Positions 1 through 64,000 of a stretch of DNA of 64,000 nt are shown here, piece after piece. Location of the stretch: the NCBI GenBank assembly GCA_002189035.1, contig NEEC01000035.1, positions 1-64,000 of the forward strand, written 5' to 3'. Position numbers and translations under genes: made by a program. Within the stretch, counting starts at the first letter, position 1. Each line of letters begins with the position of its first letter. Under the pieces are notes generated by a model that ran no database searches, was not told the origin of the DNA, and saw nothing but the letters and a program-made list of their open reading frames with translations. This DNA comes from Utricularia gibba (lineage: Eukaryota > Streptophyta > Magnoliopsida > Lamiales > Lentibulariaceae).

Positions 1-75
1 AGTCGCATCGTCGCGAACGTGGTGGCAATTTGTGGCACATCTAAAGGCTAAGATAAGGCGATAATTCGAGCTTTG

Positions 76-759
76 ATGCATCCTCGGACGAAGAAGCTTT
101 CAACACGGAAGCTGACCGGCACGGAAAGGGGTTCGAAACGGTATGCCGGGCGCAGCTTGACTCATCACGGTTTTCAGGATATGGCCGAAATACCGAACGG
201 TGTGCGAGGCACCATGAGGCTGCAGGTAGGGACACACCCAAAGCTTGTTCAGAGATCGCCTCGAAAACCCATACTTCACATCACCCAATAAAACGCACAT
301 GTGAAACCCGAAAATCACAATCGGGTCGATTCTCGTTTTCCGAGTCGCATCGTCGTGAACGTGGTGGCCAATTTGTGGCACATCTGAAGGCTAAGATAAG
401 GCGATAATTCGAGCTCTGATGCATCCTAGGACGAAGAAGCTTTCAACACGGAAGCTGACCGGCACGGAAAGGGGTTCGAAACGGTAAGCCGGCGCAGCGT
501 GACTCAACACGGTTTCAGGATATCGACGAGATACCGAACGGTGTGCGTGGCCACCATGAGGCTGCAGGTAGGGACACACCAGAGCTTGTTCAGAGATCGC
601 ATCGAAAACCCATACTTCACGTCATCCTATAAAACGCAGATGTTTTGCAAGGCAAAAATCACAATCGCGTCGATTCTCGTTCCGAGTCGCATCGTCGCGA
701 ACGTGGTGGCCAATTTGTGGCACATCAAAGGCTAAGATTAGGCGATAATTCGAGCTTTG
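76..759. repeat. Two-unit segment, first copy of a 1.72-kb-spaced duplication
   Basis: Unit 76 ends with the CACATGT/GGGTCG variant and unit 419 carries the linked set CCTAGGACG, ACGGTAAG, ACTCAACACG, GCATCGAAAAC and GATTAGG. The same two-unit succession recurs at 1794-2478, offset by 1716-1718 bp, which is five monomers. The segment is therefore half of a duplicated pair, or a remnant of a five-unit higher-order repeat. Confidence 0.8.
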
Positions 760-1793
760 ATGCATCCTCGGACGAAGAAGCTTTCAACACGGAAGCTGAC
801 CGGCACGTAAAGGGGTTCGAAACGGTATGCCGGGCGCAGCTTGACTCATCACGGTTTTCAGGATATGGCCGAAATACCGAACGGTGTGCGAGGCCACCAT
901 GAGGCTGCACGTAGGACACACCCAGAGCTTGTTCAGAGATCGCCTCGAAAACCCATACTTCACGTCACCCAATAAAACGCACATGTTTGGAAACCCGAAA
1001 ATCACAATCGGGTCGATTCTCGTTTTCCGAGTCGCATCGTCGCGAACGTGGTGGCCAATTTGTGGCACATCTGAAGGCTAAGATAAGGCGATAATTCGAG
1101 CTCTGATGCATCCTCGGACGAAGAAGCTTTCAACACGGAAGCTGACCGGCGGAAAGGGGTTCGAACGGTATGCCGAGCGCAGCTTGACTCATCACGATTT
1201 TCAGGATATGGCCGAAATACCGAACGGTGTGCGAGGCCACCATGAGGCTGCAAGTAGGGACACACCTAGAGCTTGTTCAGAGATCGCCTCGAAAACCCAT
1301 ACTTCACGTCACCAATAAAACGCAGATGTTTTGCAAGCCGAAAATCACAATCGCGTCGATTCTCGTGTTCCGAGTCGCATCGTCGCGAACGTGGTGGCCA
1401 ATTTGTGGCACATCTAAAGCTAAGATAAGGCGATAATTCGAGCTTTGATGCATCCTCGGACGAAGAAGCTTTCAACACGGAAGCTGACCGGCACGGAAAG
1501 GGGTTCGAAACGGTATGCCGAGCGCAGCTTGACTCATCACGTTTTCAGGATATGGCCGAAATACCGAACGGTGTGCGAGGCCACCTTGAGGCTGCGGGTA
1601 GGAACACACCTAGAGCTTGTTCAGAGATCGCCTCGAAAACCCATACTTCACGTCACCCAATAAAACGCAGATGTTTTGCAAGGCGAAAATCACAATCGCG
1701 TCGATTCTCGTGTTCCGAGTCGCATCGTCGCGAACGTGGTGGCCAATTTGTGGCACATCTAAAGGCTAAGATAAGGCGATAATTCGAGCTTTG

Positions 1794-2478
1794 ATGCATC
1801 TCGGACGAAGAAGCTTTCAACACGGAAGCTGACCGGCACGGAAAGGGGTTCGAAACGGTATGCCGGGCGCAGCATGACTCACGGTTTCAGGATATGGCCG
1901 AAATACCGAACGGTGTGCGAGGCCACCATGAGGCTGCAGGTAGGGACACACCCAGAGCTTGTTCAGAGATCGCCTCGAAAACCCATACTTCACATCACCC
2001 AATAAAACGCACATGTAGGAAACCCGAAAATCACAATCGGGTCGATTCTCGTTTTCCGAGTCGCATCGTCGCGAACGTGGTGGCCAATTTGTGGCACATC
2101 TGAAGGCTAAGATAAGGCGATAATTCGAGCTCTGATGCATCCTAGGACGAAGAAGCTTTCAACACGGAAGCTGACCGGCACGGAAAGGGGTTCGAAACGG
2201 TAAGTCGGCGCAGCGTGACTCAACACGTCTTCAGGATATCCGAGATGCGAAACCGAACGGTGTGCGGCCACCATGAGGCTGCACGGGGACGCACAAAGAG
2301 CTTGTTCAGAGATCGCATCGAAAACCCATACTTCACGTCATCCAATAAAACGCAGATGTTTTGCAAGGCAAAAATCACAATCGCGTCGATTCTCGTGTTC
2401 CGAGTCGCATCGTCGCGAACGTGGTGGCCAATTTGTGGCACATCTAAAGGCTAAGATTAGGCGATAATTCGAGCTTTG
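1794..2478. repeat. Two-unit segment, second copy of the 1.72-kb-spaced duplication
   Basis: It has the same variant order as 76-759, with small differences: GCATGACTCACGG and CACATGTAGG in the first unit, and ACACGTCTTCAGGATATCC in the second. The following unit at 2479 does not continue the match to 760 apart from the shared CACGTAGG, so the higher-order period ends here. Confidence 0.8.
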
Positions 2479-5400
2479 ATGCATCCTCGGACGAAGAAGC
2501 TTTCAACACGGAAGCTGACCGGCACGGAAAGGGGTTCGAAACGGTATGCCGGGCGCAGCATGACTCATCACGGTTTTCAGGATATGGCCGAAATACCGAA
2601 CGGTGTGCGAGGCCACCATGAGGCTGCACGTAGGGACACACCCAGAGCTTGTTCAGAGATCGCCTCGAAAACCCATACTTCACGTCATCCAATAAAACGC
2701 AGATGTTTGCAAGGCGAAAATCACAATCGCGTCGATTCTCGTTTCCGAGTCGCATCGTCGCGAACGTGGTGGCCAATTTGTGGCACATCTGAAGGCTAAG
2801 ATAAGGCGATAATTCGAGCTTTGATGCATCCTCGGACGAAGAAGCTTTCAACACGGAAGCTGACCGGCACGGAAAGGGGTTCGAAACGGTATGCCGGGCG
2901 CAGCATGACTCATCACGGTTTTCAGGATATGGCCGAAATACCGAACGGTGTGCGAGGCCACCATGAGGCTGCAGGTAGGACACACCCAGAGCTTGTTCAG
3001 AGATCGCCTCGAAAACCCATACTTCACGTCATCCAATAAAACGCAGATGTTTTGCAACCGAAAATCACAATCGCGTCGATTCTCGTGTTCCGAGTCGCAT
3101 CGTCGCGAACGTGGTGGCCAATTTGTGGCACATCTAAAGGCTAAGATAAGGCGATAATTCGAGCTTTGATGCATCCTCGGACGAAGAAGCTTTCAACACG
3201 GAAGCTGACCGGCACGGAAAGGGGTTCGAAACGGTATGCCGGGCGCAGCTTGACTCATCACGGTTTTCAGGATATATGGCCGAAATACCGAACGGTGTGC
3301 GAGGCCACCATGAGGCTGCACGTAGGGACACACCCAGAGCTTGTTCAGAGATCGCCTCGAAAACCCATACTTCACGTCATCCAATAAAACGCAGATGTTT
3401 TGCAAGGCGAAAATCACAATCGCGTCGATTCTCGTGTTCCGAGTCGCATCGTCGCGAACGTGGTGGCCAATTTGTGGCACATCTGAAGGCTAAGATAAGG
3501 CGATAATTCGAGCTTTGATGCATCCTCGGACGAAGAAGCTTTCAACACGGAAGCTGACCGGCACGGAAAGGGGTTCGAAACGGTATGCCGGGCGCAGCTT
3601 GACTCATCACGGTTTTCAGGATATGGCCGAAATACCGAACGGTGTGCGAGGCCACCATGAGGCTGCAGTAGGGACACACCAGAGCTTGTTCAGAGATCGC
3701 CTCGAAAACCCATACTTCACGTCATCCAATAAAACGCAGATGTTTTGCAAGGCGAAAATCACAATCGCGTCGATTCTCGTGTTCCGAGTCGCATCGTCGC
3801 GAACGTGGTGGCCAATTTGTGGCACATCTGAAGGCTAAGATAAGGCGATAATTCGAGCTTTGATGCATCCTCGGACGAAGAAGCTTTCAACACGGAAGCT
3901 GACCGGCACGGAAAGGGGTTCGAAACGGTATGCCGGGCGCAGCATGACTCATCACGGTTTTCAGGATATGGCCGAAATACCGAACGGTGTGCGAGGCCAC
4001 CATGAGGCTGCGGGTAGGACACACCAGAGCTTGTTCAGAGATCGCCTCGAAAACCCATACTTCACGTCATCCAATAAAACGCAGATGTTTTGCAAGGCGA
4101 AAATCACAATCGCGTCGATTCTCGTTTTCCGAGTCGCATCGTCGCGAACGTGGTGGCCAATTTGTGGCACATCTAAGGCTAAGATAAGGCGATAATTCGA
4201 GCTTTGATGCATCCTCGGACGAAGAAGCTTTCAACACGGAAGCTGACCGGCACGGAAAGGGGTTCGAAACGGTATGCCGGGCGCAGCATGACTCATCACG
4301 GTTTTCAGGATATGGCCGAAATACCGAACGGTGTGCGAGGCCACCATGAGGCTGCAGGTAGGGACACACCCAGAGCTTGTTCAGAGATCGCCTCGAAAAC
4401 CCATACTTCACGTCATCCAATAAAACGCAGATGTTTTGCAAGCGAAAATCACAATCGCGTCGATTCTCGTGTTCCGAGTCGCATCGTCGCGAACGTGGTG
4501 GCCAATTTGTGGCACATCTGAAGGCTAAGATAAGGCGATAATTCGAGCTTTGATGCATCCTCGGACGAAGAAGCTTTCAACACGGAAGCTGACCGGCACG
4601 GAAAGGGGTTCGAAACGGTATGCCGGGCGCAGCATGACTCATCACGGTTTTCAGGATATGGCCGAAATACCGAACGGTGTGCGAGGCCACCATGAGGCTG
4701 CAGTAGGGACACACCCAGAGCTTGTTCAGAGATCGCCTCGAAAACCCATACTTCACGTCATCCAATAAAACGCAGATGTTTTGCAAGCGAAAATCACAAT
4801 CGCGTCGATTCTCGTGTTCCGAGTCGCATCGTCGCGAACGTGGTGGCCAATTTGTGGCACATCTGAAGGCTAAGATAAGGCGATAATTCGAGCTTTGATG
4901 CATCCTCGGACGAAGAAGCTTTCAACACGGAAGCTGACCGGCACGGAAAGGGGTTCGAAACGGTATGCCGGGCGCAGCATGACTCATCACGGTTTTCAGG
5001 ATATGGCCGAAATACCGAACGGTGTGCGAGGCCACCATGAGGCTGCGGGTAGGGACACACCCAGAGCTTGTTCAGAGATCGCCTCGAAAACCCATACTTC
5101 ACGTCACCCAATAAAACGCAGATGTTTTGCAAGGCGAAAATCACAATCGCGTCGATTCTCGTTTTCCGAGTCGCATCGTCGCGAACGTGGTGGCCAATTT
5201 GTGGCACATCTGAAGGCTAAGATAAGGCGATAATTCGAGCTTTGATGCATCCTCGGACGAAGAAGCTTTCAACACGGAAGCTGACCGGCACGGAAAGGGG
5301 TTCGAAACGGTATGCCGGCGCAGCATGACTCATCACGGTTTTCAGGATATGGCCGAAATACCGAACGGTGTGCGAGGCCACCATGAGGCTGGGGTAGGGA

Positions 5401-5639
5401 CACACCCAGAGCTTGTTCAGAGATCGCCTCGAAAACCCATACTTCACGTCATCCAATAAAACGCAGATGTTTTGCAAGCGAAAATCACAATCGCGTCGAT
5501 TCTCGTGTTCCGAGTCGCATCGTCGCGAACGTGGTGGCCAATTTGTGGCACATCTGAAGGCTAAGATAAGGCGATAATTCGAGCTTTGATGCATCCTCGG
5601 ACGAAGAAGCTTTCAACACGGAAGCTGACCGGCACGGAA
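2479..5639. repeat. Clean subfamily A array, nine to ten units
   Basis: ATGCAT starts are at 2479, 2824, 3169, 3518, 3863, 4207, 4553, 4898, 5245 and 5589. Units differ mainly at a few sites: GCAGGTAGGG, GCAGTAGGG, GCACGTAGGG or GCGGGTAGGG; CTTGACTC or CATGACTC; GTGTTCCG, GTTTTCCG or GTTTCCG; and GCAAGGCG, GCAAGCG or GCAACCG. I could not see a regular higher-order period in these states. Many differences are one-base length changes at runs of G, T or C, where long-read consensus error is common. Confidence 0.93.
4207..4552 (+). repeat. Reference monomer, subfamily A (346 bp)
   Basis: This is a clean A-type unit, counted from ATGCATCC. Landmarks are the HindIII site AAGCTT at 4225-4230, the BstBI site TTCGAA at 4263-4268, the A-specific GGATATGGCC at 4308-4317, CCACCATGAG at 4341-4350, AATAAA at 4419-4424, ATCGTCGCGAACG from 4483, and the A-specific CTAAGATAAGG near the end. 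A short imperfect direct repeat lies near the start, where AAGCTTTCAACACGG is followed directly by AAGCTGACCGGCACGG. A neighbouring A unit has about 52% GC by hand count. No frame stays open through the whole unit, so I do not regard it as coding. The start point is arbitrary because the array is circularly permutable. Confidence 0.93.
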
Positions 5640-7133
5640 AGGGTTCGTTCCGAAACGGTATGGCCGGGCGAGGCAGAGGCTTGACTCATCACGTGTTTCA
5701 GGATATGGTCCGAAATACCGAAGGCGGTGTGCGGACGGCCAACACATGAGGCTGCGGTAGGGACACACCCAGAGCTTGTTCAGAGATCGCCTCGAAAACC
5801 CATACTTCACGTCATCCAATAAAACGCAGATGTTTTGCAAGGCGAAAATCACAATCGCGTCGATTCTCGTTTCCGAGTCGCATCGTCGCGAACGTGGTGG
5901 CCAATTTGTGGCACATCTGAAGGCTAACGAACATAAGATAATTCGAGCTTGACTGCATCCTCCTCGAAGAAGAAGCAACACGGAAGCTGACCGGCACGGA
6001 AAGGGGTTCGAAACGGTATGCCGGGCGCAGCATGACTCATCACGGTTTTCAGGATATGGCCGAAATACCGAACGGTGTGCGAGGCCACCGATGATTCTCG
6101 GCTCGCACGTAGGGCACATCTGAAGGCTAGATAAGGCGATAATCGTTCAGGACGAAGAAGCTTTCAGCTGACCTCGAAAACCCATGACTTCACGGTCATC
6201 CGAATAAAAGGCGCAGGGATGTTTCGCAAGTGCAGAAAATCACAATCGCGTCGATTCTCGTGTTCCGAGTCGCATCGTCGCGAACGTGGTGGCCAATTTG
6301 TGGCACATCTGAAGGCTAAGATAAGGCGATAATTCGAGCTTTGATGCATCCTCGGACGAAGAAGCTTTCAACACGGAAGCTGACCGGCACGGAAAGGGGT
6401 TCGAAACGGTATGCCGGGCGCAGCATGACTCATCACGGTTTTCAGGATATGGCACGAAATACCGAACGGTGTGCGAGAAGCCACCATGAGGCTGCAGGCT
6501 AGGGACACTCACACCAGAGCTTGTTGCAGAGATCGCCTCGAAAACCCATACTTCACGTCATCGCAATAAAACGCAGAGTGTTTTGGCAAGTGCGAAAATC
6601 ACAATCGGTTTCAACACGATTCGGGTCGTGTTCCGAGTCGCATCGTCGCGAACGTGGTGGCCAATTTGATGGCACGATCTGAAGGCTAAGATAATAAGGC
6701 GATAATTTCGAGCTTTGATGCATCCTCGGACGAAGAAGCTTTCAACACGGAAGCTCGACCGCACGGAAAGGGGTTCGAAACGGTATGCCGGGCGCAGCAT
6801 GACGGTATGCAGCATGACTCACACGGTTTTCAGGATATGGCCGAAATACCGAACGGTGTGCGAGGCCACCATGAGGCTGCAGTAGGGACACACCCAGAGC
6901 TTGTTCAGAGATCGCCTCGAAAACCCATACTTCACGTCATCCAATAAAACGCAGATGTTTTGCAAGGCGAGCGTCGATTCTCGTTTTCGCAAACGTGGTG
7001 GCGTGGCACATCTGAAGGCTCGATAATTCGAATGCGGACGAAGAAGCTTTCAACACGGATTTTGTGGCACGAGTGAATCGTAAGATAACGATGGCAGCTT
7101 GATGGCACAACGAAGAAGCTAAGATAAGGCGAT
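5640..7133. repeat. Insertion-rich, noisy A units
   Basis: The order of monomer landmarks is kept, but extra bases are sprinkled through it. Examples are TTCGTTCCGAAACGG for TTCGAAACGG, GGATATGGTCCGAAATACC for GGATATGGCCGAAATACC, and around 6185-6235 extra single bases in CATCCAATAAAACGCAG and GATGTTTTGCAAG. Parts are also shortened, such as 5930-5990 and 6961-7130. A small stutter at about 6798-6825 repeats CAGCATGAC. The pattern of single inserted bases resembles an unpolished long read more than biological decay. Confidence 0.8.
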
Positions 7134-8858
7134 AATTCGAGCTTTGATGCATCCTCGGACGAAGAAGCTTTCAACACGGAAGCTGACCGGCACGGAAAGG
7201 GGTTCGAAACGGTATGCCGGGCGCAGCATGACTCATCACGGTTTTCAGGATATGGCCGAAATACCGAACGGTGTGCGAGGCCACATGAGGCATGTTCAGA
7301 GATCGCCTCGAAAACCCATACTTCACGTCATCCAATAAAACGCAGATGTCACACCCAGAGCTTGTTCAGAGATCGCCTCGATTCTACTTCGTCCGAGTCG
7401 CATAACGCGAGACGTGGTTTGCAAGATCGAAAATCACGTCATGCAGATGGCTTCTCGATTTCCCGAGTCGCATCGTCGCGAACGTGGTGGCCAATTTGTG
7501 GCACATCTGGCTAAGATAAGGCGATAATTCGAGCTTTGATGCATCCTCGGACGAAGAAGCTTTCAACACGGAAGCTGACCGGCACGGAAAGGGGTTCGAA
7601 ACGGTATGCCGGGCGCAGCTCATCACGGTTTTCAGGATATGGCCGAAATACCGAACGGTGTGCGAGGCCACCATGAGGCTGCAGGGACTTCACACCCAGG
7701 CCTTCGAACGGTGTGCGAGGCCGGTATGCAGGCGTGCGTAAAACACATCACGGTTTCAGGATATTTGTTCAGAGATCGCGTCGAAAACCCATACTTCACG
7801 TCATCCAATAAAACGCAGATGTTTCAAGGCGAAAATCACAATCGCGTCGATTCTCGTTTCCGAGTCGCATCGTCGCGAACGTGGTGGCCAATTTGTGGCA
7901 CATCTGAAGGCTAAGATAAGGCGATAATTCGAGCTTTGATGCATCCTCGGACGAAGAAGCTTTCAACACGGAAGCTGACCGGCACGGAAAGGGGTTCGAA
8001 ACGGTATGCCGGGCGCAGCATGACTCATCACGGTTTTCAGGATATGGCCGAAATACCGAACGGTGTGCGAGGCCACCATGAGGCTGCACGTAGGGACACA
8101 CCCAGAGCTTGTTCAGAGATCGCCTCGAAAACCCATACTTCACGTCATCCAATAAAACGCAGATGTTTTGCAAGGCGAAAATCACAATCGCGTCGATTCT
8201 CGTGTTCCGAGTCGCATCGTCGCGAACGTGGTGGCCAATTTGTGGCACATCTAAGGCTAAGATAAGGCGATAATTCGAGCTTTGATGCATCCTCGGACGA
8301 AGAAGCTTTCAACACGGAAGCTGACCGGCACGGAAAGGGTTCGAAACGGTATGCCGGGCGCAGCATGACTCATCACGGTTTTCAGGATATGGCCGAAATA
8401 CCGAACGGTGTGCGAGGCCACCATGAGGCTGCAGTAGGGACACACCCAGAGCTTGTTCAGAGATCGCCTCGAAAACCCATACTTCACGTCACCCAATAAA
8501 ACGCAGATGTTTTGCAAGAAAATCACAATCGTCGATTCTCGTTTCCGAGTCGCATCGTCGCGAACGGTTTTCAGGATATGGCCGAAATACCGAACGGTGT
8601 GTGGCACATCTGAAGGCTAAGATAAGGCGATAATTCGAGCTTTGATGCATCCTCGGACGAAGAAGCTTTCAACACGGAAGCTGACCGGCACGGAAAGGGG
8701 TTCGAAACGGTATGCCGGGCGCAGCTTGACTCATCACGGTTTTCAGGATATGGCCGAAATACCGAACGGTGTGCGAGGCCACCATGAGGCTGCACGTAGG
8801 GACACACCCAGAGCTTGTTCAGAGATCGCCTCGAAAACCCATACTTCACGTCATCCAG
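7134..8858. repeat. Subfamily A units with local back-jumps
   Basis: Near-complete A units start around 7148, 7540, 7940, 8287 and 8646. Breaks include 7281-7380, where GTTCAGAGATCGCCTCG occurs twice within about 85 bp, and 7684-7790, where fragments of the unit recur out of register before the unit resumes. The unit ending near 8602 contains a misplaced segment listed separately. Between the breaks the sequence matches the neighbouring clean A array. Confidence 0.87.
8567..8601. repeat. Misplaced 35-bp satellite segment (template-switch-like)
   Basis: After CGCGAACG the unit should read TGGTGGCCAATTTG and then TGGCACATC. Instead it carries GTTTTCAGGATATGGCC through CGAACGGTGTG, which belongs about 200 bp away in the monomer, and then returns to TGGCACATC at 8602. 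The entry point shares AACG and the exit shares GTG with the normal sequence. This could be a microhomology-mediated template switch or a misassembly. Confidence 0.75.
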
Positions 8859-11800
8859 CTCGATGAGTCGCATCGTCGCGAACGTGGCCAATTTGTGGCA
8901 CATCTGAAGGCTAAGATAAGGCGATAATTCGAATGCATGCGTCCTCGGCACGGAAAGGGGTTCGAAACGGTATGCCGTTTCAACAGTCGCGCTGACGCAC
9001 GGGGGCGAAACGAACGCGTGTGCTGAGGCTAAGATAAGGCGACCTTTGATGGCTATGTACCGAACACCACGAGAAGCTTTGAGGAAAGGAGGCACGAAAG
9101 AGAAACAGCAGATCATCCTCGTTTTTTTCATCGAAACGGTGTGCGAGGCCACCATGAGGCTTTTGCAGAGGCGACATCACAAGGCTTCGATAGTCGCATC
9201 GTCGCGAACGTGGTGGCCAATTTGTGGCACATCTGAAGGCTAAGATAAGGCGATAATTCGAGCTTGATGCATCCTCGGACGAAGAAGCTTTCAACACGGA
9301 AGCTGACACGGAAAGGGTTCGAAACGGTATGCCGGGCGCAGCTGACTCATCACGGTTTCACGCCGAACGGTGTGCGAGGCCACCATGAGGCTGCAGTAGG
9401 GACACACCCAGAGCTTGTTCAGAGCGCCTCGAAAACCCATACTTCACGTCAAATAAAACGGATGTTTTGCGCGAAAATCACAATCGCGTCGATTCTCGTT
9501 TCCGAGTCGCATCGTCGCGAACGTGGTGGCCAATTTGTGGCACATCTGAAGGCTAAGATAAGGCGATAATTCGAGCTTGATGCATCCTCGGACGAAGAAG
9601 CTTTCAACACGGAAGCTGACCGGCACGGAAAGGGTTCGAAACGGTATGCCGGGCGCAGCAGGGGTGCGGTCGAGGGACATTGTTCAGAGATCGCCTCGAA
9701 AACCGACTTCACGGAAAAAACAGGAGATGTCGCAACGAAAATCGTGTCGTGATCTTCTCCCATTCCGAAGTCGCATAAGGCGAAAATCACAATCGCGTCC
9801 TCGGACGAAGAAGCTTTCAACACGGAAGCTGACCGGCACGGAAAGGGGTTCGAAACGGTATGCCGGCGCAGCTTGACTCATCACGGTTTTCAGGATATGG
9901 CCGAAATACCGAACGGTGTGCGAGGCCACCATGAGGCTGCGGGTAGGGACACACCCAGAGCTTGTTCAGAGATCGCCTCGAAAACCCATACTTCACGTCA
10001 CCAATAAAACGCAGATGTTTTGCAAGGCGAAAATCACAATCGCGTCGATTCTCGTGTTCCGAGTCGCATCGTCGCGAACGTGGTGGCCAATTTGTGGCAC
10101 ATCTGAAGGCTAAGATAAGGCGATAATTCGAGAGTCGCATCGTCGGAACGAAGCTTTTTGTGGCACCGGGCGGAAAGATAGTCGCATCGTCGCGAACGTG
10201 GTGGCCAATTTGTGGCACGGGCGCGAGCATGCATCCTCGGACGAAGAAGCTTTCAACACGGAAGCTGACCGGCACGGAAAGGGGTTCGAAACGGTATGCC
10301 GGGCGCAGGACTCATCACGGTTTTCAGGATATGGCCGAAATACCGAACGGTGTGCGAGGCCACCATGAGGCTGCGGGTAGGGACACACCCAGAGCTTGTT
10401 CGCAGATGATCGCCTCGAAAACCCATACTTCACGATCCAATAAAACGCACCGATGTTTTGCAACGAAAATCACACCATGAGGCTGCGTAGGGACGATTCT
10501 CGTCGTTTCCGAGTCGCATCGTCGCGAACGTGGTGGCCAATTTGTGGCACATCTGAAGGCTAAGATAAGGCGATAATTCGAGCTTGATGCATCCTCGGAC
10601 GAAGAAGCTTTCAACACGGAAGCTGACCGGCACGGAAAGGGGTTCGAAACGGTATGCCGGCGCAGCTGACTCATCACGGTTTTCAGGATATGGCCGAAAT
10701 ACCGAACGGTGTGCGAGGCCACCATGAGGCTGCAGGTAGGGACACACCCAGAGCTTGTTCAGAGATCGCCTCGAAAACCCATACTTCACGTCATCCAATA
10801 AAACGCCGAAAATCAATCGCGAACGGTCGTGCGACATCAAGGCTAAGATAAGGCGATAATTCGAGCTTTGATGCATCCTCGGACGAAGAAGCTTTCAACA
10901 CGGAAGCTGACCGGCACGGAAAGGGGTTCGAAACGGTATGCCGGGCGCAGCATGACTCATCACGGTTTTCAGGATATGGCCGAAATACCGAACGGTGTGC
11001 GAGGCCACCATGAGGCTGCAAGTAGGGACACACCCAGAGCTTGTTCAGAGATCGCCTCGAAAACCCATACTTCACGTCACCAATAAAACGCAGATGTTTT
11101 GCAAGAAAATCACAATCGCGTCGATTCTCGTGTCCGAGTCGCATCGTCGCGAACGTGGTGGCCAATTTGTGGCACATCTGAAGGCTAAGATAAGGCGATA
11201 ATTCGAGCTTGATGCATCCTCGGACGAAGAAGCTTTCAACACGGAAGCTGACCGGCACGGAAAGGGGTTCGAAACGGTATGCCGGGCGCAGCATGACGCA
11301 GAACCGTGAACGAACGGCCACCATGAGGCTTAGTTCGGCACATCTGTCATCCAATAAAACGCAGCAAGCGAAAATCACAGATAGTCGCATCGTCGCGAAC
11401 GTGGTGGCCAATTTGTGGCACATCTGAAGGCTAAGATAAGGCGATAATTCGAGCTCTGATGCATCCTCGGACGAAGAAGCTTTCAACACGGAAGCTGACC
11501 GGCACGGAAAGGGTTCGAAACGGTATGCCGGGCGCAAACGACGGGATATGAACGGTGTGCGAGGCCACCATGAGGCAGGGACATTGACTCGATCACGGTG
11601 TTTTGCAAGGCGAAAATACAATCGCGTCCTCGTGTTCCGAGTCGCATCGTCGCGAACGTGGTGGCCAATTTGTGGCACATCTGAAGGCTAAGGGCGATAA
11701 TTTCGAGCTTTGATGCATCCTCGGACGAAGAAGCTTTCAACACGGAAGCTGACCGGCACGGAAAGGGGTGCGGTATGCCGGAGCATGACTCATCACGGTT

Positions 11801-12310
11801 TTCAGGATATGCCGAAATACCGAACGGTGTGCGAGGCCACCATGAGGCTGCAGAGATCAGAGATCGCCTCGAAAACCCATACTTCACGTCACCAATAAAA
11901 CGCAGATGTTTTGCAAGCGAAAATCGAAGTCGCATCGTCGCGAACGTGGTGGCCAATTTGTGGCACATCTGAAGGCTAAGATAAGGCGATAATTCGAGCT
12001 CGATTCCTCGGACGAAGAAGCTTTCAACACGGAAGCTGACCGGCACGGAAAGGGTTCGAAACGGTATGCCGGGCGCAGCTTGACGGTTTTCAGGATGGCC
12101 GAAATACCGAACGGTGTGCGAGGCCACCATGAGGCACATCTAAGGCTAAGAAAATGCGTCGATAGTCGCATCGTCGCGAACGTGGTGGCCAATTTGTGGC
12201 ACATCTGAAGGCTAAGATAAGGCGATATTCGAGCTTGATGCATCCTCGGACGAGAAGCTTTCAAACGGAAGCTTTCAAACACCGGAACGCTGAACCGAAC
12301 GAGGCCCATA
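8859..12310. repeat. Degraded A block with shortened units
   Basis: Units range from about 100 to 345 bp and lose internal pieces, but the remaining pieces stay in monomer order. Examples are 9340-9480 with many small deletions, 9655-9800 reduced to fragments, and 10130-10235, where ATCGTCGCGAACGTGG is reached early through a TAGTCGCATCG junction. A patch at about 8985-9130 is poorly related to the monomer. AGTCGCATCGTCGCG is the commonest re-entry point. I see no gene in it. Confidence 0.85.
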
Positions 12311-15300
12311 GAGATCGCCTCGAAAACCCATACTTCACGTCATCCAATAAAACGCAGATGTTTTGCAAGGCGAAAATCACAATCGCGTCGATTCTCGTGT
12401 TCCGAGTCGCATCGTCGCGAACGTGGTGGCCAATTTGTGGCACATCTAAAGGCTAAGATAAGGCGATAATTCGAGCTTTGATGCATCCTCGGACGAAGAA
12501 GCTTTCAACACGGAAGCTGACCGGCACGGAAAGGGGTTCGAAACGGTATGCCGGCGCAGCATGACTCATCACGGTTTTCAGGATATGGCCGAAATACCGA
12601 ACGGTGTGCGAGGCCACCATGAGGCTGCGGTAGGACACACCAGAGCTTGTTCAGAGATCGCCTCGAAAACCCATACTTCACGTCCCAATAAAACGCAGAT
12701 GTTTTGCAACCGAAAATCACAATCGGTCGATTCTCGTTTTCCGAGTCGCATCGTCGCGAACGTGGTGGCCAATTTGTGGCACATCTGAAGGCTAAGATAA
12801 GGCGATAATTCGAGCTTTGATGCATCCTCGGACGAAGAAGCTTTCAACACGGAAGCTGACCGGCACGGAAAGGGGTTCGAAACGGTATGCCGGGCGCAGC
12901 ATGACTCATCACGGTTTTCAGGATATGGCCGAAATACCGAACGGTGTGCGAGGCCACCATGAGGCTGCAGTAGGGACACACCCAGAGCTTGTTCAGAGAT
13001 CGCCTCGAAAACCCATACTTCACGTCATCCAATAAAACGCAGATGTTTTGCAAGCGAAAATCACAATCGCGTCGATTCTCGTTTCCGAGTCGCATCGTCG
13101 CGAACGTGGTGGCCAATTTGTGGCACATCTGAAGGCTAAGATAAGGCGATAATTCGAGCTTTGATGCATCCTCGGACGAAGAAGCTTTCAACACGGAAGC
13201 TGACCGGCACGGAAAGGGTTCGAAACGGTATGCCGGGCGCAGCATGACTCATCACGGTTTTCAGGATATGGCCGAAATACCGAACGGTGTGCGAGGCCAC
13301 CATGAGGCTGCACGTAGGGACACACCCAGAGCTTGTTCAGAGATCGCCTCGAAAACCCATACTTCACGTCATCCAATAAAACGCAGATGTTTTGCAAGGC
13401 GAAAATCACAATCGCGTCGATTCTCGTGTTCCGAGTCGCATCGTCGCGAACGTGGTGGCCAATTTGTGGCACATCTGAAGGCTAAGATAAGGCGATAATT
13501 CGAGCTTTGATGCATCCTCGGACGAAGAAGCTTTCAACACGGAAGCTGACCGGCACGGAAAGGGGTTCGAAACGGTATGCCGGCGCAGCATGACTCATCA
13601 CGGTTTTCAGGATATGGCCGAAATACCGAACGGTGTGCGAGGCCACCATGAGGCTGCGGTAGGGACACACCCAGAGCTTGTTCAGAGATCGCCTCGAAAA
13701 CCCATACTTCACGTCACCAATAAAACGCAGATGTTTTGCAAGGCGAAAATCACAATCGCGTCGATTCTCGTTTTCCGAGTCGCATCGTCGCGAACGTGGT
13801 GGCCAATTTGTGGCACATCTGAAGGCTAAGATAAGGCGATAATTCGAGCTCTGATGCATCCTCGGACGAAGAAGCTTTCAACACGGAAGCTGACCGGCAC
13901 GGAAAGGGGTTCGAAACGGTATGCCGGGCGCAGCTGACTCATCACGGTTTCAGGATATGGCCGAAATACCGAACGGTGTGCGAGGCCACCATGAGGCTGC
14001 GGGTAGGGACACACCCAGAGCTTGTTCAGAGATCGCCTCGAAAACCCATACTTCACGTCAAATAAAACGCAGATGTTTTGCAAGAAATCACAATCGCGTC
14101 GATTCTCGTGTTCCGAGTCGCATCGTCGCGAACGTGGTGGCCAATTTGTGGCACATCTGAAGGCTAAGATAAGGCGATAATTCGAGCTTGATGCATCCTC
14201 GGACGAAGAAGCTTTCAACACGGAAGCTGACCGGCACGGAAAGGGGTTCGAAACGGTATGCCGGGCGCAGCATGACTCATCACGGTTTTCAGGATATGGC
14301 CGAAATACCGAACGGTGTGCGAGGCCACCATGAGGCTGCGGGTAGGGACACACCCAGAGCTTGTTCAGAGATCGCCTCGAAAACCCATACTTCACGTCAT
14401 CCAATAAAACGCAGATGTTTTGCAAGGCGAAAATCACAATCGCGTCGATTCTCGTGTTCCGAGTCGCATCGTCGCGAACGTGGTGGCCAATTTGTGGCAC
14501 ATCTGAAGGCTAAGATAAGGCGATAATTCGAGCTTGATGCATCCTCGGACGAAGAAGCTTTCAACACGGAAGCTGACCGGCACGGAAAGGGGTTCGAAAC
14601 GGTATGCCGGGCGCAGCATGACTCATCACGGTTTTCAGGATATGGCCGAAATACCGAACGGTGTGCGAGGCCACCATGAGGCTGCGGTAGGGACACACCC
14701 AGAGCTTGTTCAGAGATCGCCTCGAAAACCCATACTTCACGTCACCAATAAAACGCAGATGTTTTGCAAGAAAATCACAATCGCGTCGATTCTCGTTTCC
14801 GAGTCGCATCGTCGCGAACGTGGTGGCCAATTTGTGGCACATCTGAAGGCTAAGATAAGGCGATAATTCGAGCTTGATGCATCCTCGGACGAAGAAGCTT
14901 TCAACACGGAAGCTGACCGGCACGGAAAGGGGTTCGAAACGGTATGCCGGGCGCAGCTGACTCATCACGGTTTTCAGGATATGGCCGAAATACCGAACGG
15001 TGTGCGAGGCCACCATGAGGCTGCGGGTAGGGACACACCCAGAGCTTGTTCAGAGATCGCCTCGAAAACCCATACTTCACGTCACCAATAAAACGCAGAT
15101 CAAGCGAAAATCACAATCGCGTCGATTCTCGTTTCCGAGTCGCATCGTCGCGAACGTGGTGGCCAATTTGTGGCACATCTGAAGGCTAAGATAAGGCGAT
15201 AATTCGAGCTTGATGCATCCTCGGACGAAGAAGCTTTCAACACGGAAGCTGACCGGCACGGAAAGGGGTTCGAAACGGTATGCCGGCGCAGCTGACTCAT
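12311..15300. repeat. Clean subfamily A array
   Basis: ATGCAT starts are at 12481, 12820, 13164, 13510, 13854, 14191, 14537 and near 14877 and 15213. Toward the right end small losses increase: GAGCTTGATG for GAGCTTTGATG, CACCAATAAA for CACCCAATAAA, and GCAGATCAAGCG at about 15096 with the GTTTTG lost. The block then passes into a damaged stretch. All units are A-type at the HindIII and GATATGGCC positions. Confidence 0.91.
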
Positions 15301-16160
15301 CACGGTTTTCGTACCGAACGGTGTGCGAGGCCACCATGAGGCTGCAGGGACACACCCAGAGCTTGTTCAGAGATCGCCTCGAAAACCCATACTTCACGTC
15401 ATCCAATAAAACGCAGATGTTTTGCAAGGCGAAAATCACAATCGGTCGATTCTCGTGAGTTCGTCGTGGTGGCCAATTTGTGGCACATCTGAAGGCTCGA
15501 TAATTCGAATGCGTTTCAACACGGAAGCTGACCGGCACGGAAAGGGTTCGAAACGGTATGTGGGACACTGAAGCTATTCAGAGATCGCGAAAGGCAGATG
15601 TTTTGCTTCGATGCCGAGTCGCATCGTCGCGAACGACACATCTGAAGGCTCGATAATTCGAATGCATCGGACGAAGCTGTGACCGGCACGGAAAGGGGTT
15701 CGAAACGGTATGCCGGGCGCAGCATGACTCATCACGGTTTTCAGGATATGGCCGAAATACCGAACGGTGTGCGAGGCCACCATGAGGCTGCGGTAGGGAG
15801 CTAGAGATCGCCTCGAAAACCCATACTTCACGCAGCTCACAATATTCAGATCGTCGCGAACGTCCAATTTGTGGCACATCGAAAACGATAATTCGAGCAT
15901 GCATCCTCGGACGAAGAAGCTCAACACGGAAGCTGACCGGCACGGAAAGGGTTCGAAACGGTATGCCGTGACTCATCACGGTTTTCAGGATATGGCCGAA
16001 ATACCGAACGGTGTGCGAGGCCACCATGAGGCTGCGGTTTGTTCAGAGATCGCCTCGAAAACCCATACTTCACGTGCAGCTTCTCGTTCTCCCGAGTCGC
16101 ATCGTCGCGAACGTGGTGGCCAATTTGTGGCACATCTGAAGGCTAAGATAAGGCGATAAT
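15301..16160. repeat. Degraded A block
   Basis: Several shortened units lie here. Fragments such as GCCAATTTGTGGCACATC, CGGAAGCTGACCGGCACGG and CCACCATGAGGCTGCGG are intact, with 30-150 bp missing between them (15460-15520, 15570-15680, 15800-15900, 16035-16100). Order is kept throughout. Nothing other than satellite is visible. Confidence 0.85.
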
Positions 16161-19100
16161 TCGAGCTTTGATGCATCCTCGGACGAAGAAGCTTTCAACA
16201 CGGAAGCTGACCGGCACGGAAAGGGGTTCGAAACGGTATGCCGGGCGCAGCATGACTCATCACGGTTTTCAGGATATGGCCGAAATACCGAACGGTGTGC
16301 GAGGCCACCATGAGGCTGCGGTAGGACACACCCAGAGCTTGTTCAGAGATCGCCTCGAAAACCCATACTTCACGTCATCCAATAAAACGCAGATGTTTTG
16401 CAAGGCGAAAATCACAATCGCGTCGATTCTCGTGTTCCGAGTCGCATCGTCGCGAACGTGGTGGCCAATTTGTGGCACATCTGAAGGCTAAGATAAGGCG
16501 ATAATTCGAGCTTTGATGCATCCTCGGACGAAGAAGCTTTCAACACGGAAGCTGACCGGCACGGAAAGGGGTTCGAAACGGTATGCCGGGCGCAGCATGA
16601 CTCATCACGGTTTTCAGGATATGGCCGAAATACCGAACGGTGTGCGAGGCCACCATGAGGCTGCAGGTAGGGACACACCCAGAGCTTGTTCAGAGATCGC
16701 CTCGAAAACCCATACTTCACGTCATCCAATAAAACGCAGATGTTTTGCAACCGAAAATCACAATCGCGTCGATTCTCGTGTTCCGAGTCGCATCGTCGCG
16801 AACGTGGTGGCCAATTTGTGGCACATCTGAAGGCTAAGATAAGGCGATAATTCGAGCTTTGATGCATCCTCGGACGAAGAAGCTTTCAACACGGAAGCTG
16901 ACCGGCACGGAAAGGGGTTCGAAACGGTATGCCGGGCGCAGCATGACTCATCACGGTTTTCAGGATATGGCCGAAATACCGAACGGTGTGCGAGGCCACC
17001 ATGAGGCTGCAGTAGGGACACACCCAGAGCTTGTTCAGAGATCGCCTCGAAAACCCATACTTCACGTCATCCAATAAAACGCAGATGTTTTGCAAGGCGA
17101 AAATCACAATCGCGTCGATTCTCGTTTCCGAGTCGCATCGTCGCGAACGTGGTGGCCAATTTGTGGCACATCTGAAGGCTAAGATAAGGCGATAATTCGA
17201 GCTTTGATGCATCCTCGGACGAAGAAGCTTTCAACACGGAAGCTGACCGGCACGGAAAGGGGTTCGAAACGGTATGCCGGGCGCAGCATGACTCATCACG
17301 GTTTTCAGGATATGGCCGAAATACCGAACGGTGTGCGAGGCCACCATGAGGCTGCAGTAGGGACACACCCAGAGCTTGTTCAGAGATCGCCTCGAAAACC
17401 CATACTTCACGTCATCCAATAAAACGCAGATGTTTTGCAAGGCGAAAATCACAATCGGTCGATTCTCGTTTCCGAGTCGCATCGTCGCGAACGTGGTGGC
17501 CAATTTGTGGCACATCTGAAGGCTAAGATAAGGCGATAATTCGAGCTTTGATGCATCCTCGGACGAAGAAGCTTTCAACACGGAAGCTGACCGGCACGGA
17601 AAGGGGTTCGAAACGGTATGCCGGGCGCAGCATGACTCATCACGGTTTTCAGGATATGGCCGAAATACCGAACGGTGTGCGAGGCCACCATGAGGCTGCG
17701 GTAGGACACACCCAGAGCTTGTTCAGAGATCGCCTCGAAAACCCATACTTCACGTCATCCAATAAAACGCAGATGTTTGCAAGGCGAAAATCACAATCGC
17801 GTCGATTCTCGTGTTCCGAGTCGCATCGTCGCGAACGTGGTGGCCAATTTGTGGCACATCTAAGGCTAAGATAAGGCGATAATTCGAGCTTTGATGCATC
17901 CTCGGACGAAGAAGCTTTCAACACGGAAGCTGACCGGCACGGAAAGGGGTTCGAAACGGTATGCCGGGCGCAGCATGACTCATCACGGTTTTCAGGATAT
18001 GGCCGAAATACCGAACGGTGTGCGAGGCCACCATGAGGCTTAGGGAGAGCTTGTTCAGAGATCGCCTCGAAAACCCATACTTCACGGAAATAAAACACGC
18101 TAAGATGGCGGTTCAAAACGGAAATGAAACCCGGGCGCAGCTGACTCATCACGGTTTTCAGGATATGGCCGAAATACCGAACGGTGTGCGAGGCCACCAT
18201 GAGGCTGCAGTAGGGACACACCCAGAGCTTGTTCAGAGATCGCCTCGAAAACCCATACTTCACGTCATCCAATAAAACGCAGATGTTTTGCAATTCGAAC
18301 GGTTGGTGGCCAATTTGTGGCACATCTAAGGCTAAGATAAGGCGATAATTCGAGCTTTGATGCATCCTCGGACGAAGAAGCTTTCAACACGGAAGCTGAC
18401 CGGCACGGAAAGGGGTTCGAAACGGTATGCCGGGCGCAGCATGACTCATCACGGTTTTCAGGATATGGCCGAAATACCGAACGGTGTGCGAGGCCACCAT
18501 GAGGCTGCAGGTAGGGACACACCAGAGCTTGTTCAGAGATCGCCTCGAAAACCCATACTTCACGTCATCCAATAAAACGCAGATGTTTTGCAAGGCGAAA
18601 ATCACAATCGCGTCGATTCTCGTGTTCCGAGTCGCATCGTCGCGAACGTGGTGGCCAATTTGTGGCACATCTGAAGGCTAAGATAAGGCGATAATTCGAG
18701 CTTTGATGCATCCTCGGACGAAGAAGCTTTCAACACGGAAGCTGACCGGCACGGAAAGGGGTTCGAAACGGTATGCCGGGCGCAGCTTGACTCATCACGG
18801 TTTTCAGGATATGGCCGAAATACCGAACGGTGTGCGAGGCCACCATGAGGCTGCAGTAGGGACACACCCAGAGCTTGTTCAGAGATCGCCTCGAAAACCC
18901 ATACTTCACGTCATCCAATAAAACGCAGATGTTTGCAAGGCGAAAATCACAATCGGGTCGATTCTCGTGTTCCGAGTCGCATCGTCGCGAACGTGGTGGC
19001 CAATTTGTGGCACATCTGAAGGCTAAGATAAGGCGATAATTCGAGCTTTGATGCATCCTCGGACGAAGAAGCTTTCAACACGGAAGCTGACCGGCACGGA

Positions 19101-19209
19101 AAGGGGTTCGAAACGGTATGCCGGGCGCAGCATGACTCATCACGGTTTTCAGGATATGGCCGAAATACCGAACGGTGTGCGAGGCCACCATGAGGCTGCG
19201 GGTAGGACG
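16161..19209. repeat. Subfamily A array with one internal break
   Basis: Clean A units start at 16171, 16516, 16862, 17207, 17551 and 17894. The unit at 17894 breaks near 18040-18140: most of the region after CCACCATGAGGCT is replaced by a short off-consensus patch, and then CGGGCGCAGCTGACTC resumes the unit. A second loss at 18290-18310 removes most of the GCGAAAATCACAATCG to CGCGAACG stretch. Clean units resume at about 18360, 18706 and 19051. Confidence 0.9.
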
Positions 19210-22200
19210 AGCTAGAGATCGCCTCGAAAACCCATACTTCACGTCACCAATAAAACGCAGCTCGATAGTCGCATCGTCGCGAATTTGCGAAAACCGAATG
19301 CATCCTCGGACGAAGAAGCTTTCAACACGGAAGCTGACCGGCACGGAAAGGGGTTCGAAACGGTATGCCGGGCGCAGCATGACTCATCACGGTTTTCAGG
19401 ATATGGCCGAAATACCGGTGTGCGAGGCCACCATGAGGCTGTTACAAAATACTTCACAGAGCTGAAATAACGTAATACATCTGAAGGCTAAGATAAGGCG
19501 ATAATTCGAGCTTTGATGCATCCTCGGACGAAGAAGCTTTCAACACGGAAGCTGACCGGCACGGAAAGGGGTTCGAAACGGTATGCCGGGCGCAGCATGA
19601 CTCATCACGGTTTTCAGGATATGGCCGAAATACCGAACGGTGTGCGAGGCCACCATGAGGCTGCGTAGGTAGAGGCGGGCGATTCGGGTGAAACGAACGT
19701 CGAGGCCAATTTGTTTTATTGGCACGAAATTGTGTGTTTCTAAGGCACTCGATAAAACGCCAATTTGTGGCACATCGAAGGGCGGAATGCGGACGATTTC
19801 AACACGGAAGCTGACCGGCACGGAAAGGGGTTCGAAACGGTATGCCGGGCGCAGCATGACTCATCACGGTTTTCAGGATATGGCCGAAATACCGAACGGT
19901 GTGCGAGGCCACCATGAGGCTGCAGTAGGGACACACCCAGGCCTTCAAGATCGCCTCGAAAACCCATATGCAACGTCATTAAAAATGTTTTGCAAATTGT
20001 TCACAATCGCGTCGAGTCGTCCGAGTCGCATCGTCGCGAACGTGGTGGCCAATTTGTGGCACATCTGAAGGCTAAGATAAGGCGATAATTCGAGCTCATC
20101 CTCGGACGAAGAAGCTTTCAACACGGAAGCTGACTTCGAAACGGTATGCCGGGCGCAGCTTGACGGTTTTCAGGATATGGCCGAAATACCGAACGGTGTG
20201 TGAGGCTTTTGTTCAGAGATCAAGGCCATTCAAAATAATTCGCCCGATGATGCATCCTCGGACGCGGAAGCTTTCGAAACAATCGGTTTTCCCGAAATAC
20301 CGAACGGTGTGCGAGGCCACCATGAGGCTGCAGTTAGCGAGTCGCACGTCGCGAAAATGGCCAATTTCACATCTGATAATTATAATTCGAGCTTGATGCA
20401 TCCTCGGGTCGAAGCGCAACAACGTGGTGGCCAATTTGTGGCACATCTGAAGGCCGGAGCTCGGATCGTTCGAAACGGTATGCCGGGCGCAGCATGACTC
20501 ATCACGTTTTCAGGATATGGCCGAAATACCGAAAGGCCACCAGATGTTTAGGCCACACACCAGAGCTTGTTCAGAGATCGCCTCGTCCATTTCACGTCAA
20601 TCCAATAAAACCGCAGACCATGAGGCTTTAAGGCGAAAATCACAGCGCTTCTCGTCAGTCGCATCGAACGTGGTGGCCAATTTGTGGCACATCTGAAGGC
20701 TAAGATAAGGCGATAATTCGAGCTTTGATGCATCTTCAACACGGAAGCTGACCGGCACGGAAAGGGGTTCCAATAAAACGCAGATGTTGAGGCTGCATAG
20801 GGAACACACCCCTAACGAGCGCCTGCCTACGACTTCTGAAGTACACCGGCTGTTCAGAAAAAATCGAACCCATATTTCATCATTTTCAGATGGCCGAAGG
20901 AAAAACGGTGTGCGAGGCCTGATAAATAATTCACACCGAGCATTCATCGCTTTCAACACAAGCTGACCGGCACGGAATGTTTTGCGGTATGCCGGGCGCA
21001 GCGTGACTCATCACGGTTTTCATATTACCGAACGGTGTGGAGGCCACCATGAGGCTGCGGGTAGGGACACAGAGCTTGTTCAGAGATCGCCTCGAAAACC
21101 CATACTTCACGTCACCCAATAAAACAGATGTTTTGCAAGTCGAAAATCACAATCGCGTCGATTCTCGTGTTCCGAGTCGCATCGTCGCGAACGTGGTGGC
21201 CAATTTGTGGCACATCTGAAGGCTAAGGCGATAATTCGAGCGATGCATACCGAGCTTTCTGCAAGGACGAAGGCTTTCATACGGACCGGCACTGAAAATA
21301 TGCGCGCAGCATGACATCACGTTTTCAGGATATGGCCGAAATACCGAACGGTGTGCGAGGCCCCGAGGCTGCATCGTAAACACACCCAGAGCTTGATTCA
21401 GAGATCGCTTCGAAAACCCATACTTCACGTCACGAAGAAACGCAATGTTTTGCGGCACTCACAATAAGTTCTCGTAATTCCGAGGCTCGCGAGCTTTGCA
21501 TCCTCGGACGAACGGAAGCTGGGCACGGAAAGGGGTTCGAAACGCCAACTCATCACGGTGTGAAATACCGAACAGGCCACCATGAGGCTGAAGAGCTAGA
21601 GATCGCCTCGAAGGCGATAATTCGAAAGATGCGCCTCGGACGAGAATGCTCCTTCAACACGGAAGCTGACCGGCATTTATGCCGTTGACTTTTCATATAG
21701 GCCGGAAGTCGCATCGTCGCGAAAATTTGTGGCACATCTGAAGGCCCGAGCGATGCATCCTCGGACTGTTTCGAAACCTCGACGAAATTGTTGAGGCTGC
21801 CATACTCGAAAACCGGCAGATGTTTTGCAAGGAAAGAAATCGTCGCGAACGTCACAATCGAAGGCTCGATCGAGCATGCATCCTCGGATCATTTCGTCCG
21901 CGCAACGTGGTGGCCGAATTTGTTTCTAAGGCTAAGATTCGATAATCGTCGTGAATTTGATCCTCCTCGATGCATCCTTGCTTTCAACACGGAAGCTGAC
22001 CGGCACGGAATTCGAAACGGTAAACTCAACGCCGGAAAACCGAAACTACGGTATTCGGACGAGTGTTGTTTTCAGCGAGGCTTCGAACGGTCGTGGTGGC
22101 CAATTTGTGGCACATCTGAAGGCCCGAGCATGCAGGCGATCAATTTCGAAACGGTAATGACTCATCAACCGAAATACCGAACGGTGTTGAGGCTGCAGTT

Positions 22201-23100
22201 TGTTTCAAAACGGCAGATCAATCACAATCGCGTCGATTCTCGTGTTCCGAGTCGCATCGTCGCGAACGTGGTGGCCAATTTGTGGCACATCTGAAGGCTA
22301 AGATAAGGCGATAATTCGAGCTTTGATGCGGATCAATGATCGAAACGCTGACTGGTTTTCAGGATATGGCCGAAATACCGAACGGTGTGCGAGGCCACCA
22401 TGAGGCTGCACACGAGAGAGATCGCCTCGGGGAAAGAAAATGCAAGTCGCATCGTCGCCGACGAAAACCTTTTGTCTGCTCGGATAAGAAATGAGGCTTC
22501 GCTCGAGTGATCGAGAAAACCGCAAGTCGAGAGCTCGTGCTTTCGAAAATTGGCACGCTCTCAATAGTATGAGCGGAAATCGTCGTAATAGAAGGCTAAG
22601 ATAATCGAGCTTTGATGCGGACGAAGAAGCTGGAAGCTGACCGGCACGGAAAGGGGTTCGAAACGGTATGCAGCATTGACTCATCACGGTTTTCAGGATA
22701 AGGCCAATCACAATCGAAGTCGCATCGTTGCGAGGCCGACCATGGGTGCATCTGAACGACTTGTTCTTCGAACGGAGTCATCACAATAAAACGACATGAA
22801 GGCTAAGATAAGGCGATCGAGCTTTGCGGTCCTTGGCTCGACGGATCTGACGTTCCGGGGTCGTCGAAAAGATACATCATCGATAATTCGAGCTTGATGC
22901 AGGATGGAAGCTGACCGGCACGGAAATTCGAAACGGTATGCCGGGCGCAGCACGACTCATCACGGTTTTCAGGATATGGCAGAAATACCGAACGGTGTGC
23001 GAGGCCACCATGAGGCTGCATAGGGACACAGCAGCTTGTTCAGAGATCGCGTCGGTCAGCCTCGTCGCGAAATGGCCAATTTGTGGCACATCTGAAGGCT
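19210..23100. repeat. Degraded satellite block, mostly A-derived
   Basis: Near-complete stretches at 19500-19660, 19800-20090 and 20640-20770 alternate with units cut to 100-250 bp. The patches 19665-19780, 20790-20930, 21440-22080 and 22430-22600 retain only scattered 8-15 bp monomer words separated by unrelated bases. A characteristic off-consensus form, CACATCTGATAATTATAATT, appears at about 20368 and again in a later block. I could not recognise a gene, a transposon end or another repeat family in the unrelated bases. Confidence 0.82.
20361..20407. repeat. 47-bp off-consensus segment, copy 1
   Basis: From CCAATTTCACATCTG the sequence goes to ATAATTATAATTCGAGC and on to TGATGCATCCTCGG. 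Standard units read AATTTGTGGCACATCTGAAGGC here, so this copy has lost GTGGC-like bases and the AAGGCTAAGATAAGG segment in a specific way. All 47 bases recur identically at 26404-26450. Confidence 0.8.
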
Positions 23101-25260
23101 AAGATAAGGCGATAATTCGAGCTTGATGCATCCTCGGACGAAGAAGCTTTCAACACGGAAGCTGACCGGCACGGAAAGGGGTTCGAAACGGTATGCCGGG
23201 CGCAGCATGACTCATCACGGTTTTCAGGATATGGCGAAATACCGAACGGTGTGCGAGGCCACCATGAGGCTGCGTAGGGACACACCAGAGCTTGTTCAGA
23301 GATCGCCTCGAAAACCCATACTTCACGTCATCCAATAAAACGCAGATGTTTTGCAAGGCGAAAATCACAATCGCGTCGATTCTCGTGTTCCGAGTCGCAT
23401 CGTCGCGAACGTGGTGGCCAATTTGTGGCACATCTGAAGGCTAAGATATAATTCGAGCTTTGATGCATCCTCGGACGAAGAAGCTTTCGGAAGCTCTTCG
23501 AAACGGTATGCATCCTCGGACGAAGATGCTTTCAGGATATTCGAAACGGTATGCCGAAATACCACGGTGTGCGAGGCCACCATGAGGCTGCGGGTAGGAC
23601 ACACCAGAGCTTGTTCAGAGATCGCCTCGAAAACCCATACTTCACGTCAGCAGATGAAGGAAAATCGCGTCGAGAGAACGTGGTGGCCAATTTGTGGCAC
23701 ATCTGAAAGGCGATAATTCGAATGCATCCTCGGACGAAGATGCTTTCAACACGGAAGCTTTCGAAACGGTATGCTCGACAGGATGTTTTGTTCAGAGATC
23801 GCCTCGAAAACCCATACTTCACGTCACCAATAAAACGCAGATGTTTTGCAAGCGAAAATCACAATCGCGTCGATTCTCGTGTTCCGAGTCGCATCGTCGC
23901 GAACGTGGTGGCCAATTTGTGGCACATCTGAAGGCTAAGGCGATAAGGCGATGCAACGCGGAGCTTTCGAAACGGTATGCAGCGTGACTCATCTTTTCAG
24001 GATATGCCGACCGAACGGTGTGCGAGGCCAGCTTTCAGAGATAAAACCCATACTTCACGGAGATGTTTTGCTCACAATCGCGTCGATTCTCGTGTTCCGA
24101 GTCGCATCGTCGCGAACGTGGTGGCCAATTTGTGGCACATCTGAAGGCTAATATAAGGCGATAATTCGAGCTCTGATGCATCCTCGGACGAAGATGCTTT
24201 CAACACGGAAGCTGACCGGCACGGAAAGGGGTTCGAAACGGTATGCCGGCGCATGACGGTTTTCAGGATATCAGAACGGTGTGCGAGGCCACCATGAGGC
24301 TGCGGGTATTGTTCAGAGATAAAACCCATACTTCACGTCATCCAATAAAACGCAGATGTTTTGCAAGCGAAAATCACAATCGCGTCGATTCTCGTGTTCC
24401 GAGTCGCATCGTCGCGAACGTGGTGGCCAATTTGTGGCACATCTGAAGGCTAATATAAGGCGATAATTCGAGCTCTGATGCATCCTCGGACGAAGATGCT
24501 TTCAACACGGAAGCTGACCGGCACGGAAAGGGGTTCGAAACGGTATGCCGGCGCAGCGTGACTCATCACGCCTCGAAAACCATGAATACGGAGTCATCCA
24601 ATAAAACGCAGATGTTTTGCAAGGCGAAAATCACAATCGCGTCGATTCTCGTGTTCCGAGTCGCGATCGTCGAAGGCGGCGATAATTCGAGCTCTGATGC
24701 ATCCTCGGACGAAGATGCTTTCAACACGGAAGCTGACCGGCACGGAAAGGGGTTCGAAACGGTATGCCGGGCGCAGCGTGACTCAGCACGGCTGTTGAAA
24801 TATAAAACCGTCAGCTATGCATCAGGAAGAAGCTCTTCGATAATTCGAGCTCTGATGCATCCTCGGACGAAGATGCTTTCATGACCGGCACGGAAAGGGT
24901 TCGAAACGGTATGTGAGCAGGATGAGAAAACCATGAGGCATTTTCAGAGATATGGCAATAAAACGCGTCGAACGGTTGGTGGCCAATTTGTGGCACATCT
25001 GAAGGCTAATATAAGGCGACGAATGCATCCTCGGACGAAGATGCGGAAGCTGACCGGCACGGAAAGGGGTTCGAAACCCGTGAGCTTGTTCATCACGGAA
25101 AACCCATACTTCACGTCAGCAGATAAAAAATTCGCGTCGATGTGTTCCGAGTCGCATCGTCGCGAACGTGGTGGCCAATTTGTGGCACATCTGAAGGCTA
25201 AGGCGATAATTCGAGCTCTGATGCATCCTCGGACGAAGAGCTTTCAACACGGAAGCTGAC
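23101..25260. repeat. Mixed block with the first clear B-type units
   Basis: An A-type unit at 23124-23450 is followed by units reading GGACGAAGATGCTTTC (23520, 23727), then full B markers CTAATATAAGG with GAGCTCTGATG at about 24150, 24452 and 25008. The 24150-24780 stretch is fairly well preserved B apart from a deletion at 24570-24595. B-type sequence therefore appears about 18 kb left of the main B array, before A returns at 26.7 kb. Confidence 0.84.
23753..23770. repeat. Recurrent 18-bp deletion junction, example
   Basis: GGAAGCTTTCGAAACGG joins GGAAGCT directly to TTCGAAACGG, dropping the 18 bases GACCGGCACGGAAAGGGG and creating a new HindIII site. The identical junction appears at about 25811, 26773, 32652, 33669, 36777 and 37759, all in the degraded zone and in both A- and B-type contexts. 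I did not see it in the clean arrays. Confidence 0.8.
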
Positions 25261-26700
25261 CGGCACGGAAAGGGTTCGATATGCTGACTCATCACGGGAC
25301 CGCTGAAGTTGGAGAGGACCGGCAGATGGCCGAAAGCGGAAGGTAATCACGAAGGCCATAATTCGAGCTCTGATGATCATGCGGTTTTCAGACTCATGGC
25401 AAATACCGAACGGTGTGCGAGGCCACCATGAGGCTGCGGGTAGGGAACACCCATACTTCACGTCAGCAGCTTCATATCGTTCGAAAACCCGAACATCCTC
25501 GGACGCTTTCATGTTCGAAACGGTATGCTGGTTTTCAGCAGAAATCACTCAGGAATGGCCTTCGTCGAAAAACGTGGTGGCCAATACATCTGAAAAGGCC
25601 CGATAATAATTTCGATAAGAGGCGAAGAACGCTGAAGTTCAGAGATCGCTACTTCACGTCACCGCCATGAAAAAAAAGCGGCGAGCATGCAACGCGGAAG
25701 CTTTCTCCGTGACGGCCGAAATTCTGAGGCTGCGCGAAGTACCGTCGCAGCAAGAGAACGCATAGAATACATCTGAAGGCTAACGATAATTCGAGCATGC
25801 AACGAAGCTTGGAAGCTTTCGAAACGGTATGCTGACTCATCACGGTTTTCACCGAAGAACAACCCATACGGAAAGGCACAAGAAGCGTCGATGCCGAGTT
25901 CGTCGCGAGTGACAACCAATTTTGCTCGAAGAGAAGTCGCATAACGTGGTGGCGACATCTGAAGGCTACGAGAGCTCTGATGGGACGAAGAAGCTTTCAA
26001 CTGACCGGCACGCGAAACGCTTGACTTGTTGTTTACGAAAGGCAGCTTCGAAGTCGCATCGTCGCGAACGTGGTGGCCAATTTGTGGCACATCTGAAGGC
26101 TAAGATAAGGCGATCTGATGCAGGCTGCTGAACCGATATGTGACTCGAGCCCTGTTGTTTCTAGGCAGATAAGAAAAAAATTTGTGGCACATCTGAAGGC
26201 TCGATAATTCGAGCATGCGGATTTCTGACGGCACGGAAAGGGGTTCGAAACGGTATGCCGTCGACGGCATCTTTCAGAGATCGGAAAGGCCATGAAATAA
26301 AATAGATCCCTCAGGACTTTCATTTTAATCGCCTTCATAGGCTTGGCCTGAACGTAAACGATCGGAAAGTGTTCTCGACTCTTTTACGGGGCCATCGAAA
26401 AACCCAATTTCACATCTGATAATTATAATTCGAGCTTGATGCATCCTCGGACGGAAGCTTTCAACACGGAAGCTGACCGGCACGGATGTTCGAAACGGTA
26501 TGCCGGGCGCAGCTTGACTTCGATGAGGCTTTTCAGGATAAAGGCCTCACCGAAGAAAACGCCCCATGGCTGTGTACAAACGCACTTGTTCAGTCCGGAA
26601 AGTCGCAGCTCGCAAATTTCACACATCTGAAGGCTAACGACGAATAATCATTCTCTTTCAACGAGGCTCTTTGGACGGAAAGGCACGAAAGAAAAACGTA
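25261..26700. repeat. Deeply degraded satellite block
   Basis: Only short islands match the monomer well: 25400-25445 around GGTGTGCGAGGCCACCATGA, 26045-26110 around ATCGTCGCGAACGTGG, and 26225-26265 around GGAAAGGGGTTCGAAACGG. The rest, for instance 25270-25350, 25610-25760 and 26275-26400, is fragmentary or unrelated. A 47-bp stretch at 26404-26450 is identical to one at 20361-20407. No gene is seen. Confidence 0.78.
26404..26450. repeat. 47-bp off-consensus segment, copy 2
   Basis: It is base-for-base the same as 20361-20407, 6 kb away. The sequences on either side differ: GCGAAAATGG before and GTCGAAGCG after in copy 1, GAAAAACC before and ACGGAAGC after in copy 2. A shared derived form in different surroundings points to common descent rather than independent damage. 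Confidence 0.8.
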
Positions 26701-29080
26701 ATACATCTGAAGGCTAAGATAAGGCGATAATTCGAGCTTTGATGCATCCTCGGACGAAGAAGCTTTCAACACGGAAGCTTTCGAAACGGTATGCTCATCA
26801 CGGTCCCGAAATACCGAACGGTGTGCGAGGCCACCATGAGGCTGCGTAGGGACACACCCAGAGCTTGTTCAGAGATCGCCTCGAAAACCCATACTTCACG
26901 TCATCCAATAAAACGCAGATGTTTTGCAAGAAAATCACAATCGCGTCGATTCTCGTTTCCGAGTCGCATCGTCGCGAACGTGGTGGCCAATTTGTGGCAC
27001 ATCTGAAGGCTAAGATAAGGCGATAATTCGAGCTTTGATGCATCCTCGGACGAAGAAGCTTTCAACACGGAAGCTGACCGGCACGGAAAGGGGTTCGAAA
27101 CGGTATGCCGGGCGCAGCATGACTCATCACGGTTTTCAGGATATGGCCGAAATACCGAACGGTGTGCGAGGCCACCATGAGGCTGCAGGGACACACCCAG
27201 AGCTTGTTCAGAGATCGCCTCGAAAACCCATACTTCACGTCGCAGATGTCTTCGCGTCGATTCTCGTGTTCCGAGTCGCATCGTCGCGAACGTGGTGGCC
27301 AATTTGTGGCACATCTGAAGGCTAAGATAAGGCGATAATTCGAGCTTGATGCATCCTCGGACGAAGAAGCTTTCAACACGGAAGCTGACCGGCACGGAAA
27401 GGGGTTCGAAACGGTATGCCGGGCGCAGCATGACTCATCACGGTTTTCAGGATATGGCGAAATACCGAACGGTGTGCGTGAGGCTTAGGGACACACCCAG
27501 AGCTTGTTCAGAGATCGCCTCGAAAACCCATACTTCACGGCAGATGTTTTGCACACAATCTCGAAGTCGCATCGTCGCGAACGTGGTGGCCAATTTGTGG
27601 TCGATAATTCGAGCTCATCCTCGGACGAAGAAGCTTTCAACACGGAAGCTGACCGGCACGGAAAGGGGTTCGAAACGGTATGTGACTCATCACGGTTTTC
27701 AGGATATGGCCGAAATACCGAACGGTGTGCGAGGCCACCATGAGGCTGCGGTAGTAGAGATCTCGGGCAGCTTAAGTCGCATCGAACGAATACATCTGAA
27801 GGCTAAGATAAGGCCGAGCATGCATCCTTCATTTCGAAACGGTATGCCGGGCGCATCATCACGGTTTTCAGGATATGGCCGAAATACCGAACGGTGTGCG
27901 AGGCCACCATGAGGCTGCGGTAGGGACACACCCAGAGCTTGTTCAGAGATCGCCTCGAAAACCCATACTTCACGTCATCCAATAAAACGCAGATGTTTTG
28001 CAAGAAAATCACAATCGCGTCGATTCTCGTGTTCCGAGTCGCATCGTCGCGAACGTGGTGGCCAATTTGTGGCACATCTGAAGGCTAAGATAAGGCGATA
28101 ATTCGAGCTTTGATGCATCCTCGGACGAAGAAGCTTTCAACACGGAAGCTGACCGGCACGGAAAGGGGTTCGAAACGGTATGCCGGGCGCAGCATGACTC
28201 ATCACGGTTTTCAGGATATGGCCGAAATACCGAACGGTGTGCGAGGCCACCATGAGGCTGGATTCGAAAATGGAAGCTGACCGGCACGGAAAGGGGTTCG
28301 AAACGGTATGCCGGGCGCAGCATGACTCATCACGGTTTTCAGGATATGGCCGAAATACCGAACGGTGTGCGAGGCCACCATGAGGCTGCAGTAGGGACAC
28401 ACCCAGAGCTTGTTCAGAGATCGCCTCGAAAACCCATACTTCACGTCATCCAATAAAACGCAGATGTTTTGCAAGGCGAAAATCACAATCGCGTCGATTC
28501 TCGTGTTCCGAGTCGCATCGTCGCGAACGTGGTGGCCAATTTGTGGCACATCTGAAGGCTAAGATAAGGCGATAATTCGAGCTTTGATGCATCCTCGGAC
28601 GAAGAAGCTTTCAACACGGAAGCTGACCGGCACGGAAAGGGGTTCGAAACGGTATGCCGGGCGCAGCATGACTCATCACGGTTTTCAGGATATGGCCGAA
28701 ATACCGAACGGTGTGCGAGGCCACCATGAGGCTGCAGTAGGGACACACCCAGAGCTTGTTCAGAGATCGCCTCGAAAACCCATACTTCACGTCATCCAAT
28801 AAAACGCAGATGTTTTGCAAGAAAATCACAATCGCGTCGATTCTCGTTTCCGAGTCGCATCGTCGCGAACGTGGTGGCCAATTTGTGGCACATCTGAAGG
28901 CTAAGATAAGGCGATAATTCGAGCTTTGATGCATCCTCGGACGAAGAAGCTTTCAACACGGAAGCTGACCGGCACGGAAAGGGGTTCGAAACGGTATGCC
29001 GGGCGCAGCATGACTCATCACGGTTTTCAGGATATGGCCGAAATACCGAACGGTGTGCGAGGCCACCATGAGGCTGCAGT
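26701..29080. repeat. Subfamily A array, moderately preserved
   Basis: ATGCAT starts are at 26742, 27038, 27349, 28113, 28587 and 28929. A markers CTAAGATAAGG, the HindIII site and GATATGGCC are present. Units at 26742 and 27349-27900 carry internal losses; at 27540 TTCACGGCAGATG replaces TTCACG(14 bp)GCAGATG. From 27910 to 29080 the copies are nearly intact apart from a partial duplication at 28260. Confidence 0.88.
28146..28385. repeat. Partial-unit tandem duplication
   Basis: The stretch from GGAAGCTGACCGGCACGG to CCACCATGAGGCT appears twice in succession, starting near 28146 and again near 28272, so the copies are offset by about 126 bp. The join at about 28260-28271 reads GGCTGGATTCGAAAATGG, which includes about a dozen bases not explained by either side. 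An out-of-register exchange between units would give this, as would a misjoin in assembly. Confidence 0.75.
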
Positions 29081-31080
29081 AGAGATCGCCTCGAAAACCC
29101 ATACTTCACGGCTAAAATTCAAGTCGCATCGAAAATCACAAACCGATAATTCGAGCTCATTCGGACGTTTCAACACGGAAGCTGACCGGCACGGAAAGGG
29201 GTTCGAAACGGTATGCCGTCATCACGGTTTTCACCGAAGGATCTGTTAGCGTCGGTGGCCGAGATAGTCGCATCGTCGCGAACGTGGTGGCCAATTTGTG
29301 GCACATCTGATAAGCGATAATTCGAAGGGACGACTTTCTGATTCGAAACGGTATGCCGGAGCGAGGTTTTCAGGATATGGCCGAAATACCGAACGGTGTG
29401 CGATGAGGCTTTACTCGGGGATGAAAAGAAAAAACACATCTCTCGAGTTCGGACCGCATCGTCAACGTGCGAAATTCGAACCATGAGGCTGCCATCTAAG
29501 GCTCAAGAAAATTAAGTCGCATCGTCGCGAACGTGGTGGCCAATTTGTGGCACATCTGAAGGCTAACGATGAGCTGGCAACGAAGAAACGGAAGCTTTCG
29601 ATAAAGCTTGTGCGAGGCCACCATGAGGCTTAGTCAGTTCGAAAACGGCAGATGGCATGAAGTCGCATCGTCGCGAACGTGGTGGCCAATTTGTGGCACA
29701 TCTGAAGGCTAAGGCGATGAATGCAACGAAGAATTTCGAAACCTGAGGAGGATATGGCCGAAATACCGAACGGTGTGCGAGGCCACCATGAGGCTGCGGG
29801 TAGTTGTTCAGAGATCGCCTCGAAAACCCATACTTCACGTCATCCAATAAAACGCAGATGTTTTGCAAGGAAAATCACAATCGCGTCGATTCTCGTGTTC
29901 CGAGTCGCATCGTCGCGAACGTGGTGGCCAATTTGTGGCACATCTGAAGGCTAACGATAATTCGAAGCGATTCCTCGTCATTTCGAAACGCTGACGGAGG
30001 ATGAAATACGAACGGTGTGCGAGGCCACCATGAGGCCACCCAGAGCTTGTTCAGAGATCGCCTCGAAAACCCATACTTCACGTCATCCAATAAAACGCCA
30101 AAGCGTCGAAGTCGCATCGTCGCGAACGTGGTGGCCAATTTGTGGCACATCTGAAGGCTCGATAATTCGAGCTGATGCATCCTCGGACGAAGAAGCTTTC
30201 AACACGGAAGCTGACCGGCACGGAAAGGGGTTCGAAACGGTATGCCGGGCGCAAGGCCGAAATACCGAACGGTGTGCGAGGCCACCATGAGGCAGTTGTT
30301 CAGAGATAAGGCCATGAAGTCGCATCGTCGCGAACGTGGTGGCCAATTTGTGGCACATCTGAAGGCTAAGATAAGGCGATAATTCGAGCTTTGATGCATC
30401 CTCGGACGAAGAAGCTTTCAACACGGAAGCTGACCGGCACGGAAAGGGGTTCGAAACGGTATGCCGGGCGCAGCACGGTTTTCAGGATATGGCCGAAATA
30501 CCGAACGGTGTGCGAGGCCACCATGAGGCTGCAGTTGTTCAGAGATCGCCTCGAAAACCCATACTTCACGTCATCCAATAAAACGCAGATGTTTTGCAAG
30601 CGAAAATCACAATCGCGTCGATTCTCGTGTTCCGAGTCGCATCGTCGCGAACGTGGTGGCCAATTTGTGGCACATCTGAAGGCTAAGATAAGGCGATAAT
30701 TCGAGCTTGATGCATCCTCGGACGAAGAAACACGGAAGCTGACCGGCACGGAAAGGGGTTCGAAACAAAGGTTTTCACGAAATACCGAACGAGGCCACCA
30801 TGAGGCTTTTGTTCAGAGATTCGAAAACCCATACTTCACGGCAGATGTTTTGCAAGGAAAGCAAGTCGCATCGTCGCGAACGTGGTGGCCAATTTGTGGC
30901 ACATCTGAAGGCTAATATAAGGCGATAATTCGAGCTGATGCATCCTCGGACGAAGATATTTCGAAACGGGTGAGAGTGGAACGGTGTGCGAGGCCACCAT
31001 GAGGCTGCGTAGGTAGAGATCAGGCCTTAAGATCGTTGGTGGCCAATTTGCACATCTGAAGGCTAACCCATAATCATTTT
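29081..31080. repeat. Degraded block with a repeatedly retained core
   Basis: Units are 150-345 bp. The segment AGTCGCATCGTCGCG followed by AACGTGGTGGCCAATTTG and TGGCACATCTGAAGGCTAA is intact at about 29267, 29516, 29661, 30111, 30318 and 30862, although most other parts of those units are missing. One good A unit lies at 30370-30690. At 30911 a unit has the B form CTAATATAAGG. Order of pieces is kept. Confidence 0.82.
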
Positions 31081-32190
31081 CTTTCAACGAAGAACGATGA
31101 GGCTTTTGCAGAGATCGAAAGGCAGGTTCAAGTCGCGAAACGATCGCGAGCTGATGGGACCAATTTTAAAGGGTTATAAGTCACAGGCCTGATAAAAACG
31201 GTCCTCGTCAATCGGAAATGAAACCCGAGGCACTTCACGCAGTTCAGGATAGGCCTGAACGGTGTGCGAGAAGCCCCATGGGCTCATTATAAAGACTTGT
31301 TCAGAGAAGCTCGAAAGGTCGAGAAATAAACGTACACGAACGTGTTCTAATGGAGCTTATGAATCCTCGGTGACTTAAAGTTACGAAACGGAATCGGACG
31401 TCGATTCTATGCCGGGCGCAGCATGACTCATCACGTTTTCAGGATATGGCCTACCGAACGGTGTGCGAGGCCACCTTTGATGCAGGACTGCTTTCGAGGG
31501 ACACGAGCTTGTTCAGAGAAATAAAACCGGTGTGCGAGAACCATGTTAATGCAGTCGACAACGTTGTTCTCGTCGCCTCGAAAACCCATACGGGTGCCAA
31601 AACGAAATTTACGGCCGATCGAGCTCATCCTCGGACGAAGAAGCTTTCAACACGGAAGCTGACCGGCACGGAAAGGGGTTCGAAACGGTATGCCGGGCGC
31701 AGCTGACTCATCACGAGCTTCGTCTGCGCGAAGTACCGTGCCGAGAAAAGAATAGGCCCGAGCATGATGGATTGTTTTCTGGCACGGAACGCTGACTGCG
31801 GCACTAGAAGGGGCCATGAAAAGACTCATCGACGGTCAGGATATTACCGAACGCCGAGGCTGAGGCTGTATATCGGGGCAGCTCGAAAATACCGATCGCG
31901 ATCGTCTGACCGGCACGTGTGTCGGGCGGGCTGAATATAAGGCGGGATAAAAATCGAAACGATAGAATGCTTTCAACACGGAAGCTGACCGGCACGCGAA
32001 ACGGTATGTGAGGTTTTCACCGACCTGTTGAGGCTTTAGAGATCGCCTCGAAAACCCATACTTCACGGCCTTAAAATCGCGACCTCGTCATTCTAATCGA
32101 CGCATCTGTTTTCTAAGGGATGAAAGGCGAACGTCGCGAGCTCGGATGTTCTCTGGCAGCTTAACGATCAATACGGGGCCTGAAAAAAAT
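31081..32190. repeat. Least satellite-like island
   Basis: Recognisable pieces are few: 31408-31480 (CCGGGCGCAGCATGACTC to GGCCACC), 31565-31595 (CCTCGAAAACCCATAC), 31620-31715 (a good stretch from CATCCTCGGACG to GCAGCTGACTCATCACG), 31970-32000 and 32040-32070. The sequence between shares only 6-12 bp words with the monomer. Translations show no recognisable domain. It may be an old decayed satellite, a different repeat, or poor assembly. Confidence 0.7.
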
Positions 32191-32390
32191 TCGATCGACG
32201 AATGCATCCTCGGACGAAGAAGCTTTCAACACGGAAGCTGACCGGCACGGAAAGGGGTTCGAAACGGTATGCCGGGCGCAGCATGACTCATCACGGTTTT
32301 CAGGATATGGCCGAAATACCGAACGGTGTGCGAGGCCACCATGAGGCTGCAGTAGGTTGTTCAGAGATCGCCTCGAAAACCCATACTTCA

Positions 32391-32410
32391 CGGCCTGAAA
32401 AAACAGGCCG
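32391..32410. repeat. Perfect short hairpin sequence
   Basis: CGGCCTG, AAAAAA, CAGGCCG form a perfect 7-bp inverted repeat with a six-A spacer. It replaces the standard TTCACGTCATCC context right after CCATACTTCA. GGCCTGA words recur elsewhere in the degraded zone (for example 31193, 31252, 33499). No function can be assigned; chance or decay is possible. Confidence 0.6.
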
Positions 32411-33607
32411 ACCATGCGTGTTTTATTGACGCACTTGTTGAGGCAGGGACATTGTTCAGAGATCGCCTCGAAAACCCATACTTCACGTCATCCAATAAAA
32501 CGCAGATGTTTTGCAAGAAAATCACAATCGCGTCGATTCTCGTGTTCCGAGTCGCATCGTCGCGAACGTGGTGGCCAATTTGTGGCACATCTGAAGGCTA
32601 ATAAGGCGATAATTCGAGCGATGCATCCTCGGACGAAGAAGCTTTCAACACGGAAGCTTTCGAAACGGTATTCGGACGAAGAACGCTGAGGCCGGTAGAA
32701 GGGGCACGAAAGATAGTCGCAAACGACGGGCTCGACGAGCTTTGATGCATCCTCGGACGAAGAAGCTTTCAACACGGAAGCTGACCGGCACGGAAAGGGG
32801 TTCGAAACGGTATGTGGACGAGGCCACCATGAGGCTGCAGTACACGGGCTTCAAGAATCGCGAAAACCGAGCATGCATCCTTTTCATGACCGGCACCCGG
32901 TATTGGCACCCAGATGTTTTCAGAGATCGCCTCGAAAACCCATACTTCACGGTCTTCTCGAAAAACGCGGCCAATTTGTCACATCTGAAGTAAGATAAGG
33001 CGATAATTCGAGCTTGATGCCATCACTCGGACGATAGAATGCATTTCAACACGGAAGCTGACCGGCACGGAAAGGGGTTCGAAACGGTATGCCGGGCGCA
33101 GCACTCATCACGGTTTTCAGGATATGGCCGAAATACCGAACGGTGTGCGAGGCCACCATGAGGCTGCGGGTAGGATAGGCCTTGTTCAGAGATCGCCTCG
33201 AAAACCCATACTTCATCATCCAATAAAACGCAGATGTTTCAGCGTCGAAGGTCGATTCTCGAAGTCGCATCGTCGCGAACGTGGTGGCCAATTTGTGGCA
33301 CATCTGAAGGCTAAGATAAGGCGATAATTCGAGCTTTGATGCATCCTCGGACGAAGAAGCTTTCAACACGGAAGCTGACCGGCACGGAAAGGGGTTCGAA
33401 ACGGTATGCCGGGCGCAGCGAAGACTTTTTTAGGCTGACCGGCCGGAAAGGGGTCGAAACGTGCCGCCGCAGGCTGACAATAGCACACAAATCAGTCCGA
33501 GGCCTGAAGATCGTTACGAACCCATCGTCGTTCTCTCGACTTTCATACGGAAGGCACGAGAAAATACGATCGACGAGCTCGTTTCTTTCTCTGACGACTT
33601 CCACCAT

Positions 33608-34520
33608 GAGGCTTTTGTTCAGAGATAAGGCACCACGAAAAACACAGGCCGAGAATGCGTTTCAACACGGAAGCTTTCGAAACGGTATGCAGGACTCATC
33701 ATTTTCACCGAAACCGAACGGTGTGCGAGGCCACCATGAGGCTGCGGTAGTTGTTCAGAGATCGCCTCGAAAACCCATACTTCACGTCACCAATAAAACG
33801 CAGATGTTTTGCTCACAATCGAAAAAACGAAAACGATAATTCGAGCATGCGTTTCAACACGGAAGCTGACCGGCACGGAAAGGGGTTCGAAACGGTAAGA
33901 GCACTTGTGTGAGGCTTTTGTTCAGAGATCGCCTCGAAAACCCATACTTCACGTCGCCTTCGAAGATCGAACGCCAATTTGTGGCACATCTGAAGGCTAA
34001 CGATAATTCGAGCTTTGATGCATCCTCGGACGAAGAAGCTTTCAACACGGAAGCTGACCGGCACGGAAAGGGGTTCGAAACGGTATGCCGGGCGCAGCAT
34101 GACTCATCACGGTTTTCAGGATATGGCCGAAATACCGAACGGTGTGCGAGGCCACCATGAGGCTTTTGTTCAGAGATCGCCTCGAAAACCCATACTTCAC
34201 GTCACCCAATAAAACGCAGGTGATTCTCGTGAGTCGCATCGTCGCGAACGTGGTGGCCAATTTGTGGCACATCTGAAGGCTAAGATAAGGCGATAATTCG
34301 AGCGACATGTTTTGTCGCACGAAGAACGAACCATGAGGCTGATACGGAAAGGCACTTATAGTCGCAATACTCATCCGAACAATCATTTTATGCGAACGGT
34401 TTTCAGGATATGGCCGAGGCGAACCATGAGGCTGTTAGCGGGGCAGCTGAAGATAACGACCCGAAAATGTTTCGAAACGGTAAGCATGACGAGCTTGTTG
34501 AGGCTTTTGTTCAGAGATCG
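33608..34520. repeat. Cluster of units with the GAGGCTTTTGTTCAGAG junction
   Basis: At 33608, 33911, 34159 and 34500 the sequence reads GAGGCTTTTGTTCAGAGAT, where the standard unit has about 23 more bases (GCAGGTAGGGACACACCC, then AGAGC) between GAGGCT and TTGTTCAG. Two T residues at the join are not predicted by a simple deletion, yet are the same each time. The same form also appears at 20202 and 30802. This looks like a deleted satellite variant that was itself amplified. Confidence 0.8.
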
Positions 34521-35400
34521 CCTCGAAAACCCATACTTCACGTCAGCAGCTTCAAGAAACCCACATCTCCGAGCTCGATAAAGAAAAGCTCCGAGCTCGG
34601 ACGAAGAAGCTTTCTAAAAACGACCGGAAAGTGTTTTATGCCGGGCGCAGCGTGCCATCACGGTTTGGATATTTGTGGACGGTAGGCCACCATGAGGCTG
34701 CGGGTAGAGAAAAACCCATACTTCACGTCAGAGCTCGAAGAATCCATCTTCCCACACGTACGTCGAGCCGTTTTTTCGAAACGGTATTTGCACCGAAATA
34801 TCGACCACCATCTGCGTTTCTCGTCGAGGTCATCGAACGGTCGTGGCCAATTTGTGGCACATCTGAAGGCTAAGATAAGGCGATAATTCGAGCTTTGATA
34901 ATGCTCTATATTCGACTTCTGAGGCAGAGAGAGCCTCGGGCACAAGGAAAGGGAAAACGTGTACACGAAGGCGCGAGCGTGACTCATCTTTTCTTGGCAC
35001 CGAACCGAACCATGAGGCTGCGGGTATTCCGAGGCAGCTGAAGGCAAACACACATCTCCCGTTCAATGCCTTCGAAAATTGACTGCAGCCGAAATTGTTG
35101 AGGCTGCGGGTAGGATTGTTCAGAGATCGCCTCGAAAACCCATACTTCACGTCAGTAATCACAATCGCGTCGATTCTCGAGTCGCATCGTCGCGAACGTG
35201 GTGGCCAATTTGTGGCACATCTGAAGGCTAATATAAGGCGATAATTCGAGCTCTGATGCATCCTCGGACGAAGATTTCGGAAGCTTTCTCCGTGAGCCGA
35301 CCGAACGGTCGATGAGGCTGTTCAGAGATCGCCTCGAAAACCGTGCAGCATGCGTCGAAGATCGTCGCGAACGTGCCAATTTGTGGCACATCTGAAGGCG

Positions 35401-36160
35401 GCGATAATTCGAGCTTGATGCATCCTCGGACGAAGAAGCTTTCAACACGGAAGCTGACCGGCACGGAAAGGGGTTCGAAACGGTATGCCGGGCGCAGCGT
35501 GACTCATCACGGTTTTCAGGATATCGAAATACCGAACGGTGTGCGAGGCCACCATGAGGCTGCGGGTAGGACACACCAGAGCTTGTTCAGAGATCGCCTC
35601 GAAAACCCATACTTCACGTCACCCAATAAAACGCAGATGTTTTGCAAGCGAAAATCACAATCGCGTCGATTCTCGTGTTCCGAGTCGCATCGTCGCGAAC
35701 GTGGTGGCCAATTTGTGGCACATCTGAAGGCTAAGATAAGGCGATAATTCGAGCTCTGATGCATCCTCGGACGAAGAAGCTTTCAACACGGAAGCTGACC
35801 GGCACGGAAAGGGGTTCGAAACGGTATGCCGGGCGCAGCGTGACTCATCACGGTTTTCAGGATATCGCCGAAATACCGAACGGTGTGCGAGGCCACCATG
35901 AGGCTGCGGGTAGGGACACACCAGAGCTTGTTCAGAGATCGCCTCGAAAACCCATACTTCACGTCACCCAATAAAACGCAGATGTTTTGCAAGGCGAAAA
36001 TCACAATCGCGTCGATTCTCGTGTTCCGAGTCGCATCGTCGCGAACGTGGTGGCCAATTTGTGGCACATCTGAAGGCTAAGATAAGGCGATAATTCGAGC
36101 TCTGATGCATCCTCGGACGAAGAAGCTTTCAACACGGAAGCTGACCGGCACGGGGGGTTC
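35401..36160. repeat. Intact A/B recombinant units
   Basis: Two well-preserved units, 35418-35758 and 35759-36104, combine markers of both subfamilies. They have CTAAGATAAGG and the HindIII site GAAGAAGCTTTC of A, but GAGCTCTGATG, CAGCGTGACTC, GATATCG and GCGGGTAGG of B. Between them they retain CACGGTTTTCAGGATATCG, an intermediate between A and B1. They are the clearest transitional units in the window and sit where A dominance gives way to B. Confidence 0.88.
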
Positions 36161-39100
36161 GAAACGGTATGCCGGGCGCAGCGTGACTCATCACGCAGGA
36201 CCCGAACATGAGGCTGCGGGTAGGACAGAGCTTGTTCAGAGATCGCCTCGAAAACCCATACTTCACGTCACCCAATAAAACGCAGATGTTTTGCATCACA
36301 ATCGCGTCGAAAAACCCACTCTCGTTTTCGTTTCGAAATCGTCTGGTGGCCAATTTGTGGCACATCTGAAGGCTACGATAAGAGCTCTGATGCATCCTCG
36401 GACGATAATTTCGCGCTGAGGCCCCTCGCACCATGAATTCTCGTTACTTCACGGCAGATGTTTTGCAAGCGAAAATCACAATCGCGTCGATTCTCGTGTT
36501 CCGAGTCGCATCGTCGCGAACGTGGTGGCCAATTTGTGGCACATCTGAAGGCTAATATAAGGCGATAATTCGAGCTCTGATGCATCCTCGGACGAAGCTT
36601 TCGCTTTCGAAACATGCAAGGACGAACTCTGAGGCTTTTGGAGATCGCCGACCGGCCGGAAAGCGTCGGTGTTCCGAGTCGCAAACGTGGTGGCCAATTT
36701 GTGGCACATCTGAAGGCTAATATAAGGCGATAATTCGAGCTCTGATGCATCCTCGGACGAAGATGCTTTCAACACGGAAGCTTTCGAAACGGTAAGCGTG
36801 ACGGATCGATTCGAACCATAGCGAGCTCCGAGTCAGCATCACAATCGCGTCGATTCTCGTGTTCCGAGTCGCATCGTCGCGAACGTGGTGGCCAATTTGT
36901 GGCACATCTGAAGGCTAATATAAGGCGATAATTCGAGCTCTGATGCATCCTCGGACGACGGAAGCTGACTTTCGAAACGGTATGCGGGCGCTTGATCACA
37001 TGAGCAAGAAAATCACAATCAGCGTCGATGGCAGATTTTTGTCACAATCGCGTCGATTCTCGTGTTCCGAGTCGCATCGTCGCGAACGTGGTGGCCAATT
37101 TGTGGCACATCTGAAGGCTAATATAAGGCGATAATTCGAGCTCTGATGCATCCTCGGACGAAGAAGCTTTCAACACGGAAGCTGACCGGCACGGAAAGGG
37201 CTCTCGATCTTATGAATCAGCGCTCGAAAACCCATACTTCACGTCACGCACTGACAAATACGTGCGACGAATGCGGATCAATTTCGTTTGGAGAGCTTGT
37301 TCAGAGATCCGTCGAGTGCAGCATGAAAAACACAATCGCGTCGATTCGTGTTCGAAACGATGTCGCATCGAGCGATCGCGAATAAGGGCTAATATAAGGC
37401 GATAATTCGAGCTCGACCATGCATCCTCGGACGAAGAAGCTTTCAACACGGAAGCTGACCGGCACGGATCCTCGGGTATGCCGGGCGCAGCGTGACTCAT
37501 CGACGAATGCAGGATATGATACCCGAACGGTGTGCGAGGCCACCATGAGGCTGCGGGTAGGAACACACGGAGCTTGTTCAGAGATCGCCTCGAAAACCCA
37601 TACTTCACGTCACCCAATAAAACGACAGATGTTTTTTCAGAAATCGGCGTCGATTCTCGAAGTCGCATCGTCGCGAACGTGGTGGCCAATTTGTGGCACA
37701 TCTGAAGGCTAATATAAGGCGATAATTCGAGCTCTGATGCATCCTCGGACGAAGATGCGGAAGCTTTCGAAACATGCCAAGCTGTTCTTTCTCTAAGGCA
37801 CGAGCATAATTTGACGATCCAATGAATTTCATTTTCCGTCGCCGAGAAAACCATGAGGCTGCGAGTAGTAGGCCTCGAAGATCGTTCGAGAAGCCCGAGC
37901 TCTGATGCATCCTCGGACGAAGATGCAACACGTGACCGGCATAAACCCAGAGATCTTCAAGATATCGACGAGATGCCGAACCGAGGCCACCATGAGGCTG
38001 CGGGTAGGAGAGCTTCTCTCGATACACGTCAGTCAAAAAATCGCGTCGAGTGTTCCGAGTCGCATCGTCGCGAACGTGGTGGCCAATTTGTGGCACATCT
38101 GAAGGCTAAGATAAGGCGATAATTCGAGCTCTGATGCATCCTCGGACGAAGATGCTTTCAACACGGAAGCTGACCGGCACGAAACGGTAAGCGTGACTCA
38201 TCAACGGTGTGCGAGGCCACCATGAGGCTGCGGGTAGGACACACCCAGAGCTTGTTCAGAGATCGCCTCGAAAACCCATACTTCACGTCATCCAATAAAA
38301 CGCAGATGTTTTGCAAGCCGAAAATCACAATCGCGTCGATTCTCGTGTTCCGAGTCGCATCGTCGCGAACGTGGTGGCCAATTTGTGGCACATCTGAAGG
38401 CTAATATAAGGCGACGAGCTTGATGCAACGAAGATGCCTGACCGGCACGGAAATTCGAAACGCTGACGGACGAGGAACCATGAGGCTGCAGGTACGGAAA
38501 GGCAGGCAAGCCGAAAATCACAATCGCGTCGATTCTCGTGTTCCGAATCGTCGCGAACGCCAATTTGTGGCACATCTGAAGGCTAATATAAGGCGATAAT
38601 TCGAGCTCTGATGCATCCTCGGACGAAGATGCTTTCAACACGGAAGCTGACCGGCACGGAAAGGGTTTATGTGGCACCGAAATACCGAACGGTGTGCGAG
38701 GCCACCATGAGGCTGCGGGTAGGGACACCCAGAGCTTGTTCAGAGATCGCCTCGAAAACCCATACTTCACGTCACCAATAAAACGCAGATGTTTTGCAAG
38801 GAGTCGAAGTCGCATCGTCGCGAACGTGGTGGCCAATTTGTGGCACATCTGAAGGCTAAGATAAGGCGATAATTCGAGCTCTGATGCATCCTCGGACGAA
38901 GCTGACCGGCACGGAAAGGGGTTCGAAACGGTATGCCGGGCGCAGCGTGACGCTGCCGAACCGAGGCCACCATGAGGCTGCGGGTAGGAACGAGCAGTCG
39001 CCTCGAAAACGGTGTGCATGAAATAACGTAATTCGGGCTCGATGAGCTCATCCTCGGAAGATGCTTTCATTTCTATTGACGCGAACGAGGCCACCATGAG

Positions 39101-40500
39101 GCTGCAGGTAGAGATCGCCTCGAAAGTCATCCAATAAAACGCAGATGTTTTGCAAGCCGAAAATCACAATCGCGTCGATTCTCGTGTTCCGATCGTTCGC
39201 ACATCTGAAGGCTCCCATTCATATTCTAAACGGTGTGCGATGAGGCTGCGGGTTACAGGCCATGCAGAGATCGAACGAATAATCTTAAGGCCAGCTATGC
39301 ATCCTCGGACGAAGATGCCCGGCACGGAAAGGGGTTCGAAACGGTATGCCGGCGCAGCTGACTCATCACGGTTTTCAGGATATCGACCGAACGAGGCCAC
39401 CATGAGAGGACACCCAGAGCTTGTTCAGAGATCGCCTCGAAAACGGCAGATGTTTTGCAAGCGAAAATCACAATCGCGTCGATTCTCGTGTTCCGCATCG
39501 TCGCGAACGTGGTGGCCAATTTGTGGCACATCTGAAGGCTAAGATAAGGCGATAATTCGAGCTCTGATGCATCCTCGGACGAAGATGCTTTCAACACGGA
39601 AGCTGACCGGCACGGAAAGGGGTTCGAAACGGTATGCCGCGCAGCGTGACTCATCACGGTTTTCAGGATGACCGAACGGTGTGCGAACCATGAGGCTGCG
39701 GGTAGGACACACCAGAGCTTGTTCAGAGATCGCCTCGAAAACCCATACTTCACGTCACCAATAAAACGCAGATGTTTTGCAAGCCGAAAATCACAATCGC
39801 GTCGATTCTCGTGTTCCGAATCGTCGCGAACGTGGTGGCCAATTTGTGGCACATCTGAAGGCTCGACGAGCTCGATGCATCCTCGGACGAAGATGCTTTC
39901 AACACGGAAGCTGACCGGCACGGAAAGGGGTTCGACGGTATGCTGCGGGTAGGGCAGCGTGAAGGCTAATTCGCGTCGAAGATCGAACGTAATTTGACAT
40001 CTGAAGGCTAGGCCGAATGCATCCTCGGACGAAGATGCTTTCAACACGGAAGCTGACCGGCGGACGAAACGGTATGAGAGGGGACCGAAAACCACTTACA
40101 CGAGCTTGTTCAGAGATCGCCTCGAAAACCCATACTTCACGTCACCAATAAAACGCAGATGTTTTGCAAGCGAAAATCACAATCGCGTCGAAGTCGCATC
40201 GTCGCGAACGTGGTGGCCAATTTGTGGCACATCTGAAGGCGATAATTCGAGCTTGATGCATCGTGCGGTGTCGATCTCGTGGTGGCTTTCATCTTCTAAG
40301 AAAGGCTAAAATACCGAACGGTGTGCGAGGCCACCATGAGGCTGAGGACACACCAGAGCTTGTTCAGAGATCGCCTCGAAAACCCATACTTCACGTCACG
40401 CAGATGTTTTGCAAGCTCACAATCGCGTCGATTCTCGTGTTCCGAGTCGCATCGTCGCGAACGTGGTGGCCAATTTGTGGCACATCTGAAGGCTAATATA
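36161..40500. repeat. Degraded block, mainly B-derived
   Basis: CTAATATAAGG with GAGCTCTGATG recurs at about 36554, 36718, 36917, 37116, 37710, 38402 and 38586, but the units between are cut to 150-300 bp. Frequent intact pieces are ATCGTCGCGAACGTGG and AAAATCACAATCGCGTCG. Fuller units lie at 38205-38410, 38680-38880 and 39540-39850. Patches at 37200-37400, 37770-37880, 39005-39110 and 39200-39300 are poorly related. No gene is seen. Confidence 0.82.
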
Positions 40501-43170
40501 AGGCGATAATTCGAGCTGATGCATCCTCGGACGAAGCTTTCAACACGGAAGCTGACCGGCACGGAAAGGGGTTCGAAACGGTATGCCGGCGCAGCGTGAC
40601 TCATCACGGTTCAGGATATCGCCGAACGGTGTGCGAGGCCACCATGAGCTGCGGGTAGGACACACCTAGACACACCAGAGATCGCCTCGAAAACCCATAC
40701 TTCACGTCACCAATAAAACGCAGATGTTTTGCAAGGCGAAATCACAATCGCGTCGATTCTCGTGTTCCGAGTCGCATCGTCGCGAACGTGGTGGCCAATT
40801 TGTGGCACATCTGAAGGCTAATATAAGGCGATAATTCGAGCTCTGATGCATCCTCGGACGAAGATGCTTTCAACACGGAAGCTGACCGGCACGGAAAGGG
40901 GTTCGAAACGGTATGCCGCGCAGCGTGACTCATCACGGTTTTCAGGATATCGCCGAAATACCGAACGGTGTGCGAGGCCACCATGAGGCTGCGGGTAGGA
41001 CACATGAGAGCTTGTTCAGAGATCGCGAAAACCCATATCTTCATCACCCAATAAAACGCAGATGTTTTGTTTTCGAAAATACACAATCGTCCGCGTGTTC
41101 CGATCGCATCGTCGCGAACGTGGTGGCCAATTTGTGGCACATCTGAAGGCTAATATAAGAGCGATAATTCGCTTGATGCATTTCGACGAAGATCTTTCTG
41201 GAGATACCGGCACAAGGAAAGATTCGAAACGGTATGCCGGGCGCAGAGCGTGACTCATCATTTCGAGGTATATCGACCGAAATTGTGCGAGGCCACCATG
41301 AGAGCTGCCAGGAGACAAGGAGAGGCAACAGAGATCGCCTCGATCCATACTTTCAGAGACCCCAATGTTTTGCAGAGGAAAATCACGTCAGGCGAAAATT
41401 CGCGTCGATGTTTCCGAGTCGCATCGTCGCGAACGTGGTGGCCAATTTGTGGCACATCTGAAGGCTAATATAAGGCGATAATTCGAGCTCTGATGCATCC
41501 TCACGGACGAAGATGCTTTCAACACGGAAGCTGACCGGCACGGAAAGGGGTTCGAAACGTATGCCGGGCTCAGTGACTCATCATTTTCAGATATCGAAGA
41601 AATGAACGGTGTGCGAGGCCACCATGAGGCTGCGGGTAGGACACACCCAGAGCTTGTTCAGAGATCGCCTCGAAAAAATACCCATGACTTCACGTCATCA
41701 ATAAAACGCAGATGTTTTGCAAGCGAAAATCACAATCGAAAATGTTCCGAGTCGCTCGTCGTGAACGTGGAAAGGGCGCACATCTGAAGGCTTCAAGATA
41801 AGGCGATAATTCGATAGTCGCATCGTCGCGATGCCAATCACATCGCTACGAAGATGCATTTCAACACGGAAGCTGACCGGCACGGAAAGGGGTTCGAAAC
41901 GGTATGCCGGGCGCAGCGTGACTTCTTTTTCAGATACGGTATACCGAACGGTGTGCGAGGCCACCATGAGGCGAGATGCGGGTAGGGACACACCAGAGCT
42001 TGTTCAGAGATCGCCTCGAAAACCCATACTTCACGTCACCCAATAAAACGCAGATGTTTTGCAAGGCGAAAATCACAATCGCGTCGATTCTCGTGTTCCG
42101 AGTCGCATCGTCGCGAACGTGGTGGCCAATTTGTGGCACATCTGAAGGCTAATATAAGGCGATAATTCGAGCTCTGATGCATCCTCGGACGAAGATGCTT
42201 TCAACACGGAAGCTGACCGGCACGGAAAGGGGTTCGATATGCATCGCCAGATATCATACTCGAAAACCGGCAGATAAAAAGCAGAAATGTTATGCGCGCA
42301 GACAATCCTCGGACGAAGCTTGGTTTTCATCGCGTCCGAAAGGCCACCATCATAGACGTGGTCAGCAGCAAGGCGAATTCACAATCGATCGACATCTGAA
42401 GGCTAACGATGAGCTCTGATGCATCGGACGAAGATGCTTCCAAAGCTGACCGATTTTGGCACATCTGAAGGTATGCCGAAGTCGCGTCGTAATTCTCTGA
42501 CTCTGGGATAATTCGAAGCTCTGTGCGAAACGGATGAGGCTGCTTAGGACTTGTTCAGAGATCGCATGATTTCATACTCGACGTCCGAGTCGCATCGTCG
42601 CGAACGTGGTGGCCAATTTGTGGCACATCTGAAGTAGGCGATCGCGAGGCGAAGCGAAAATCTGCGGGTCGCGTCACCTCTTGTTCCGAAAACTCACGTC
42701 GTCGCGAACGCGTCGGTGTTCCGAGTCGCATCGTCGCGAACGTGGTGGCCAATTTGTGGCACATCTGAAGGCTAATATAAGGCGATAATTCGAGCTCTGA
42801 TGCATCCTCGGACGCTTTCTGATGCATGCCTGACGGACGTTTTTGTCGAGGCCACCGAGGCTGGGGTAAACACGGGCTAGGAGTTCAGAGATCTTGTTCG
42901 AAACGATATCGCGAGATGTGCGAAATGAACATACGTTCACGCAAGCAGATGTTCGCGTCGATTCTCGTGTTCCGAGTCGCGAAAATCACAATCGCGAATT
43001 CTCGTGGTCTCGAAAATGTGACGTGGACCCGAATGAAGAGGCTGCAGGATGTTTAAGGCGATAATCACAATCGCGTCGATTCTCGTGTTCCGAGTCGCAT
43101 CGTCGCGAACGTGGTGGCCAATTTGTGGCACATCTGAAGGCTAATATAAGGCGATAATTCGAGCTCTGAT
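40501..43170. repeat. B-type block, alternately intact and damaged
   Basis: Good B units lie at 40510-40830, 40850-41060, 41475-41740 and 41990-42240. Damage lies at 41060-41410, where extra single bases and small losses alternate, and at 42240-43060, where only short landmarks such as ATCGTCGCGAACGTGG survive. At 40652-40690 the TAGGACACACC region is stuttered. B markers GAAGATGC and CTAATATAAGG are consistent. Confidence 0.83.
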
Positions 43171-46100
43171 GCATCCTCGGACGAAGATGCTTTCAACACG
43201 GAAGCTGACCGGCACGGAAAGGGGTTCGAAACGGTATGCCGGCGCAGCGTGACTCATCACTTTTCAGATATCGAAATACCGAACGGTGTGCGAGGCCACC
43301 ATGAGGCTGCGGGTAGGACACACCCAGAGCTTGTTCAGAGATCGCCTCGAAAACCCATACTTCACGTCATCCAATAAAACGCAGATGTTTTGCAAGCGAA
43401 AATCACAATCGCGTCGATTCTCGTGTTCCGAGTCGCATCGTCGCGAACGTGGTGGCCAATTTGTGGCACATCTGAAGGCTAATATAAGGCGATAATTCGA
43501 GCTCTGATGCATCCTCGGACGAAGATGCTTTCAACACGGAAGCTGACCGGCACGGAAAGGGTTCGAAACGGTATGCCGGCGCAGCGTGACTCATCACGGT
43601 TTTCAGGATATCGCCGAAATACCGAACGGTGTGCGAGGCCACCATGAGGCTGCGGGTAGGGACACACCCAGAGCTTGTTCAGAGATCGCTCGAAAACCCA
43701 TACTTCACGTCATCCAATAAAACGCAGATCTTTTGCAAGGCGAAAATCACAATCGCGTCGATTCTCGTGTTCCGATTTGCGTGAAAACGTAATGGCCAAT
43801 CGATGCCGAACGGTGTGCGAGGCCACCATGAGGCTGCGGGTAGGAGAGCTAGCATAACGTCGCGATAATTCGAGCCGAATCGAACGTGGTGGCCAATTTG
43901 TGGCACATCTGAAGGCTAATATAAGGCGATAATTCGAGCTCTGATGCATCCTCGGACGAAGATGCTTTCAACACGGAAGCTGACCGGCACGGAAAGGGTT
44001 CGAAACGGTATGCCGAAACACGGTTTTCAGACTATCACCGGCGAATGACGAGGCATACCGAGGCTGGCGGCGAGGGACGAAGAGCTTTCAACACGGAAGC
44101 TGACCGGCACGGAAAGGGTTCGAAACGGTATGTGACTCAGATATCGATCCGAACGTGTGCGAGGCCACCATGAGGCTGCGGGTAGGGACACACCCAGAGC
44201 TTGTTCAGAGATCGCTCGAAAACCCATACTTCACGTCATCCAATAAAACGCAGATCTTTTGCAAGCGAAAATCACAATCGCGTCGATTCTCGTGTTCCGA
44301 AGTCGCGAACGTGGTGGCCAATTTGTGGCACATCTGAAGGCTAATATAAGGCGATAATTCGAGCTCTGATGCATCCTCGGACGAAGATGCTTTCAACACG
44401 GAAGCTGACCGGCATTCGAAACGGTATGCCGGCGCAGCGTGACTCATCGATTTCAGATATCGACGAATAACCGAACCATTGTGTTCCACCCATGTCGCAG
44501 CTAAGCCGGCGTCGATACGCATCGTCGTGGCCAATTTGTGGCACATCTGAAGGCTAATATAAGGCGATAATTCGAGCTCTGATGCATCGGACGAAGATGC
44601 TTTCAACACGGAAGCTGACCGGCACGGAAAGGGTTCGTACGGAACTCACGATCTGATATGCCGAACGGAAATGAGGCGCAGATTGTTCATCGCCTTAGCC
44701 GCAGAAATCACAATCGCGTCGATTCTCGTGTTCCGAGTCGCATCGTCGCGAACGTGGTGGCCAATTTGTGGCACATCTGAAGGCTAATAAGGCGATAATT
44801 CGAGCTCTGATGCATCCTCGGACGAAGATGCTTTCAACACGGAAGCTGACCGGCACGGAAAGGGGTTCGAAACGGTATGCCGGCGCAGCGTGACTCATCT
44901 TTTCAGGTATCGAGGCGAGATTGTTCAGAGATCGCCTCGAAAACCCATACTTCACGTCACCCAATAAAACGCAGATGTTTTGCAAGGGCGAAAATCACAA
45001 TCTTGCGTCGATTCTCGTGTTCGACGAGTCGCATCTGTCACGCGAACGTGGTGATGTTTTGCAAGGCGAAAATCACAATCGCGTCGATTCTCGTGTTCCG
45101 ACATCGTCGCGAACGTGGTGGCCAATTTGTGGCACATCTGAAGGCTAATAAGGCGATAATTCGAGCTCTGATGCATCCTCGGACGAAGATGCTTTCAACA
45201 CGGAAGCTGACCGGCACGGAAAGGGGTTCGAAACGGTATGCCGGCGCAGCGTGACTCATCATCTTCAAGATATCGTGCCGAACGGTGTGCGAGGCCACCA
45301 TGAGGCTTAGGGACACACCCAGAGCTTGTTCAGAGATCGCTCGAAAACCCATACTTCACGTCATCGAGATGCAAAACGCGTCCAGAAAAAGAAGGCTAGG
45401 CGAAAAGTATGCAACGACTTGCGTCAGCTCTCACGTGTTTTTGCAAGGAAAATCACAATCGCGTCGAAGTCGCATCGTCGCGAACGTGGTGGCCAATTTG
45501 TGGCACATCTGAAGGCTAATAAGGCGATAATTCGAGCTCTGATGCATCCTCGGACGAAGATGCTTTCAACACGGAAGCTGACCGGCACGGAAAGGGGTTC
45601 GAAACGGTATGCCGGCGCAGCGTGACTCATCACGGTTTTCAGGATATCGCCGAAATACCGAACGGTGTGCGAGGCCACCATGAGGCTGCGGGGACACACC
45701 CAGAGCTTGTTCAGAGATCGCCTCGAAAACCCATACTTCACGTCATAAAAACACAAGCGAAAATCACAATCGCGTCGAAAAACGTGGTGGCCACGAAGGC
45801 GATAATTTCTGATGCATCCTCGGACGCTTTCGAAACCGGCACGGAAAGGGGTTCGAAACGATATCGACAAGATATCGATTCGAACCATGAGGCTGCGGGT
45901 GGAACGAGCTTGTTCAGAGATCGCCTCGAAAACCCATACTTCACGTCACCCAATAAAACGCAGCAAGGCGAAAATCACAATCGCGTCGATTCTCGTGTTC
46001 CGAGTCGCAAACAATTTGTGGCACATCTGAAGGCTAATATAAGGCGATAATTCGAGCTCTGATGCATCCTCGGACGAAGATTTCGCTGACTTCGAAAATG

Positions 46101-49100
46101 CCGGAACTCATCACGCACCGACCGAACGGTGTGCGAGGCCACCATGAGGCTGCGGTAGGATTGTTCAGAGAAAAACGGTATCACAATTCGATTCTCGTGT
46201 TCCGAGTCGCATCGTCGCGAACGTGGTGGCCAATTTGTGGCACATCTGAAGGCTAATATAAGGCGATAATTCGAGCTCTGATGCATCCTCGGACGAAGAA
46301 GCTGTTTCCGAAACTCATCGGCGTGTGCGAGGCCACCATGAGGCTGCGGGTAGGAACACACCAGAGCTTGTTCAGAGATCGCCTCGAAAACCCATACACG
46401 TCTACTGGCTCACAATCGCGTCGATTCTCGTGTTCCGAGTCGCATCGTCGCGAACGTGGTGGCCAATTTGTGGCACATCTGAAGGCTAATATAAGGCGAT
46501 GAGCTGATGCATCCTCGGAAGATGCGAAGCTGACCGGCATTCGAAACGGTATTGACGATTTCGATCGAAATACCGAACGGTGTGCGAGGCCACCATGAGG
46601 CTGCGGGTAGGAACACACCCAGAGAGAGATCGGGTTAAAACGAGAACGGCGTCGATGTGTTCCGAGTCGCATCGTCGCGAACGTGGTGGCCAATTTGTGG
46701 CACATCTGAAGGCTAATATAAGGCGATAATTCGAGCTCTGATGCATCCTCGGACGAAGATGCTTTCAACACGGAAGCTGACCGGCACGGAAAGGGGTTCG
46801 AAACGGTATGCCGGCGCAGCGTGACTCATCACGATTTCAGATATCGCCGAAATACCGAACGGTGTGCGAGGCCACCATGAGGCTGCGGGTAGGGACACAC
46901 CCAGAGCTTGTTCAGAGATCGCTCGAAAACCCATACTTCACGTCATCCAATAAAACGCAGATCAAGCCGAAAATCACAATCGCGTCGATTCTCGTGTTCC
47001 GAATCGTCGCGAACGTGGTGGCCAATTTGTGGCACATCTGAAGGCTAATATAAGGCGATAATTCGAGCTCTGATGCATCCTCGGACGAAGATGCTTTCGA
47101 ACACGGAAGCTGACCGGCACGGATTCGAAACGGTATTGACACATGAGCTCTGATGCAGGAGACGGAATTCGCCGAACGGTGTGCGAGGCCACCATGAGGC
47201 TGCGGGTAGGGACACACCCAGAGCTTGTTCAGAGATCGCCTCGAAAACCCATACTTCACGTCACCAATAAAACGCAGATGTTTTGCAAGCGAGTCGAATT
47301 CGTATGCCGCGAACGTAAGTGCACATCTGAAGGCAATATAAGGCGATAATTCGAGCTCTGATGCATCCTCGGACGAAGATGCTTTCAACACGGAAGCTGA
47401 CCGGCACGGAAAGGGGTTCGAAACGGTATGCCGGGCGCAACTCATCGATTTTCAGATATCGCCCGAACGGTGTGCGAGGCCACCATGAGGCTGCGGGTAG
47501 GACTAGAGCTTGTTCAGAGATCGCCTCGAAAACCCATACTTCACGTCACCCAATAAAACGCAGATGTTTTGCAAGCCGAAAATCACAATCGATTCTCGTG
47601 TTCCGAGATCGTCGCGAACGTGGTGGCCAATTTGTGGCACATCTGAAGGCTAATATAAGGCGATAATTCGAGCTCTGATGCATCCTCGGACGAAGATGCT
47701 TTCAACACGGAAGCTGACCGGCACGGAAAGGGTTCGAAACGGTATGCCGGCGCAGCGTGACTCATCGATCTTCAAGATATCGACGAGATGCCGAACGGTG
47801 TGCGAGGCCACCATGAGGCTGCGGAGGAACACACCTAGAGCTTGTTCAGAGATCGCCTCGAAAACCCATACTTCACGTCGACCCAATAAAACGCAGATGT
47901 TTTGCAAGCGAAAATCACAATCGCGTCGATTCTCGTTCTCGTGTCCGAGTCGCATCGTCGAACGTGGTGGCCAATTTGTGGCACATCTGAAGGCTAATAT
48001 AAGGCGATAATTCGAGCTCTGATGCATCCTCGGACGAAGATGCTTTCAACACGGAAGCTGACCGGCACGGAAAGGGCGAAACGGTATGCCGAGCGCAGCG
48101 TGACTCATCAGGTTTTCAGGATATCGAAATACCGAACGGTGTGCGAGGCCACCATGAGGCTGCGGGTAGGACACACCCAGAGCTTGTTCAGAGATCGCTC
48201 GAAAACCCATACTTCACGTCATCCAATAAAACGCAGATCCAAGCCGAAAATCGCGTCGATTCTCGTGTTCCGCATCGTCGCGAACGTGGTGGCCAATTTG
48301 TGGCACATCTGAAGGCTAATATAAGGCGATAATTCGAGCTCTGATGCATCCTCGGACGAAGATGCTTTCAACACGGAAGCTGACCGGCACGGAAAGGGGT
48401 TCGAAACGGTATGCCGGCGCAGCGTGACTCATCATTTTCAAGATATCGACGAATGCCGAACGGTGTGCGAGGCCACCATGAGGCTGCGGGTAGGACACAC
48501 CCAGAGCTTGTTCAGAGATCGCATCGAAAACCCATACTTCACGTCACCCAATAAAACGCAGATCAAGGCGAAAATCGCGTCGAGTGTTCCGAGTCGCATC
48601 GTCGCGAACGTGGTGGCCAATTTGTGGCACATCTGAAGGCTAAATAAGGCGATAATTCGAGCTCTGATGCATCCTCGGACGAAGATGCTTTCAACACGGA
48701 AGCTGACCGGCACGGAAAGGGTTCGAAACGGTATGCCGGCGCAGCGTGACTCATCACGAGGATATCGAAATACGAACGGTGTGCGAGGCCACCATCTGCG
48801 GGCTAGGCGAGAGCTTGTTCAGCGCTCGAAAACCCATACTTCACGTCATCCAATAAAACGCAGATAAGCGAAAATCACAATCGCGTCGATTCTCGTGTTC
48901 CGAAACCGGCATCGTCGCGAACGTGGTGGCCAATTTGTGGCACATCTGAAGGCTAATATAAGGCGATAATTCGAGCTCTGATGCATCCTCGGACGAAGAT
49001 GCTTTCAACACGGAAGCTGACCGGCACGGAAAGGGGTTCGAAACGGTATGCCGGGCGCAGCGTGACTCATCGATCTTCAAGATATCGACGAATCCGAACG

Positions 49101-49400
49101 GTGTGCGAGGCCACCATGAGGCTGCGGGTAGGACACACCAGAGCTTGTTCAGAGATCGCCTCGAAAACCCATACTTCACGTCACCCAATAAAACGCAGCC
49201 GAAAATCACAATCGCGTCGATTCTCGTGTTCCGAGTCGCATCGTCGCGAACGTGGTGGCCAATACATCTGAAGGCTAATATAAGGCGATAATTCGAGCTC
49301 TGATGCATCCTCGGACGAAGATGCTTTCAACACGGAAGCTGACCGGCACGGAAAGGGGTTCGAAACGGTATGCCGGGCGCAGCGTGACTCATCACGCAAG
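43171..49400. repeat. Subfamily B array with short interruptions
   Basis: B units recur with the SacI site, GAAGATGC, CAGCGTGACTC and CTAATATAAGG. Several carry the B2 BglII state (43729, 44250 region). Interruptions occur at 43780-43880, 44020-44150, 44440-44540, 44630-44700, 45360-45440, 45750-45880, 46080-46190 and 46500-46650. From 46700 to 49400 the copies are mostly full length with small losses near ATCACGGTTTTC and GATGTTTTGC. Confidence 0.88.
44974..45118. repeat. 79-bp stutter: one noisy and one clean copy in tandem
   Basis: GATGTTTTGCAAGG begins at 44974 and again at 45053. The first copy carries extra bases (AAGGGCG, AATCTTGCGTCG, TCGACGAGTCGC, ATCTGTCACGCG), whereas the second reads nearly as consensus. 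The join is at GAACGTGGTGATG. A raw-looking copy directly beside a polished one suggests an assembly stitch rather than a biological duplication. Confidence 0.75.
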
Positions 49401-50220
49401 TATCGACTGCCGAACGGTCGAGGCTGAGGCTGCGAAGAGCTAGAGATCGCCTCGAAAACCCATACTTCACGTCACCCAATAAAACGTGTTTTGCAAGGCG
49501 AAAATCACAATCGCGTCGATTCTCGTGTTCCGAGTCGCATCGAACCCAATGAGGGCTAAGCGATAATTCGAGCTCTGATGCATCCTCGGACGAAGATGCT
49601 TTCAACACGGAAGCTGACCGGCACGGAAAGGGGTTCGTATGAGAGATATCGCCGAACGGTCGAGGCCAATGAGGCTGCCATAGAGATCTTCACGTCACCA
49701 ATAAAACGCAGATGTTTTGCAAGGCGAAAATCACAATCGCGTCGATTCTCGAGTCGCATCGTTGGTGGCACACATCTGAAAAATATAAGAATAACGTGCG
49801 AAGCTGACTCGATCGTGACGATATCGAACGAACATGCTTTTGTTCAACGGGTGAAGCAAGCTGATACGGTCGAAAATTTGTGGGAAGGCTAAGGCGATAA
49901 TTCGAGCTCTGATGCATCCTCGGACGAAGATGCTTTCAACACGGAAGCTGACCGGCACGGAAAGGGTTCGAAACGGTATGCCGGCGCAGCAGGTTGTTCT
50001 GCAGGATATCGCCTCGAAATACTTGATCCACGCACAAGATGCGTCGAACGATGGTGGCCGAGGGCGGCGATAGAGGATGCAGGACCGGAAGCTGAGGCTG
50101 CGGGCCAGAGGGACGACCGAAAGACCATGAGGCTTATTCAGAGATCGCCGAAAACCCATACTTCACGTCACCCAATAAAACGCAGATGTTTTGCAAGGAA
50201 CGCGAAAATCACAATCGAAG
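49401..50220. repeat. Degraded B block
   Basis: After a nearly complete unit ending about 49560, only 49560-49640, 49690-49760 and 49890-49995 match well. The stretches 49770-49890 and 49995-50130 retain few monomer words. A unit resumes at about 50140 with GATCGCCGAAAACCC. No coding feature is recognisable in the unrelated bases. Confidence 0.82.
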
Positions 50221-53200
50221 GCGTCGATTCTCGTGTTCCGAGTCGCATCGTCGCGAACGTGGTGGCCAATTTGTGGCACATCTGAAGGCATAATAATAAG
50301 AAGCGATAATTCGAGCTCTGATGCATCCTCGGACGAAGATGCTTTCAACACGGAAGCTGACCGGCACGGAAAGGGTTCGAAACGGTATGGGCGCAGCGTG
50401 ACTCATCACTTCAGATATCGCCGACGGTGTGCGAGGCCACCATGAGGCTGCGGGTAGGACACACCCAGAGCTTGTTCAGAGATCGCTCGAAAACCCATAC
50501 TTCACGTCATCCAATAAAACGCAGATCTTTTGCAAGCCGAAAATCACAATCGCGTCGATTCTCGTGTTCCGAGTCGCATCGTCGCGAACGTGGTGGCCAA
50601 TTTGTGGCACATCTGAAGGCTAATATAAGGCGATAATTCGAGCTCTGATGCATCCTCGGACGAAGATGCTTTCAACACGGAAGCTGACCGGCACGGAAGG
50701 GCTTCGAAACGGTATGCCGGGCGCAGCGTGACTCATCTTGATCTTCAGATATCGACGAGATGCCGAACGGTGTGCGAGGCCACCATGAGGCTGCGGGTAG
50801 GACACACCCAGAGCTTGTTCAGAGATCGCCTCGAAAACCCATACTTCACGTCACCCAATAAAACGCAGATGTTTTGCAAGCGAAAATCACAATCGCGTCG
50901 ATTCTCGTGTTCCGATGCATCGTCGCGAACGTGGTGGCCAATTTGTGGCACATCTGAAGGCTAATATAAGGCGATAATTCGAGCTCTGATGCATCCTCGG
51001 ACGAAGATGCTTTCAACACGGAAGCTGACCGGCACGGAAAGGGGTTCGAAACGGTATGCCGGCGCAGCGTGACTCATCATTTCAAGATATCGAAATGCCG
51101 AACGGTGTGCGAGGCCACCATGAGGCTGCGGGTAGGACGCGAACGTGGTGGCCAATTCATGGCACATCTGAAGAAGCTAATATAAGGCGATAATTCGAGC
51201 TCTGATGCATCCTCGGACGAAGATGCTTTCAACACGGAAGCTGACCGGCACGGAAAGGGGTTCGAAACGGTATGCCGAGCGCAGCGTGACTCTGATCCGA
51301 GCTCTGATGCATCCTTATTTCAATAAAGCTGATGCGAGGCCACCATGAGGCTGCGGGTAGGGACACACCCAGAGCTTGTTCAGAGAAAAACGGTATTTCG
51401 GATCAATGAAACATCTGAAAATCACGAATTCACGAAGATATTCGACCGTGACGCGTCGAACGAGGCCACCATGAGGCTGCGGGTAGGGACACACCCAGAG
51501 CTTGTTCAGAGATCGCTCGAAAACCCATACTTCACGTCATCCAATAAAACGCAGATCGCAATTTGATGTGGCGCATCGTCGAAAATTTGTGGCACATCTG
51601 AAGGCTAATATAAGGCGATAATTCGAGCTCTGATGCATCCTCGGACGAAGATGCTTTCAACACGGAAGCTGACCGGCACGGAAAGGGGTTCGAAACGGTA
51701 TGCCGGCGCAGCGTGACTCATCTTGATCTTCAAGATATCGACGAGATGCCGAACGGTGTGCGAGGCCACCATGAGGCTGCGGGTAGGGACACGCCTCGAA
51801 AACCCAGAGCTTGTTCAGAGATCGCGTCGAAAACCCGATCTGACATTCACGTCATCCAATAAAATGCCGCAGACTCATTTGCAAGCCGAAGATCACAATC
51901 GCGTCGAGTCGTGTTCCGAAACTCATCGTCGCGAACGTGGTGGCCAATTTGTGGCACATCTGAAGGCTAATATAAGGCGATAATTCGAGCTCTGATGCAT
52001 CCTCGGACGAAGATGCTTTCAACACGGAAGCTGACCGGCACGGAAAGGGGTTCGAAACGGTATGCCGGGCGCAGCGTGACTCATCTGATCTTCAAGATAT
52101 CGACGAGACGCCTGCGTGATAGGCCGTCGCGACCAATTTGAGAAGCTGCGGAGTAGCATCCTCGGACGAAGATGCTTTCAACACGGAAGCTGACCGGCAC
52201 GGAAAGGGTTCTTGTTCAGAGATATCGCCGAACGGCGAACCCATACTTCACGTCATCCAATAAAACGCAGATCTTTTGCAAGCCGAAAATCACAATCGCG
52301 TCGATTCTCGTGTTCCGAGATCGCGCGAAAATCACATCTGAAGGCCGCGTCTGATGCATCCTCGGCTGCTTTCAATTTCGTCGCAGAGATGGTTATGAAG
52401 TAGAGATTCGAAAACCCATACTTCACGTCACCAATAAAACGCAGATGTTTTGCATCACAATCGATAAGTCGCGATAATTTCAATCTGACGGCGATCGAGC
52501 TGATGCATCCTCGGACGAAGATGCTTTCAACACGGAAGCTGACCGGCACGGAAAGGGTTCGAAACGGTATGCCGGCGCAGCGTGACTCATCTTGATATTG
52601 CCGAACGATGATATTGGACGCCTCGAAAACGGTGCTCACAATATAGTCGCATCGTCGCGATAATTCGAAGCTAGGCGATGAGCATGCATCCTCGGACGAA
52701 GATGCTTTCAACACGGAAGCTGACCGGCACGGAAAGGGGTTCGAAACGGTATGCCGGCGCAGCGTGACTCATCACGGTTTTCAGGATATCGAAATACCGA
52801 ACGGTGTGCGAGGCCACCATGAGGCTGCGGGTAGGGACACACCCAGAGCTTGTTCAGAGATCGCCTCGAAAACCCATACTTCACGTCATAAAACGCAATA
52901 AAAAATCGCGTCGAGATCTTTGGTGCAAGCACATCTGAAAATATAAGGCGATAATTCGAGCTCTGATGCATCCTCGGACGAAGATGCTTTCAACACGGAA
53001 GCTGACCGGCACGGAAAGGGTTCGAAACGGTATGCCGGGCGCAGCGTGACTCATCCGATATCGACGAATCCGAACGGTGTGCGAGGCCACCATGAGGCTG
53101 CGGGTAGGACACACCAGAGCTTGTTCAGAGATCGCCTCGAAAACCCATACTTCACGTCACCCAATAAAACGCAGATTTTTGCAAGGCGAAAATCACAATC

Positions 53201-54290
53201 GCGTCGATTCTCGTGTTCCGAGTCGCATCGTCGCGAACGTGGTGGCCAATTTGTGGCACATCTGAAGGCTAATATAAGGCGATAATTCGAGCTCTGATGC
53301 ATCCTCGGACGAAGATGCTTTCAACACGGAAGCTGACCGGCACGGAAAGGGGTTCGAAACGGTATGCCGGCGCAGCGTGACTCATCATTTCAAGATATCG
53401 TACCGAACGGTGTGCGAGGCCACCATGAGGCTGCGGGTAGGGACACACCCAGAGCTTGTTCAGAGATCGCCTCGAAAACCCATACTTCACGTCATCCAAT
53501 AAAACGCAGATCTTTTGCAAGCGAAAATCACAATCGCGTCGATTCTCGTGTTCCGAGTCGCATCGTCGCGAACGTGGTGGCCAATTTGTGGCACATCTGA
53601 AGGCTAATATAAGGCGATAATTCGAGCTCTGATGCATCCTCGGACGAAGATGCTTTCAACACGGAAGCTGACCGGCACGGAAAGGGGTTCGAAACGGTAT
53701 GCCGGGCGCAGCGTGACTCATCATTTCAAGATATCGACGAATACCGAACGGTGTGCGAGGCCACCATGAGGCTGCGGGTAGGGACACACCCAGAGCTTGT
53801 TCAGAGATCGCTCGAAAACCCATACTTCACGTCATCCAATAAAACGCAGATCTTTTGCAAGCCGAAAATCACAATCGCGTCGATTCTCGTGTTCCGAAAC
53901 TCATCGTCGCGAACGTGGTGGCCAATTTGTGGCACATCTGAAGGCTAATATAAGGCGATAATTCGAGCTCTGATGCATCCTCGGACGAAGATGCTTTCAA
54001 CACGGAAGCTGACCGGCACGGAAAGGGTTCGAAACGGTATGCCGGGCGCAGCGTGACTCATCTTGATCTTCAAGATATCGACGAGATGCCGAACGGTGTG
54101 CGAGGCCACCATGAGGCTGCGGGTAGGAACACACCAGAGCTTGTTCAGAGATCGCCTCGAAAACCCATACTTCACGTCACCCAATAAAACAGATGTTTTG
54201 CAAGCGAAAATCACAATCGCGTCGATTCTCGTGTTCCGAATCGTCGCGAACGTGGTGGCCAATTTGTGGCACATCTGAAGGCTAAATAAA
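50221..54290. repeat. Subfamily B array with rearranged units
   Basis: Full units alternate with rearranged ones. At 51138 TAGGAC is joined directly to GCGAACGTGG, deleting about 130 bp and giving a unit of about 220 bp. At 51334 and 51463 the segment from GAGGCCACCATGAGGC to TTGTTCAGAGA occurs twice, 129 bp apart. At 52090-52200 and 52320-52500 units are heavily shortened. B1 and B2 units alternate between 52956 and 54290. Confidence 0.88.
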
Positions 54291-54660
54291 CGGTAAGCGT
54301 GAATTGAGGCACATGCATCTCTCGAAGGTATGAGAACGATGCCAATTTGTGGCACATCGGACGATAATTCGAGCTCTGATGCATCCTCGGACGAAGATTC
54401 AACACGGAAGCTGACCGGCACGGAAGGGCTTCGAAACGGTATGCGCGGCGTGACTCATCTTGATCTTCAAGATATCGACGAGATGCCGAACGGTGTGCGA
54501 GGCCACCATGAGGCTGCGGTAGGGACACACCAGAGCTTGTTCAGAGATTCAAGATATATGCCGGATGCCGAACGTGACGAGGCCACGATCTGATGCAGGA
54601 TGCGGGTAGGACGACATGCCGAGACGCTTGTTCAGAGATGCGAGGCGAACCATGAGGCTG
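54291..54660. repeat. Short degraded B segment
   Basis: A damaged patch (54285-54340) precedes a nearly normal B1 start at 54370-54545. The unit then decays into fragments in which GAACGTGACGAGGCCACG and TGCGGGTAGGACGAC are stuttered before GCGGGTAGGACACACTAGAG resumes at 54659. Confidence 0.82.
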
Positions 54661-55536
54661 CGGGTAGGACACACTAGAGCTTGTTCAGAGATCGCCTCGA
54701 AAACCCATACTTCACGTCACCAATAAAACGCAGATGTTTTGCAAGGCGAAAATCACAATCGCGTCGATTCTGTGTTCCGAGTCGCATCGTCGCGAACGTG
54801 GTGGCCAATTTGTGGCACATCTGAAGGCTAATATAAGGCGATAATTCGAGCTCTGATGCATCCTCGGACGAAGATGCTTTCAACACGGAAGCTGACCGGC
54901 ACGGAAAGGGTTCGAAACGGTATGCCGGCGCAGCGTGACTCATCTTGATTTCAAGATATCGCCGATGCCGAACGGTGTGCGAGGCCACCATGAGGCTGCG
55001 GGTAGGACACACCCAGAGCTTGTTCAGAGATCGCTCGAAAACCCATACTTCACGTCACCCAATAAAACGCAGATTTTGCAAGCGAAAATCACAATCGCGT
55101 CGATTCTCGTGTTCCGAGTCGCATCGTCGCGAACGTGGTGGCCAATTTGTGGCACATCTGAAGGCTATATAAGGCGATAATTCGAGCTCTGATGCATCCT
55201 CGGACGAAGATGCTTTCAACACGGAAGCTGACCGGCACGGAAACGGCTTCGAAACGGTATGCCGGGCGCAGCGTGACTCATCTTGATCTTCAAGATATCG
55301 ACGAGATGCCGAACGGTGTGCGAGGCCACCATGAGGCTGCGGGTAGGAACACACCAGAGCTTGTTCAGAGATCGCCTCGAAAACCCATACTTCACGTCAC
55401 CCAATAAAACGCAGATGTTTTGCAAGCCGAAAATCACAATCGCGTCGATTCTCGTGTTCCGAGTCGCATCGTCGCGAACGTGGTGGCCAATTGTGGCACA
55501 TCTGAAGGCTAAGATAAGGCGATAATTCGAGCTCTG

Positions 55537-55906
55537 ATGCATCCTCGGACGAAGAAGCTTTCAACACGGAAGATGACCGGCTCGGAACGGGCTTCGAAAC
55601 GAGATGCCGGGCGCAGCGTGAATCATCATGATCTTCAAGATATCGACGAATGCCGAACGGTGTGCGAGGCCACCATGAGGCTGCGGGTAGGAACACACCT
55701 AGAGCTTGTTCAGAGATCGCCTCGAAAACCCATACTTCACGTCACCCAATAAAACCCATACTTCACGTCATCCAATAAAACGCAGATCTTTTGCAAGCCG
55801 AAAATCACAATCGCGTCGATTCTCGTGTTCCGAAACTCATCGTCGCGAACGTGGTGGCCAAAGTGGCACATCTGAAGGCTAATATAAGGCGATAATTCGA
55901 GCTCTG
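55537..55906. repeat. Mosaic 370-bp unit: A-like start, B1 middle, B2 end
   Basis: The unit is preceded by CTAAGATAAGG and has the A-type HindIII site. It then has private substitutions GAAGATGACCGGCTCGGAAC, GAAACGAGATGCC and GTGAATCATCATG. Its middle is B1 (ATCTTCAAGATATCGACG). At 55725-55750 and 55751-55776 a 26-bp segment starting AAAACCCATACTTCACG is doubled, the first with the B1 state CACCC and the second with the B2 state CATCC. After it come AGATCTTTTGC and GTTCCGAAACTCATCG of B2. An out-of-register crossover between a B1 and a B2 unit explains the extra 26 bp. Confidence 0.82.
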
Positions 55907-57608
55907 ATGCATCCTCGGACGAAGATGCTTTTTCAACACGGAAGCTGACCGGCACGGAAGGGTTCGAAACGGTATGCCGGGCGCAGCGTGACTCATCTTG
56001 ATCTTCAAGATATCGAGATGCCGAACGGTGTGCGAGGCCACCATGAGGCTGCGGGTAGGAACACACCAGAGCTTGTTCAGAGATCGCTCGAAAACCCATA
56101 CTTCACGTCACCCAATAAAACGCAGATGTTTTGCAAGAAAATCACAATCGCGTCGATTCTCGTGTTCCGAGTCGCATCGTCGCGAACGTGGTGGCCAATT
56201 TTGGCACATCTGAAGGCTAATATAAGGCGATAATTCGAGCTCTGATGCATCCTCGGACGAAGATGCTTTCAACACGGAAGCTGACCGCACGGAAAGGGGT
56301 TCGAAACGTATGCCGGCGCAGCGTGACTCATCACTTTTTCAGATATCGCCGAAATACCGAACGGTGTGCGAGGCCACCATGAGGCTGCGGGTAGGGACAC
56401 ACCCAGAGCTTGTTCAGAGATCGCCTCGAAAACCCATACTTCACGTCATCCAATAAAACGCAGATGTTTTGCAAGCGAAAATCACAATCGCGTCGATTCT
56501 CGTGTTCCGAAACGCATCGTCGCGAACGTGGTGGCCAATTTGTGGCACATCTGAAGGCTAATATAAGGCGATAATTCGAGCTGATGCATCCTCGGACGAA
56601 GATGCTTTCAACACGGAAGCTGACCGGCACGGAAAGGGTTCGAAACGGTATGCCGGCGCAGCGTGACTCATCTTGATCTTCAAGATATCGACGAGATGCC
56701 GAACGGTGTGCGAGGCCACCATGAGGCTGCGGGTAGGAACACACCTAGAGCTTGTTCAGAGATCGCTCGAAAACCCATACTTCACGTCACCCAATAAAAC
56801 GCAGATGTTTTGCAAGGCGAAAATCACAATCGCGTCGATTCTCGTGTTCCGAGTCGCATCGTGCGTGGTGGCCAATTTGTGGCACATCTGAAGGCTAATA
56901 TAAGGCGATAATTCGAGCTCTGATGCATCCTCGGACGAAGATGCTTTCAACACGGAAGCTGACCGGCACGGAAAGGGTTCGAAACGGTATGCCGGGCGCA
57001 GCGTGACTCATCTTGATCTTCAAGATATCGACGAGATGCCGAACGGTGTGCGAGGCCACCATGAGGCTGCGGGTAGGACACACCAGAGCTTGTTCAGAGA
57101 TCGCCTCGAAAACCCATACTTCACGTCACCCAATAAAACGCAGATGTTTGCAAGGCGAAAATCACAATCGCGTCGATTCTCGTGTTCCGAGTCGCATCGT
57201 CGCGAACGTGGTGGCCAATTTGTGGCACATCTGAAGGCTAATATAAGGCGATAATTCGAGCTCTGATGCATCCTCGGACGAAGATGCTTTCAACACGGAA
57301 GCTGACCGGCACGGAAGGGTTCGAAACGGTATGCCGGGCGCAGCGTGACTCATCTTGATTTCAAGATATCGCCGAAATGCCGAACGGTGTGCGAGGCCAC
57401 CATGAGGCTGCGGGTAGGGACACACCCAGAGCTTGTTCAGAGATCGCTCGAAAACCCATACTTCACGTCATCCAATAAAACGCAGATGTTTTGCAAGGCG
57501 AAAATCACAATCGCGTCGATTCTCGTGTTCCGAGTCGCATCGTCGCGAACGTGGTGGCCAATTTGTGGCACATCTGAAGGCTAATATAAGGCGATAATTC
57601 GAGCTCTG

Positions 57609-57951
57609 ATGCATCCTCGGACGAAGATGCTTTCAACACGGAAGCTGACCGGCACGGAAAGGGGTTCGAAACGGTATGCCGCGCAGCGTGACTCATCACG
57701 GTTTTCAGGATATCGCCGAAATACCGAACGGTGTGCGAGGCCACCATGAGGCTGCGGGTAGGGAACACCCAGAGCTTGTTCAGAGATCGCTCGAAAACCC
57801 ATACTTCACGTCATCCAATAAAACGCAGATCTTTTGCAAGCCGAAAATCACAATCGCGTCGATTCTCGTGTTCCGAAACTCATCGTCGCGAACGTGGTGG
57901 CCAATTTGTGGCACATCTGAAGGCTAATATAAGGCGATAATTCGAGCTCTG
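57609..57951 (+). repeat. Reference monomer, subfamily B, haplotype B2 (343 bp)
   Basis: B2 differs from B1 at several linked positions. It has CACGGTTTTCAGGATATCGC with CGAAATACC instead of the TTGATCTTCAAG segment, ACGTCATCCAATAAA instead of CACCC, a BglII site AGATCT at 57827-57832 where other units read AGATGT, and GTTCCGAAACTCATCG where others read GTTCCGAGTCGCATCG (57876 onward). The CGGTTTTCAGGATAT and ATCC states are shared with subfamily A, so B2 may keep ancestral or A-derived segments inside a B background. Not every B2 unit has all markers; for example the unit at 61700 lacks the BglII site. Confidence 0.85.
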
Positions 57952-58296
57952 ATGCATCCTCGGACGAAGATGCTTTCAACACGGAAGCTGACCGGCACGG
58001 AAAGGGGTTCGAAACGGTATGCCCGGCGCAGCGTGACTCATCTTGATCTTCAAGATATCGACGAGATGCCGAACGGTGTGCGAGGCCACCATGAGGCTGC
58101 GGGTAGGAACACACCAGAGCTTGTTCAGAGATCGCCTCGAAAACCCATACTTCACGTCACCCAATAAAACGCAGATTTTTGCAAGGCGAAAATCACAATC
58201 GCGTCGATTCTCGTGTTCCGAGTCGCATCGTCGCGAACGTGGTGGCCAATTTGTGGCACATCTGAAGGCTAATATAAGGCGATAATTCGAGCTCTG

Positions 58297-58641
58297 ATGC
58301 ATCCTCGGACGAAGATGCTTTCAACACGGAAGCTGACCGGCACGGAAAGGGGTTCGAAACGGTATGCCGGGCGCAGCGTGACTCATCTTGATCTTCAAGA
58401 TATCGACGAGATGCCGAACGGTGTGCGAGGCCACCATGAGGCTGCGGGTAGGACACACCAGAGCTTGTTCAGAGATCGCCTCGAAAACCCATACTTCACG
58501 TCACCCAATAAAACGCAGATGTTTTGCAAGGCGAAAATCACAATCGCGTCGATTCTCGTGTTCCGAGTCGCATCGTCGCGAACGTGGTGGCCAATTTGTG
58601 GCACATCTGAAGGCTAATATAAGGCGATAATTCGAGCTCTG
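58297..58641 (+). repeat. Reference monomer, subfamily B, haplotype B1 (345 bp)
   Basis: This unit shows the B differences from A: a SacI site GAGCTC just before the ATGCAT (58289-58294), GAAGATGC in place of the HindIII site, CAGCGTGACTC instead of CAGCATGACTC, and CTAATATAAGG instead of CTAAGATAAGG. B1 is marked by TTGATCTTCAAGATATCGAC, which carries an EcoRV site at 58399-58404, and by ACGTCACCCAATAAA, GATGTTTTGC and an intact GTTCCGAGTCGCATCG. The rest of the unit matches A closely, so A and B are subfamilies of one satellite rather than two satellites. Confidence 0.92.
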
Positions 58642-61600
58642 ATGCATCCTCGGACGAAGATGCTTTCAACACGGAAGCTGACCGGCACGGAAAGGGTTCG
58701 AAACGGTATGCCGGCGCAGCGTGACTCATCATTTCAGATATCGCCGAATACCGAACGGTGTGCGAGGCCACCCGGCTGCGGGTAGGGACACACCCAGAGC
58801 TTGTTCAGAGATCGCCTCGAAAACCCATACTTCACGTCACCCAATAAAACGCAGATGTTTTGCAAGCGAAAATCACAATCGCGTCGATTCTCGTGTTCCG
58901 AACGCATCGTCGCGAACGTGGTGGCCAATTTGTGGCACATCTGAAGGCTAATATAAGGCGATAATTCGAGCTCTGATGCATCCTCGGACGAAGATGCTTT
59001 CAACACGGAAGCTGACCGGCACGGAAAGGGGTTCGAAACGGTATGCCGGCGCAGTGACTCATCTTGATCTTCAAGATATCGACGAGATGCCGAACGGTGT
59101 GCGAGGCCACCATGAGGCTGCGGGTAGGGACACACCCAGAGCTTGTTCAGAGATCGCCTCGAAAACCCATACTTCACGTCACCCAATAAAACGCAGATGT
59201 TTTGCAAGCGAAAATCACAATCGCGTCGATTCTCGTGTTCCGAGTCGCATCGTCGCGAACGTGGTGGCCAATTTGTGGCACATCTGAAGGCTAATATAAG
59301 GCGATAATTCGAGCTCTGATGCATCCTCGGACGAAGATGCTTTCAACACGGAAGCTGACCGGCACGGAAAGGGGTTCGAAACGGTATGCCGGCGCAGCGT
59401 GACTCATCTTGATCTTCAAGATATCGACGAATGCCGAACGGTGTGCGAGGCCACCATGAGGCTGCGGGTAGGAACACACCAGAGCTTGTTCAGAGATCGC
59501 CTCGAAAACCCATACTTCACGTCACCAATAAAACGCAGATGTTTTGCAAGGCGAAAATCACAATCGCGTCGATTCTCGTGTTCCGAGTCGCATCGTCGCG
59601 AACGTGGTGGCCAATTTGTGGCACATCTGAAGGCTAATATAAGGCGATAATTCGAGCTCTGATGCATCCTCGGACGAAGATGCTTTCAACACGGAAGCTG
59701 ACCGGCACGGAAAGGGGTTCGAAACGGTATGCCCGGCGCAGCGTGACTCATCTTGATTTCAAGATATCGACGAGATGCCGAACGGTGTGCGAGGCCACCA
59801 TGAGGCTGCGGGTAGGACACACCAGAGCTTGTTCAGAGATCGCTCGAAAACCCACTTCACGTCACCCAATAAAACGCAGATGTTTTGCAAGCGAAAATCA
59901 CAATCGCGTCGATTCTCGTGTTCCGAGTCGCATCGTCGCGAACGTGGTGGCCAATTTGTGGCACATCTGAAGGCTAATATAAGGCGATAATTCGAGCTCT
60001 GATGCATCCTCGGACGAAGATGCTTTCAACACGGAAGCTGACCGGCACGGAAAGGGGTTCGAAACGGTATGCCGGGCGCAGCGTGACTCATCTTGATCTT
60101 CAAGATATCGACGAGATGCCGAACGTGTGCGAGGCCACCATGAGGCTGCGGGTAGGACACACCCAGAGCTTGTTCAGAGATCGCTCGAAAACCCATACTT
60201 CACGTCACCCAATAAAACGCAGATCTTTTGCAAGCGAAAATCACAATCGCGTCGATTCTCGTGTTCCGAAGTCATCGTCGCGAACGTGGGCCAATTTGTG
60301 GCACATCTGAAGGCTAATATAGGCGATAATTCGAGCTCTGATGCATCCTCGGACGAAGATGCTTTCAACACGGAAGCTGACCGGCACGGAAAGGGTTCGA
60401 AACGGTATGCCGGCGCAGCGTGACTCATCTTGATTTCAAGATATCGACGATGCCGAACGGTGTGCGAGGCCACCATGAGGCTGCGGGTAGGAACACACCA
60501 GAGCTTGTTCAGAGATCGCCTCGAAAACCCATACTTCACGTCACCCAATAAAACGCAGATGTTTTGCAAGCGAAAATCACAATCGCGTCGATTCTCGTGT
60601 TCCGAGTCGCATCGTCGCGAACGTGGTGGCCAATTTGTGGCACATCTGAAGGCTAATATAAGGCGATAATTCGAGCTCTGATGCATCCTCGGACGAAGAT
60701 GCTTTCAACACGGAAGCTGACCGGCACGGAAAGGGGTTCGAAACGGTATGCCGGGCGCAGCGTGACTCATCGTTTTCAAGATATCCGAGATGCCGAACGG
60801 TGTGCGAGGCCACCATGAGGCTGCGGGTAGGGACACACCCAGAGCTTGTTCAGAGATCGCTCGAAAACCCATACTTCACGTCATCCAATAAAACGCAGAT
60901 CTTTTGCAAGCCGAAATCACAATCGCGTCGATTCTCGTGTTCCGAACTCATCGTCGCGAACGTGGTGGCCAATTTGTGGCACATCTGAAGGCTAATATAA
61001 GGCGATAATTCGAGCTCTGATGCATCCTCGGACGAAGATGCTTTCAACACGGAAGCTGACCGGCACGGAAAGGGGTTCGAAACGGTATGCCGGGCGCAGC
61101 GTGACTCATCTTGATTTCAAGATATCGCGAATGCCGAACGTGTGCGAGGCCACCATGAGGCTGCGGGTAGGGAACACACCAGAGCTTGTTCAGAGATCGC
61201 CTCGAAAACCCATACTTCACGTCACCAATAAAACGCAGATGTTTTGCAAGGCGAAAATCACAATCGCGTCGATTCTCGTGTTCCGAGTCGCATCGTCGCG
61301 AACGTGGTGGCCAATTTGTGGCACATCTGAAGGCTAATATAAGGCGATAATTCGAGCTCTGATGCATCCTCGGACGAAGATGCTTTCAACACGGAAGCTG
61401 ACCGGCACGGAAGGGTTCGAAACGGTATGCCGGCGCAGCGTGACTCATCTTGATTTTCAGATATCGAGATGCCGAACGGTGTGCGAGGCCACCATGAGGC
61501 TGCGGGTAGGGACACACCCAGAGCTTGTTCAGAGATCGCCTCGAAAACCCATACTTCACGTCACCAATAAAACGCAGATTTTGCAAGGCGAAAATCACAA

Positions 61601-64000
61601 TCGCGTCGATTCTCGTGTTCCGAGTCGCATCGTCGCGAACGTGGTGGTGCCAATTTGTGGCACATCTGAAGGCTAAATAAGGCGATAATTCGAGCTCTGA
61701 TGCATCCTCGGACGAAGATGCTTTCAACACGGAAGCTGACCGGCACGGAAAGGGGTTCGAAACGGTATGCCGGCGCAGCGTGACTCATCACGGTTTTCAG
61801 GATATCACGAAATACCGAACGGTGTGCGAGGCCACCATGAGGCTGCGGGTAGGGACACACCCAGAGCTTGTTCAGAGATCGCCTCGAAAACCCATACTTC
61901 ACGTCACCCAATAAACGCAGATTTTTGCAAGCGAAAATCACAATCGCGTCGATTCTCGTGTTCCGAACTCATCGTCGCGAACGTGGTGGCCAATTTGTGG
62001 CACATCTGAAGGCTAATATAAGGCGATAATTCGAGCTCTGATGCATCCTCGGACGAAGATGCTTTCAACACGGAAGCTGACCGGCACGGAAAGGGTTCGA
62101 AACGGTATGCCGGCGCAGCGTGACTCATCTTGATCTTCAAGATATCGACGAAGATGCCGAACGGTGTGCGAGGCCACCATGAGGCTGCGGGTAGGAACAC
62201 ACCTAGAGCTTGTTCAGAGATCGCCTCGAAAACCCATACTTCACGTCACCCAATAAAACGCAGATGTTTTGCAAGGCGAAAATCACAATCGCGTCGATTC
62301 TCGTGTTCCGAGTCGCATCGTCGCGAACGTGGTGGCCAATTTGTGGCACATCTGAAGGCTAAATAAGGCGATAATTCGAGCTCTGATGCATCCTCGGACG
62401 AAGATGCTTTCAACACGGAAGCTGACCGGCACGGAAAGGGGTTCGAAACGGTATGCGGCGCAGCGTGACTCATCTTGATTTTCAAGATATCGACGAATAC
62501 CGAACGGTGTGCGAGGCCACCATGAGGCTGCGGGTAGGACACACCAGAGCTTGTTCAGAGATCGCTCGAAAACCCATACTTCACGTCACCCAATAAAACG
62601 CAGATGTTTTGCAAGGCGAAAATCACAATCGCGTCGATTCTCGTGTTCCGAGTCGCATCGTCGCGAACGTGGTGGCCAATTTGTGGCACATCTGAAGGCT
62701 AATATAAGGCGATAATTCGAGCTCTGATGCATCCTCGACGAAGATGCTTTCAACACGGAAGCTGACCGGCACGGAAAGGGGTTCGAAACGGTATGCCGGC
62801 GCAGCGTGACTCATCATTTCAGATATCGCCGAATACCGAACGGTGTGCGAGGCCACCATGAGGCTGCGGGTAGGGACACACCCAGAGCTTGTTCAGAGAT
62901 CGCTCGAAAACCCATACTTCACGTCATCCAATAAAACGCAGATCTTTTGCAAGCGAAAATCACAATCGCGTCGATTCTCGTGTTCGCATCGTCGCGAACG
63001 TGGTGGCCAATTTGTGGCACATCTGAAGGCTAATATAAGGCGATAATTCGAGCTCTGATGCATCCTCGGACGAAGATGCTTTCAACACGGAAGCTGACCG
63101 GCACGGAAAGGGGTTCGAAACGGTATGCCGGGCGCAGCGTGACTCATCTTGATCTTCAAGATATCGACGAATGCCGAACGGTGTGCGAGGCCACCATGAG
63201 GCTGCGGGTAGGAACACACCAGAGCTTGTTCAGAGATCGCTCGAAAACCCATACTTCACGTCACCCAATAAAACGCAGATGTTTTGCAAGGCGAAAATCA
63301 CAATCGCGTCGATTCTCGTGTTCCGAGTCGCATCGTCGCGAACGTGGTGGCCAATTTGTGGCACATCTGAAGGCTAATATAAGGCGATAATTCGAGCTCT
63401 GATGCATCCTCGGACGAAGATGCTTTCAACACGGAAGCTGACCGGCACGGAAAGGGGTTCGAAACGGTATGCCGGCGCAGCGTGACTCATCTTGATCTTC
63501 AAGATATCGACGAGATGCCGAACGTGTGCGAGCCACCATGAGGCTGCGGGTAGGAACACACCTAGAGCTTGTTCAGAGATCGCTCGAAAACCCATACTTC
63601 ACGTCACCCAATAAAAAACAGATGTTTTGCAAGCGAAAATCACAATCGCGTCGATTCTCGTGTTCCGAGTCGCATCGTCGCGAACGTGGTGGCCAATTTG
63701 TGGCACATCTGAAGGCTAATATAAGGCGATAATTCGAGCTCTGATGCATCCTCGGACGAAGATGCTTTCAACACGGAAGCTGACCGGCACGGAAAGGGGT
63801 TCGAAACGGTATGCCGGCGCAGCGTGACTCATCTTGATTTCAAGATATCGACGAATACCGAACGGTGTGCGAGGCCACCATGAGGCTGCGGGTAGGACAC
63901 ACCCAGAGCTTGTTCAGAGATCGCATCGAAAACCCATACTTCACGTCATCCAATAAAACGCAGATGTTTTGCAAGCGAAAATCACAATCGCGTCGATTCT

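Follow-up and report, generated by a model that had tools for sequence, protein, structure and literature searches.

Do the satellite units between positions 57607 and 64000 of this DNA form a three-unit higher-order repeat, recently amplified as a block, as the original prediction proposed? The window, by which we mean the whole analyzed stretch of 64,000 nucleotides, corresponds to C372:1-64000 of the Utricularia gibba assembly, and the contig C372 (95,408 bp) is made wholly of a ~344-bp satellite:

1-64000, + strand: ~344-bp satellite, head to tail (TRF, 138 anchor matches, contig extent)

All 138 anchor matches lie on the + strand. Orderly satellite is found at 1-6970, 12310-18086 and 54639-64000, and the sequence between these portions is largely scrambled. 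Large indels, truncated units and uneven spacing were observed at 19500-52000, where the scrambling is probably a misassembly. The longest period reported by TRF is 500, so a 1-kb period is beyond its reach; every unit was aligned to a cyclic consensus built from C32.

Genomic extent of the satellite family

The assembly searched comprises 516 contigs and 100.09 Mb. A 27-base motif, with at most 2 mismatches allowed, revealed at least 2,184 copies of the family genome-wide, which amounts to at least ~0.75 Mb. Contigs carrying the satellite include C32, C49, C53, C82, C163, C244, C370, C371 and C372, plus others, and there were zero exact matches to three satellite motifs in contigs C1-C31. In C163 and at 12.3-18.1 kb of the window the units are nearly uniform. 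An Rfam scan of 54000-64000 gave no match. Stop codons interrupt every one of the six frames of the satellite consensus, so a coding reading was rejected; two satellite open frames likewise had no Pfam match.

Two monomer types and their blends

The array contains two monomer types that differ at ~14 sites. Type X, the B1 of the original prediction, carries TTGATCTTCAAGATATCGACGAGATG...GTCACC...AGATGT...GAGTCGC, and type Y, the former B2, carries ACGGTTTTCAGGATATCGCCGAAATA...GTCATC...AGATCT...GAAACTC. The units that matter for the question of order are the following, all on the + strand:

54661-64000, + strand: orderly stretch of 27 units, X and Y types, with many one-base deletions at X/Y sites
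55535-55904, + strand: odd unit that matches a C32 'a'-type motif exactly at 55575-55627 and contains an internal 26-bp tandem duplication
57607-57949, + strand: unit 0, the sole pure-Y unit, with Y at all 14 diagnostic sites
58640-58973, + strand: unit 3, Y-like blended unit (Y at 3 diagnostic sites, X at 5 and a deletion at 6)
59660-59999, + strand: unit 6, plain X unit where a strict three-unit order would call for Y
60000-60338, + strand: unit 7, partial Y copy, earlier called 'displaced' (1 Y site, 2 deleted, remainder X)
60679-61017, + strand: unit 9, Y-like blended unit with Y mostly in the 3' half and 5 deleted diagnostic sites
61698-62038, + strand: unit 12, Y-like unit (Y at 9 sites, X at 2 and a deletion at 3)
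62725-63055, + strand: unit 15, blended unit (4 Y, 4 X and 6 deleted sites)
63742-64000, + strand: unit 18, blended unit cut by the window end and continuing beyond it, with Y mainly in the 3' half

Pure units are few among these 27 (four X and one Y), twelve combine both alleles, and 21 of the 27 lack one base precisely at a diagnostic site. The predicted B2-type units were correctly placed, with starts at 57607, 58640, 60679, 61698, 62725 and 63742. The four markers that had been described as linked are only loosely so: all of them occur together in the unit at 57607 alone, and CGAATACC and GTCATCC are also present in the units at 62384 and 57264, neither of which is among the predicted positions. 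In all stretches tested (C372, C244, C49, C53, C371, C370 and C32) Y content had a negative lag-1 correlation, clearly so in C49, C53 and C32, so that Y-like units tend to avoid adjacency.

Tests of the three-unit period

Counted from 57607, the Y-like units are units 0, 3, 9, 12, 15 and 18. Their starts at multiples of three units agree with the proposed B2-B1-B1 spacing; its regularity does not hold throughout, as the order is broken at 59660, at 60000 and after 64000. The chance of six of the seven named units sharing one of the three phases is 0.0017, before allowing for the choice of period, phase and region. Substitution divergence in 57607-64000 was 1.36% at lag 1, 1.27% at lag 2 and 0.82% at lag 3, the lowest value among ten lags; compared with 1.29% in shuffled order, the lag-3 value has p=0.005 for that lag alone, uncorrected. 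The anticipated advantage of lag 3 over lags 1 and 2 was present by substitutions, yet it was gone with gaps counted (3.88% vs 4.28% at lag 1, p=0.125). Neighboring units and units three apart are not equally similar, although the support for this difference is thin. Substitution divergence in the same region was 0.87% at lag 9 (p=0.037) and 1.19% at lag 6 (p=0.32), so units six apart are not unusually alike.

The autocorrelation of Y content in 57607-64000 peaks at lags 3 and 9, with a value of 0.52 at lag 3 (p=0.013; best-lag p over nine lags 0.05-0.07), and Y content by phase is 0.55, 0.07 and 0.09. In the adjoining 64001-72900 of C372 the lag-3 correlation of Y content, 0.07-0.10, was not significant (p=0.24-0.28), and the Y-richest phase at 64-73 kb differs from that in 57607-64000. 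A nine-unit period in C372 at 64-73 kb (corrected p ~0.03) was considered and rejected, as unit identity at lag 9 was unsupportive there. Unit clustering of 57607-64000, which was to return a B2-B1-B1 series, returned BAABAAAAABAABAAAAAA, with no separate types in fixed order.

These units might still belong to a genuine Y-X-X higher-order repeat, with ~1.03-kb blocks produced by unequal exchange and blurred by assembly noise. Such a repeat would fit the Y-like state of six of the seven slots, the rank of lag 3 as the best of ten lags by substitutions, the lag-3 tendency (p ~0.002-0.06, uncorrected) also seen in C53 and at 74-94 kb of C372, and the clean two-unit alternation of X and Y on C49. 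However, lag 6 fails, the corrected p is 0.05-0.07, the phase is broken at 59660, at 60000 and past 64000, and similarity at a distance of three units exceeds that of random pairs by only ~0.5%; by contrast, divergence on C32 is 5.9% between monomer types and 1.8% within them. We regard a genuine Y-X-X repeat as unlikely here. An amplified three-unit block at C372 is possible, but the appearance of Y at every third unit does not prove it.

Deletions at the sites that distinguish X from Y

The distribution of deletions bears on how the printed units arose. At 16 sites polymorphic in the region, deletions account for 68 of 429 cases (15.9%) vs 0.67% at ordinary sites (odds ratio 28, p=2e-52). 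When the sites were defined independently from C32, the values were 4.7% vs 0.6% (p=1e-21). At non-diagnostic sites the 27 units show 94 deletions and only 7 private substitutions. The satellite edge of C244, which lies beside unique DNA and is well resolved, its units being sufficiently distinct for assembly, serves as an internal control: its units carry 24 substitutions and 1.4 deletions each, whereas those of the window carry 3.0 substitutions and 6.6 deletions, and the same diagnostic sites are deleted in 0.5% of cases at that edge vs 13.1% in the window (p=6e-14).

The U. gibba genome was assembled with HGAP from noisy PacBio reads (PMC5793159), with a reported size of 101 Mb, a contig N50 of 3.4 Mb and four chromosome records (PMC5793159, PMC6982007). 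Because the deletions concentrate at X/Y sites and reach only 0.5% at the C244 edge, the printed sequence most likely represents collapsed reads blended into one consensus. We infer read merging as the cause of the deletion marks: reads from different X and Y units would have been merged by the assembler, so that printed units are consensus blends in which X and Y alleles are mixed inside a single unit and a base is dropped where the reads disagree. The Y-every-third pattern over 19 units may then be a weak local remnant of a true order of the units, of how the reads were registered, or of both. As a counterpoint to merging, the phase contents of 0.55, 0.07 and 0.09 are more ordered than free mixing would leave.

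One might instead take the one-base deletions as real satellite variants, with hypervariable sites that carry substitutions and deletions alike, and their recurrence at the same sites across several contigs is in keeping with this. Yet at the C244 edge, which has an eightfold higher frequency of substitutions, they are nearly absent (0.5%) from those sites, and this explanation appears very improbable. The array is, with good probability, a large heterochromatic plant satellite with at least two real monomer types that was collapsed by the assembler and keeps Y at every third unit as a weak remnant. The proposal of a recently amplified three-unit block was not supported. The signal does not recur at twice the period, the phase does not persist beyond 64000, a single Y unit is clean, and units differ mainly by deletions at X/Y sites, which is the signature of a blended assembly consensus. 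Higher-order structure read from a collapsed assembly of noisy reads can be an artefact, and deletions located on the variant sites betray it.

Higher-order organization in other arrays

The family does build higher-order blocks, and their period varies from array to array. On C49 the monomers of the window show a clean Y-X two-unit alternation at 8.7-12.8 kb (lag 2, p<0.001), and on C32 four monomer types follow in fixed order with a hybrid fifth, at ~1.38 kb per block (lag 4, p=0.004). The broader idea that this satellite builds higher-order blocks is thus borne out with periods of two and four, while the three-unit block at C372 is not established. Such blocks, and diverged array edges like that of C244, are generally attributed to unequal exchange and conversion among tandem copies. 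The Y-X alternation spans C49:8700-12900. The four-monomer block with its recurrent hybrid monomer, on the reverse strand of C32:1-28000, is a much better higher-order repeat than that of C372.

A scatter of Y units with no fixed period, from which the original prediction picked out a regular-looking stretch, would agree with the lack of a convincing lag in C371, C370 and C244, with a best lag that varies among arrays (2, 3, 4 and 9) and with p values that are modest once corrected. The clear order on C49 and C32 argues against it, as does the negative lag-1 correlation: Y units avoid neighboring positions, so their order is not wholly random. We consider such scatter conceivable but rather doubtful.

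Higher-order organization of this sort is common in plants. Melters et al. (2013, PMC4053949) recorded it for centromeric satellites of plants and animals in 76 of 171 species. The family shares with these plant and animal repeats tandem monomers with marker variants, in orders of two (C49) and four (C32), and departs from them in the window, where unit order is weak, similarity is not raised at twice the period and the consensus is a blend. Primate alpha satellite likewise has monomer types in ordered blocks and edge units more diverged than inner ones, as on C244; unlike it, the present satellite is from a plant, has a ~344-bp monomer and shows no stable block at C372, and the likeness is one of organization only, with no sequence relation implied. 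Within Lentibulariaceae, Gn7c161 of Genlisea nigrocaulis is also a tandem satellite, a (peri)centromeric repeat of 161 bp against ~344 bp here, compared here by description (PMC4542322).

A candidate centromeric array on C244

Plant-type telomere repeats (TTTAGGG) stand at the start of several contigs and, together with the mitochondrial COX1, whose nearest solved relative by a wide margin is 7jro (E 9e-160) from the plant Vigna radiata, mark the DNA as that of a plant. C244 (3.41 Mb) is one that begins with repeats of this type, including TTCAGGG variants (C244:1-1200). It enters satellite at ~3.29 Mb and then ends inside ~115 kb of array, with matches of ~95% inside the array and ~78% at its border, near 3.2908 Mb. 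The C244 satellite regions inspected were 3290601-3300000 and 3404801-3405668, and the units at the border were diverged. A telomeric start and an end within the array would fit a centromere or other internal heterochromatin, and on sequence grounds the C244 array is a candidate centromeric or pericentromeric satellite. The array of the window may similarly have a (peri)centromere-type or other heterochromatic role.

According to a statement in PMC8333044, which cites the genome paper, the putative centromeric regions of U. gibba lack satellite repeats. The satellite totals at least ~0.75 Mb and is encountered at the inner, non-telomeric end of C244, which is relevant to the claim of satellite-free centromeres as worded there, and this side result may matter more than the three-unit question. 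That array-specific periods of two, three and four coexist with a satellite marking the centromeres of unclosed chromosomes, in a species described without a centromeric satellite, seems to us quite improbable. Elsewhere in the assembly, a mitochondrial contig of 267.5 kb encodes COX1, with a LAGLIDADG intron frame.
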